A stretch of 41,412 nt of DNA from IMG/VR virus record IMGVR_UViG_3300033552_000023, positions 1-41,412 of that record. One strand, 5' to 3'. A program made the position numbers and the translations under genes. Below the pieces are notes generated by a model. That model searched no databases, was not told the origin of the DNA, and saw only the letters and a program-made list of their open reading frames with translations. The stretch is from a virus. Positions 1 through 41,412 of this stretch are shown here, in pieces (within the stretch, counting starts at the first letter, position 1; each line of letters begins with the position of its first letter).

Positions 1-163
1 TGCCAACGAGCTGGCCATCGGCGCCCGGGGCGATGTATCCCCACTGCAGCGCCGAGCCAGCGCCCTGGGCGTAAAGGACGAAGGGGTACAGCCCGCCTGC
101 GCTGTGAGCCTGGATGCTGGAGCCGTCAGGTAGGTGGCCCTGGTAGGTGTAGGCGTTGCTCAT
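1..163 (-). CDS. Small phage protein, 3' part cut by window edge
   Basis: A leftward reading frame opens at the ATG at 163 and stays open for 54 codons to the left edge, so the C-terminus is missing. It begins MSNAYTYQGHLPDGSSIQ and continues with a Gly/Ala/Tyr-rich stretch (GLYPFVLYAQ). Its ATG overlaps the TGA of the upstream membrane-protein gene as ATGA, the same coupling used across this block, which supports the start. No family is recognised. The GLYxxVLY pattern also occurs in the product of 802..1149 (GLYQLVLYGSY), so the two might be distant paralogues; that is inference from one short motif. Confidence 0.65.
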   Translation of the reverse strand, partial: MSNAYTYQGHLPDGSSIQAHSAGGLYPFVLYAQGAGSALQWGYIAPGADGQLVG

Positions 164-357
164 GACAAGGTGCCTAGGTACTCGTATGCCCAGGTGGCGG
201 CCAGGGCCAAGGTAATTATTGCGACAACTATATTCGTCATGCATACAACAACTACCAGGCCGTCAACAAGCATGTTTTCCTGGTATCGCACCCAAACAAA
301 AACCAATTGCGCCAACAGGAAGCAAGTGACAACAAAAACAATTTGGTAGGTGTTCAT
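160..357 (-). CDS. Small two-span membrane protein
   Basis: A 65-residue protein starting MNTYQIVFVV. It has two strongly hydrophobic stretches (about residues 5-23 and 32-58) separated by a short polar loop (RYQENMLVD), so it probably sits in the host inner membrane with both ends on the same side. I chose the ATG at 357 and not an upstream ATG at 492: it has a GGAGG ribosome site 7 bases ahead and overlaps the TGA of 354..743 as ATGA. The longer version would add 45 residues read out of frame through the upstream gene. Function unknown; small phage membrane proteins in such blocks may be superinfection-exclusion or lysis modulators, but nothing here shows which. Confidence 0.75.
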   Translation of the reverse strand: MNTYQIVFVVTCFLLAQLVFVWVRYQENMLVDGLVVVVCMTNIVVAIITLALAATWAYEYLGTLS

Positions 358-743
358 GCAGCCTCCAACCAATGCGTCCATGCCGTCGAGCGGGCGCGGA
401 CAAAGAAGGAGGCATTGAAGCTGCCCCAATTTTGGGACTGTGGCCCGATCAGAAGACCATGCCTGGTGGCCGGGTCGTAAGCGCTGATGCAATCCTGGTC
501 TGCAATTTCAGCAACCGCATACAGCGTACCAACACAAACCAACAGGATGTTTATGTTGAGACGAACAAAAAGTCCGGGCTCTACCACTGTGCCGCTGGGG
601 CCTTCGTATCTAGTCTCGTAACGCTCGCTGTAGTCGACCAGATCACCCAGTCGCGCCAATGCGTCTGCGGCGCGCCGGTCAGATGCAGCAGCGCTGTTGT
701 CTTGTCCGGCGGCGTGAAGTCCGATATTCAGTTCGATGCTCAT
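354..743 (-). CDS. Hypothetical phage protein, first gene of leftmost operon
   Basis: A 129-residue protein starting MSIELNIGLHAAG. It has an Ala/Arg/Asp-rich N-terminal helix (residues 14-38), a hydrophobic central stretch (about 60-80, LFVRLNINILLVCVGTLYAV) that could be buried or membrane-spanning, and a C-terminal part rich in aromatics. The start at 743 has an AAGGAG ribosome site 8 bases upstream (CAAGGAGATTTC). An in-frame ATG 13 codons earlier is rejected because it lies at the promoter -10 region. It is the first gene after the leftward promoter at 769-798 and is coupled by ATGA to the membrane protein. No family recognised. Confidence 0.7.
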   Translation of the reverse strand: MSIELNIGLHAAGQDNSAAASDRRAADALARLGDLVDYSERYETRYEGPSGTVVEPGLFVRLNINILLVCVGTLYAVAEIADQDCISAYDPATRHGLLIGPQSQNWGSFNASFFVRARSTAWTHWLEAA

Positions 744-768
744 GAAATCTCCTTGTTGATAAGCTGCC

Positions 769-798
769 AGTATATCAAACAATTTGTTGCGTGCGCAA
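769..798 (-). promoter_or_regulatory. Leftward sigma70-type promoter with internal operator
   Basis: On the minus strand, TTGCGC (793-798) and TATACT (769-774) are separated by 18 bases, and the start codon of 354..743 lies 26 bases beyond the -10. The same TTGC-type -35 box recurs in the three other leftward promoters of the window. The spacer is filled by inverted repeats (see 777..801), as expected for a repressed promoter. Assigned by inspection only; transcription starts are unmapped. Confidence 0.6.
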
Positions 799-801
799 CA
801 A
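777..801. promoter_or_regulatory. Operator-like overlapping palindromes
   Basis: Bases 784-801 form a perfect 18-base palindrome, TTGTTGCG-TG-CGCAACAA, over the -35 box of the leftward promoter. It overlaps the 13-mer AAACAATTTGTTG at 777-789. The reverse complement of that 13-mer, CAACAAATTGTTT, occurs again at 34136-34148 in front of the promoter of the GNAT gene. A dimeric repressor binding both is the simplest reading, but the regulator gene is not in this window. Confidence 0.5.
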
Positions 802-1149
802 TTAAATTTTAAATCTGGTGTTGTCGCTGCGATTCACCAAGCGCCTGAACTCGGGCCAGTTGGCATCGGCCATCTGCGCAAAGAGAGCCAGCTGCGCATC
901 GCTGGGGTGAGTCTTTTGGCCTGGCTCCTGGCCGAGCTGGTCAACCACGACGGCTGCGCGCATGCCTGACTTGGGCTCGATCAACACCGCCACGCCGTTG
1001 CTCTGGGTGTCGACGCGGCCGGGTGCGTTGTAACTGCCATACAGTACAAGCTGGTACAGGCCATGGACGCCATGGCTCAGGGTTAGGTGCTGATAGACAT
1101 GGCCGAAGGGTCCGACATCAGGCAAGAAGGATGAGTGCTGGATGGTCAT
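802..1149 (-). CDS. Hypothetical phage protein
   Basis: A 115-residue soluble protein starting MTIQHSSFLPDVG. The N-terminal half looks beta-rich (YQHLTLSHGVHGLYQLVLYGSY) and the C-terminal third is helical and charged. No family is recognised. The start at 1149 is chosen because translation upstream in this frame runs antisense-like through the neighbouring gene and because this ATG overlaps a TGA at 1146-1148 as ATGA. That TGA ends a seven-codon frame, not the upstream gene itself, so coupling here may go through a mini-ORF (1146..1169). There is no clear purine-rich ribosome site; a weak AAAGAA lies about 13 bases ahead. It is the last gene of the operon that starts at 3705. Confidence 0.65.
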   Translation of the reverse strand: MTIQHSSFLPDVGPFGHVYQHLTLSHGVHGLYQLVLYGSYNAPGRVDTQSNGVAVLIEPKSGMRAAVVVDQLGQEPGQKTHPSDAQLALFAQMADANWPEFRRLVNRSDNTRFKI

Positions 1150-1169
1150 GGTGGTGCTGATTCTTTCAT
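1146..1169 (-). other. Seven-codon bridging ORF (possible translational coupler)
   Basis: ATG at 1169 overlaps the stop of 1166..1543 as ATGA, reads seven codons (MKESAPP) and stops with a TGA that overlaps the ATG of 802..1149, again as ATGA. It could carry terminating ribosomes across the gap between two genes that otherwise would not overlap. Its shortness means chance is a real alternative. Confidence 0.25.
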
Positions 1170-1543
1170 GGCGAGGTGGCGGACGGCGGCGCCCGCTTTG
1201 GCAGGGGTGCCCAGCCAACCCAAAATGGGTCGCCGTGGTAAGTGCCGTATACAGCCACGCCGCCTTTGCCGAGGAGCTGCACCTTGACGCCGCGTGGGCA
1301 TGTTGACATGGGCTGCCAGTGGTAAGCCGCGTCGACAGCCACGGTCTGGTCGGCGTTGAGCGTTGTTGCCATGCGCGACTTCGCATGCTGTGGTGTGACT
1401 TTCTTTTTGGCTATCTTCCCTCTTAAATACGTGTTGTAAAGCTGCAATCCTGAATGAATTAGGCCAAGTACACAGCACACAAGTAGCCACCAAACGACCC
1501 ACGCAGGAAAGACTATCGTAATTACGTCGCCTTCATTGGTCAT
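1166..1543 (-). CDS. Membrane-anchored protein with DUF551-like C-terminal domain
   Basis: A 125-residue protein. After a short polar N-terminus (MTNEGDVITI) it has one hydrophobic segment at about residues 9-33 (VFPAWVVWWLLVCCVLGLI), then a basic stretch (RGKIAKKK) that should stay in the cytoplasm. The C-terminal 55 residues have the WxPMxTxP...V.LLGKGGV...G.Y....WVGWAPLPK layout typical of the small phage domains related to DUF551. The start at 1543 has GGAGG 8-10 bases upstream. The gene begins exactly where the frame-restored version of the upstream gene ends (ATGA at 1540-1543). Function unknown. Confidence 0.75.
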   Translation of the reverse strand: MTNEGDVITIVFPAWVVWWLLVCCVLGLIHSGLQLYNTYLRGKIAKKKVTPQHAKSRMATTLNADQTVAVDAAYHWQPMSTCPRGVKVQLLGKGGVAVYGTYHGDPFWVGWAPLPKRAPPSATSP

Positions 1544-1778
1544 GGTGTCTCACCCTCCGAAGGTTGTGGCTCGACTTCGACCGGCTCAACGCCAAAGCTG
1601 TTGTCGGTGATGTTTTCGTGTGACACAGAGAGAGAGAGCGCGCGTACTGTGGAGTCAGCTTCCGCACGATCAAAAGGTCACCCTTCCGGCAAAAGTAGCC
1701 TCCCGGTGCATAGTCGTCGGCAGGTTCGTAAATAGCCTCTTTGGCGCGCACGCGGTCGCCCACCTTGTATTCGCTCAT
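1533..1778 (-). CDS. Small SH3-like phage protein, frameshifted at a (CT)6 tract
   Basis: As read, 81 residues starting MSEYKVGDRVRAKEAIY, with a GGAGG ribosome site. The first 40 residues resemble a small SH3-like barrel (VGDRVRAKE...GGYFCRKGDLLIVRK). After a CT-dinucleotide tract the frame turns into Ser/Thr/Arg-rich sequence of poor quality and stops at 1533, eleven bases inside the next gene. Removing one CT unit (equivalently a +1 change) restores a good-looking tail, SVSHENITDNSFGVEPVEVE..., that ends at 1540 with the same ATGA overlap as the neighbours. I therefore think the ancestral gene is 1540..1778 (78 residues) and that this copy is frameshifted, slips, or holds a sequencing error. 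Confidence 0.7.
   Translation of the reverse strand: MSEYKVGDRVRAKEAIYEPADDYAPGGYFCRKGDLLIVRKLTPQYARSLSLCHTKTSPTTALALSRSKSSHNLRRVRHHDQ
1627..1638 (-). repeat. (CT)6 dinucleotide tract inside a coding region
   Basis: Six AG units on the plus strand, CT as read in the gene, placed exactly where the frame of the gene at 1533..1778 breaks. It is flanked by GCGC and ACAC dinucleotides, which makes the area prone to slippage. Confidence 0.85.
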
Positions 1779-2212
1779 GCGCCCTCCGCAGGTTGTGGCG
1801 TGGCGCCTGGTGGGTGTGGTTTCGGCATCCAGTGCGTAACGTTGCACTTGATGTGCTGCAAGCCAAAGTTAATTTCATATTCGGAATAAGTCCATTCCCC
1901 GTTCGTGTTCACCAAAGCCTCGCAGCAATATTCGTCCGGGCGGGGATACACCCAAACCTCATCAAAAGGCTTTGGCAAACTGTCCGCAACGCTAATCCAG
2001 CCATGCTTTGGCGCACTGGTTGCGCTTGCCCGTGTGTTCCATGCTTCGTATGCAGTCTTTTCGGGCAGCGTGTCTGGGTCACCACAAGTTGCACCACAGG
2101 TATTGCAAACAACATACCGAACTACTCCGCACTCCGCTGGGTGTTCGTAATGCCCAGGCTCGGGCTTGCCACAAAACGGGCAGGGCAACAGGTCTTTGGT
2201 TTGGGCGTTCAT
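1775..2212 (-). CDS. Lar-like zinc-finger protein fused to a DUF551 domain
   Basis: A 145-residue two-domain protein. Residues 9-63 match the Lar family (restriction alleviation protein): LLPCPFCGKPEP, then a second cysteine pair (VVCNTCGAT), and the AYEAWNTRA ending typical of Lar. Residues 71-137 match DUF551: W-I-SVADSLPKP, an aromatic middle and a final THWMPKP. Lar of Rac/lambdoid phages modulates type I restriction, but many Lar-like phage proteins are untested, so an anti-restriction role is inference. The start at 2212 has an AAGGA site about 11 bases upstream and overlaps the preceding stop as ATGA; the stop overlaps the next gene the same way. Confidence 0.8.
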   Translation of the reverse strand: MNAQTKDLLPCPFCGKPEPGHYEHPAECGVVRYVVCNTCGATCGDPDTLPEKTAYEAWNTRASATSAPKHGWISVADSLPKPFDEVWVYPRPDEYCCEALVNTNGEWTYSEYEINFGLQHIKCNVTHWMPKPHPPGATPQPAEGA

Positions 2213-3087
2213 GGTGTGGCGTCCTTCGCTTGAATGGCTGCGTCAATGGCTACGTCGAAGTTGCCGCCGGGGTGGAGCTTTGTTATCCATGCGGTGCGAC
2301 AGCCGTTGATGCTGCTGCCGTGCGGAATAATGACCTCATAGGCTTCTGACTTGAGAAACCGATACCTCTCAGCATCGCGGCCATCCTCATCCTTGATGAC
2401 GGCTGGCTGTGTCGCTCGTGTCCAGATGACTGCCGCGTTGAGCGTGTCACCCCGCCCAATCCATCGGGAGTCCAACACCCTTTCACGGCTGACGGTCGGG
2501 TCAACTGCAACGGCGCACCGGCCCCGCGTCGGGTGGTCAATGTACTGCGCACCATAAATCGGGAGCGCCTGATCGAGCATCAGCAGGTTGTTCACAAGGT
2601 CGGCGACGATTTGAACCGGGCTGACGTATTGACGCTCTGTCGGCTCTGCTTGCGCTACAGGGGCTGGCTCAGTAAAAGGAGGCTCAAAACCAGCATCAAG
2701 CATCAGCGTTTGAACGTCTTGCGGGATTGCGCGGAACTGATGACAGCACGCAGGGCAAATAACTTTTGAAGTGTCTACTGTTGCCGTGGTTGGTTGTACT
2801 GGCTGTACTGGCTGCGGCAGTTTATATGCCGCTTTTAAGTGTTGAAGTTCGCACCACTCTTGTTCAAGTTGCGCGCGTTCTTGCACGAACATTAAGGCTG
2901 GTTGCACTGGCTGCGCTGCGAAGTGCTTTACCGCAACACGGGCAAGTGCCGCACCCCAATTAGATGTGCCTGTGCTATTACCCGCAGCGCGCTGGGCGTA
3001 GTGGGCCTCCATCAGCGCCCCAGCCAATTGCCAGTCAACTTGGTCCGGCGCATCAGGCACCTTTTGCGCTACTTCTTTGTCGGTCAT
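2209..3087 (-). CDS. Multi-domain accessory protein with DAERYRFLK C-terminal module
   Basis: A 292-residue protein starting MTDKEVAQKVPDAP, the longest of the leftward block. Visible parts: an N-terminal helix (DWQLAGALMEAHYAQRAAG), a Pro/Gln/Val linker (PQPVQPVQPTT), one CxxC (ICPACCHQF), a central region with a helix (VQIVADLVNNLLMLDQALPI) followed by a compact beta part, and a C-terminal module with DGRDAERYRFLKSEAY and FDVAIDAAIQ. That C-terminal pattern is frequent at the end of otherwise unrelated phage accessory proteins; its role is not known. The start has an AAGGA site 9-10 bases ahead and ATGA coupling on both sides. The patchwork look suggests assembly by fusion. Confidence 0.75.
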   Translation of the reverse strand: MTDKEVAQKVPDAPDQVDWQLAGALMEAHYAQRAAGNSTGTSNWGAALARVAVKHFAAQPVQPALMFVQERAQLEQEWCELQHLKAAYKLPQPVQPVQPTTATVDTSKVICPACCHQFRAIPQDVQTLMLDAGFEPPFTEPAPVAQAEPTERQYVSPVQIVADLVNNLLMLDQALPIYGAQYIDHPTRGRCAVAVDPTVSRERVLDSRWIGRGDTLNAAVIWTRATQPAVIKDEDGRDAERYRFLKSEAYEVIIPHGSSINGCRTAWITKLHPGGNFDVAIDAAIQAKDATP

Positions 3088-3269
3088 TCCTGCTTTCCTT
3101 GTTTCAATTCGCCGGCTGCAACGTGCAAAGCGAGCTCCTCTGGCGTCATCTGCCCGCTGTTCACACACTCTCGCAGCAGAGTGAGGTAATCCGGGTCTCC
3201 CGGGCCGACGCGGCTGGCCAGGGATGCAGTGTTGCGGACCTCGGCGTTTTCAATAGTGCTGTTGATCAT
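3084..3269 (-). CDS. Small hypothetical phage protein (61 aa)
   Basis: A mostly helical acidic protein starting MINSTIENAEVR. The second half (DPDYLTLLRECVNSGQMTPEELALHVAAGELKQ) looks like two helices joined by a turn, with an EE/LA pattern that could mediate protein contacts. It overlaps both neighbours by ATGA. A GCAGGT sequence about 9-13 bases upstream is an acceptable ribosome site. No family recognised. Confidence 0.7.
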   Translation of the reverse strand: MINSTIENAEVRNTASLASRVGPGDPDYLTLLRECVNSGQMTPEELALHVAAGELKQGKQE

Positions 3270-3466
3270 GACAATTTACCTGCTGGTTGTTGATGTGAAG
3301 ATGCTTTGGCGGGATAGTGCGTGACATACGCAGTCGGGTGGGCATCATCGGTAGGGTGAAGGCCAGCATGGTTGCCGCAGTGGCTAAAGCCGTGGTTGCC
3401 TGGGCCAAAGGTTTCGCCGCAGGCGCTGCACGCGACGACTGGAAAGCGGTACTGGGCGGCGGTCAT
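3266..3466 (-). CDS. Small zinc-binding protein
   Basis: A 66-residue protein with a CSAC pair at residues 13-16 and a HC..H cluster at 29-33 (HGFSHCGNH), enough ligands for one zinc knuckle. The C-terminal half is His-rich and polar (LHPTDDAHPTAYVTHYPAK) and probably flexible. ATGA overlaps on both sides place it firmly in the operon that starts at 3705. Small phage zinc fingers often bind DNA or host proteins; no specific role can be read here. Confidence 0.7.
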   Translation of the reverse strand: MTAAQYRFPVVACSACGETFGPGNHGFSHCGNHAGLHPTDDAHPTAYVTHYPAKASSHQQPAGKLS

Positions 3467-3705
3467 GATTGGCGAGCCTTGAGCATGGCGTCAGCTATCT
3501 GGTAAGCAAACATTGCGCTGTTCTCAATAGGCTCCAGCCCGTTTTGGGGTACTAGCTGCAAGTCGGGCCACGATCCATCCAAAACAGACTGCATCGCCTT
3601 GGCTGCAAAGTAATCGCGCAGGGCCATGCCCTCTGAGCAATATGCCTCTTGATTGGCCTCGTTAACAGGAAACGCTGGTCCGCCGTCATCAATGGGTGTA
3701 GTCAT
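3463..3705 (-). CDS. Conserved phage protein, DGGPAFP / LRDYFAAKA type
   Basis: An 80-residue protein with two blocks that I recognise as widespread in phage accessory regions: DDGGPAFPV near the N-terminus, and GMALRDYFAAKAMQ in the middle followed by a C-terminal helix (AYQIADAMLKAR). The family is common in phages and prophages of proteobacteria but its function is unknown. The start at 3705 has a strong AAGGAG site (CAAGGAGCGTAGC). It is the first gene behind the promoter at 3746-3774 and heads a run of ATGA-coupled genes. Confidence 0.85.
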   Translation of the reverse strand: MTTPIDDGGPAFPVNEANQEAYCSEGMALRDYFAAKAMQSVLDGSWPDLQLVPQNGLEPIENSAMFAYQIADAMLKARQS

Positions 3706-3745
3706 GCTACGCTCCTTGTTTGGTTAATTGTTGGAAACAAAGTTA

Positions 3746-3774
3746 ATTGTATTGCAGTAAACCAGATGTTGCAA
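3746..3774 (-). promoter_or_regulatory. Leftward sigma70-type promoter
   Basis: On the minus strand, TTGCAA (3769-3774) is 17 bases from TACAAT (3746-3751), and the first start codon is 41 bases further on at 3705. The block TTGCAACATC is shared with the promoter at 5319-5347, and the leader ends in AACAATTAACCAAACAAGGAG, also echoed there. The remaining intergenic bases up to 3870 show nothing further. Confidence 0.7.
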
Positions 3775-3870
3775 TGCAGGCCAAGCTTATTGCGCCGATC
3801 TTTTTACAATGCTTGTCCACGTTTATGGACAGCGCGGCGGATTGGACAAGTGGGCGGGGCACGGCGTGAC

Positions 3871-4158
3871 TCAGGTGGCTTTGGCAATGGCTGAGCGTGC
3901 AAAAAAAGCCATGCGGTTAACTGCTCCTGGACCGTCATTGTGCCCATAAGCATTCCCTGCCTCATCGACAATCGCTTGCAGTGCAGCGAGCAGATCAGGC
4001 AGAGCGGCTATCAGTCGGGCGTTTGCCTTGCTTTCTTTTAGGGTGCCGTGAGTAACGGCAATGGGTGAGCAGCCGCGTTTTTCTCCGTCGGAATCGCAGA
4101 CCTGATGCGGGTTGTTGTGATTGACCTGCCAGGGCCCAGGGGTGTGCTTTGTAGTCAT
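3871..4158 (-). CDS. Conserved phage protein, TPGPW / ARLIAALPDLL type
   Basis: A 95-residue protein with the hallmarks of a very common phage family: an N-terminal HTPGPW block, a central KANARLIAALPDLLAALQ helix and a C-terminal AFFARSAIAKAT helix. The family occurs in early/accessory regions of many tailed phages with unknown function. TGGAG 7 bases upstream of the ATG at 4158 is the ribosome site. Upstream lies the first copy of the 46-base hairpin element; there is no room for its own promoter, so it should be read from 5319-5347. Confidence 0.85.
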   Translation of the reverse strand: MTTKHTPGPWQVNHNNPHQVCDSDGEKRGCSPIAVTHGTLKESKANARLIAALPDLLAALQAIVDEAGNAYGHNDGPGAVNRMAFFARSAIAKAT

Positions 4159-4177
4159 ATCCGCTCCAGTTATTTAA

Positions 4178-4223
4178 GTGCAAGATCACACTCCAAAGCC
4201 CTATGGGCTTCAAGCTGGGATCA
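4178..4223 (-). repeat. 46-base 3' element with hairpin, copy A
   Basis: On the minus strand it starts with the TGA stop of 4221..4682 and ends just before the leader of 3871..4158. It differs from copy B (4701..4746) at 5 of 46 positions. It holds a hairpin with stem AAGCCC/GGGCTT and a 3-base loop (ATA as transcribed). Two changes fall in the loop and the stem is intact, which argues for an RNA structure. There is no T-tract, so it is not a classical terminator; processing, attenuation or a protein site are alternatives. Confidence 0.75.
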
Positions 4224-4682
4224 GTTGGCGCCAAAGGCGGGATCAGACTCGAGTGTCGCGGCAGCCACCGGCTCGCTGACGGGGGTCGCGCGGCTGTACT
4301 GGCGGCGGAATTTCGCGACGGCGGCGGCATCCTGATCGACGCTGAGAATCAGGTACTCAGGGCCAGCGTCCTTGTACGCCTCGAGAGCTTGGATGTCGAC
4401 CAGCCACCAGTCGGCGCTGCGCCTTTCGAGCGACAGTCGCGTCACGATGCGCTTGTACTTGTACGCATTGGGCAGCTGCACACCGGACACCCAGACCGCC
4501 TTGGCACCGCCGGCCAGCTTCTTGTTGCCGGTCAGGGTGTTGAGTTTTTCCTCGAAGGTCGAGGCTATCGAGAGGACGAACGCACCACTGGTCAGGGTGT
4601 GCCCAGTGCTGCGACCGTTGGCAGCCTTTAATGCTGCGGTGAGTGCGTCGGCGTTGCCGGCGATGATCTTGATGGCTTTCAT
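4221..4682 (-). CDS. Hypothetical phage protein (153 aa)
   Basis: Starts MKAIKIIAGNADALTAALKA with an AAGGAG ribosome site 6-7 bases upstream; a start 10 codons earlier lies within the upstream repeat element and is less likely. The N-terminal helix is followed by an alpha/beta pattern: FVLSIASTFEEKLNTLTGNKKL, AVWVSGVQL, a basic stretch (YKYKRIVTRLSLERR), then WWLVDIQALEAYKD and YLILSVDQDAAAVAKFRRQY. It looks like a compact basic protein of about 130 residues with a loose Ala/Thr-rich C-terminal tail. I recognise no family. Its stop codon is the first base triplet of the 46-base repeat, as for its neighbour 4744..5058. Confidence 0.75.
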   Translation of the reverse strand: MKAIKIIAGNADALTAALKAANGRSTGHTLTSGAFVLSIASTFEEKLNTLTGNKKLAGGAKAVWVSGVQLPNAYKYKRIVTRLSLERRSADWWLVDIQALEAYKDAGPEYLILSVDQDAAAVAKFRRQYSRATPVSEPVAAATLESDPAFGAN

Positions 4683-4700
4683 TTTTGACTCCTTGAGGTG

Positions 4701-4746
4701 GTGCGGGATCACACTCCAAAGCCCATTGGGCTTCAGGCTGGGATCA
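4701..4746 (-). repeat. 46-base 3' element with hairpin, copy B
   Basis: Second copy of the element at 4178..4223. It starts with the TGA of 4744..5058 and lies directly before the leader of 4221..4682. The AAGCCC/GGGCTT stem is identical to copy A while the loop differs. Confidence 0.75.
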
Positions 4747-5058
4747 ATCTGCAGCGATGTTTTTAAAGGCTATGAATTCATAGCAGTTGCAGAGCTGATT
4801 GAGTAGGCCCCGGTTGACTTCCTTAGTCCTTTCGTCGTCGGTATATTGATCGCTGAAGCTCAGCGTGATGGGCTGGGTGTAGCCTTTGACATCGATCACC
4901 GCCTTGTGTGTCTTGGTGGGGTAGATGCCACTGGCATCCATCCGGTCTGATAGTCGGATCGCAATGAAGCCGGAAGCGACCATTTGCTCCACCAGGTCAG
5001 CCCGTGTGTCGCCGGTGTAGTGCTTGTCGTTACGGGTATCGAGAAGTAGTAATTTCAT
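4744..5058 (-). CDS. Hypothetical phage protein (104 aa)
   Basis: Starts MKLLLLDTRNDKHYTGDTRADLVEQM with a strong AAGGAG site (CCAAGGAGCCCATC). An alternating beta pattern dominates: LLLLDTR, FIAIRLSD, a lysine-containing middle (THKAVIDVKGYTQPITLSF), and a C-terminal acidic/helical part with two cysteines (QLCNCYEFIAF). No family recognised. It is the second gene behind the promoter at 5319-5347, separated by 30 bases from the preceding stop, and is followed by repeat copy B. Confidence 0.75.
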   Translation of the reverse strand: MKLLLLDTRNDKHYTGDTRADLVEQMVASGFIAIRLSDRMDASGIYPTKTHKAVIDVKGYTQPITLSFSDQYTDDERTKEVNRGLLNQLCNCYEFIAFKNIAAD

Positions 5059-5088
5059 GATGGGCTCCTTGGTTTTTAAATAATAAAT

Positions 5089-5277
5089 CTACAAAACAAC
5101 CAGCACGCCGGTGCGACCCAGCCTGGCGGACAGTGCCGCAGCCTCTGTGGGCCAGATGCCAGCGCAGCGCAGGAAGCCGCAGCAATGGCAGTGATAGGCC
5201 GGGAGCGTACCGCGCGCTGTGAGCGGTACACGCAGGCCGTTGCGCCAGATGAAGAGGTTGGGTGTGGTGGATCGCAT
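5089..5277 (-). CDS. Small cysteine-rich protein (62 aa)
   Basis: Starts MRSTTPNLFIWRNGLRVPL and contains a tight His/Cys cluster, HCHCC at residues 29-33, with a further cysteine at 38, consistent with a metal site. The second half (WPTEAAALSARLGRTGVLVVL) is a helix followed by a strand. I prefer this frame to the overlapping 80-codon frame 5076..5318: that frame would start upstream of the promoter -10, and its product is Pro/Ser/Ala-rich with no sensible fold. The ribosome site (ACGAG) is weaker than usual but the surrounding GAGCCCATC matches that of 4744..5058. Confidence 0.65.
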   Translation of the reverse strand: MRSTTPNLFIWRNGLRVPLTARGTLPAYHCHCCGFLRCAGIWPTEAAALSARLGRTGVLVVL

Positions 5278-5318
5278 GATGGGCTCGTTGTTTGGTTAAA
5301 TTGTTTGTTTGTGAACAT

Positions 5319-5347
5319 ATTCTACATCAATGGACAGGATGTTGCAA
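5319..5347 (-). promoter_or_regulatory. Leftward sigma70-type promoter
   Basis: On the minus strand, TTGCAA (5342-5347) is 17 bases from TAGAAT (5319-5324), and the start codon at 5277 is 41 bases beyond. The first ten bases, TTGCAACATC, equal those of the promoter at 3746-3774. The stretch 5348-5406 between it and the preceding stop shows only a 23-codon chance frame and a weak GAATC/GATTC repeat overlapping that stop. Confidence 0.7.
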
Positions 5348-5406
5348 CGGCATTCGATTTATTTTCACTGATCGTTTGTACAGTGGTTGCGCTGGCATGG
5401 CGAATC

Positions 5407-5667
5407 TTAGGATTCAAGGTAATTAAATAAATAGTGCAGCCCTAAAAAAAACACAGCTGCAAGAAGCGTCGCGTACAACTGGAGCTTAGCCGCGTACACC
5501 AGCAACGCCTTGTCCTGCCTGGCAGCGGCTACAGCATCGTCCAGGGCTGCTAGCGCACACGCCTCGCGAGCCTTCGCCCAGTCCAGTAGGGGTGAGCCAC
5601 CTATAACCACTGCAGCAGCCACGCGAGCTGCGACTGCCGCCCCGTACTCATCAATTAGCGCGCGCAT
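5407..5667 (-). CDS. Small single-span membrane protein
   Basis: An 86-residue Ala-rich protein starting MRALIDEYGAAVAARVAAAV. Residues 1-55 are helical (ALAALDDAVAAARQDKALLVY); residues about 60-80 form one hydrophobic span (LYATLLAAVFFLGLHYLF) at the C-terminus, so it is probably tail-anchored with the helical part in the cytoplasm. The start at 5667 overlaps the previous stop as TAATG, which favours it over an ATG 33 codons upstream. Function unknown. Confidence 0.7.
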   Translation of the reverse strand: MRALIDEYGAAVAARVAAAVVIGGSPLLDWAKAREACALAALDDAVAAARQDKALLVYAAKLQLYATLLAAVFFLGLHYLFNYLES

Positions 5668-5870
5668 TACGCGGCCGGCCCAGCGGGCATTGCCAGTCCA
5701 CCGATCGCATCCCACTTGGCGGCTCGCTGATCCGCTTGATAGCTCGCTACCGCACTGTTCACGCAACCCTCTTCAGACTCCAGATAGGCCTCGGCGATGT
5801 GCTCGCTACCCGTGGTGCAGGTAGCGCGCTCGAATTGAGTAATTTTGTCGGCGGTAATTTTGGTAATCAT
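5667..5870 (-). CDS. Small hypothetical protein, first leftward gene
   Basis: A 67-residue acidic protein starting MITKITADKITQFERATC. It has two helices (SEHIAEAYLESEEGCV and ASYQADQRAAKWDAIGGL) and a Pro/Ala tail. The AAGGAG ribosome site (CCAAGGAGATTTTC) is nearly the same as that of the gene starting at 743, as is the leader spacing. It is the first gene left of the divergent control region, driven by the promoter at 5917-5945. No family recognised. Confidence 0.7.
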   Translation of the reverse strand: MITKITADKITQFERATCTTGSEHIAEAYLESEEGCVNSAVASYQADQRAAKWDAIGGLAMPAGPAA

Positions 5871-5916
5871 GAAAATCTCCTTGGTTTACAGCAACAAAAG
5901 GCTGGTGCATAAACAA

Positions 5917-5945
5917 ATAGTATCACACGAAAACAATTGGCGCAA
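5917..5945 (-). promoter_or_regulatory. Leftward promoter of the divergent control region
   Basis: On the minus strand, TTGCGC (5940-5945) is 17 bases from TACTAT (5917-5922), and the start codon at 5870 lies 47 bases on. The spacer carries CAATTGTTTTCG, sharing the ATTGTTT core of the other operator-like sites. It belongs to the same TTGC promoter family as 769, 3746 and 5319. Confidence 0.6.
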
Positions 5946-6038
5946 TATTAAAACTAAGTACAAACCCTTGGCATCAGCATCAAAAGCACTGATCGTTTAT
6001 CCAGTAGTTGCACAGGACGCGTACAAATTCACCAGAAA

Positions 6039-6082
6039 AATCGACACGTCCGGCCGACATGTACAGCCAATCGACACGTCCG
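6039..6082. repeat. Pair of 14-base direct repeats, 30-base period
   Basis: AATCGACACGTCCG occurs exactly at 6039-6052 and 6069-6082, start to start 30 bases, so both copies face nearly the same side of the helix. They lie 20-65 bases upstream of the -35 box of the rightward promoter. An activator or repressor site is likely; origin iterons are possible but two copies are few. Apart from these, 5946-6102 shows nothing recognisable. Confidence 0.7.
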
Positions 6083-6102
6083 CAAGGCACAACAAATAGT
6101 CA

Positions 6103-6129
6103 TTGACACAATTAAATGTTGTGTATAAT
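6103..6129 (+). promoter_or_regulatory. Rightward promoter TTGACA/TATAAT with short spacer
   Basis: Consensus TTGACA (6103-6108) and TATAAT (6124-6129) are only 15 bases apart. The short spacer holds an inverted repeat, ACACAA-N7-TTGTGT (6106-6124). Perfect boxes with bad spacing suggest a promoter that needs a regulator. It faces the structured RNA and the packaging/structural genes. Confidence 0.7.
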
Positions 6130-6135
6130 AAACAA

Positions 6136-6357
6136 CAGTCTGGTCGAAAGACCTGAGAAAGTTAAGCCGGGCACCCCTTCAGGCCACTCGCCAACACAAC
6201 GAAGAACAGGGATCGCCCGGCGCCCGCATCAAAGAGTTCCCGCTCTGCTTCGGCATCGGGCTAGGGGGTGTGCTAGCCGCCCCAAGGCGACAGCAGACGC
6301 GTGCAACACGCGTCTGCCCCGTTGCTCTTGTCCGTGGGATGCGGGCTTCTATTTTGG
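6136..6357 (+). ncRNA. Large structured leader RNA or stand-alone ncRNA
   Basis: The roughly 220 bases after the rightward promoter hold no plausible coding frame but many nested complementary segments. (1) GGTC-GAAA-GACC at 6142-6153 with a GNRA loop. (2) GCCGGGC 6166-6172 with GCCCGGC 6215-6221, extended inward by CCC/GGG. (3) GCCCGCATC 6222-6230 with GATGCGGGC 6338-6346, stacked directly on helix 2 and enclosing the rest. (4) CCCG 6239-6242 with CGGG 6256-6259, or the inner TGC-TTCG-GCA, a UUCG loop. (5) GGCTAG/CTAGCC 6259-6278, sharing bases with helix 4. (6) CGCC-CCAA-GGCG 6278-6289. (7) An 11-bp hairpin 6293-6317 with loop CAA. The closing helix is followed by TTCTATTTT, like an intrinsic terminator. 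I recognise no known RNA family. It may be a free RNA or an attenuator for the downstream operon. Confidence 0.55.
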
Positions 6358-6362
6358 TTTGT

Positions 6363-6377
6363 CTTCGACCCGAAGGA
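6363..6377 (+). promoter_or_regulatory. Hairpin covering the first ribosome site
   Basis: CTTCG-ACC-CGAAG (6363-6375) pairs across most of the GAAGGA ribosome site (6372-6377) of the gene that starts at 6384. This could limit translation of the first rightward gene unless a ribosome, protein or alternative RNA fold opens it. Confidence 0.4.
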
Positions 6378-6383
6378 TTGCCG

Positions 6384-6689
6384 ATGTCAGCAAAGCATAA
6401 ATGTCGCGCCAGAACCATTGCAGCTTACCTGCTGGCGGCGCTGATGACTTTGCCGACAGCTGGCATGGCGGTGCAGATGAAGGACGGCAACTACCTGCTG
6501 ACACCGGTCGAGGTTAAGGCTTGCGCGGATGGCGGTGGATGCCTGGTGATGCCAACAATGGCACTGGAGGACGCGTTGCAACGAGCAGGCGAGAGCGGCT
6601 ACGCGCAAGGATTAGAAGCGGGCGGCAAGCAAGGCTACCGCGCGGGACTGGATGCTGGGCGCAGGTCTTGCACCAAGGGCTGGCTGTAA
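6384..6689 (+). CDS. Small exported protein with signal peptide
   Basis: A 101-residue protein starting MSAKHKCRARTIAAYLLAAL. Basic residues, a hydrophobic core (AAYLLAALMTLPTAG) and an AxA site ending at about residue 29 (GMAVQ) make a clear signal peptide, so the mature roughly 72 residues should be periplasmic. The mature part has two cysteines (ACADGGGC) and Gly/Ala repeats (GYAQGLEAGGKQGYRAGLDAGRR), a helical DxG/AxG pattern. The ATG at 6384 has GAAGGA 6 bases upstream. It is the first gene of the rightward operon. No family recognised; a role at the envelope, such as lysis control or exclusion, is only a guess. Confidence 0.7.
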   Translation: MSAKHKCRARTIAAYLLAALMTLPTAGMAVQMKDGNYLLTPVEVKACADGGGCLVMPTMALEDALQRAGESGYAQGLEAGGKQGYRAGLDAGRRSCTKGWL

Positions 6690-6715
6690 TTTACATCGAG
6701 ATTCAAAGGAACCAC

Positions 6716-6925
6716 ATGGACATGAAGCCCAACAAAGACGCGCAAGAGTACGAAAAAAGCTGGAGCGGCGGCAAGAAGCCAGACGCCACCATTCTTGGCG
6801 CAGGCATGGTTAAGCAGGCTGCCACTGCAATCGGTGGGCGTGGCTACCAGATCCACGTCAAGGAAGCGGAAGCGCTCGGTGAAAAGCCGATGAGCCTGCA
6901 GGACTTCACGAAGACGATGAAGTAA
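6716..6925 (+). CDS. Small conserved phage protein (69 aa)
   Basis: Starts MDMKPNKDAQEYEKSWSGGKK with AAAGGA 5 bases upstream; longer in-frame starts read out of frame through the previous gene. It is lysine-rich and helical, with a central Gly-rich turn (ILGAGMVKQAATAIGGRGY) and an acidic/helical C-terminus (EALGEKPMSLQDFTKTMK). It lies 26 bases after the exported protein and 3 bases before the HNH-like gene. Small proteins of this look are common just ahead of terminase genes; no function can be given. Confidence 0.7.
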   Translation: MDMKPNKDAQEYEKSWSGGKKPDATILGAGMVKQAATAIGGRGYQIHVKEAEALGEKPMSLQDFTKTMK

Positions 6926-6928
6926 CCG

Positions 6929-7198
6929 ATGCCAAAGTCATCCGAGCAGAAGCTTTTATATCAAAAAAACTACAATGCCCAGCCCTCCAATGTTGACAAG
7001 CGAGTCGCCAACAACCGGGCACGCGCCGAGATGATCAAGGAAGGCCGGACGAAGGTCGGTGACGGTAAAGACGTGGCGCACCTCCGCGCGCTCGACAACG
7101 GCGGCAGCAACGCCAAGAGCAACCTCGCAGTGCAGGACCGATCGTACAACCGGGCCTGGCGCAAGGGAGTTTCGGATTACAAGGTGCCAAACAAATGA
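6929..7198 (+). CDS. HNH-like nuclease domain protein
   Basis: An 89-residue basic protein. The C-terminal half has the layout of a compact HNH (beta-beta-alpha metal) finger: DVAH at 48-51 with the candidate metal/general-base His51, LDNGGSNAKSN at 55-65 with Asn65, then a helix ending YNRAW with Asn74. The N-terminal half is basic and helical (NNRARAEMIKEGR) and could bind DNA. HNH proteins beside terminase genes often assist packaging or cut DNA in many phages. This version lacks the zinc cysteines of larger HNH enzymes, so activity is not certain. Its TGA overlaps the next ATG by ATGA. Confidence 0.65.
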   Translation: MPKSSEQKLLYQKNYNAQPSNVDKRVANNRARAEMIKEGRTKVGDGKDVAHLRALDNGGSNAKSNLAVQDRSYNRAWRKGVSDYKVPNK

Positions 7199-7575
7199 AG
7201 ATCTGTCCAAACTGTCGCGGCGCCATCAGCGAGCCTGGCGTTGCCGATGGGTATGCCGTTTGGTGCTATTGCGGCGCCCTACGGCTGGCGACTCTTACAC
7301 CCCAAAATACCAATTCGGCAGAGCCAACCGCAAAGCCAGATCTCAGCACGCCTGAACAAAAACATCCTGTTGGCTTACTGCCGCACCAGGAGCGCGTGGT
7401 CAAGGAACGGGATGAGTTGGCCGCCAAGACCGAGGCTTTGGACAAGTTCCAAAAGACCGTCGCGTTTGGCCAGTTGCCCATCGAGGAGCGCCTTCTGCTC
7501 TGGCAGCAGTCGGCCTGCATGCGGGACTACAAGGAGGTCCTAGACCTTCGCATCAAGTGGTTCGTGCGTGGTTGA
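7195..7575 (+). CDS. Zinc-ribbon protein with Acb2/Tad1-like helical hairpin
   Basis: A 126-residue protein in two parts. Residues 1-30 form a small zinc ribbon (CPNC at 4-7, CYC at 24-26). A Pro/Thr-rich linker follows (31-62). Residues 63-123 are two helices with the pattern PHQERVVKERDEL...L.KF and F..LPIEERLLLWQQ..CMRDYKEVLDLRI. I recognise this as the hairpin of phage proteins often labelled crAss001_48-related, the family that includes the cyclic-nucleotide sponges Acb2 (anti-CBASS) and Tad1 (anti-Thoeris). Sequestration of a host immune signalling nucleotide is therefore plausible but inferred; many family members are untested. The added N-terminal zinc ribbon is unusual for the short sponges. 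It overlaps the HNH-like gene by ATGA and the following frame by 8 bases. Confidence 0.65.
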   Translation: MKICPNCRGAISEPGVADGYAVWCYCGALRLATLTPQNTNSAEPTAKPDLSTPEQKHPVGLLPHQERVVKERDELAAKTEALDKFQKTVAFGQLPIEERLLLWQQSACMRDYKEVLDLRIKWFVRG

Positions 7576-7807
7576 GGCCAACCCCTTTAAACCCGACGCC
7601 AGCCGTGACAGGCCTCTGATCGTCTCGGGCGGCCTGGGTGCCGTTGGCTACTACTTTCGCCCAGAGCAGTCAGAAGACGCAGCCCAGGCCGTTGCTGCTA
7701 TTCATCCGCCGAGCGGAATGAGGGCTGATCCAAAGCATTTCCCGTTGAATCAGGACCACGATGTGATGCCTATCGGCATTCATGCTGTCCGATGGATCGC
7801 CGCATGA
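7568..7807 (+). CDS. Small hypothetical protein with GTG start
   Basis: A 79-residue frame from a GTG that overlaps the previous gene by 8 bases; no ATG fits and the only ribosome-site candidate is AAGTGG. The protein reads sensibly: VEANPFKPDASRDRPLIVSGG, a Gly/Tyr stretch (LGAVGYYFRPEQ), a helix (EDAAQAVAAI) and a Pro/His-rich middle. The TGA at 7805-7807 overlaps the small-terminase ATG at 7804 as ATGA, which is the best evidence that the frame is real. Function unknown. Confidence 0.6.
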   Translation: MVEANPFKPDASRDRPLIVSGGLGAVGYYFRPEQSEDAAQAVAAIHPPSGMRADPKHFPLNQDHDVMPIGIHAVRWIAA

Positions 7808-8436
7808 CCGAGAACACCAAAGACAAAAAGCCAGCGATTGACTGGGAAGCAGTCGAGCCGCACTACCGGGCAGGCATTCGCTCGCTCAAGGATATTGGCA
7901 AGGAATACGGCGTCTCTGATGCAGGGATTATCAAGAAAGCCAAAGGCCTTGGGTGGACACGAGACCTCAAGGCAAAGATCAAAGCCAAGGCTGAAGCGCG
8001 AGTTAGTGCCGCAGCGGTTAGCGAGTTAGTTAGTGAACAGAAGGCCGCTAACGAACAGGCCGTCATTGAAGCCAACGCCGACCTTCAGTACCGCATTCGT
8101 ATCGAGCACCGCGCAGACATTGGCCGCTCCCGCGCGCTGTTTCGCAACCTGCTCACCGAAATTGAGGCCGAGACTCACAACCTGACGCTCTTCCAGGGCC
8201 TGGGCGAGCTGATGGATACCTCGGGTCCTGATCACACAGGCACATTCCGCAAGGACAAACTCAACGAGCTGTACCAGAAGGTCATCAGCTCTGTCGGCCG
8301 CGTCGATGCCAGCAAGAAGCTGATCGAGATGCTGGAAAAGCTGATCAAGATGGAGCGCCAGGCCTTTGGCATCAGTGATGGCGAGGAAGAGAAGTCGAAC
8401 ATCGAAGAGCTGCTCAAAGGGATTCAGAACCTATGA
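7804..8436 (+). CDS. Terminase small subunit (putative)
   Basis: A 210-residue protein starting MTENTKDKKPAIDW. Residues about 14-60 make a helix-turn-helix of the small-terminase type (EAVEPHYRAGIRSLKDIGKEYGVSDAGIIKKAKGLGW), followed by basic helices (RDLKAKIKAKAEARV), a long central helical segment that would form the oligomerisation ring, and an acidic C-terminus (DGEEEKSNIEELLKGIQ) that would contact the large subunit. Family role: recognises phage DNA for packaging. The ATG at 7804 is preferred to one four codons earlier because it gives the ATGA overlap. The large subunit lies 158 bases on, after one tiny gene. Confidence 0.8.
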   Translation: MTENTKDKKPAIDWEAVEPHYRAGIRSLKDIGKEYGVSDAGIIKKAKGLGWTRDLKAKIKAKAEARVSAAAVSELVSEQKAANEQAVIEANADLQYRIRIEHRADIGRSRALFRNLLTEIEAETHNLTLFQGLGELMDTSGPDHTGTFRKDKLNELYQKVISSVGRVDASKKLIEMLEKLIKMERQAFGISDGEEEKSNIEELLKGIQNL

Positions 8437-8597
8437 GCAAGCCTCTACTCATCAAACGTGGTGGCCTGTGGTTCTGCTTCGACCTTATAGATGACCCCAG
8501 GCGCGGCGGCTACCTGATTCCGGCATCGGGTGCTTCGCCAGCCATTGCTTATGGCTACTGGGTGAGGCGCAATCACAGGGCTGGGCTCTTGGCATGA
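8433..8597 (+). CDS. Tiny gene between the terminase subunits (54 aa)
   Basis: ATG at 8433 overlaps the small-terminase stop and its TGA at 8595-8597 overlaps the large-terminase ATG, both as ATGA, so it fills the gap exactly. The product starts MSKPLLIKRGGLWFCFDLID, continues through a Gly/Pro/Ala-rich part (GYLIPASGASPAIAYGYWV) and ends basic (RRNHRAGLLA). It is aromatic-rich and probably a small beta fold. Function unknown; perfect coupling on both sides makes a real gene likely, and a role in terminase assembly is only suggested by position. Confidence 0.7.
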   Translation: MSKPLLIKRGGLWFCFDLIDDPRRGGYLIPASGASPAIAYGYWVRRNHRAGLLA

Positions 8598-10156
8598 CCC
8601 ACACGACCGAGCTCACCGACAGCCAGCGCAAGCTGATTCGCCTGCGTGATGACCTGGAGCTTTACTCCCGGCATGCGCTGAAGGTGCTGGACAAGGGTGG
8701 TCGGTTGGTGCCGTTCATTTTCAACCGCGCGCAGAGGCACATTCATGCGCAGCTCGAAGAGCAACTCAAGATCCATGGGTTGGTTCGTGCGCTGGCATTA
8801 AAAGGGCGTCAACAGGGATGTTCAACCTATGTGGGCGCGCGGTTCTACCACAAGACATCGATGCGACCAGGCCGTCGCAGCTTTATCGTTGCGCACGAAG
8901 AAAAGGCGACGACCAACCTGTTCAACATGGTCAAGCGCTATCAGGACCACAACCCGCTTGCGCCAAGCATCAAGGCATCGAACGCACAGGAGCTGATCTT
9001 CGGCAAACTCGACAGCGGCTACAAGCTGGCCACAGCTGGCAGCAAGGACGTTGGGCGATCAAACACAGCGCAACTTCTGCATGGAAGCGAATTCGGCTTT
9101 TGGGCCAACGCGCAGATGCACCTGGCTGGAATCGGTAACACCATCCCGTCGGGCACCGAAGGCGTGGACACCGAGATCATTCTGGAGTCAACCGGCAATG
9201 GCCTGGGCAATGCCTTCCACCTGATGTGGCAGGACGCCGAGGCGGGCAAGGGCGAGTACATGGCCATCTTTGTGCCTTGGTACTGGCAGGACGAGTACCG
9301 CACGCCACCGCGCGAGAACTTCGAGCTGAGCATCGAAGACCTGGCCTACCAGCTGGCCTATGGCTTGGACCTGGCGCAGATGCAGTGGCGGCAGAACAAG
9401 ATCATCGAGTACGGCGAGGGCTTTGCCTGGTTGTTTGACCAGGAATATCCAGCCACTGCCTCGCTGGCCTTCAAGACCAGCACACAGAACCCGCTGATCA
9501 ACCCATCCTCTGTGATGAGGGCCGTCAACAGTGACTACCTGGACCTCGAGTCGCCATTGATCATCGGCTGCGATCCAGCTGGTGATGGCCAGGGCACGAG
9601 TGACCGCACGTCGCTGGCCTTTAGATGTGGGCGCACCTGCTTTCGCATCGAATACCACGACAAGCTCAGCACGATGCAGATTGCCGGCAAGCTGGCTGGT
9701 TACTGGATGGACGGCATCGTCTGCAACGGCCGCACGCTGTACCCGGACGCCATGTTTGTGGACAAGGGTGGACTGGGCGCAGGCATTGTTGACCGATTGC
9801 TGGAGCTGAATATCCCTGTCATCGGCGTGAGCTTTGCGCAGCAGGCCAGCAAGCCAGATTTGTACTTAAACAAGCGCGCTGAAATCTGGTGGACCATGTG
9901 CGACTGGTTTGGGGACTATCCAAACCGCTGCCCGAACGATGCAGCCCTGATTTCCGATTGCTGTGCACCACAGCCGGTTGAGAACTCGCGCAATGTGCGC
10001 CAGCTCGAGAGCAAAGATCAAATGAAGAAGCGCCAGATTCGCAGCCCTGACGGCGGCGATGCACTGGCCCTGACCTTCAGCGCGCCGGTTGCACCGCGCA
10101 GCGCCAATCCAGGACGCAGCACCCAGGCTGTTGCTACCACCAGCGCTGGCTACTGA
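8594..10156 (+). CDS. Terminase large subunit
   Basis: A 520-residue packaging motor. The ATPase part has a Walker A variant GRQQGCST (71-78), an FIVAHEEKATTNL segment, an HGSEFGFW segment at 162-169 that should hold the Walker B/catalytic Glu165, and the coupling motif ESTGNG (197-202). The RNase H-fold nuclease has IIGCDPAGD with Asp326 and Asp330, a second acidic residue in FVDKGG (Asp389), and a final SPDGGDALALTF with Asp485/Asp488. All key residues are present and the length is normal, so it should both pump and cut DNA. Translation is coupled to the upstream 54-aa gene. It is followed 20 bases later by the portal. Confidence 0.95.
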   Translation: MTHTTELTDSQRKLIRLRDDLELYSRHALKVLDKGGRLVPFIFNRAQRHIHAQLEEQLKIHGLVRALALKGRQQGCSTYVGARFYHKTSMRPGRRSFIVAHEEKATTNLFNMVKRYQDHNPLAPSIKASNAQELIFGKLDSGYKLATAGSKDVGRSNTAQLLHGSEFGFWANAQMHLAGIGNTIPSGTEGVDTEIILESTGNGLGNAFHLMWQDAEAGKGEYMAIFVPWYWQDEYRTPPRENFELSIEDLAYQLAYGLDLAQMQWRQNKIIEYGEGFAWLFDQEYPATASLAFKTSTQNPLINPSSVMRAVNSDYLDLESPLIIGCDPAGDGQGTSDRTSLAFRCGRTCFRIEYHDKLSTMQIAGKLAGYWMDGIVCNGRTLYPDAMFVDKGGLGAGIVDRLLELNIPVIGVSFAQQASKPDLYLNKRAEIWWTMCDWFGDYPNRCPNDAALISDCCAPQPVENSRNVRQLESKDQMKKRQIRSPDGGDALALTFSAPVAPRSANPGRSTQAVATTSAGY

Positions 10157-10176
10157 CACTTTCACGAAAGACCCAC

Positions 10177-12774
10177 ATGATCCACACACCCATCTACCCG
10201 ATCGAAGAGCCAAAAAGCAACGGCGAGTACGAAGCATCGGCCGCGCGCGCATTTTCTGGCAAGGAGCCCGAGCAACCCATGAGCGCACTGGGCGCCGAGT
10301 TTCTGGGTGAGTTTCACAAGGCCGAGCTGGATCGCTTGACGACCGAGCAGCGCTGGCTGATGGACATGCGCCAATACAAGGGCAAGTACGAACCAGAGGA
10401 GCTGGCAGCCATCGGCCCGACCCGCTCGAAGTCTTATGTGCGCAAGACGCGCGTCAAGGTCAAGACCGTTGACAGCCGGGTGAGTGACCTGCTGTTTCCG
10501 GCTGGCAACGATAAAAATTGGGATGCCAGCCCGACACCGGTGGCCGACATGGGCCCTGAAGCCAAGGCTGAAGCCCGCGAGGCGCTGATCAAACAAGCCC
10601 AGGCCATGCTCGCCAATCAGCAGCAGATGATGCCAGCCGAGCAAGCGCCGGCCGATCCAATGCAGGCGCAAGCGCCAATGCAGGCGCAGGGATTGCCACA
10701 AGGCATGCCGCAGCCAGCCGTGATGGGCGCGCAGCTGCCTGACCCGACCGATGAGCAGATCGATGCCTGGCTCACCGAGGCCGCCAAAAAAGCCGCCAAG
10801 GGCATGAGCAAGAAGATGGAGGACCAGCTAGTGGAGGCGCGCTACAAGCAGCAAGCACTGAAGGTTCTGCACTCTGGCCACCTGTACGGCACCGGTGTAC
10901 TCAAGGGCCCACTGGTCGAGCGACGCATCCGCACCCGCTTTAAAAAGGATGGTGGCAACTGGACGCCGTGCTCAGAAACCTACCTCGCACCGTTCCTGGA
11001 TTTTGTGCCACTTTGGCGCTTTTACCCGGACATGGGCGCGACCGAGCTGGACCAGTGCAGATTCATCTACGAGCGCCATTCTTTCTCGCATGCTCAATTC
11101 TTTGAGCTGACAAAAAACAAATCGTTCAACAAGAAACTTATTGTTGACCACTTGGAGGCGAACCCGGGCGGCGTCAGCGTGCCACGACACTTCGACGCAG
11201 AGCTCAAAGCCATTGGCGACCGGGAGAGCAAGCAAGGCGACAACACAGGACAGTTTGAGCTGCTCGAGCGATGGGGTTATGTCGAGGGCTACAAGCTGGC
11301 CCAGACCGGCATCAAGGTAGACCCAGAACGGATGCAGGAGTCGTTTTTTGCAAACACCTGGATGCTGCCCAACGGCACTGTCATCAAGGCTGTTCTGCAG
11401 CCGATCGATGGCATCACCTGGCCCTACCACCTGTACCACTTCGACAAAGACGAGACATCGATCTTTGGCGAGGGTCTGGCCACCATCATGCGCGATGACC
11501 AGAAGATGATCAATGCTGCAACCCGCATGATGCTTGACAACGCTGCTATCACTTCAGGACCGATGATCGAAATCATCACGAGCCTGCTGAGCGGCACCGA
11601 CAACGCTTCAGCGCTCGCGCCCTGGAAGGTTTACCTGCGCAATGGCCAGCAACCTGGCTCGCCAGCGGTTCGCGCTATCGAGGTGCCCAACCATGTCGAG
11701 TGGCTGGCTGCGATGGCCAGCAAGTTTGACCAGAACGCGGACGAGGTCACAGCCATCCCGCGCTACATGACCGGCGAGAACGCAACCAATGGTGCGGCGG
11801 GCACGAGCTCGGGCTTGTCGATGCTGATGGGCGCGGTGAACATCGTGATCAAGGATCTGATATCTGGCTACGACGAGGGCGTGACAGTGCCTTTCTTGCA
11901 GTCTTTGTACCGATGGAACATGAAATTCGGCACAGACCATTCGATCAAGGGTGACTTTGACGTGTATGCGCGCGGCACGGCATCACTGGTGGCGCGTGAG
12001 GTCAGAGCCAGGCAGCTCAACGAGTTTGCAACCCTGGTGTCCAACCCCGAAGACGCGCCTTACATCAAGCGACACAAGCTCAACCAGCAGCGTGCCGAAG
12101 CGCTCGAACTGTCTGACGTCATCAAGACCGAGGACGAGGTCGAGGAGGAGCAAAAAGATCCAGCCATCCAGGCTCAGCAACAGATGCAGCAGGACATGAT
12201 TGCCGCGCAGCTGGGCGAGCAGCAAGCCAAGGCTGCCAAGCTGTCTGCCGAGGCCGAGCTGGTTGCCACCAAGGTCAAGGACATGCTGGCGCGCCTCGAA
12301 GGCATCGCTCTGGATATGCAGCAGGCTCAGGCCAACGTCGAGAAGACCCAGAGCGAGACCATCCAAAACAAGGTGGCGTCGGTCTTTGCTGCACTGCAGG
12401 CAGGCGGCGTGGCCACCGAGAGGCCCGTCATTGCGCCAGCTGGCGATGAGATTCTGCGTAGCGTGGGCTTTGTCGACAAGACGCCCGAGCCGACGCTGGC
12501 CATGCTCAATGGACCACCGGTACAAAGCGAGCAAGACGCCAGCCAGGCCTTTGGCCAGGATGCATCAGAACTGGGCCCGGTCGAAGGGCCAGAGGATGGC
12601 CTGAATGCAGATGGCATGCCACTGCCGATGGATGGCGCCGATGCGCGCGATGACATCCCTGATGTGGCTGGACCTGATGTGGCAATGGCACCCGGCAACC
12701 CGACGCCTGAACCGGCCACCGGGCAGCTTGGATTGAACGCTGGCATGCGTACCGACGAGATCGAGGGCGTATGA
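10177..12774 (+). CDS. Portal protein (865 aa)
   Basis: A large protein of the podovirus portal type, placed directly after the large terminase. The start region has KAELDRLTTEQRWLMDMRQYKGKY, typical of portal N-termini. The central part (about 215-640) carries the conserved body, with Trp/Tyr-rich stretches (FLDFVPLWRFYPDMGA, ITWPYHLYHFDKDE) and a dynamic loop/stem region around EGLATIMRDDQKMINAATRM. Residues about 660-750 are a long Gln/Ala/Glu-rich helix that would form the barrel inside the head, and the last 110 residues are acidic Pro/Gly-rich. An internal ATG at 10279 (residue 35) is an alternative start with AAGGAG 12 bases ahead. The 865 residues are at the long end for portals. Confidence 0.88.
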   Translation: MIHTPIYPIEEPKSNGEYEASAARAFSGKEPEQPMSALGAEFLGEFHKAELDRLTTEQRWLMDMRQYKGKYEPEELAAIGPTRSKSYVRKTRVKVKTVDSRVSDLLFPAGNDKNWDASPTPVADMGPEAKAEAREALIKQAQAMLANQQQMMPAEQAPADPMQAQAPMQAQGLPQGMPQPAVMGAQLPDPTDEQIDAWLTEAAKKAAKGMSKKMEDQLVEARYKQQALKVLHSGHLYGTGVLKGPLVERRIRTRFKKDGGNWTPCSETYLAPFLDFVPLWRFYPDMGATELDQCRFIYERHSFSHAQFFELTKNKSFNKKLIVDHLEANPGGVSVPRHFDAELKAIGDRESKQGDNTGQFELLERWGYVEGYKLAQTGIKVDPERMQESFFANTWMLPNGTVIKAVLQPIDGITWPYHLYHFDKDETSIFGEGLATIMRDDQKMINAATRMMLDNAAITSGPMIEIITSLLSGTDNASALAPWKVYLRNGQQPGSPAVRAIEVPNHVEWLAAMASKFDQNADEVTAIPRYMTGENATNGAAGTSSGLSMLMGAVNIVIKDLISGYDEGVTVPFLQSLYRWNMKFGTDHSIKGDFDVYARGTASLVAREVRARQLNEFATLVSNPEDAPYIKRHKLNQQRAEALELSDVIKTEDEVEEEQKDPAIQAQQQMQQDMIAAQLGEQQAKAAKLSAEAELVATKVKDMLARLEGIALDMQQAQANVEKTQSETIQNKVASVFAALQAGGVATERPVIAPAGDEILRSVGFVDKTPEPTLAMLNGPPVQSEQDASQAFGQDASELGPVEGPEDGLNADGMPLPMDGADARDDIPDVAGPDVAMAPGNPTPEPATGQLGLNAGMRTDEIEGV

Positions 12775-13007
12775 GCGAGCGCGCCCTGAAACAATTGGAT
12801 CAAGCCGCACGAGAAGTGCGCTTATACGGGGTGAGCGACAACAACCGGGCCTGGCTCGGGTTGTTTGCCGCACTGACCGATTGCCTCAAAAACGACCTGC
12901 TGCATGCCGAGCCAGTGCATGTGCCAGCCTTGCAAGCGCAAGCCAGGCAACTGGAAGCGCTGCGTGTTTTGGTGATGTCAGAGACCTTCACCAGCGGCCG
13001 CGCCTGA
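12771..13007 (+). CDS. Small helical protein between portal and scaffold
   Basis: A 78-residue, wholly helical protein (MSERALKQLDQAAREVRLYG... NRAWLGLFAALTDCLKNDLL... ALQAQARQLEALRVLVMSETF). It overlaps the portal stop by ATGA and sits 33 bases before the scaffold gene. Position and helical make-up would fit an assembly factor or a minor head protein, but no family is recognised. Confidence 0.7.
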   Translation: MSERALKQLDQAAREVRLYGVSDNNRAWLGLFAALTDCLKNDLLHAEPVHVPALQAQARQLEALRVLVMSETFTSGRA

Positions 13008-13040
13008 ATCAAATAGCTTCAACCAAAAGGAAAACGTGTT

Positions 13041-14063
13041 ATGACCGAAAAAGAAATCGCTGAAGACGCCGAACAACAAGGCGCTTACGGCGACGCCTTC
13101 AACGAGATTGCGCCAGCCAGCCGGGACTCGGAAGACCAGCCAGAAGGCGGCGTCGAACTGCCTGAAGAGCCGGCTGAAGCGGATGACAGCCCAGACGCCC
13201 AAGCAGGCGAATCTGCTGAGCAATCTGAAAGCGGGACAAGCGAAGGCGATGAGAATGAATCTGCCTCAGAAGCGGCTCAGAAGTCTGCCAACACCGACGC
13301 AGATGATGCGCAGGAGCAGGTTGATCCAGCTGCTGCAGGCAAGGAAGAGCAACGCCTCAAGAGCTGGGAGGGTCGCCTGAAAAAGATGGAGGCCGAGCTC
13401 AACTCGAAGAAGCAAACCACCCCTGAGCCGACCGCAGCAGCGATTGAAAAAGCTGGCGAGCAAGCCGCATTGTCCGGCAACGCCGAGATGGGCGAGGCTG
13501 CGCAAGAGATGGCCGAGCAGGTCGAGGATGGCAGCATGACCGCCGCCCAGGCGATGGCCAAGCTGTCAGAAGACTTCGGCGAGGACTTCGTCAGGATGAT
13601 CGACATGGTTGTCAGCGCCAAGGCTGCAGACGCCGGCAAACGGGCTGCTGCCGACAAAGTCAGCGAGGTCGACGGCAAGGTCAAAGATATCATTTCACAA
13701 ATTCAAGACGACACCGCGCGTCAGCACTTTGAAAAGATTGTCGATGCGGTGCCGGACTTTGATGAGATCTGCAAGTCGACCGAGTTCGCTGCCTTCGTTG
13801 AAGCTGGTGACGCGGATCGCAAGGAGGCTGCCGAGAAGGGCACCGCCAAGCAGGTCATCAAGATTTTGAAGGATTTCAAAAAGCAGGCTGAGACCGACGC
13901 GCAAGCCAAGGTCGAGACCACAAAAGCCAAACAGAAAGTGGTCAGCCAGGAAAGCGTTGATGCAGCAACCGGGGTTCGCTCTGGCGCCATCAGCCTGCCG
14001 GCCGAGCCTACAGCCAAAGATGATTTTGAAGGAGCCTGGGGCGAAGCTGCCAGGTCCAAGTAA
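13041..14063 (+). CDS. Scaffolding protein (putative)
   Basis: A 340-residue, very acidic protein starting MTEKEIAEDAEQQGAYGDAF, with an AAAGGA ribosome site. The first 110 residues are a disordered Glu/Ala/Ser/Asp-rich region; residues about 105-120 are a coiled-coil-like helix (LKSWEGRLKKMEAELNSKK); the middle is helical; the end is Lys/Ala-rich and basic (FKKQAETDAQAKVETTKAKQK), as needed to bind the inner face of a capsid. Position between portal and major capsid gene and this composition identify it as the internal scaffold that guides procapsid assembly. No protease domain is visible. Confidence 0.85.
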   Translation: MTEKEIAEDAEQQGAYGDAFNEIAPASRDSEDQPEGGVELPEEPAEADDSPDAQAGESAEQSESGTSEGDENESASEAAQKSANTDADDAQEQVDPAAAGKEEQRLKSWEGRLKKMEAELNSKKQTTPEPTAAAIEKAGEQAALSGNAEMGEAAQEMAEQVEDGSMTAAQAMAKLSEDFGEDFVRMIDMVVSAKAADAGKRAAADKVSEVDGKVKDIISQIQDDTARQHFEKIVDAVPDFDEICKSTEFAAFVEAGDADRKEAAEKGTAKQVIKILKDFKKQAETDAQAKVETTKAKQKVVSQESVDAATGVRSGAISLPAEPTAKDDFEGAWGEAARSK

Positions 14064-14283
14064 GTCTGCCCTGATGCAAACATCTTGTTGTTGATTCAAC
14101 AGTACACCTGCCTCACAGCGTTTCGTCCGTGTTCGTCATACGCGGTCACTTTTCTGGAGCACGACCTCAATAGTCGCGCCGACCCGAATCGGGATACGCC
14201 AAGGCGCCCCATAAACAGATTCGCTGAGTCAGCATACGGCCACGTCATTTGCTTCTTTGACACCAACGCTCAAAGGAATTTTT
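14064..14283 (+). other. Untranslated gap before the capsid gene
   Basis: 220 bases without a credible frame. A 13-base palindrome TGTTGATTCAACA lies at 14089-14101 (with a flanking T, TTGTTG/CAACA resembles the other operator-like sites). A short CCCGA/TCGGG repeat lies near 14183. I see no convincing -10/-35 pair and no terminator. A long leader in front of a highly expressed capsid gene is common and may hold the capsid mRNA start or a processing site. Confidence 0.5.
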
Positions 14284-15264
14284 ATGGCAACTACCTACGG
14301 CGACATCTCGCCACGTACGGCCGCATACGCAGCGAAAGACATGCTGGTTCGCGGTCAACCTTACCTGGTCCTGGAGAAATTCGGCCAGGCCAAACCACTG
14401 CCTGCCAACAACAGCAAGGTGATCAAGTTCCGCCGTTACAGCGCGCTGAACAACACCCCAGTCGAGCTTGTCGAGGGCGTCACGCCTGCCCGCAAGACCC
14501 TGGCGTTCACCGATGTGACGGCTACGCTTGCACAGTACGGCGATTTGATCCGCATCTCTGATGTGGTCTTTGACACCCACGAGGACCCGGTGCTGAAAGA
14601 GGCCACCGAGCTGCTGGGTGAGCAAGCTGCCCAGCTGGTCGAGACGATGCGTTTTGGTGTACTTCGTGCAGGCACCAATGTGCTGTTTGCAAACGGCGCT
14701 ACCCGCGTCGCCGTGAACACGCCCATCACGATCACCCTGCAGCGCCGCGCTGTGCGTACCCTGAAGCGCCAGAACGCACGCTTCATCACCAAGATCATCC
14801 GCAGCACCGTCGCTTTTGAGACGCAGAACGTGGCTCCTGGTTATGTCGCGTTGATCCACCCTGACTGCGAGACTGATGTTCGCAACATGGCTGGCTTCAC
14901 GCCTGCAGAGAAGTACGGCACGATCACCCCTTGGGAAAACGAGCTGGGCAAGGTTGAGGACGTTCGCTATCTGTCGTCCACCATCTTCACTTCCTTCCCG
15001 AGCGCTGGTGGTGTTGCAGGCACGATGTTGTCGACCAACGCCACGGCGGCTGACGTCTACCCGGTCCTGTACCTCGGTTCAGACGCGTACGGAATCGTGG
15101 CTCTCAAGGGCATGTACGCCATCACCCCGATGGTCGTGAACCCGAAGCCAAGCGATTCTGACCCACTGGCCCAACGCGGCTCGGTGAGCTGGAAGACGAT
15201 GCAGACATGCGTGATTTTAAATGACGCCTTTATGTTGAGAGGCGAAGTCGCAGCCACTGCCTAA
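14284..15264 (+). CDS. Major capsid protein, N4-gp56 family
   Basis: A 326-residue HK97-fold coat protein. The N-terminal signature TTYGDISPRTAAYAAKDML, then VLEKFGQAKPLP, EGVTPARKTLAFTDV, YGDLIRISDVVFDTHEDPVL and LLGEQAAQLVETMRF follow the N4-gp56 family along its length. The C-terminal part, with EKYGTITPWENELGKVEDVRYLSS and LGSDAYGIVALKG, completes the fold. The ATG at 14284 has AAAGGA 6 bases upstream and starts the protein in the usual place (MATTYGD); an upstream in-frame ATG adds nine poor residues. A strong hairpin terminator follows the stop, as expected for a gene needed in the greatest amount. Confidence 0.93.
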   Translation: MATTYGDISPRTAAYAAKDMLVRGQPYLVLEKFGQAKPLPANNSKVIKFRRYSALNNTPVELVEGVTPARKTLAFTDVTATLAQYGDLIRISDVVFDTHEDPVLKEATELLGEQAAQLVETMRFGVLRAGTNVLFANGATRVAVNTPITITLQRRAVRTLKRQNARFITKIIRSTVAFETQNVAPGYVALIHPDCETDVRNMAGFTPAEKYGTITPWENELGKVEDVRYLSSTIFTSFPSAGGVAGTMLSTNATAADVYPVLYLGSDAYGIVALKGMYAITPMVVNPKPSDSDPLAQRGSVSWKTMQTCVILNDAFMLRGEVAATA

Positions 15265-15270
15265 GTGAAC

Positions 15271-15310
15271 AAATGACCGGCTTGCCTTGACGGGTGGGCT
15301 GGTCATTTTT
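15271..15310 (+). terminator. Intrinsic terminator after the capsid gene
   Basis: AAATGACCGGC (15271-15281) pairs with GCTGGTCATTT (15298-15308), allowing one G-U pair, around a 16-base loop, and is followed by a short T run. It lies 6 bases after the capsid stop. Since structural genes continue downstream without a clear new promoter, it probably works partially, raising capsid over later products. Confidence 0.8.
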
Positions 15311-15345
15311 ACGACCTGATTTAAACATTCTGTGAGGACATAAAC

Positions 15346-15693
15346 ATGGCATCCGAATCCAAAGTAACCGACCTGAGTACACCTGCACCCAAGACTGTCG
15401 CACCAGTAGCCGCCAACGCGGCCAAGTCCAGCGGCTCGACCGGGGGCTCTGGCCTTTCCGGCAAAACCAAAACCCTTGAGATCTATGCAAGCGATCAAGA
15501 CGGCGGCGACCATGCAGTGGTAGTTGGCGTCAATGGCGTGCTGTACCAGATTCCACGAGGCACCCGCGAAGTGGTTCCCGTGGAGGTTCTGGACGTGCTG
15601 CGCAATGCCGTGCAGACCATCACCAGCCCAAACCCTGCTGGCGGTGTCACGACCCGCGACGTGCCTCGCTACAACTTCCAGGTGCATGACTGA
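15346..15693 (+). CDS. Probable head decoration/stabilisation protein
   Basis: A 115-residue protein starting MASESKVTDLSTPAPKTVA with a GAGG site 10 bases upstream. The first 45 residues are a flexible Ala/Ser/Pro/Gly linker; the rest is a small beta-rich domain (TLEIYASDQDGGDHAVVVGVNGVLYQIPRG, REVVPVEVLDVLRNAV). A disordered arm plus a small beta domain directly after the capsid gene is the usual make-up of capsid-binding proteins in phages with N4-gp56-type coats. The function is inferred from position and architecture. Confidence 0.6.
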   Translation: MASESKVTDLSTPAPKTVAPVAANAAKSSGSTGGSGLSGKTKTLEIYASDQDGGDHAVVVGVNGVLYQIPRGTREVVPVEVLDVLRNAVQTITSPNPAGGVTTRDVPRYNFQVHD

Positions 15694-15721
15694 TACCGGC
15701 TAAACGCCAACAAGGTCAAGC

Positions 15722-16363
15722 ATGAAACTGGACGACTTTCTACCTCACCTAATGGTCGAGCTGCCAGGCATGACCGACCCATTGGTCAAGCAGACCTTGC
15801 GCCGATTGGCGATCGAGTTCTGCCAGCGCTCGCAAGTGTGGCAAGAGGTCGCCGAGCCGATCCTCCTGGTGAATGGCCAGTCCGAGTACGACCTGGAAGC
15901 ACCGATCGATGCCCAGGTCTACCTGCTGCTCGACGTGTGGACAGGTATGCACCCATTGATACCGGTCACGGTCCAGCGACTGTCCGTTGAGTTGACACAA
16001 GACCAGGGATCTGCCGAGCCGACGCATTACCGCGTCTCAGCCGACCGTCAGTCCCTGACCGTCTACCCCTTGCCCCAGGGCGTCACCACCGGCACCACGC
16101 TGCAGGCCAAGGTCTGCTACGTGCCTAAGTCGCTGGCCAGCACGCTGCCAGATGTGCTGAGTGAGCGCTACCTGATGGCTGTTTGCGCAGGCGTCAAGGC
16201 CAGCCTGATGGCGATGCCAGGCCAGCCCTGGAGCAACCCAGCCCTGACCGGCTATTACAAGGCGCAGTTCGATGAGGGCGTTGTGAACGCCAAGATCGAA
16301 CTGCAATACGACACCGCCATCAGCGGAACGATCACCGTTGCGCCACGGGCGTTTGGTTTCTAA
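15722..16363 (+). CDS. Head-tail adaptor/connector protein (putative)
   Basis: A 213-residue protein starting MKLDDFLPHLMVELPGMTDPL. The N-terminal helices (VKQTLRRLAIEFCQRSQVWQE) are followed by beta segments with conserved-looking aromatic/Pro patterns (LTVYPLPQG, AKVCYVPKS), and a C-terminal helix pair (ERYLMAVCAGVKASLMAMP, ALTGYYKAQFDEGVVNA). This layout is that of the first of two connector proteins that follow the coat gene in this phage group and extend the portal. It lies 28 bases after the decoration gene and 15 before the DUF6682-type gene. Confidence 0.65.
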   Translation: MKLDDFLPHLMVELPGMTDPLVKQTLRRLAIEFCQRSQVWQEVAEPILLVNGQSEYDLEAPIDAQVYLLLDVWTGMHPLIPVTVQRLSVELTQDQGSAEPTHYRVSADRQSLTVYPLPQGVTTGTTLQAKVCYVPKSLASTLPDVLSERYLMAVCAGVKASLMAMPGQPWSNPALTGYYKAQFDEGVVNAKIELQYDTAISGTITVAPRAFGF

Positions 16364-16378
16364 ACAGGCAGCCCACCC

Positions 16379-17086
16379 ATGACCGTCTCAGCATCTTCGA
16401 TCATCCGCCGCGCAACCGACATTTTGGTGGACAGCACCTCGGTCCGCTGGCCTGTATCCGAGCTGGTTCGCTGGCTCAATGACGCTCAGCGCGAGATCAT
16501 TCTGGTACGCCCAGACGCGATGAACCGGACCGCGACCGGCACGCTGGCTTTGGGCTCACGGCAGAGCCTGGATGCCATGGCACTTTCTCCGACACCTGCA
16601 AAACTCATCGAGATAACGCGCAATCTTGCGGCCACCTCCAGCAAAGGTGCTGTTCGCGTTGTATCGCGCCACATTCTTGACGCGCAGATGCCTGGCTGGC
16701 ACAGCATCGCGCCAAACGTGAACATATTGCACTACATGTTCGACGCCAGGGACCCCAAGACGTTCTACGTGTACCCACCAGCCAGCGCCGCCGCTCAGCT
16801 GGAGATCATGTACTCAGCCATCCCGACTGACATTGCCGAGCCCGCAGACGGAAGCACCTTTGCCAGTGTCGTCGGCAACATCAGTGTGCCCGCCATTTAC
16901 GCCAATGTGCTGCTCGATTACATCTTGTACCGAGCCTACAACAAGGACTCCGAGTACGCGGGCAACGAGGCTCGTGCGGCCGCGTACTACGCGATGTTCA
17001 ACGGCAGCCTGTCCAACGAAATCAAGGCCACGATGGCTGTTGCGCCACAGATGAAGCCTGGAATGCCAGCTTCAGTGGGGGTGTAA
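16379..17086 (+). CDS. DUF6682-type phage adaptor protein
   Basis: A 235-residue protein matching the DUF6682 pattern: N-terminal IIRRATDILVDSTSVRWPVSEL, then RWLNDAQREIILVRPDA, an SRQSLDAMA loop, LIEITRNL, LDAQMPGWHS and MFDARDPKTFYVYPPA, ending in helices (YANVLLDYILYRAYNKDSEYAGNEARAAAYYAMF). The family is a structural connector in podoviruses, thought to join portal and tail or hold fibres. It ends 3 bases before the first fibre gene, which fits a fibre-anchoring connector. Confidence 0.78.
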   Translation: MTVSASSIIRRATDILVDSTSVRWPVSELVRWLNDAQREIILVRPDAMNRTATGTLALGSRQSLDAMALSPTPAKLIEITRNLAATSSKGAVRVVSRHILDAQMPGWHSIAPNVNILHYMFDARDPKTFYVYPPASAAAQLEIMYSAIPTDIAEPADGSTFASVVGNISVPAIYANVLLDYILYRAYNKDSEYAGNEARAAAYYAMFNGSLSNEIKATMAVAPQMKPGMPASVGV

Positions 17087-17089
17087 TCC

Positions 17090-19618
17090 ATGCCTGTACC
17101 AACCGTAGCTGTCAACTGCACCGCAAGCGATCAAAACGGCAACCCGGTAGCGGGCGCCGTCATCCGGGCCAAGCTCGACCGCACCGAGATCTACCAGGGA
17201 TTTGTCGTTCCCGAGATCATCGAGGTCAAGGCCAATAGCCTGGGCGTAGCCGTCCTGAACCTTTGGCCAAACGCCCTGGGTACAAATGGGTCGATCTACA
17301 CGATCACCGCGACCAACCCGGACACCGGCAAAAAGTTCCTGAATGGCACGGCACTGGTCCCCAATTCAGCTTGCAACCTGCACCAGATTCTGATGCAGGA
17401 GCCTTACCCGACGCTGGACGCCTCACAGCAAGCACTGGCTGCAGCGCAGGGGGCACTGGCACCTGTCACAGCGCAAGTTGCCTTGTCGACTGCGCAGGCC
17501 AGCCTGGCAACCACGCAAGCCACAAACTCGGCAAACTCTGCAACCGCATCGGCAGGAAGCGCAACCGCAGCGGCGGCAAGTGCCGTCAGCGCCAGCACCA
17601 GCGCGACCAACGCCTCGACCAGCGCGGGTACAGCTGCCACGCAGGCGGGGACCGCTACAACTCAAGCAGGCGTCGCGGCTGCCAAGGCGAGTGAATCCGC
17701 GACGTCAGCCACCAACGCATCAGGCAGCGCCACATCAGCATCAACCAGCGCGGGCACAGCCACCAGCCAGGCAGTCGTCGCTGCCAGTCAAGCCGTATTG
17801 GCTGACGATGATCGTGTTTCCGCAGAGACTGCAGCCGCTCAATCCCTTACCCGAAGTGCTGCTGCAGCCTTGTCGCAGTATGACGCCGGCTTATCCAAGG
17901 CAGATGCGTTAACCAGCAAAAATGCAGCTGCTTTGTCCAGCGCTGCAGCCACAACCACGCAGACAGCGATCAATCACATTTACCGGGGCGCATTGGCTGC
18001 TGACCCGGCCACCCGCGTTGGCGGTGCAGCCAATCAATTGGGCGACGAATACTTCAACACGACCACAAACCGGAAGATGATTTTCCGGGCAACGGGATGG
18101 CTTGATTTTGAAGTCAGCGCGAGCGCCAGTGCCACGGCCTCGGAGATTAGCCGTCAAGCATCTGTGGCCCAAGCAAATACGAGCACAACGCAAGCTGGCA
18201 TCAGTACGACACAGGCCAGCCTGGCAACGACAGCCAAGACGGCAGCAGAGGCAGCACGCGATGCCGCCAATACAAGCGGCAAGGTGTTCACCTCTACGGC
18301 GCTTGGTATTGCTGGTACAACCAGCGGCCAGAGTTTCAGCGTACTGAGTACCGACCTGCAAGACCTGATTGTTTACACCAACGCCGCAGGAACCGCTACT
18401 GAGCTGCTTCGTTTTAAAACCAAAGTCTTTATCGACTCGTTGGGTTTCGACACCAGCTACAGCGACAGGGTGGGGTACGCCGCTGCCTGGCTTGATGTGA
18501 CCGGCGCGCTTGCCTTGGGAATACGCGGTGACGGCAAGATAATTTTTGGCAAGGGCGGCGACATTGCTGCAGCCGTAGCAGCAAACGCCGCTACTTTGCT
18601 GACGCTTCCAACACAACTTGACACTGCGTACATCAGAAGCGGGTACACGCACGTAGTAATGGACAGTCAGGGCAACATCGCCTGGGGTCTGGACGCTGCC
18701 GGGCAGTTTTTAGTAAAAGGCTTGCCAGTGGCGGGGGCGACTGCTCCGCAAGTGGCGCAAATCGCAGTCAATACCAAATGGGTTACACCATCTGGATTCT
18801 TTGCATCAGGCGACTCTTTGACTGCTGGCTCAGGAGGCACGCCTTACCCGACACAACTTGCCACATTGCTTGGCAAGCCAGTGACCAATTTTGGTATTGG
18901 CGGTCAGTCGGCGCAGGCCATCTCTGGACGGTTTGGCGGGTCAGTGCCCTTCGTGACCATTACCGGCAACACCATCCCTGCGAGTGGTGCAGTGGCCGTC
19001 ACGGCGCAAAACTTTCAGATTCACAACAACCAGGGTCCGGGCTCAGTCGCCGGTACATTGGCGGGAATACCCGGCTCGTTAAATGCCACCGCTTTCGACG
19101 GGGGCGGCGTACCCACAGCGGTGAACTTCACGCGCACGACAGCAGGCTCAGCGCTGGTCATCGACTCGTCCACTGCCTTTATCGTGGACACCTCTGATAA
19201 CAGGCAGTTTGGGACGGTGGTGTTTTGGTATGGGCGCAACAATGCGGGCTCGGCAACCTTCAACGCCGATGTCAAGCTGGCGATTGCTGATGCCGTGGGT
19301 CAACTTAAACCCATTGAAAAGCGGTTTGTCGTGATGAGTATTTTGAATACAAATGCCGAAGTCACAGGCTCTGGCACTTATCTCGCCATCACGCAATTGA
19401 ACAACGACTTGCGTGCTCTTTACCCGCGTAATTTCATTGACATTCGAGCGCTATTGGTGCGTTCAGGCACGGGGACTGGGCAAGACTCAACAGACACCAC
19501 CAACGATGTCATACCCGCATCGTTGCGCGCAGATTCGATCCATTTAAATACTTCTGGCTACGGTGTCGTCGCTAGCGCGGTCTTCAATTTCCTTACCACC
19601 AAAGGCTGGCTCGCATGA
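17090..19618 (+). CDS. Tail fibre with C-terminal SGNH hydrolase domain
   Basis: An 842-residue trimeric-fibre-like protein. Residues 1-105 form a transthyretin/Ig-like beta domain (CTASDQNGNPVAGAVIRAKLD, IYTITATNPDTGKKF) that should bind the connector. Residues about 110-260 are Ala/Ser/Thr/Gln repeats (SATNASTSAGTAATQAG), a fibrous shaft; a QLGDEYFNTTTNRKMIF segment follows. Residues from about 568 are an SGNH/GDSL hydrolase: GDSLTAG with Ser576, NFGIGGQSA, and DSIH with Asp815 and His818 forming the expected triad. Such domains deacetylate surface polysaccharides (family knowledge); the substrate is unknown. The stop overlaps the next ATG by ATGA. Confidence 0.85.
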   Translation: MPVPTVAVNCTASDQNGNPVAGAVIRAKLDRTEIYQGFVVPEIIEVKANSLGVAVLNLWPNALGTNGSIYTITATNPDTGKKFLNGTALVPNSACNLHQILMQEPYPTLDASQQALAAAQGALAPVTAQVALSTAQASLATTQATNSANSATASAGSATAAAASAVSASTSATNASTSAGTAATQAGTATTQAGVAAAKASESATSATNASGSATSASTSAGTATSQAVVAASQAVLADDDRVSAETAAAQSLTRSAAAALSQYDAGLSKADALTSKNAAALSSAAATTTQTAINHIYRGALAADPATRVGGAANQLGDEYFNTTTNRKMIFRATGWLDFEVSASASATASEISRQASVAQANTSTTQAGISTTQASLATTAKTAAEAARDAANTSGKVFTSTALGIAGTTSGQSFSVLSTDLQDLIVYTNAAGTATELLRFKTKVFIDSLGFDTSYSDRVGYAAAWLDVTGALALGIRGDGKIIFGKGGDIAAAVAANAATLLTLPTQLDTAYIRSGYTHVVMDSQGNIAWGLDAAGQFLVKGLPVAGATAPQVAQIAVNTKWVTPSGFFASGDSLTAGSGGTPYPTQLATLLGKPVTNFGIGGQSAQAISGRFGGSVPFVTITGNTIPASGAVAVTAQNFQIHNNQGPGSVAGTLAGIPGSLNATAFDGGGVPTAVNFTRTTAGSALVIDSSTAFIVDTSDNRQFGTVVFWYGRNNAGSATFNADVKLAIADAVGQLKPIEKRFVVMSILNTNAEVTGSGTYLAITQLNNDLRALYPRNFIDIRALLVRSGTGTGQDSTDTTNDVIPASLRADSIHLNTSGYGVVASAVFNFLTTKGWLA

Positions 19619-20400
19619 CCCTCATTACTAGAATTCCCGGCGTTACTTTCACCGACGCTACTTTGCCAAAGCTATACCGCGATGCGACCGTTACGCTGGG
19701 CACTAGGTTTCTTTACGACAGCTTAGACACCTACTCTTACGCTAAACAGGCCAGTCCTATAGCGGGCGTTGACGTTTGGACAGACCTCTCGCCTCTCGCT
19801 GCAAATGCAAGTTTTTCAGGCGGCAATGTGTTTGGCTCTGGTGGGTTTTCTTTTAGCCCCGTCGGCTCACAAAATATCGCACTCCCCGCATCTGGTAAAT
19901 CAGCCTCAAATGCTGCTGGCTTTGTGTTTGGCTTGTGGATAAAGTATCTTGCCAGTTCCGCCACCGCTTACTCGGGCATTGCTGGAATGTGTGATAACAC
20001 TAGCGCGCTTACCAACCAATGGAGTATTGACAACGGCAATACCAGCAGCGGACAAATTCGCCTGACGATATTGGGGAACACTGGTGGAATATTCACGCCT
20101 GCAATCAATAGCATCAATCAGATAGTAGTTGCTTGTAAAAAGCTCGTGAATGGTACTTATGATTTTTACTACTACCGCAACGGTTTGTTACTGTCAGCTG
20201 GCAACGTAGGAAACACCTCGATCTCTCCGAGCATTGCGGCTGCAAGCCCTTCTATCGGGACTGTGGGTGGTTTTGGTGCCGGCGCCAATTTTCGCGCCTT
20301 CCGCGCCTTTCAAGATGACACTTCTGCGTTGGTCGACCAGGCCGCAATCACAAGCCTGGTGCTCAAAGACTACAACGCCAACGTCGGCCGATTTAGCTAA
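19615..20400 (+). CDS. Lectin-like (LamG-type) tail protein
   Basis: A 261-residue beta-rich protein, coupled to the hydrolase fibre by ATGA. Patterns such as DVWTDLSPLAANASFSGG, AAGFVFGLWIKYLASSATAYSGI, GQIRLTILGN and TYDFYYYRNGLLLSAG match a concanavalin-like/LamG jelly roll in its usual order. It ends with FRAFRAFQDDTSALVDQ and ITSLVLKDYNANVGRF, the closing strand typical of this domain. There is no export signal or fibre shaft, so it probably attaches to a fibre and binds glycans. The base composition is somewhat more AT-rich than the packaging genes, as is common for exchangeable host-contact genes. Confidence 0.65.
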   Translation: MTLITRIPGVTFTDATLPKLYRDATVTLGTRFLYDSLDTYSYAKQASPIAGVDVWTDLSPLAANASFSGGNVFGSGGFSFSPVGSQNIALPASGKSASNAAGFVFGLWIKYLASSATAYSGIAGMCDNTSALTNQWSIDNGNTSSGQIRLTILGNTGGIFTPAINSINQIVVACKKLVNGTYDFYYYRNGLLLSAGNVGNTSISPSIAAASPSIGTVGGFGAGANFRAFRAFQDDTSALVDQAAITSLVLKDYNANVGRFS

Positions 20401-20428
20401 CGCAAGTCATATTCAAAGAAATTAAAAC

Positions 20429-23400
20429 ATGCCAACACTAGCCCAAGCCGTAGCAACTTATGAGGCGCAACTCAATACGGTTGTCGCCACGTTCGTCGCA
20501 GCCAACGCCACAGCTTCTGATGCGGCGACTGCAGCGGATGCCGCCAAGAGCGCCGCTGCCTTGTCCGCAACGCAGGCAGGGCAATCTGCAGGCACGGCCA
20601 GCACGGCAGCCAGCACAGCCACCAACAAGGCCACGGAAGCCGGATCTAGCGCCAGCACCGCATCCAGCGGAGCGGTCATTGCCGCCAACCAGGCGGTCAT
20701 CGCAACCAACAAGGCAACAGAATCAGCAACCAGCGCTGTTAACGCTGCAGCCAGCGCCAGCGCAGCCACGACCAAAGCGAATGAGGCCGCCGTCAGCGCG
20801 ACCGCTGCAAACACCAAAGCATCGGAATCACTAAGCAGCGCGCAAACCGCTACCACCCAGGCATCGGCGTCCACTACCGGCGCCGCGACCTCCACTTCAG
20901 CCGCCACTGCAGCCTCTACTTCTGCCTCGCAAGCCAACACCAGTGCAGGCACTGCTGGTGCATCTTCAGCCCAGGCCCTGGCGATTTTTGGCACAACTGC
21001 AGTAATGAACGCCGCCCTGGCAACGGCAGCAAGTCAATCCAGTGCAGCACAGACCGCAGCATCTAGCGCATCAAGCGTCTTGCAGCAAGACCTGAGCGCC
21101 ATCAGCGCAGCGCTGCACCGCTCGCCCAATGCCGTCACGGCAATGACGATTTATGACACAAGCAAGGATTCAGACGGCGGTGCGTGGGTTGACCGGATGC
21201 AGGACAAGAGCTGGGCCAATGAGCCTTTGAATGGTGCTTGGCTTGGCAATTTTGAAAATGAAGTAGCTGCACGTGGTTTTGCGGGGTCAAATGCATCGCC
21301 GGAGCTTGTAGCTAACGGAGCGTTTAGTGTTGATACTGCCGGATGGGTGGCATTTAACGGAGGCACGCTTTCTGTTGTTGCTGGATCAATGCGTTTAACG
21401 CAAGTGACAGCAAATGGCGGGGCGCAGCAATCTATCACAACTGTAGCGGGTCGCACCTATGAGGTGACGATGAGCACAATTGCAACTTCAGCTAACCACG
21501 CACTTGTCATAAGTACAACTTCAGGAATAACAGGAAATTTAGGTGGCTCCGGTAATTTATCTGGCGTGGGTGCCAAAAGGTGTGCTTTCACAGCAACTGG
21601 GGCTATTTCGTGGATTGCGATTGCTCACTACGGACCTGGCACAACTACTCTTGACGTTGACAACATATCCACTAAAGAAGTCAACACAGCCATAGATGTA
21701 ACTGGCAGATATTACCAGCTCACCACAGACGGTAAGTTCTACAGGCTTAATACCAGCACAGGTGTCGCCGAAGTATTCCGAGGTAACAAAGCCAAGTTTC
21801 CACGCCTGGCTGCGATTGTTGCAGAGGGTGGCAACGTCACGATTTATGACCTGACCGAGCCTGGGCGTCCGATGTGGATGCGGTTTGCTGGAGGACAGTT
21901 CAGACCCTGTTATTCAGCGGGCACGTCTTCTTTGTCAACCAGTAACGGCAAAATTGTTATTGGATGCGCTGACGCTAGTTTTGGAATTCTCAGTGTTGTT
22001 GATTTTTTATTGGATAGCTGGGTAGCTTATCGTGCGTTAGCATCTCAGAGCGGCGGTTATAGGGCGATCTCTACTAGAAACAACACAAGAACCGCAGTCG
22101 ATTACACACCGGCTGGAGCTGCCATTGTTAACAACCAAGTCAACGCTGTCGCCATAACAGTATTACCCGACGCACCAATCGACGTAGTAACAGGCTTGCC
22201 AGTGCCGACAATTGCTGTGGCCACAGCTGGTGGTGTCAGTGTTATCAGGCAAGACGGGACTGTGGCTAACCACACATTCACGGGAGACTTATCTGACGCA
22301 GTAGCGTTTTCGGGCGTGCGGTTGTTGTACGGAAGCGCAACACTCGTTGCTGGGCCTCGAGCTATTCGAGTCGCGGACATTACCGGCAGCTCATTCGTTG
22401 GAGCAGTGATCGTTCTTGTAGCTACAGGTATTGCAAGCAACAACCTCGCGCCATCCCGGACAGAAGGACTTGTTGCGGTGCGTCAGCCCATTGGCTTGGG
22501 ACGGTTAATCCAGTTTCGCCTTAATTACGCCTCACTCAGCCTGTCACTGAGAGCCGACATCGCCAGCACGCACAACACCGGCTGGATGATTGGCGACGTT
22601 CGCCGTGCTTACATGGCTGATACGGTGGTGGGTAGCCTCACGGCACCTGAGTTGTTTGCAGGCTTTCCGACGATGGTTGCCGCCAATGCGAACGGCACAG
22701 TGGTGACAAGTTCAACAAACGTAGTTTGCACTTGCACCGTTGCTGGGGTTTACGGAGCACGTCCTAACGGCTTAGGCGTTAGTGCAGGAATCACGTATCA
22801 AATCACAGTCGGCTGGTCGGGCAATATTAACGGCCGTAACATCGGTTATGACTTTGGTAATTCCGGTGCAGTGCTAGGTACTGCCGTGTCCGGCACTAAT
22901 ACCCGGACACTGACCCCCGCCGTTGGCGGAAGCATCGCCCTATACGCAACCAACGGGCTTGTGGGCGAAACACTGACTTTCTCAGTATTGTCGGTCAAAG
23001 AAGCCAGCCCAGACCGCAGCTACAAAGCAGCCACCGCAAGCATCAACGGAACCATAGTCAAGTCAGCCGTGGCATCTGCTGCACAGCTGGTGACTTTTAG
23101 CGGCTGGAGCGCACTGAATTACCTGCAGGAACCCTACAGCGCTGACCTTGATTACGGCGTGGGTGATTTCAGGTTGTCTGCTTGGGTTAATTACTTGCCT
23201 ACGCGAAGGAATTTGCTGCTAAATAGTGAAGGCGATTTATTCGTACCCAACGCCGGTGCCGGCTCCGCGATCACTAAATCATTACTTGGCAGCGGCGTCA
23301 GTCGGTTAGTCAAAACAGGCACTGGTGGTTTTGCTGAAACTTTTGTCGTCATACCAGCAACCGCAAGCGTGGCAGTAACCAGTAACAATTCAGTAGAGGT

Positions 23401-25378
23401 GAGGTTAATCACAGGAAACCCACAGAATATCTCGTTCGGGTCTTCCCAAAGTGAAACGCCGTTTGCGAAATCTACGCAAACTCTATTAAGTCTTGGTGTG
23501 TCGAGTGCTGACGGTGTTTGGAGAAGAATAAATTTTGCTACGACAGTTACACCTACGCCAAATGCTAATTTAAGGGTGGTCTATTTTGCATTTGACTTGA
23601 ATGCGGATAACGCAATAGAACTCAGGTTCCCACAGGTGGACCTAGGCTCCACCGCAACCACGTACCAGCGCGTCAACACAGCCACGGATTACGACGGCTA
23701 CAACGCCACCATTGCAGAGCGATCTGCAGCCAGTGGCCCATCATTCAGGCTGGGAATTCAAGGCGACAGGTTAATTGCCACTGTCTTTGACGGCACAACC
23801 ACCCGCACAGTCACAAGCACGGACTCCTACGCTACAGGGATCTTTGCCAAGGCATCGGTGAATTACGTCTCTGGCAGGCTGGCCATCAACGTCAATGGTG
23901 TGGAGGTTGCCTCAGCCAATGGTGTGCCTTTGCTGACGATGAACAGCGCATCGCCTCGGCATAACTTGCTGACGAAGACTGAGCAGTTTGATGATGCGGT
24001 TTGGCCGAAATCTGATGTGGCAGTGGTGGCCAATGCCGCTGTTGACCCTGTGGGCACAAATACAGCAGACAAATTAAATTCCAGTGCGGTGTTGGCAAAC
24101 CATTTGCTAAATGCGGCCAACCTTTTTTCTGTGGTGGCCGGGCAGTCATTTGCGTTTTCAATGTATGCAAAAGCATCCGAATACGGCTTTATCAGGTTGC
24201 AATTCCAACAGACTGCTTTTCCTGAGACGTGGGCCAACTTTAATTTAACGACCGGCGTTGTGGGGCTGACCACTGGCACTCCCGTTGCTTCAATTGTTGC
24301 TGTGGGCGGCGGCTGGTATCGCTGCTCCATTACTAGCACAGCAACAAATACCAATACTTCTGGGGTGCAGCCTTTTGTTTTGGACGCAGATCGGGGAACT
24401 GGAAGCCCGACTTATGCGGGCGTTGCCACTTCAGGTATTTTTATATGGGGCGCACAACTCGAAGTCGGCACAACAGTCACGACGTACCAGCGCGTCAATA
24501 CAGTGTCGGACTACGACACTACTGTCGCTGTCAGAGCTTCTCTCACCATCGGCAACAGCCGCGCACTGGACGCGCCATTCCCTGGCTCACTGACACTGGT
24601 GAGAACTGGAGCCACCGTACCAACGCCAGAGCAGGCTTGGTGGATGTTCGATCAGGAACGCAGGATGTTCCAAAGCGGTGCGCAGATTACTTTGCCTGTC
24701 TCGACAGCTGTTTCTGATCTTGTCTATGACGACCAGCAAGACAAGTGGGTGGCTTCACAGCCAACTTTTGAGTCCAGCTTCACAGGACTGATCCGCACGG
24801 CTTCAGCAGCACCAAGTGCAGGCACTTTCAACAAGGTGTCCGCTACCAACGGTGTCAAGCTGTCGTCTCGTGCCGCCACCTTGCCCGGTGTCGATGTGAC
24901 CGTGCCACCCTACGGCTTGCGGGAAGAACTGGTGCGGCGTGCTGAAGCAGCAGCCAAGGCAACCCGTCCAATTGCTGCGTTGAACCGTGATGCTATTGGT
25001 TTTACGGCGACGACAACCAGCGCCAGCAGCGCATTGACAGCGGTATCGGTGACATCCGGCGTGCCTTACATCGGGATGGTCGTCAGTGGTACAGGCATAC
25101 CAGCGGGCACAAGAATCATCGGCATCAACGGCACGATTTATTACTTGAATGCCAACGCAACAGCTACAGCCACAGCAGTGGCCATCGGACAAACCAGCTT
25201 CATTCTGCCGGTCGGCTTTACCGTAGTCGAGGTGATGACCGCTGGCAATAGCAGGCAGGAGGGCTCGACCAAAGACTACACCCGTACCTTTGACGGCTTT
25301 GCTGAAACTGTCCAGTTCGCAGTGTCCCCTGGCAGTGGCGCATGGTGTCAGTTCATTATTCGGAAGGAATTGGTATGA
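20429..25378 (+). CDS. Giant tail fibre (1649 aa) with nested binding modules
   Basis: Residues 1-220 are an Ala/Ser/Thr repeat shaft (NKATESATSAVNAAASASAA). A propeller-like body follows, starting ALHRSPNAVTAMTIYDTSKDSDGGAW and including VTIYDLTEPGRPMWMRFAGG. Into this body are set about four jelly-roll-like modules: SPELVANGAFSVDTAGW (about 290-415), TAPELFAGFP (about 735-860), RNLLLNSEGD (about 927-1090) and HNLLTKTEQFDDAVW (about 1177-1350). The last two both end in TTYQRVNTxxDYD. LamG-like strands (DFRLSAWVNYL, PSFRLGIQGDRLIATVFDG) lie around the inserts. The C-terminus ends FAVSPGSGAWCQFIIRKEL. Large receptor-binding protein, glycan target unknown. No chaperone domain is visible; the small next gene may help its folding. 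Confidence 0.8.
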   Translation: MPTLAQAVATYEAQLNTVVATFVAANATASDAATAADAAKSAAALSATQAGQSAGTASTAASTATNKATEAGSSASTASSGAVIAANQAVIATNKATESATSAVNAAASASAATTKANEAAVSATAANTKASESLSSAQTATTQASASTTGAATSTSAATAASTSASQANTSAGTAGASSAQALAIFGTTAVMNAALATAASQSSAAQTAASSASSVLQQDLSAISAALHRSPNAVTAMTIYDTSKDSDGGAWVDRMQDKSWANEPLNGAWLGNFENEVAARGFAGSNASPELVANGAFSVDTAGWVAFNGGTLSVVAGSMRLTQVTANGGAQQSITTVAGRTYEVTMSTIATSANHALVISTTSGITGNLGGSGNLSGVGAKRCAFTATGAISWIAIAHYGPGTTTLDVDNISTKEVNTAIDVTGRYYQLTTDGKFYRLNTSTGVAEVFRGNKAKFPRLAAIVAEGGNVTIYDLTEPGRPMWMRFAGGQFRPCYSAGTSSLSTSNGKIVIGCADASFGILSVVDFLLDSWVAYRALASQSGGYRAISTRNNTRTAVDYTPAGAAIVNNQVNAVAITVLPDAPIDVVTGLPVPTIAVATAGGVSVIRQDGTVANHTFTGDLSDAVAFSGVRLLYGSATLVAGPRAIRVADITGSSFVGAVIVLVATGIASNNLAPSRTEGLVAVRQPIGLGRLIQFRLNYASLSLSLRADIASTHNTGWMIGDVRRAYMADTVVGSLTAPELFAGFPTMVAANANGTVVTSSTNVVCTCTVAGVYGARPNGLGVSAGITYQITVGWSGNINGRNIGYDFGNSGAVLGTAVSGTNTRTLTPAVGGSIALYATNGLVGETLTFSVLSVKEASPDRSYKAATASINGTIVKSAVASAAQLVTFSGWSALNYLQEPYSADLDYGVGDFRLSAWVNYLPTRRNLLLNSEGDLFVPNAGAGSAITKSLLGSGVSRLVKTGTGGFAETFVVIPATASVAVTSNNSVEVRLITGNPQNISFGSSQSETPFAKSTQTLLSLGVSSADGVWRRINFATTVTPTPNANLRVVYFAFDLNADNAIELRFPQVDLGSTATTYQRVNTATDYDGYNATIAERSAASGPSFRLGIQGDRLIATVFDGTTTRTVTSTDSYATGIFAKASVNYVSGRLAINVNGVEVASANGVPLLTMNSASPRHNLLTKTEQFDDAVWPKSDVAVVANAAVDPVGTNTADKLNSSAVLANHLLNAANLFSVVAGQSFAFSMYAKASEYGFIRLQFQQTAFPETWANFNLTTGVVGLTTGTPVASIVAVGGGWYRCSITSTATNTNTSGVQPFVLDADRGTGSPTYAGVATSGIFIWGAQLEVGTTVTTYQRVNTVSDYDTTVAVRASLTIGNSRALDAPFPGSLTLVRTGATVPTPEQAWWMFDQERRMFQSGAQITLPVSTAVSDLVYDDQQDKWVASQPTFESSFTGLIRTASAAPSAGTFNKVSATNGVKLSSRAATLPGVDVTVPPYGLREELVRRAEAAAKATRPIAALNRDAIGFTATTTSASSALTAVSVTSGVPYIGMVVSGTGIPAGTRIIGINGTIYYLNANATATATAVAIGQTSFILPVGFTVVEVMTAGNSRQEGSTKDYTRTFDGFAETVQFAVSPGSGAWCQFIIRKELV

Positions 25379-25806
25379 CCAGCTTCGTCAACCTGATGGC
25401 CAATGATGTCTGGAGTGAGGCCGACATCAAATCCCGACTGCACGCTGAGATCCGATCTGTGATTTCAGAGCAGAAAGAAAACGAAATCAGCCGGGCCATT
25501 CAGGGTCGCTTGCTGGGCATGCACACGCTGACGCCAGCAGAGAGCGCCAGCATCGCACTTTTTAAACAGACGTCGGACAAAGTCGCCCTGCTAGGCGTTG
25601 AGGCACGCAGCGATGCATCCTTGCTGTCCGACACGATGATGCTGGAATCGGCACGCAGACGCCTGGCGCAGACAGGGGAAGACACCGAGGCAGACGCCCA
25701 GGAGCGCAGCGCTGCACTGACGGTGGTGGCATCGGCTACCGCCAATGCACTGGCACTGGCCACGCTGCGTCAGCCCGAGCCCGCTGCAGTTACGGAGCCT
25801 GTATGA
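25375..25806 (+). CDS. Small helical protein coupled to the giant fibre
   Basis: A 143-residue protein starting MTSFVNLMANDVWSEADIKS; the ATG overlaps the fibre stop by ATGA, which rules out an earlier in-frame start. It is almost wholly helical: RLHAEIRSVISEQKENEISRAIQG, ESASIALFKQTSDKVALLG, SARRRLAQTGEDTEADAQERSAAL, and an Ala-rich end (TVVASATANALALATLRQ). Position just behind a large fibre and the helical make-up suggest a fibre assembly factor or attachment protein; no family is recognised, so this is inference. Confidence 0.65.
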   Translation: MTSFVNLMANDVWSEADIKSRLHAEIRSVISEQKENEISRAIQGRLLGMHTLTPAESASIALFKQTSDKVALLGVEARSDASLLSDTMMLESARRRLAQTGEDTEADAQERSAALTVVASATANALALATLRQPEPAAVTEPV

Positions 25807-26336
25807 AGCTTGCGTCTTACCACGGCACACGGGATGGCTACAGAGGCATTGCCAATGCGCTTATTCGTTTCCGTTTGGGCGGCAGGTTCAGCCATACAGA
25901 AATGGTTTTTGAACCGGGTGATGGCGTCGATCATTTGATGCCTGATGGCTCAACGCAACCTGTCAACAGTCAATACTGGTGCGCCAGCAGTGTGGCTACT
26001 GACACGCTTCCGCCCTGGTCGCCTTACAGGGCTGGCCGCATGGGTGGCGTCAGGCTCAAGAGAATCTGGCTCAATCCCGACAAATGGACGTTGGACGATG
26101 TATCTACGTTTGACGCAGTAGCGGCTGCCACCTGGGCCAACGCACACCAGGGAACGCTGTACGACTGGCAATTGATTCTTGGATTCATTGCCTGGTTCGT
26201 CCCAGAAAAGACGGGCCGCGTCATGTGCAGCGAAGCCTGCGCCGCCATGCTGGGTCTTGAGCGCCCATGGAGTTATGACCCTTGCTCGCTACCTGTCGCC
26301 GTTCGCAACGGAGATGGGCAAATCCATCTTGACTGA
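25803..26336 (+). CDS. YiiX/NlpC-like cysteine hydrolase (permuted papain fold)
   Basis: A 177-residue protein with the circularly permuted papain pattern: FRLGGRFSHTEMVF with candidate catalytic His31 near the N-terminus, and a C-terminal GRVMCSEACAAMLGL with candidate nucleophile Cys142. Between them lie strands and a Trp-rich helix (WANAHQGTLYDWQLILGFIAWF). This family in phages is probably an amidase or peptidase acting on the cell wall or on fatty-acyl/peptide bonds; the substrate is unknown. It overlaps the previous gene by ATGA and sits between fibre and lysis genes, so a virion-associated wall-opening enzyme is plausible. Confidence 0.72.
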   Translation: MKLASYHGTRDGYRGIANALIRFRLGGRFSHTEMVFEPGDGVDHLMPDGSTQPVNSQYWCASSVATDTLPPWSPYRAGRMGGVRLKRIWLNPDKWTLDDVSTFDAVAAATWANAHQGTLYDWQLILGFIAWFVPEKTGRVMCSEACAAMLGLERPWSYDPCSLPVAVRNGDGQIHLD

Positions 26337-26369
26337 CTTTTTTAACTTAACAACTACTGGAGCACATCT

Positions 26370-26750
26370 ATGAGCGACAGAAAATATACCCTGCCAGGAA
26401 TGTCTGACTGGAATTTTCGGCCACCAACCCTTGGGCACAAAGGCGGCGCTGGTTTTCCAATTACTGCAGATACATCAGCGCAAGAAATCGCAGAGGCTGT
26501 CAAAGATATTCTGCGCGGAACCACATGGACGCCTGACGAAGCTGCGTTTGAAGTTGTGGCACAAGCTGCATTGAATATCAATTGGCAGGCCATGCTTGAC
26601 CCTTACGCCCCGCTAATCGCGCCGTTGTTGAATGCTGCGCCAGCCGCGCAACAAGTGATCCCCATAGAGCAGCTTGACAAGATTTACAGCAATCTTGAAG
26701 CCGGCTATTACGCGATCAAAGCGTTCGACCCCAGGCGCAAAAAAGCATGA
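26370..26750 (+). CDS. Hypothetical protein upstream of the lysis cassette
   Basis: A 126-residue soluble protein starting MSDRKYTLPGMSDWNFRPPTLGHKGG. It has a Pro/Gly-rich N-terminus, a helical middle (SAQEIAEAVKDILRG, EVVAQAALNINWQAML), a Pro/Ala segment and a C-terminal helix (IEQLDKIYSNLEAGYYAIKAF) with a basic tail (RRKKA). It is coupled by ATGA to the following membrane protein. No family recognised. Confidence 0.65.
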   Translation: MSDRKYTLPGMSDWNFRPPTLGHKGGAGFPITADTSAQEIAEAVKDILRGTTWTPDEAAFEVVAQAALNINWQAMLDPYAPLIAPLLNAAPAAQQVIPIEQLDKIYSNLEAGYYAIKAFDPRRKKA

Positions 26751-27160
26751 AGCCTTTAAAAAGGATGCCTTTGTTTTGGTTTGGTCGGCTGTATGTCGCA
26801 CTGCACGTCGGGGTCATCGCATTGGTGGCCTGCTTCGGCCAAAGCACGCTGTTTTACAAGATCATGGAGGGCGAAGGCAGTGTCGGGTTTTGGTGTGTGC
26901 TGGCCCTGGCTGTCGTGTCGTCAGTAGGTGTTGCGGACGTTTTTATAAACGACTTGCTGCCACGCCGATTTGAGCTTCAGTTCGTCAAGCGGCACAGGCA
27001 TTTTCTGCTCATGGCGCTGGCAATTGGGCCCTTAAGCATGGCTTTTGTTATTGCCAAGAGGGTTGACTGGAGCGTGCTCCATGTATCTCTGGCGCTGCCC
27101 ATTATCGGCGCAACGACGCTTGCAGTTGTAGATGTTTACTCGAGAGGCAGGGAAAAATGA
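26747..27160 (+). CDS. Four-span membrane protein of the lysis cassette
   Basis: A 137-residue protein with four hydrophobic segments (about residues 13-30, 42-62, 83-103 and 108-128) and a basic loop in the middle (RRFELQFVKRHRH). ATGA overlaps join it on both sides to 26370..26750 and to the holin candidate. Its position suggests a lysis-timing role or a third small membrane protein such as an antiholin. No family is recognised. Confidence 0.65.
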   Translation: MKPLKRMPLFWFGRLYVALHVGVIALVACFGQSTLFYKIMEGEGSVGFWCVLALAVVSSVGVADVFINDLLPRRFELQFVKRHRHFLLMALAIGPLSMAFVIAKRVDWSVLHVSLALPIIGATTLAVVDVYSRGREK

Positions 27161-27594
27161 GCGTCAATTATTTGCTGGTTGTACTGCGATGCATGCTGCT
27201 TGTCCTTTGGCTGCCAACCCTGGCACTTGCCAGCACGGTAACGCTTGGCGAGACGCTGGAAGGCGTCAGCTTCTTCACGGCGACTCTGGTCTTTGCGCTG
27301 TCAAGCTTATCGGGTGCGACCGCGCTGCTGCAGCGAATTGACCGTGAGTTGCGCGGGAGTGTCGACAAGAAGCTGCCTCGGCCCACGCTGTTCGCAGCCG
27401 CTCACATGCTGGGCAGTTGGCTGGCTGGCTGCCTGGCGTTCTTGATTTGCGAAAACGTCAACTCAAACGACTGGCTGGAGCTTGCTTTGATTATTTGCGC
27501 CAGCTTTACTGGAGCTAAGTTTATTGAGTCTATATCCGAGAAATACCTGGCGCAATGGACGCCTACACCAAAGAACCAACATGAAAAATATTGA
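27157..27594 (+). CDS. Holin, LydA-like (putative)
   Basis: A 145-residue membrane protein starting MSVNYLLVVLRCMLLVLWL, with a hydrophobic N-terminus (possibly a cleavable signal ending LALAS) and further spans. The segment LSGATALLQRIDREL, then LPRPTLFAAAHMLGSWLAGCLAFLI and WLELALIICASFTGAKFIE, is a layout I recognise from LydA-type holins (Phage_holin_3_3). Role: makes the timed inner-membrane lesion that lets endolysin reach the wall. It overlaps the next small holin-like gene by 14 bases, which suggests a two-component system. Confidence 0.65.
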   Translation: MSVNYLLVVLRCMLLVLWLPTLALASTVTLGETLEGVSFFTATLVFALSSLSGATALLQRIDRELRGSVDKKLPRPTLFAAAHMLGSWLAGCLAFLICENVNSNDWLELALIICASFTGAKFIESISEKYLAQWTPTPKNQHEKY

Positions 27595-27796
27595 ATTGGT
27601 CGAAGGCGCAAAAAACGCCTGGCGCTGGTTTAGCGTGCAGGCAATGACACTTGCCGCCGCTGTTCAGGGTGCCTGGGTTTTTGTGCCCGAAGACATGCGC
27701 AGCAGCCTGCCGCCCAACGCCGTGCAGGCTTTGACTGTTGCGCTGCTGGTCATGGGCGTCGCCGGACGCCTGGTCAAACAGAAAGAAACGACATGA
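27581..27796 (+). CDS. Small holin-like protein (DUF7940 type)
   Basis: A 71-residue protein starting MKNIELVEGAKNAWRWFSVQ, with two hydrophobic segments (about 16-36 and 47-64, VQALTVALLVMGVAGRLV) and a basic end (KQKETT). This matches the short holin-like proteins found before endolysin genes in many proteobacterial phages. The start at 27581 is preferred over one 19 codons earlier, which reads out of frame through the upstream holin. The stop overlaps the endolysin ATG by ATGA. With 27157..27594 it may form a holin/antiholin or holin/pinholin pair; which is which is not visible. Confidence 0.7.
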   Translation: MKNIELVEGAKNAWRWFSVQAMTLAAAVQGAWVFVPEDMRSSLPPNAVQALTVALLVMGVAGRLVKQKETT

Positions 27797-28479
27797 ACCC
27801 AAACATGATCGACGCCGTCAAGTCGGTACTGGCTTTTTTGGCCAAGCTGTTTGCGAGGCGGCCAGTGGCCTCGGCGCCTGTCGCGGTTGAAGCGCCGCCG
27901 TTGGTGCGACATGATGGCAGAGCAGACCTCGGCGATACACGGCCGGGTGATGGCAAACCCGAAAGGCAAGGAATGAACGCCAACCGGCGCGCATTTCTGA
28001 CTATGCTGGCTGTCAGCGAAGGAACCAGCACGAGTCCAGCCACAAAGAACAATGGTTTTGATGTCATCGTGACTGGTATTGACCGACAGCCCGAGACATT
28101 CAGCGACTACAGCACACACCCCTTTGCCGGTGGCCGCAAGTCAAAAACCATCAATTCAAAAGGGTTGACCAGCAACGCAAGTGGGCGTTATCAGTTCATG
28201 CTTAAAGATTGGCTGCACTACAGGGCGCAGCTAAATCTGGGCAACAAGTCGCTGTACCCATTGGGGGCATTCAGCCCTGCCGCCCAAGACGCTTGGGCTC
28301 TGCAATTGATTCGAGAGCGGGGCGCTTTGCCGTTGATCGACCTCGGGCAGTTTGACCTTGCGGTAAAACGTGTTCGCAACCTGTGGGCTAGTTTGCCTGG
28401 GGCCGGCTATGACCAGCACGAAAACAGCCTGGAGAAACTGCAAAAGGCTTACCGGAATGCTGGCGGGGCGTTTGCATGA
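27793..28479 (+). CDS. Endolysin, lambda R-like, with N-terminal extension
   Basis: A 228-residue protein. Residues 61-228 match the phage lambda R-type wall hydrolase: RRAFLTMLAVSEGT with candidate catalytic Glu76, FDVIVTG, FSDYSTHPF, LTSNASGRYQFMLKDW, SPAAQDAWALQLIRERGAL, and RNLWASLPGAGYDQHE. Members cut the MurNAc-GlcNAc bond as transglycosylases. The first 60 residues are extra: an amphipathic, fairly hydrophobic helix (IDAVKSVLAFLAKLFARR) and a Pro/Asp/Gly linker. An internal ATG at 27973 (residue 61) with AAGG sequences just upstream would give a canonical 168-residue enzyme, so two products are possible. Confidence 0.85.
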   Translation: MNPNMIDAVKSVLAFLAKLFARRPVASAPVAVEAPPLVRHDGRADLGDTRPGDGKPERQGMNANRRAFLTMLAVSEGTSTSPATKNNGFDVIVTGIDRQPETFSDYSTHPFAGGRKSKTINSKGLTSNASGRYQFMLKDWLHYRAQLNLGNKSLYPLGAFSPAAQDAWALQLIRERGALPLIDLGQFDLAVKRVRNLWASLPGAGYDQHENSLEKLQKAYRNAGGAFA

Positions 28480-28838
28480 GCCCGACCCTGATCGTCGGCG
28501 CGCTGCTTGTGTGGGTATCAAGCGTGGGCTTTAGCGTCTGGTATGGCATGGACCTGGGCCAGGACAAGGAATTCGCCAAGCGCGCACGGGAAGACGAGAT
28601 CGTCAAAAAAGTCAGTGACGCCGCCCAAATAGCCGCTGCAACCGCGATTGCTGCCAACCGCCCCAAGAATGTAACCAACGTGCAGGAGGTGCGCCGTGAG
28701 ATCCAAGAAAAAGTGGTTTATCGTGAGTGTGTCAATACTCCTGGCGTCCTGCTCGGCATCAATGCCGCGCTTACCGGAGAACGGCCCAACGCCGCTGGTG
28801 GTCTCAAGCTGCCCAGCCCTGGCTCCGCTAAGCGATGA
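28476..28838 (+). CDS. Rz: Inner-membrane spanin Rz
   Basis: A 120-residue protein: one N-terminal membrane anchor (residues 4-24, TLIVGALLVWVSSVGFSVWYG), then a charged coiled-coil-like periplasmic part (KEFAKRAREDEIVKKVSDAAQ), and an ending with the conserved YRECVNTP...INAAL pattern seen in Rz proteins. With Rz1 it would bridge inner and outer membranes and fuse them in the last lysis step. ATGA overlap with the endolysin gene. The Rz1 gene is embedded in its 3' part in the +1 frame. Confidence 0.88.
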   Translation: MSPTLIVGALLVWVSSVGFSVWYGMDLGQDKEFAKRAREDEIVKKVSDAAQIAAATAIAANRPKNVTNVQEVRREIQEKVVYRECVNTPGVLLGINAALTGERPNAAGGLKLPSPGSAKR

Positions 28839-28920
28839 CAGCTTCGGCGCCACTGTGAACAAACTCGTTGAAGTAGCCAATCAATACCGCGACTGCAGAG
28901 ACGCAGCGCTGGCGCAGTAG
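28696..28920 (+). CDS. Rz1: Outer-membrane lipoprotein spanin Rz1
   Basis: A 74-residue lipoprotein read from a GTG in the +1 frame inside Rz, with a full AGGAGG ribosome site 7 bases upstream. A basic, hydrophobic signal (MRSKKKWFIVSVSI) ends in the lipobox LLASC with lipidated Cys19. The mature part starts with a Pro-containing stretch (PRLPENGPTPL) and continues past the end of Rz. The embedded arrangement and lipobox make the call firm. Bases 28921-29016 after it hold a short GACC/GGTC repeat and nothing else I can name. Confidence 0.88.
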   Translation: MRSKKKWFIVSVSILLASCSASMPRLPENGPTPLVVSSCPALAPLSDDSFGATVNKLVEVANQYRDCRDAALAQ

Positions 28921-29016
28921 ACGACCTTTCTTTGGTCTCAAAGTAAACATCCTGTTGCCACAAAAACAAAGGCCCGCGCCCATGAAGATTCTGCAAATGC
29001 CTGGATGGAAAATCTG

Positions 29017-30204
29017 ATGGCCGTCATAAAACTCAACAATCTGGGGGGTATTTCGCCCTCCACGCTGCCGCGCAACCTGCCAGCCAATAGCGCTCAGACC
29101 GCCAACAACCTCCAGCCCAACACGACCGAGTTCCGGCCGCTTGCGAGCGACCTGGTAGTGGCCACCGTGCCCGATACCAACCCAAGGTCGCTTTACCGCT
29201 TTGCACGAAACGCCGACGGCACACTCATCACGTCACCCACGGCAGGCTGGCGCTCGCACGCGCTGGGTGTCACTGTTGCCAAAAGCCAGTTGAATGACGA
29301 CCGCACAGAGCGCACCTACTTCACATTTGACGACGGCTCAGCACCACCCAGGGAGTTCGACAACCAGGGTGGCGCCCGACAGCTCGGCATTCCTGCGCCC
29401 ACCGTCAAGCCCACCGTAACAGCTGTCGATGTTTACGCATTCACAGAGGATCGTAAAAGCGCTGAGATAAAGGTCGCCGTACAAAGCGCTGTCAGCAAGG
29501 TCGAACTCAACGCCGTCTCGGCACTGGTGGGGCTGGGTAGCGCTTTTGCAGCGCCAGGCTGGCTACTGGAGTCGTCGTTCAGCACCCGCCCTGACGCGGA
29601 CAGGCATGTGGTTCGGGTGTTTGCGCTCAACCCGACCACCAACCAGATCATTGCCACCTATTCGGCCATGCCTCCCTCGGAGGCTTCATGGATATTTGAC
29701 CCGTCCCTTGGCGGCGACTATGCCACCGCTCCGGCTGGGTTTGTCACGCCTGCCTGGGCCACGGGCCACACCAAGTGGTGGCGCATCCGGCTGCGGGCCT
29801 TTGCCAAAGCATACGACGTAGTCGAGCCGACACTGTCAACCGCACTGCAGGCCATTGATATGCCCGGAACTCAAGGCGCCAAGAAGTACCTGACTGCCAC
29901 CGAGGCCAATCTGGTGGCAAACAACATTGCCAAGCAGTTTGACAAGGACGCAGGCCGCGTCGGGACGCTGGTCAACGTGCTCAATGCGTGCCAAGCGGAA
30001 GCTGCATCGGCATTCAACCAGGGGGGTGCCGTCGGCATCACGCAGTCGGTGGCTGCTTTTTACGCCCGCTCGGACATTGCAAGCTCGATTGACGCCTCAA
30101 CCAACGCCTTTGCCGAGAACATCTGGCGCTATATCACGATGCTGGGAACCGCGACAGCACAGCCTTTCTATGTTGATGAAAACCGGACCAGTGGGGTTAA
30201 CTAA
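29017..30204 (+). CDS. Virion structural protein, N-terminal part of a split pair
   Basis: A 395-residue protein; I chose MAVIKLNNLGGISPSTLPRN at 29017 (GGAAA 8 bases ahead) over an ATG four codons earlier. Residues 1-140 have a pattern I know from the start of long tail/virion proteins of this phage group: FGG-like LNNLGG, NLQPNTTEFRPLASD, LYRFAR, ERTYFTFDDGSAPPREFDN, LGIPAPTVKPTV. The second half is a long helical region (TATEANLVANNIAKQFDKDA...). It stops at TAATG where the next gene starts. In relatives, as I recall them, these parts and the next product form one polypeptide. Confidence 0.7.
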   Translation: MAVIKLNNLGGISPSTLPRNLPANSAQTANNLQPNTTEFRPLASDLVVATVPDTNPRSLYRFARNADGTLITSPTAGWRSHALGVTVAKSQLNDDRTERTYFTFDDGSAPPREFDNQGGARQLGIPAPTVKPTVTAVDVYAFTEDRKSAEIKVAVQSAVSKVELNAVSALVGLGSAFAAPGWLLESSFSTRPDADRHVVRVFALNPTTNQIIATYSAMPPSEASWIFDPSLGGDYATAPAGFVTPAWATGHTKWWRIRLRAFAKAYDVVEPTLSTALQAIDMPGTQGAKKYLTATEANLVANNIAKQFDKDAGRVGTLVNVLNACQAEAASAFNQGGAVGITQSVAAFYARSDIASSIDASTNAFAENIWRYITMLGTATAQPFYVDENRTSGVN

Positions 30205-31868
30205 TGGCTTTATACGCACTCGGCAAAGTCGCCGCCATCGCCGCGATCAAGGCAGCAGTTACTGCTCGCACATCGACACTCAGCGACGGCTCCAAAATGA
30301 TCGACGAGGGCAGCCTTAAGCAGTGGCTGGCCGATCAGGGTAATGCAGTCATCGCCTCAGACGTGCTGGCCGCGAACCAAAGCGCAGCCGTCGGCGTGCT
30401 GAACACCATAGACGCCAACCCTGACTGCGAGGCGTTGGTGAACTTTGTCGAGCGATCTAACTGGGAGACCCGCTCGGACTGGCCGACCAGCCAATCGCTT
30501 TCGCAGGGGCAAGGCCTCGTCTCATCGGTGTACCAGACCATCATCGACATGGAGAACGCCGTCAAAGGCATCGAGCAAGCGTACGAGGGGATATATGGGC
30601 AAATCGAGACGGTCATCAACAAGACGGCCGACGCCATAGGGCTGAGTGCCAAACTCCCGCCGACCGCCCAGCGAACCCTGGAAACGCGCTACCTGGTTTA
30701 CACCTACATAACCGACCTGCGCAACGGAACGCGTGGGGAGTCTGCGCCCAGCCCGGTCAGCCTGCCGATAACCTGCAGCGCCAACGCTCTGGAAACCGTC
30801 ACCATTGGGGCGGAACCAGTGGGTCGCAACATCGCCGGCTGGCGCGTTTACCGCAGCAACACGAGCACCCAAGGCGCGGAATTTCAGCTCGAAGGCGAGT
30901 TCGACATTGTCAACAAGTCGGTCACGTTTTCGCAGCCCGCCTCCAACCTGGGTGAGGTCTGCCCGACCACGCTCTGGATCGAGCCGCCAGCCAATCTGCG
31001 CGGTCTGGTCAACATGCCCAACGGCATCATGGCCGGATTCTTTGACAACACAGTCTGCTTTAGCGAACCCTTTGTGCCTTACGCCTGGCCATTGGGCTAC
31101 CAGCTGACGGTGCCGCACCCCATCGTTGCGCTGGGAACTTTCGGTCAGACGCTGGTCGTCATGCACCAGGGCGGCGTCGACTACATCTCGGGCTCTGACT
31201 CGGCCAGCATGTCCATTCAAAAAGATGTCAGCAAGCAGGCGTGTGTATCGTTCAAATCAGTCGTATCAGTCGAGGGTGGCGTTATGTACTCCTCGCCGGA
31301 TGGCCTCTGTTTGGCGACGGGACAAGGTGTTGACCTGATTACAAAAAACAGCTTCATGCGCCCGGAGTGGCAGACCATCAACCCGGCGTCAATTATCGGC
31401 GGATACGCAGAGCAGACATATTTTGGGGGTTGGAAAAATGCGTTCAGCGGCGGCGTTTTCATGTTGCACCTCCCGACCATGAAACTTACCACCATAGACG
31501 TGAGTGGCGTGGGCTCGGCGGTGTTTTCTGACACAGCCACAGACACGCTGTATCTGGTGCAAGGCACCAGTGTGCTGGCTCTTTTTAAAGGCGCTGACCG
31601 ACGTGTTGGCACCTGGCGCTCCAAAATCGCTGTTATGCCCAAGCACCTGAGTTATGCCTGGCTGACCGTGGAAAGCGATTTCGAGCACCCGATCACAGTC
31701 CACTGGTTTATTGATGGGGTTCTGGTCTATACGATCCCGATTACCAGTCGAACCCCGGTGCGGCTGCCCGCTCGCCGAGGCTTAGAGCATGAGATAGAGG
31801 TCACCACCAAAGCCCGCTGGAACTGCATCACGCTTGCATCTAGCACACAAGAACTGCAGGCCATATGA
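30204..31868 (+). CDS. Virion structural protein, C-terminal part of a split pair
   Basis: A 554-residue protein overlapping the previous stop as TAATG. The first 150 residues are helical (VYQTIIDMENAVKGIEQAYEG). From about 155 it has the fibronectin-like and propeller-like pattern ETRYLVYTYITDLRNGTRGE SAPSPVSL, GWRVYRSNTSTQGAEFQLEGE, LWIEPPANLRGLVNMPNGIMAGF, CFSEPFVPYAWPLGYQL, GGVDYISGSDSASMS, and VEGGVMYSSPDGLCLATG, a conserved virion protein of N4-gp56-type phages probably located at the tail. It is coupled by ATGA to the S74 fibre, so it may anchor that fibre. Confidence 0.7.
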   Translation: MALYALGKVAAIAAIKAAVTARTSTLSDGSKMIDEGSLKQWLADQGNAVIASDVLAANQSAAVGVLNTIDANPDCEALVNFVERSNWETRSDWPTSQSLSQGQGLVSSVYQTIIDMENAVKGIEQAYEGIYGQIETVINKTADAIGLSAKLPPTAQRTLETRYLVYTYITDLRNGTRGESAPSPVSLPITCSANALETVTIGAEPVGRNIAGWRVYRSNTSTQGAEFQLEGEFDIVNKSVTFSQPASNLGEVCPTTLWIEPPANLRGLVNMPNGIMAGFFDNTVCFSEPFVPYAWPLGYQLTVPHPIVALGTFGQTLVVMHQGGVDYISGSDSASMSIQKDVSKQACVSFKSVVSVEGGVMYSSPDGLCLATGQGVDLITKNSFMRPEWQTINPASIIGGYAEQTYFGGWKNAFSGGVFMLHLPTMKLTTIDVSGVGSAVFSDTATDTLYLVQGTSVLALFKGADRRVGTWRSKIAVMPKHLSYAWLTVESDFEHPITVHWFIDGVLVYTIPITSRTPVRLPARRGLEHEIEVTTKARWNCITLASSTQELQAI

Positions 31869-34093
31869 GCGAACGCGACATAGCGCGCAGCGCCAACAAC
31901 ACCCGCCCGGCCAAACTGCCGGCCATGAACGTCCCGCGAGAGCTGGAAAACCAGCTGCGCACCTTGCTGGAGGCCATGAAGGAACGCCTTGAGGTGCGCG
32001 AAGGTGCGCGCGGCAACCCGTTTGAGCGCGCCTTGACGGTACGAGATCTAGAGCAATTCAAGACACAAGATGCACCGGCGGCAGAAGCAGCCCAACAAAC
32101 CACGGCGTCCGGCATTACCGAAAGCCGGGTCAAGCAACTGGTGGGTGATGCGCTGTCTGTCGAGATCAATACCCTGCGGGCGGCCATCGCTACCATCGAG
32201 CGAACCCTGCCCACACTAAGTAGCGCAACCAAAGCGGGTGACGGCGTCAGCAACGCGGAGTCTATGGCTCACGGTACGGCTTCACGCTTCACGAAGGCGC
32301 AGCTGTCGGCTGATCTGGCCAGCGGCGGTGCCAAGATACTGAGCGGAGCCTTGGCAGGCACGACCGTCATGGAGTTGGACCCGCTGGGCAATTACGTGCT
32401 GTTCAAGCACAGGAACGCCAACCTGGCCGGCGTGGCTGGTCCCTACCCGTACCAAGGCGCTGTTCGCACTGCTGTCGGCATAACGGCAGACGGCTTTTTG
32501 GCGGGCTTTAACCGCAAATCCGACGGTGCCTGGCAAAACAGCATCGTCATTGAATCAGGCACCGGCAACGTCACCATATTGGGGACACTCAAGGCGTCTT
32601 CTGTCCTGGAGGCTGGCGTTACAGTGGGTGCTGGCGGCACAACGATAGGCACGATTCAAAGCCTCGCTGCCACGGCGCTTCAGGCTGCTGACATCACCGG
32701 AAAACTAAATATAGCGGGCGCTGCCATATTGACGGGGCCGGTGACATTACAAACTACAAGCGCTCTGACTGTCGGAACTCCCGCGCTCAATAATGAGGCC
32801 GGAAGAAATGGTTTTTACATTGGCTCCACCGGCATTGTGGGGACCAAGAACGGACTTGCTACTTTCACGCTGGACAACTCGGGAAATGCTATTTTCAAAG
32901 GCGACATCACGGGCGCTACTGGCAGCTTCTCAGGCAGCATCAGCACAAGCGGCGCAGCGTATTTCAATGGTAAAACTCCGGGTGTCGGTGCCAATATATC
33001 AATTGGCGGGACGCCTTACGCTTTGGAATACAGCTCACTCTCTAATGGCAATTCTGACGCAGCCACCGGCAGTGTACGTGTAGGCGTTTTCGGCTACGCT
33101 GATGCCGCCGTCTCTTTTAAAAATGTGGGGGTCTTTGGCAAGGGCTCAGGCACCGCTGGTAAAGGTTTCGGTGTGGTCGGCGACGGCACAGATACGGGCG
33201 GCTACTTCAGCACATCCAATGGTTACGCCGGGTTGGTCGGGTATCACGGGAATGGCGGGGTAGCTATCGAGTGCAATGGCAGCTTCAAGTTCGGTAGCCA
33301 CATCTACGCACAACCCACCGCAGCCTCCCCCGCATCTCAGTTCATGTGCCGCAACGGCACCTGGGCAACGCCGCCGGCCGGCACCACAATTACATACGGC
33401 GGCGGGACTACTACATACCTGCGCAACGATGGCGCATGGGCAACCCCACCGGCCGGCACCACGCTGACGTTCAGCGGCTCCACCACTGCATTCCTGCGCA
33501 ACGACGGTCAGTGGGTAGCGCCCTCTAAGGACGGCGGCAATGCGGCATCGCTGGGCGGCTTTGTAGATACAAGTTACGCTCGCATTTTCACAACCAACGA
33601 CACCACGCTAATCAGCTCCGCTTACACCGCCAACGCGTCTGGCGCGGGTATTGAATTACTAGGTGGCACAGGCACAGACATAACGGGTGCCTACGTCCGC
33701 ACCAGCGGTTCTGGAAACATCGTCACCTTTACCGTTAGAAACACTCAGCCTTCAGATATTCGCCTCAAGGAAAACGTCGAGGATGTAACGCTCGGCCTGG
33801 ACTTCATCAACCAGTTGCGTCCAGTCTCTTACAACCTGATTGACGACAAGTCTAAACGGACGGGCTTTGGCTTTATCGCGCAGGAGGTCGAGAAGCTGGG
33901 CGTCATGGGAACCACACTGGTGTTTAACGACCCGGAAGCCGTAACTGGCGACGTCAAGGGTCACATGGTCGTTCATTACCCGTCCTATGTGGCGGTGCTG
34001 ACCAAGGCGCTTCAGGAGTTGGACGACAAGTTCTCTACCCTCCAGGCCCGTTTTCTTTTGCTAGAAGCCAAGCTGCAAGTCGGCAATCCTTGA
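31865..34093 (+). CDS. Tail fibre with C-terminal peptidase S74 chaperone domain
   Basis: A 742-residue fibre. Residues 1-150 are helical and charged (RELENQLRTLLEAMKERLEVRE), a likely trimeric coiled-coil base. The middle (about 160-620) is Gly/Thr/Ala-rich beta sequence with short tandem units around FMCRNGTWATPP, YLRNDGAWATPP and FLRNDGQWVAP. From about residue 630, PSDIRLKENVEDVTLGLDFINQLRPVSY starts an intramolecular chaperone (peptidase S74), with GFGFIAQEVEKLG and a C-terminal coiled coil (KALQELDDKFSTLQARFLLLEAKL). The family folds the beta-helical trimer and then cuts itself off at the conserved Ser before Asp. ATGA overlap with the upstream virion protein. Confidence 0.88.
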   Translation: MSERDIARSANNTRPAKLPAMNVPRELENQLRTLLEAMKERLEVREGARGNPFERALTVRDLEQFKTQDAPAAEAAQQTTASGITESRVKQLVGDALSVEINTLRAAIATIERTLPTLSSATKAGDGVSNAESMAHGTASRFTKAQLSADLASGGAKILSGALAGTTVMELDPLGNYVLFKHRNANLAGVAGPYPYQGAVRTAVGITADGFLAGFNRKSDGAWQNSIVIESGTGNVTILGTLKASSVLEAGVTVGAGGTTIGTIQSLAATALQAADITGKLNIAGAAILTGPVTLQTTSALTVGTPALNNEAGRNGFYIGSTGIVGTKNGLATFTLDNSGNAIFKGDITGATGSFSGSISTSGAAYFNGKTPGVGANISIGGTPYALEYSSLSNGNSDAATGSVRVGVFGYADAAVSFKNVGVFGKGSGTAGKGFGVVGDGTDTGGYFSTSNGYAGLVGYHGNGGVAIECNGSFKFGSHIYAQPTAASPASQFMCRNGTWATPPAGTTITYGGGTTTYLRNDGAWATPPAGTTLTFSGSTTAFLRNDGQWVAPSKDGGNAASLGGFVDTSYARIFTTNDTTLISSAYTANASGAGIELLGGTGTDITGAYVRTSGSGNIVTFTVRNTQPSDIRLKENVEDVTLGLDFINQLRPVSYNLIDDKSKRTGFGFIAQEVEKLGVMGTTLVFNDPEAVTGDVKGHMVVHYPSYVAVLTKALQELDDKFSTLQARFLLLEAKLQVGNP

Positions 34094-34096
34094 CGC

Positions 34097-34113
34097 CGCA
34101 GTAATTTACTGCG
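34097..34113 (+). terminator. Hairpin after the S74 fibre gene
   Basis: CGCAGT-AATTT-ACTGCG forms a 6-bp hairpin 3 bases after the stop codon. No T-tract follows, so termination strength is doubtful; it separates the fibre operon from the promoter at 34136-34164. Confidence 0.4.
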
Positions 34114-34135
34114 AACCACAGCCTTGTAAAAAAGT

Positions 34136-34164
34136 CAACAAATTGTTTTTTAAACAACTATAAT
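34136..34164 (+). promoter_or_regulatory. Rightward promoter with tandem operator-like palindromes
   Basis: TATAAT lies at 34159-34164; the -35 area (CAACAA/TCAACA) is poor. Two overlapping inverted repeats precede the -10: CAACAAATTGTTT (34136-34148), identical to the minus strand of 777-789, and TTGTTT-TTT-AAACAA (34143-34157). The AT-rich block stands out from its surroundings. It should start transcription of the GNAT and ejection-protein genes, under control by the same regulator as the leftward promoter at 769-798. Confidence 0.55.
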
Positions 34165-34187
34165 TATCGCGCGTAAACAACACATTC

Positions 34188-34601
34188 ATGTCCAACTCCA
34201 AAATAGTCTTCGATACCCGCCGCATCTTCGACTTCGTACAGCAGCGCAACCCGCTGTCGTGGATAGAGGGCTGCAAAGGCATTGGTCTGGAGCGCGATGG
34301 CGAGCTGATCGCTGGTGTGATTTACGAGGGTTTCAACGGAACCAACATCTGGATGCATGTGGCTGCTGTGCCTGGCGCCCGATGGATGACCCGTGAATAC
34401 CTGCGGTACTGCTTTCACTATCCCTTCATCGAGCTCGGATGCCGCTATGTGCGCGGCTATGTCGAGGCCAGCAACCACGCCGCCCGGCGCTTCGACGAGC
34501 ACCTGGGCTTTACCCAGGCCGCCGTGCTACCAGGTGCTGCTACTGATGGTGGCGATGTGATTTTGTATGTGATGCCCAAAGAAGGATGCAGGTATGTCTA
34601 G
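34188..34601 (+). CDS. GNAT-like acetyltransferase-fold protein
   Basis: A 137-residue protein with a GNAT-type order: an N-terminal helix (RRIFDFVQQRN), strands GIGLERDGELIAGVIYEGFNG and NIWMHVAAVPG, a helix (MTREYLRYCFHYPFIELG), then RYVRGYVEASNHAARRFDEHLGF, which matches the C-terminal half of the fold where Asn/Arg contact CoA. A canonical RxxGxG/A pyrophosphate loop is not obvious, so catalysis is uncertain. Similar small GNAT-like proteins are common between structural genes of this phage group, target unknown. There is no clear ribosome site ahead of the ATG at 34188, so it may be translated from a short leader. It overlaps the next gene by 8 bases. Confidence 0.7.
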   Translation: MSNSKIVFDTRRIFDFVQQRNPLSWIEGCKGIGLERDGELIAGVIYEGFNGTNIWMHVAAVPGARWMTREYLRYCFHYPFIELGCRYVRGYVEASNHAARRFDEHLGFTQAAVLPGAATDGGDVILYVMPKEGCRYV

Positions 34602-35742
34602 ATTCCACGCCCACGATTTTGATTTCCTGCCGCTGCTGGCCTTCCGTTCGCGCGCCGGCAAGTTTGGCCCGATGACGATGGAAGGCGGCAAAGGGAAGGC
34701 GCCCCAGGCCGACCCGCGAATGGCGGAAGCGGCCAACCGACAGCTAGCACTGGCCGAGAAGCAGTACGCCGACTACAACGCACCCGGCGGCGACAAAGAA
34801 TGGATGCGTCAGACAGCTAACGACGCTTTGGCCATCAGCCGCAAAACCGGCGAGTCGGCGCAAGCGCTGTCGGAATACCAGCTCGGCACCATGAAGTTCA
34901 ATGACGAGCGCTACAAGAAAGTCTCGATCCCTTTTGAAGACAAGCTGCTCAGTGAAGTTGAGCGATTTGACAGCCAAGGCTACAAGGAGGGCCAGGTCGC
35001 CTCGGCCATCGCTGATGTAGAGCTGGCCAGCACCAAGGTCGCAGATCAGGCGCAGCGCGCTCAAATGCGGATGGGCATCAGCCCGGACAGCGGCCGCGCC
35101 GCCGCGATGAGTACGCAGCTCGGAATGGGTAAGGCCGCCGCGATGGCTTTCGCCGCCAACAGCACCCGCCGGTCTGCCGATCAGGTGGGCTTGGCCAGCA
35201 AGATGCAGATGTACGGCGGAATGAAGGGCTTGGCTGGGCTGGGCAACGCCAACGCCTCGCTTGCACAAGGCGCCATGGGCACAGGCTTGAATGCTGGTGC
35301 CGCCGGGCAGGCAGCGGTGGGTGGATCTATCAGCGCCAACAATGCCAACTATGGCTCGACGATCAGTGGCCTGGGTGCCGGCATCACTGGCCTGGGCCAG
35401 GTGACTTCCCTCAACCAGAATGCTGCCAAGATTAACGGCGATAACGACCCGTTCGCCTCCATCCTGGGTGCTGGCGCGCAGCTGGGTGCGGCCTCTATCA
35501 AGTATTCCGACCGTCGCCTGAAGAAAAACATCCTGTTGGTCGGCAAAGACGAGCAAACCGGTCTGAACCTGTACCAGTTCCAGTACATCAACGGCAAAGA
35601 CACAACCTACGTGGGCGTGATGGCCGACGAGGTGCAGCTCGACTACCCGGACGCTGTCGTCATCCGGCCCGATGGATACCTGGCGGTGAAGTACGACGAG
35701 CTGGGACTCGAGATGACCACCCTGGCCGACGCATCCCACTAA
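34594..35742 (+). CDS. Internal virion protein ending in an S74-like chaperone domain
   Basis: A 382-residue protein. After an aromatic N-terminus (MSRFHAHDFDFLPLL), residues 40-200 are helical and Gln/Ala-rich (AEAANRQLALAEKQYADYN, SAIADVELASTKVADQAQRAQMRMG). Residues 200-300 are Gly/Ala/Asn-rich and hydrophobic (GLAGLGNANASLAQGAMGTGL), the look of DNA-ejection proteins that must insert in membranes. From Ser305, YSDRRLKKNILLVG begins a short S74-like domain (about 78 residues; VGVMADEVQLDYPDAV, VKYDELGLEM), without the coiled-coil tail. A GCAGGT site lies ahead of the ATG. The S74-like end on a non-fibre protein is unusual. Confidence 0.7.
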   Translation: MSRFHAHDFDFLPLLAFRSRAGKFGPMTMEGGKGKAPQADPRMAEAANRQLALAEKQYADYNAPGGDKEWMRQTANDALAISRKTGESAQALSEYQLGTMKFNDERYKKVSIPFEDKLLSEVERFDSQGYKEGQVASAIADVELASTKVADQAQRAQMRMGISPDSGRAAAMSTQLGMGKAAAMAFAANSTRRSADQVGLASKMQMYGGMKGLAGLGNANASLAQGAMGTGLNAGAAGQAAVGGSISANNANYGSTISGLGAGITGLGQVTSLNQNAAKINGDNDPFASILGAGAQLGAASIKYSDRRLKKNILLVGKDEQTGLNLYQFQYINGKDTTYVGVMADEVQLDYPDAVVIRPDGYLAVKYDELGLEMTTLADASH

Positions 35743-35757
35743 TTTCAGGAGTCATCC

Positions 35758-37533
35758 ATGAGTTTTGCATCACGTTTCAAGGCCGGCAGCGACATCGCCA
35801 AAGACCTGATCAGCACCTACGACAGCGCCAAGGAGCAGGCTGAGATCGATAAGATCAACCAGTCCAAACAGATCGAGTCCGAAGGCTTTACGCCAGAAGA
35901 CGATGCCCAGCGCCTGGCGATGCAAAACGCCAAGAAGCCCGACGGCACACCCTACTACGACATCACTGCTGGTGACGAGAAGGGTGGCTACGGCGTCAAG
36001 CTGAACTTCACCACCAAGGACGCCAGTGGCGCCGATGTGGTGCCAGCCGACATCAAGCGCGACCCGGTCAAGATGTACGACTTCATGGGCAAGCGCTCGG
36101 ACAAGCCATTGACCGAGGCTGAGCAGACCAGGGGCAAGGAGCGCGCATCGATCGATGTGCTGGCCCGTCGTGACCCGAAACTTGGCCTGCAAATGCGTGC
36201 GGCGGCTAATGCCGAGGACCGCGCTGAGAAGACTTTTGCGCTGACCGAAAAGGCATCCGGCCTGCAGCTCGCAGGATTGGAGCGTACCGAAAAGACGGCC
36301 AAGGCGGGCGAGTTTGCCGAGCAGGCGGTACAGGACCATTACGCCAAGCGACCTGTCAATCCAGCTACCGGCGAACAAGACCCGCTGACGCATGGGGATG
36401 TGGTTACCGGCCTGCAGATCAAGGCCTTTCACCTGCTCCAGAACGGCCAGACTACGGCAGGCGAGCAGGCCTGGGAAAAGTCTACCGACGCCATGGTGAA
36501 AAACGTCACACGCCAGGAGGTCGAGCGTACCCAGGCTTTGGCCCCTGCGCTTCTTGCCCTACAAGGCGGCAACACCAAACCCATGATGGACGCCTACAAC
36601 AAGTACATTCCTGACGGCTACGCGATTAGTTCGATAGAGGCCGGCAAGGATGGCAACTTCACCATCAACCGCACCGGCATCGATGGCAAGAGTGTTGCGC
36701 CGATGTCCGTTAGTTTGGCCGACATCGCAGGTCAGTTCGAGGCATTGAAAGACCCCAAGTACATCATCACAGCCGCACAAACAGCTTTTGCCAATCAGCT
36801 GGCTGCGCGCAAGATTGCAAACGACGAGCGCAAGAACGACATCAGCGAGCGCAAGCTTGACGCAGCAATAGGCCTCGGCCGATTGGGCGGTGGGGGTGGC
36901 GGTGGCGGCAAAGGCGGGGGTGACGCGACTGAAAAGCCGTCGCCGTTTAATTCGCTGGCAGATTTTGACCCCAAGCAGGCTAGAAAACAAGCAATGGATC
37001 TGGCCGAAAAAGAGTCGGAGTCCGAGCAAAAACCTTACAGCGAAAAAAGAGCGCAACAGATATATGGGAATTTGCGCGACGCGGCTGCGCGAGACAACGT
37101 AAAGATGCAGCGCGCCAGCGTTTTCCAGGAAATCGCACGGCAAGCAAAAACACCGGCAGAAATTGCGCAAGTTGCTCTGCGTGCCGGACAAAGCGGTTTC
37201 ACCAGGGGCGAAATGGCCGAGTACGACCCGCGCTTTGCGGAGCCAAAGCCTGCGCCTGCCGATAAAAATGTTAACGCGAAGGGTGTGCCTCGAGCTGCGG
37301 AAGGTGCCACCAGAAATGCACCGACATCCGATCCGATGAAGGCTAAGTTAGACCTTGAAAACAGAGAAGTAAACGCCATGACGCGCAACAAATTCAGCCC
37401 GGACGTACAGGCCTACCTCGACCAAATCGCTGCAACGAAGGCATCAAAATTCCAGAAAGACAATGCTGATTTCTTGGAACGCGAACGCAGGATTAACGCA
37501 GAAAAAGTCAAAGCCATCGCGGCCCGCCAATGA
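35758..37533 (+). CDS. Probable internal/ejection virion protein (591 aa)
   Basis: A Lys/Glu/Ala-rich, mainly helical protein starting MSFASRFKAGSDIAKDLIST with a CAGGAG ribosome site 7 bases upstream. It has coil-forming helices (AEDRAEKTFALTEKASGLQLAGL, QLAARKIANDERKNDISERKLDAAIGL), a Gly9-type linker near residue 380 (LGGGGGGGGKGGG), and a C-terminal helical part ending NADFLERERRINAEKVKAIAARQ. No enzyme motif is seen. Position between the S74-like protein and the giant polyvalent protein, plus composition, suggests a component of the internal core ejected with the DNA. Confidence 0.65.
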   Translation: MSFASRFKAGSDIAKDLISTYDSAKEQAEIDKINQSKQIESEGFTPEDDAQRLAMQNAKKPDGTPYYDITAGDEKGGYGVKLNFTTKDASGADVVPADIKRDPVKMYDFMGKRSDKPLTEAEQTRGKERASIDVLARRDPKLGLQMRAAANAEDRAEKTFALTEKASGLQLAGLERTEKTAKAGEFAEQAVQDHYAKRPVNPATGEQDPLTHGDVVTGLQIKAFHLLQNGQTTAGEQAWEKSTDAMVKNVTRQEVERTQALAPALLALQGGNTKPMMDAYNKYIPDGYAISSIEAGKDGNFTINRTGIDGKSVAPMSVSLADIAGQFEALKDPKYIITAAQTAFANQLAARKIANDERKNDISERKLDAAIGLGRLGGGGGGGGKGGGDATEKPSPFNSLADFDPKQARKQAMDLAEKESESEQKPYSEKRAQQIYGNLRDAAARDNVKMQRASVFQEIARQAKTPAEIAQVALRAGQSGFTRGEMAEYDPRFAEPKPAPADKNVNAKGVPRAAEGATRNAPTSDPMKAKLDLENREVNAMTRNKFSPDVQAYLDQIAATKASKFQKDNADFLERERRINAEKVKAIAARQ

Positions 37534-37571
37534 CATTTCTAGCACGTCAACAATCAAAGCAAGGCAAGTAA

Positions 37572-40500
37572 ATGGCCAAGAAAAAGCCCGTAGCGCGCAT
37601 TCTTTCATCGTTCGATGACCTGGACCAAGCGGGCATCGGTGCCGGGTACAGGCCGGCAATCGAAGAGCCAGTCGCAATAGAGGCACAGCCACCGCCCGAG
37701 AAGCGCGGATTCGCCCGGGGTGCAGCTGACCTGGGGCTGTCGCTGGGCCAGGGGGCAACCGGCGCCATCAAGGCAATCGCCGATCTGGCAGGCGCCGAAA
37801 ACGCGGCTTCACGCGGACTGGGCGACGCGGGCGATTACCTGCAGGAACTGAAAAGTCCCGAGTCGAAGGCGACACTGAAAAACAGCCAGGCGCGCATCAG
37901 TGCCGCCGAAGCAGTCGGCAGCACCTGGGAAGAGGCCAAAGCCTACATGGGGATGCTGTACGACCAGCCCGGCGAGATGCTGCTGCAGGGCGTGGGCTCT
38001 TTTGTCACCCTGGGCTTTGGTAAGGCTGCGCAAGCGCTCAAGTTGGCCAGTGCCGCCAAAGCCGCTGGTGTGACTAAGGAGGTGTTCCTGAAAAGTCAGG
38101 CCGGCATAGACGCCGTGCAAGAAGCCGCAAAATTTGGCTTCAAAGCCAACATCGGCGCAGGCGCTGGTATGGGTGTGGGCTCGGTCAAGGGCTCGCAGTA
38201 CGAGCAAACCTTCGACAACGCCAAAGCACAGGGCATGAGCGACGAAGAAGCTGCTGCACTGGCCACCAAGGCGCAGGAGTACGGCGGCGCAGGCACCAAG
38301 CAGCAGCTTCTGGGTGCGGGCCTGGGCGCTCTGGCGACTGCCACCGGCCCCATCGAGCGCGTCATCATGGGCAAGGGCGCGCGCGAAGCGGGTCAAGGCA
38401 TGGCAAAGGGCGTGGGCAAAGGCTTTGCCACCGAGTTCGGCACAGAGGGCGCGCAAGGCGCGCAGGAGCGCTACGCCGGGAACGTGGCGGCAATTGATAC
38501 AGGCGTCTTGGCGCCAGACCAAAGCATGCGCGGCGTGGTCGGGCAAGGGTTAATGGAGGGATCGATTGGTGGCTTAATCGGCGGCGGCGCAGGGATTTTT
38601 GATACCCGCCCAGGCAGCCAGCAACCATCAGTCTTGCCCGGCCCCGACACAACCATCCCGACGGCACTACAAGACGCTGTGCAAAAGCGCGACGCCGCGC
38701 TCAAGCCTCTGATTGACAAGGTTGCCGCAGACCCCAAAAACTCAACTCTGACACAGGCGGCCCTGGCCGGCAACACCGGCGCCGCAGCCGATGCGCAGTT
38801 TGCTACGCAATGGAGCGCCAATGAGCAGCAGGCTACTCAGGCGCAAGCTGCCAATGCACAGCAGGCCATTGATCCACTGACCGACCGCGTCGCCGACGCC
38901 AGGGAGCGCGCCCGCGCACCAGGCGTGATGGATACGCTGCGGCAATCCACCCAGTTCGATCCGACCAAGCTGGTCAACGACCTGGCGGTTGCCAGCAGCC
39001 CATCTACCCGCGCGGACCAGCGCGAGCAAGCCCTGACGCGCATCGACTATGCGCTCGAGTGGGCGGCCGCAAATCCGATATCACAGATATCCACCGATAT
39101 CGACGCTATCACCGGTGGCGCGCAAGGCGGTGGACCTGCCAGCGCACCAAGAACACCCGTCGAGCTACGCACCGCTGCCGACCGCGATGCCGTGCTGCAG
39201 GGTCAGATCAATACTGCTGGCACCACCTTTGACAAGGACAACCTGAAGGCCCAGGCGCAAGTCAACCAGGCTCGCGGATTTGGCCTCAACATTCCAGAAC
39301 AAACAAGCACCAAACCCAACACAGACGCGCCAACACAGCTATCGAATTCAGAGCAAACCAGTCTTGAGTCGGCAGCATCGGATGGCAAGGCCGTCAACCG
39401 CCGCGCCGAGGACGCACCGCGCCAGGCAATCATCAGTCGAGCCCTCGACAGCATCGAGCAGCGGGGCGGCGTGGCCAGCCCGTACGAGGCGCAGGTTGTA
39501 TCTGAAGCCGGACTCGGCAAGCCTTATGACCGCGTCGACGCCAGCCTGGCACCAGCCCTGACAACCGACCAGAAGCTGCAGCAGGCTACCGGCATTGTGC
39601 TGGGCAACCAGCCGCGCTCCACGACCAGCCCATTGGCCGGCGATGCTGCAAAAAACGAAGCAGCCCAGGTAGAGGCAGAAAGGCTGTCGGCCCAGGATCG
39701 CGCCAACCAACGTGGCACTGATGGTATCGGCAAACGAATCGTCATGGACGCGCCAGCCAAGCCAGCAGCCGCCGCACCGCTACCAAGCCAGGTGATGGAG
39801 ACCCTGAAGGTCGCACCCTTCCTGCGCAGTGCCGAGCAGAAGGCGATGCTTAATGCGGCCAAGGCTGGCTACCGCGCTGACCAGATGGAGCTACTGGAGG
39901 CGGGAGCCAACAACCCGGCATCCATGAGTGCTGTCGACAGGATGAAGCTGCGCGAGCTGGAGGTCAAGCGATCCAAGGCGCGCGCCGAAGCCGAGCCCGC
40001 CATGGGCGCAATCGTACCCACAGATGGCACTGCATCACCGGTCAATGTGGCTGCGCCGAGCGTCATCGCCGCCCCGGGTGAAGGCCCGGCTGTTTTCCGT
40101 AAACGCAAGGCCGAGCTGACGAGTCTGATTCAAGGTGGCCTGACCACGGTCGAGCGCCGCCAGGATGGCTTTTATCTGGTCGACGGCAGCCGCCGCAAGC
40201 AGCACAAGCTGCAGGGCCCGGCTGATGCACAGCTGGCGCGCAAGGCGGTCAGTGACCGTATCGACGCCGCCGCCAACCAGGCCGCCACCAGCCCGCTCAA
40301 CAACAGGCCTGAGCCGACCGGCCCCCAAATTGATGCTGTGAACTGGAAGAAGGGCGAGCCCTTTAGTTACTTCGGCCAGCGCATCGTGATAGAGAACCCA
40401 GCCGAATCCATCCGCAAGTCCAAGCCAGGCGCCAAAAAGCCTTGGCAGACCAAGATGAAGAACCACTACGGCGACATCGCCGGCACCAAGGGCGCGGATG

Positions 40501-41412
40501 GCGACCCGGTTGATGTCTTCATTGGCTATGGCGGCAAGGTCTTTGTGATCGACCAGGTCAACGCCGACGGAGGTTTTGACGAGCACAAAGTCATGATGGG
40601 CTTTGACACCGAGGCTCAAGCCAAAAGCGCCTACCTAGCCAACTACGAAAAGGGCTGGGCAGGCCTGGGCGCGATCACCGAGATGGCGCAAGCCGCCTTC
40701 AACGGCTGGGTCAAGTCAGAAGCCGCCACTAAACCCCTGGGAGATCTCAATGGCAATCCTGGACAACGAGATGGGCAAGGCGATACTGTACGGGTACAAG
40801 CAGGGGGTGCTGACGCACCCGGAAGCGTGGTTGCTGCACAACCTGGATCTGGCGTACGAGATGCTGGACCAGCAAACGCAAATACCCGAGGAGATGGCGG
40901 ACTGCGTGATGGATTTAGCGCTACTGATGATGCCGGGCCCACGGTCGGTAATGTAACGATACAGGTCGATGGCCAGAAACGAGTATTGCAACTGGTCGAG
41001 CCCAATGCCACCGAGCAGGGTGTCGAAAAGAGCGCTTCCGAGCGGCGCCCGGGTGCTGCCCGCCTGGTCAGCGGCAAGAACGCTGCCTTGGTCCAGGATC
41101 TGGCCAAGCTGCTAGGCAAGAAAGTCAGCTACTTCAAGGACGCCAAGCTGGGCGACGGCTTTGTGACGCCGGACAAACCCGACACCATCTTTTTAAACCA
41201 GTCCAGCACCGTCAGCCCGCTGGCGGTATTCGGTCATGAATTTCTGCACCAGCTCCGATCGGCCATGCCCGAGGCGCATGCTGCACTGATGAAGGCTGTC
41301 GATGCGCGCATGAAGGGCGGCTCACGCGCTTCGTTCCGTGCTGATTACAGCAAGGACAAGAGCGGCAACGACGGCGCCCTGAATGCGGGTGAGCTTGAAG
41401 AAATCACGTCAG
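37572..41412 (+). CDS. Giant polyvalent virion protein (N-terminal 1280 residues, open at edge)
   Basis: Frame open from ATG 37572 (AAGG ahead) to the right edge; the C-terminus is missing. Residues 1-35 are a basic arm (MAKKKPVARILSSFDDLD). Residues about 110-350 alternate amphipathic and Gly/Ala-rich hydrophobic helices (LLQGVGSFVTLGFGKAAQAL, TKQQLLGAGLGALATATGP, MEGSIGGLIGGGAG), as in ejected membrane-active proteins. Helical linkers follow, with IEQRGGVASPYEAQVVSEAGLG near 635. Residues about 917-1056 match the pyrophosphatase-like InPase domain of polyvalent proteins (KMKNHYGDIAG, GDPVDVFIGY, VFVIDQVNADGGFDEHKVMM). At 1222-1226, HEFLH is a zinc-metallopeptidase motif (LAVFGHEFLHQLRSAMPE). 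Such proteins are injected and carry several activities against the host. Confidence 0.85.
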   Translation, partial: MAKKKPVARILSSFDDLDQAGIGAGYRPAIEEPVAIEAQPPPEKRGFARGAADLGLSLGQGATGAIKAIADLAGAENAASRGLGDAGDYLQELKSPESKATLKNSQARISAAEAVGSTWEEAKAYMGMLYDQPGEMLLQGVGSFVTLGFGKAAQALKLASAAKAAGVTKEVFLKSQAGIDAVQEAAKFGFKANIGAGAGMGVGSVKGSQYEQTFDNAKAQGMSDEEAAALATKAQEYGGAGTKQQLLGAGLGALATATGPIERVIMGKGAREAGQGMAKGVGKGFATEFGTEGAQGAQERYAGNVAAIDTGVLAPDQSMRGVVGQGLMEGSIGGLIGGGAGIFDTRPGSQQPSVLPGPDTTIPTALQDAVQKRDAALKPLIDKVAADPKNSTLTQAALAGNTGAAADAQFATQWSANEQQATQAQAANAQQAIDPLTDRVADARERARAPGVMDTLRQSTQFDPTKLVNDLAVASSPSTRADQREQALTRIDYALEWAAANPISQISTDIDAITGGAQGGGPASAPRTPVELRTAADRDAVLQGQINTAGTTFDKDNLKAQAQVNQARGFGLNIPEQTSTKPNTDAPTQLSNSEQTSLESAASDGKAVNRRAEDAPRQAIISRALDSIEQRGGVASPYEAQVVSEAGLGKPYDRVDASLAPALTTDQKLQQATGIVLGNQPRSTTSPLAGDAAKNEAAQVEAERLSAQDRANQRGTDGIGKRIVMDAPAKPAAAAPLPSQVMETLKVAPFLRSAEQKAMLNAAKAGYRADQMELLEAGANNPASMSAVDRMKLRELEVKRSKARAEAEPAMGAIVPTDGTASPVNVAAPSVIAAPGEGPAVFRKRKAELTSLIQGGLTTVERRQDGFYLVDGSRRKQHKLQGPADAQLARKAVSDRIDAAANQAATSPLNNRPEPTGPQIDAVNWKKGEPFSYFGQRIVIENPAESIRKSKPGAKKPWQTKMKNHYGDIAGTKGADGDPVDVFIGYGGKVFVIDQVNADGGFDEHKVMMGFDTEAQAKSAYLANYEKGWAGLGAITEMAQAAFNGWVKSEAATKPLGDLNGNPGQRDGQGDTVRVQAGGADAPGSVVAAQPGSGVRDAGPANANTRGDGGLRDGFSATDDAGPTVGNVTIQVDGQKRVLQLVEPNATEQGVEKSASERRPGAARLVSGKNAALVQDLAKLLGKKVSYFKDAKLGDGFVTPDKPDTIFLNQSSTVSPLAVFGHEFLHQLRSAMPEAHAALMKAVDARMKGGSRASFRADYSKDKSGNDGALNAGELEEITS
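40750..40956 (+). CDS. Overprinted small gene inside the polyvalent gene (+1 frame)
   Basis: A 68-codon frame with ATG at 40750 and GGGAG six bases upstream (40739-40743), entirely inside the giant gene. The product reads like a true protein: MAILDNEMGKAILYGYKQG, HPEAWLLHNLDLAYEMLD, IPEEMADCVMDLALLMMPG, two or three amphipathic helices rich in Leu, Met, Asp and Glu. In the main frame the same bases give a low-complexity Gly/Asp/Ala linker between the InPase and metallopeptidase domains, the kind of place that tolerates overprinting. No family is recognised. Chance remains possible. Confidence 0.5.
   Translation: MAILDNEMGKAILYGYKQGVLTHPEAWLLHNLDLAYEMLDQQTQIPEEMADCVMDLALLMMPGPRSVM

What the first reader, a model, noticed from the sequence alone, without database searches (positions are those of the whole stretch)
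6136..6357. Large, ornately folded RNA between the rightward promoter and the late operon
About 220 non-coding bases contain seven complementary segments that nest without major conflict: a GAAA-capped hairpin, a 7-bp plus 3-bp helix, a directly stacked 9-bp helix (6222-6230 with 6338-6346) enclosing a multibranch region with a UUCG hairpin, two further hairpins and an 11-bp stem. The closing helix is followed by TTCTATTTT. This is far more structure than a normal leader needs. It could be a stand-alone regulatory RNA, an attenuator or antitermination leader controlling packaging and structural genes, or an anti-defence RNA decoy. I match it to no RNA family I know.
Basis: partly seen in the sequence, partly recalled or inferred. 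Interest (0 to 1): 0.8.

Follow-up and report, generated by a model that had tools for sequence, protein, structure and literature searches.

The report
Phage RNA mimicking a toxin's antidote
This phage carries a folded, non-protein-coding RNA that contains a near-exact copy of part of an apparently undescribed bacterial RNA, found beside an RNA-cutting toxin gene in many bacteria, so the phage RNA is probably a decoy that disarms that toxin during infection.

Summary
The structured RNA at 6136-6357 is real: MFE -98.1 kcal/mol, z -3.2, no shuffle as stable; no Rfam family; no conserved frame. Its heart is a 27-nt hairpin, H1 (6236-6262, GUU-CCCGCUCUGC-loop-GCAUCGGG-CU). H1 recurs in over 100 IMG/VR phage contigs of unrelated lineages, with one model match per record wherever checked (24/24), usually starting at a -10 box. 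In bacteria H1 is the 5' hairpin of an undescribed three-hairpin RNA (19 of 20 pairs covary) lying next to a MazF-fold PemK-like ribonuclease gene. All 14 further toxin loci found without using the RNA carry it; five other PemK/MazF loci do not. I read this as a new type III-like (protein-RNA) toxin-antitoxin module, and the phage RNAs, this one included, as orphan antitoxin mimics that would sequester the host toxin. An Endozoicomonas phage-plasmid RNA copies hairpins 1 and 2 of an Endozoicomonas antitoxin RNA. The window matches the antitoxin model (E = 4e-7) but mainly through H1 and lacks the conserved H3 loop. Shown: the RNA family, its tie to the toxin, the phage copies. Inferred: toxin binding and neutralisation.

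The parts
6103..6129 (+). sigma70-like promoter of the RNA: TTGACA 6103-6108, 15-nt spacer, TATAAT 6124-6129; expected start near 6136
   Evidence: sequence; spacer of 15 is short, so the consensus scan did not list it
6136..6357 (+). structured RNA, probably a ~220-nt stand-alone transcript
   Evidence: z -3.17, 0/200 shuffles; no Rfam; no conserved frame
6142..6153 (+). 5' hairpin GGUC-GAAA-GACC
   Evidence: sequence and MFE fold
6166..6221 (+). second 5' hairpin (GCCGGGC/GCCCGGC), specific to this phage
   Evidence: MFE fold
6222..6346 (+). closing 9-bp helix GCCCGCAUC/GAUGCGGGC (6222-6230 with 6338-6346) that scaffolds the antitoxin-like core
   Evidence: MFE and centroid fold
6236..6324 (+). 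match to the bacterial antitoxin-RNA covariance model R1 (all 91 positions)
   Evidence: 36.7 bits, E 3.9e-7 for the window; E 6e-6 among 68 sources
6236..6262 (+). H1: GUU-CCCG-CUC-UGC-UUCG-GCA-U-CGGG-CU, the module shared with bacterial antitoxin RNAs and with >100 phage contigs
   Evidence: covariation of H1 in bacterial relatives
6265..6283 (+). H2-position hairpin GGGGUG-UGCUAGC-CGCCCC; same stem in L004, different from bacterial H2
6293..6317 (+). H3-position hairpin GCAGACGCGUGCAACACGCGUCUGC; lacks the GAUNNCAA loop of the bacterial RNAs
6330..6356 (+). weak intrinsic-terminator-like end (stem followed by TTCTATTTTG)
6384..6689 (+). first gene downstream (101 aa, probable secreted small protein, no family); start of the rightward late operon leading to terminase small (7792-8436) and large (8594-10156) subunits

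Best explanation
The window RNA is a phage-encoded orphan antitoxin RNA. In bacteria a PemK/MazF-fold endoribonuclease gene is paired with a separately transcribed three-hairpin RNA (H1-H2-H3 plus terminator). By analogy with type III toxin-antitoxin systems that RNA would bind the toxin and keep it inactive until infection or plasmid loss depletes it. The phage makes its own RNA carrying the H1 recognition hairpin inside a stable scaffold and, once in the cell, floods or replaces the host antitoxin so that the toxin is not released and late gene expression can proceed. Shown here: the RNA family, its covariation, its near-obligate pairing with the toxin, the orphan copies in phages, and the window's membership of the H1 group. 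Inferred: that the toxin is an active RNase, that the RNA binds it through H1, and that the phage copy neutralises it.
For: Exact H1 shared with bacterial loci. 22 of 36 bacterial loci found by the RNA pattern alone have the toxin gene ending within 80 nt upstream of a model-R1 RNA. Toxin-led, RNA-blind search: all 14 new toxin loci have the RNA adjacent, one of them convergent on the opposite strand, so it is its own transcription unit. 3 of 4 plasmid toxins likewise. Specificity: 5 of 5 other PF02452 loci have no such RNA; R1 at E<0.01 in 13 of 14 toxin-positive genomes and 2 of 40 toxin-negative ones, one of these (L275) with a toxin-like C-terminus cut by a contig end. No consistent protein partner upstream of the toxin. 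RNA structure: 95.8% of cells paired, 19 of 20 pairs with double changes, 0/500 shuffles as good, slid controls far below. Toxin: PF02452, AF2 pLDDT 90.7, Foldseek best hits MazF, invariant R30 and nearly invariant T53 where MazF has its catalytic Arg and Thr (MazF residues from general knowledge). Phage side: orphan copies without toxin, one R1 match per record in 24/24, 66 of 110 starting at a TANNNT box against 7.8 expected. A look-alike control pattern gave only 3 chance hits. An Endozoicomonas phage-plasmid orphan copies H1 and H2 (90% over 29 nt, with a compensated A-U to G-C pair) of an Endozoicomonas antitoxin RNA. Window: E 3.9e-7. Precedent for the mechanism: pseudo-ToxI of phage PhiTE (PMC3475682).
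Against: No binding or toxicity data. The window and most phage copies keep H1 but not the GAUNNCAA loop of H3, the most conserved loop of the toxin-linked RNAs, so H1 alone must be enough. Phage H1 is almost invariant, while toxin-linked H1 tolerates covarying stems and a few toxins sit beside RNAs with a simplified H1. Many phage H1 copies are followed directly by a tRNA or an mRNA, which would also fit a 5'-leader function. The window's host is unknown, so presence of the toxin in it is untested. Close phage relatives do not cover the region (L002 stops short) or show no match, and L004 is weak as a model match (16.7 bits).
Confidence: 0.6

Rival explanations
1. H1 is a general 5'-end module (RNA stabiliser, processing signal or a put-like element acting on RNA polymerase) that both the toxin-linked RNA gene and phages use at transcript starts; it has nothing to do with neutralising the toxin.
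For: H1 lies at the transcription start in 66 of 110 viral copies and in the bacterial RNAs; in phages it is followed by tRNAs, mRNAs or other hairpins; it is nearly invariant in phages.
Against: One R1-model match per viral record, even in 85-265 kb records, not one per operon; bacterial copies run into a terminator within about 100 nt, which argues against antitermination; strict co-occurrence with one toxin family; some phage copies carry H2 of the toxin-linked RNA as well; in the window and in L004 H1 is not at the transcript start.
Confidence: 0.2
2. The RNA family is a decoy for another host factor (RNase, RNA chaperone, RNA polymerase), and the toxin locus uses it only as a sensor or cis regulator.
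For: Only H1 is shared by all copies; sequence-level conservation suggests a protein partner that need not be the toxin.
Against: Genomes without this toxin almost never carry the RNA, although a general factor would be present there too; no separate regulatory target is apparent; L313 shows the RNA convergent with the toxin, so it is not a leader or 3' UTR.
Confidence: 0.1
3. It is an ordinary structured leader/attenuator of the late operon of this phage.
For: It lies between a promoter-like sequence and the late genes, and ends in a helix followed by TTCTATTTT.
Against: The core is shared exactly with phages whose downstream genes are unrelated and with bacterial stand-alone RNAs; other relatives of the same terminase lineage show no such RNA.
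Confidence: 0.07
4. The similarity to the bacterial RNA is chance or convergent GC-rich hairpin formation.
For: The region is GC-rich and the thermodynamic MFE prefers another local pairing.
Against: The 17-base control pattern of the same kind finds 3 chance hits in the whole viral collection; the full 23-base H1 is expected far less than once, yet 52 copies with a 4-nt loop are in the listed loci alone.
Confidence: 0.02

Closest known systems
Type III toxin-antitoxin systems ToxIN / CptIN / TenpIN (PMC5086642)
   Same: MazF/PemK-like fold endoribonuclease paired with a non-coding RNA; located on plasmids, prophages and chromosomes
   Different: There the RNA lies upstream as a tandem repeat array, shares one promoter with the toxin and is followed by a terminator before the toxin; here it is a single non-repetitive three-hairpin RNA downstream (once convergent) with its own promoter and terminator; toxin matches PF02452 and Foldseek's best hits are MazF
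Pseudo-ToxI of phage PhiTE (PMC3475682)
   Same: Phage-encoded orphan copy of a host RNA antitoxin that suppresses the toxin by mimicry
   Different: One phage, repeat expansion selected in the laboratory; here natural single-copy elements in many unrelated phages and for another RNA/toxin family
avcID type III system (PMC10511110)
   Same: A protein toxin with an RNA antitoxin, described as a type III system outside ToxIN/CptIN/TenpIN and active in phage defence
   Different: Toxin is a dC deaminase; the RNAs were not compared here
Rfam pemK RNA motif RF02913
   Same: By its name, a structured RNA linked to pemK genes (recalled, not read)
   Different: 61 positions, no match to any RNA of this family at gathering score in 17 loci, nor at E<=10 in the one locus scanned so
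GOLLD/ROOL large phage RNAs near tRNA genes
   Same: Structured phage RNAs, often next to tRNA genes
   Different: Several times larger, no Rfam match here

Membership tests
New RNA family R1 (PemK-linked RNA) | H1 hairpin with CUC/U internal loop | tested here: met
   exact in the window, 6239-6260
New RNA family R1 (PemK-linked RNA) | H2 and H3 hairpins with GAUNNCAA loop in H3 | tested here: not met
   hairpins present at those positions but different sequence and no GAUNNCAA loop; so the window is an H1-bearing relative, not a full-length member
New RNA family R1 (PemK-linked RNA) | adjacent PemK-like toxin gene | tested here: not met
   no toxin homologue anywhere in the window; orphan, as in 106 of 110 viral copies
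Type III TA (ToxIN/CptIN/TenpIN), applied to the bacterial locus | endoribonuclease toxin of MazF/ToxN fold | tested here: met
   PF02452, AF2 model, Foldseek to MazF, catalytic Arg/Thr conserved; activity untested
Type III TA (ToxIN/CptIN/TenpIN), applied to the bacterial locus | RNA antitoxin of tandem repeats upstream of the toxin, one promoter | tested here: not met
   single RNA downstream with its own promoter-like sequence and terminator
Type III TA (ToxIN/CptIN/TenpIN), applied to the bacterial locus | RNA binds and inhibits the toxin protein | not testable with these tools
   needs biochemistry
Type II TA (PemIK/MazEF), the public annotation of the toxin | conserved protein antitoxin gene next to the toxin | tested here: not met
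   upstream neighbours differ between loci (RHH, XRE, dnaN, LysR, IS and others); RNA is the only constant partner
Rfam RF02913 pemK RNA | covariance-model match | tested here: not met

The most novel reading that the evidence does not exclude
A widespread class of toxin-antitoxin module not recorded in Rfam or in the papers searched (MazF-fold RNase plus a single downstream structured RNA) is countered by an equally widespread class of phage-encoded orphan RNA antitoxins, built from one 27-nt hairpin grafted onto tRNA operons, leaders or dedicated scaffolds, of which the window RNA is the most elaborate example seen here.
Probability: 0.55. Interest if true: 0.88.

Novelty: new variant of a known kind. 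Interest (0 to 1): 0.78.

Why it matters
RNA-based antitoxin mimicry by phages was, as far as I found, known from one laboratory-evolved case (pseudo-ToxI). Here a single hairpin marks natural candidates in over a hundred environmental phages and, through it, a protein-RNA toxin-antitoxin family that public annotation files as type II because the RNA was not seen. Both halves can be tested at once with a plasmid assay, and the hairpin gives a search key for RNA anti-defence genes in phages.

Tried and rejected
Rfam at gathering and at E<=10: nothing for this RNA. Closest phage relative by terminase, L002 (95%), starts downstream of the RNA and could not be used; the other terminase relatives show no model match apart from a weak one in L004. 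blastn of the region against 50,697 isolate phages: no match; short-hairpin hits in phages KPN6 and Aeromonas 65 were followed up and dropped (no model match). First pattern GGCATCGGGCTNNGGGG gave 56 contigs, of which only L004, L100 and L123 looked related. CRISPR-repeat (Racr) mimic was considered by eye and dropped: H1 has an asymmetric internal loop, and the bacterial relatives sit beside a toxin, not a CRISPR array. HK022 put-like antitermination considered; disfavoured by single copies and by the terminators behind the bacterial RNAs. A second weak model hit in the window at 5176-5084 (minus strand, 16.4 bits) lies in a likely coding region and has a broken stem: taken as chance. Genomes with orphan RNA were searched for the toxin elsewhere: 0 of 13. 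RF02913 could not be compared directly, since it rang nowhere in the sample. The GCGG variant of H1 in viruses: 26 hits, mostly chance, two good (L324, L335).

Full report
What is there. The window is a 41.4-kb IMG/VR virus record, a tailed phage with terminase small and large subunits, a head-tail connector/portal-like protein and tail fibres on the plus strand. The finding lies between a block of small leftward genes and the rightward late genes. No Rfam family matches, and no reading frame is conserved with relatives.

First homologue. One terminase relative, L004 (67% identical terminase), carries a similar element at the corresponding place, after a tRNA array and before an endolysin-led late operon. 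What the two share is a short hairpin followed by GGGGUG-7nt-CGCCCC.

The core is a widespread phage module. The first related contigs, L100 and L123, showed the shared core GUUCCCGCUCUGC-NNNN-GCAUCGGGCU, here called H1. After removing duplicates 110 remained, of which about 7 look like chance. A control pattern with the same 17 fixed bases but an outer stem position that may not be C-G gave only 3 hits, none paired, so the CCCG/CGGG version is very far above chance. The viral copies sit in unrelated phages: in front of tRNAs, portal genes with a metallophosphoesterase, a DNA polymerase block, tail genes or endolysins. In 66 of 110 a TANNNT box lies 3-8 nt before GUU (shuffled mean 7.8, maximum 16), so H1 is usually the very 5' end of the transcript. 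The whole records of 25 viral loci were searched with the RNA model; 24 had a match, and each of these had exactly one.

The bacterial counterpart and its toxin. A stricter H1 pattern in 85,000 bacterial and archaeal genomes gave 36 loci. In 22 of them a gene for a PemK/MazF-family protein ends a few to 80 nt upstream of the RNA on the same strand. There the RNA is longer: H1, H2, H3 with a conserved GAUNNCAA loop, then an intrinsic terminator, and a promoter-like TTGAC...TATA overlapping the end of the toxin gene. To avoid circularity I searched genomes with the toxin profile only: all 14 new toxin loci have the RNA next to them, in one case convergent on the other strand. Three of four plasmid toxins found by protein also have it. 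Other PemK/MazF genes (PF02452 but not this family) lack it in 5 of 5 cases, while the 3 family members in the same search have it. Whole-genome searches with the RNA model found it (E<0.01) in 13 of 14 toxin-positive and 2 of 40 toxin-negative genomes; one of the two is L275, where the sequence upstream encodes a toxin-like C-terminus cut by the contig end. No protein gene is consistently next to the toxin, although public annotation calls it type II.

RNA structure. On 30 sequences RNAalifold gave 20 pairs, 17 with compensatory changes. On 51 distinct sequences aligned to the model, 95.8% of cells pair, 19 of 20 pairs have double changes, the covariation score is 0.58 against 0.15 for shuffles and at most 0.11 for slid versions (the alignment was fitted to the model, so this leans in its favour). 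H1 itself changes CCCG/CGGG to GCGG/CCGC in a few loci while keeping the CUC/U internal loop.

Toxin. The predicted structure (pLDDT 90.7) matches MazF chains best. An Arg is invariant (R30) and a Thr nearly invariant (T53) at the positions where, from general knowledge, MazF has its catalytic residues. It is therefore predicted to be an active endoribonuclease; this was not tested.

Phage mimicry. Most viral copies lack the toxin (106 of 110). The clearest mimic is a 54-kb Endozoicomonas gorgoniicola phage-plasmid: its orphan RNA lies just upstream of genes leading to the terminase small subunit, as in the window, and its H1 plus H2 copy the toxin-linked RNA of another Endozoicomonas strain (90% over 29 nt of H2, with an A-U to G-C exchange kept paired). 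The window RNA matches the model over its full length at 36.7 bits, E 3.9e-7, but most of that score is H1; its H2 and H3 are its own, and the GAUNNCAA loop is missing.

Mechanism. By analogy with ToxI/ToxN and with pseudo-ToxI of phage PhiTE (PMC5086642, PMC3475682), the simplest account is that the bacterial RNA neutralises the toxin and the phage RNA replaces it when infection would otherwise free the toxin. Steps not shown: binding, inhibition, release on infection, expression of the phage RNA. The main weakness is that many phage copies retain only H1 and put it at the 5' end of varied transcripts, which also fits a general 5'-end function (rival 1). The strict tie between RNA and toxin in bacteria and the single copy per phage make me prefer the antitoxin reading at about 0.6.

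Verdict. The RNA is real and not ordinary. It belongs to a hairpin-defined group of phage RNAs related to an apparently undescribed, toxin-linked bacterial RNA family. It works most likely like a type III antitoxin mimic; it is not a member of the described type III families, whose gene order and repeat structure are not met. Literature was searched only in an open-access library, so an existing description elsewhere cannot be excluded.

Noticed in passing
window 5989-6004: CTG-N10-CAG (CTGATCGTTTATCCAG), a LexA/SOS-box-like sequence within a 24-bp stretch (5983-6006) identical to L004 769-792 although the surrounding DNA differs; suggests an SOS-linked control of the leftward genes.
   Followed up: partly
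window 6039-6052 and 6069-6082: Two direct copies of AATCGACACGTCCG between the divergent transcription units, candidate operators.
   Followed up: no
window 1775-2212 (minus): Protein with a Lar-like restriction-alleviation domain (PF14354) and DUF551, a possible second anti-defence gene in the leftward block.
   Followed up: no
L004 1273-2044: Array of seven ARAGORN tRNAs plus a tRNA-Sec-like match directly upstream of the homologous RNA; the window has no tRNA.
   Followed up: partly
L276 340-1158: Toxin-RNA module next to a gene that by eye looks like a TIR-domain protein; others lie beside HigBA-like genes, terminase genes or IS elements, as expected for defence islands and prophages.
   Followed up: no
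L256 2791-2883 and 3208-3303 (minus): Two copies of the RNA in tandem behind one toxin gene.
   Followed up: no
many viral loci, e.g. L144, L151, L191, L225: A second recurrent phage architecture behind H1: GAGCCYAAGC...GCUURGGCCAUC, a covarying long hairpin in 28 of 110 viral copies, function unknown.
   Followed up: no
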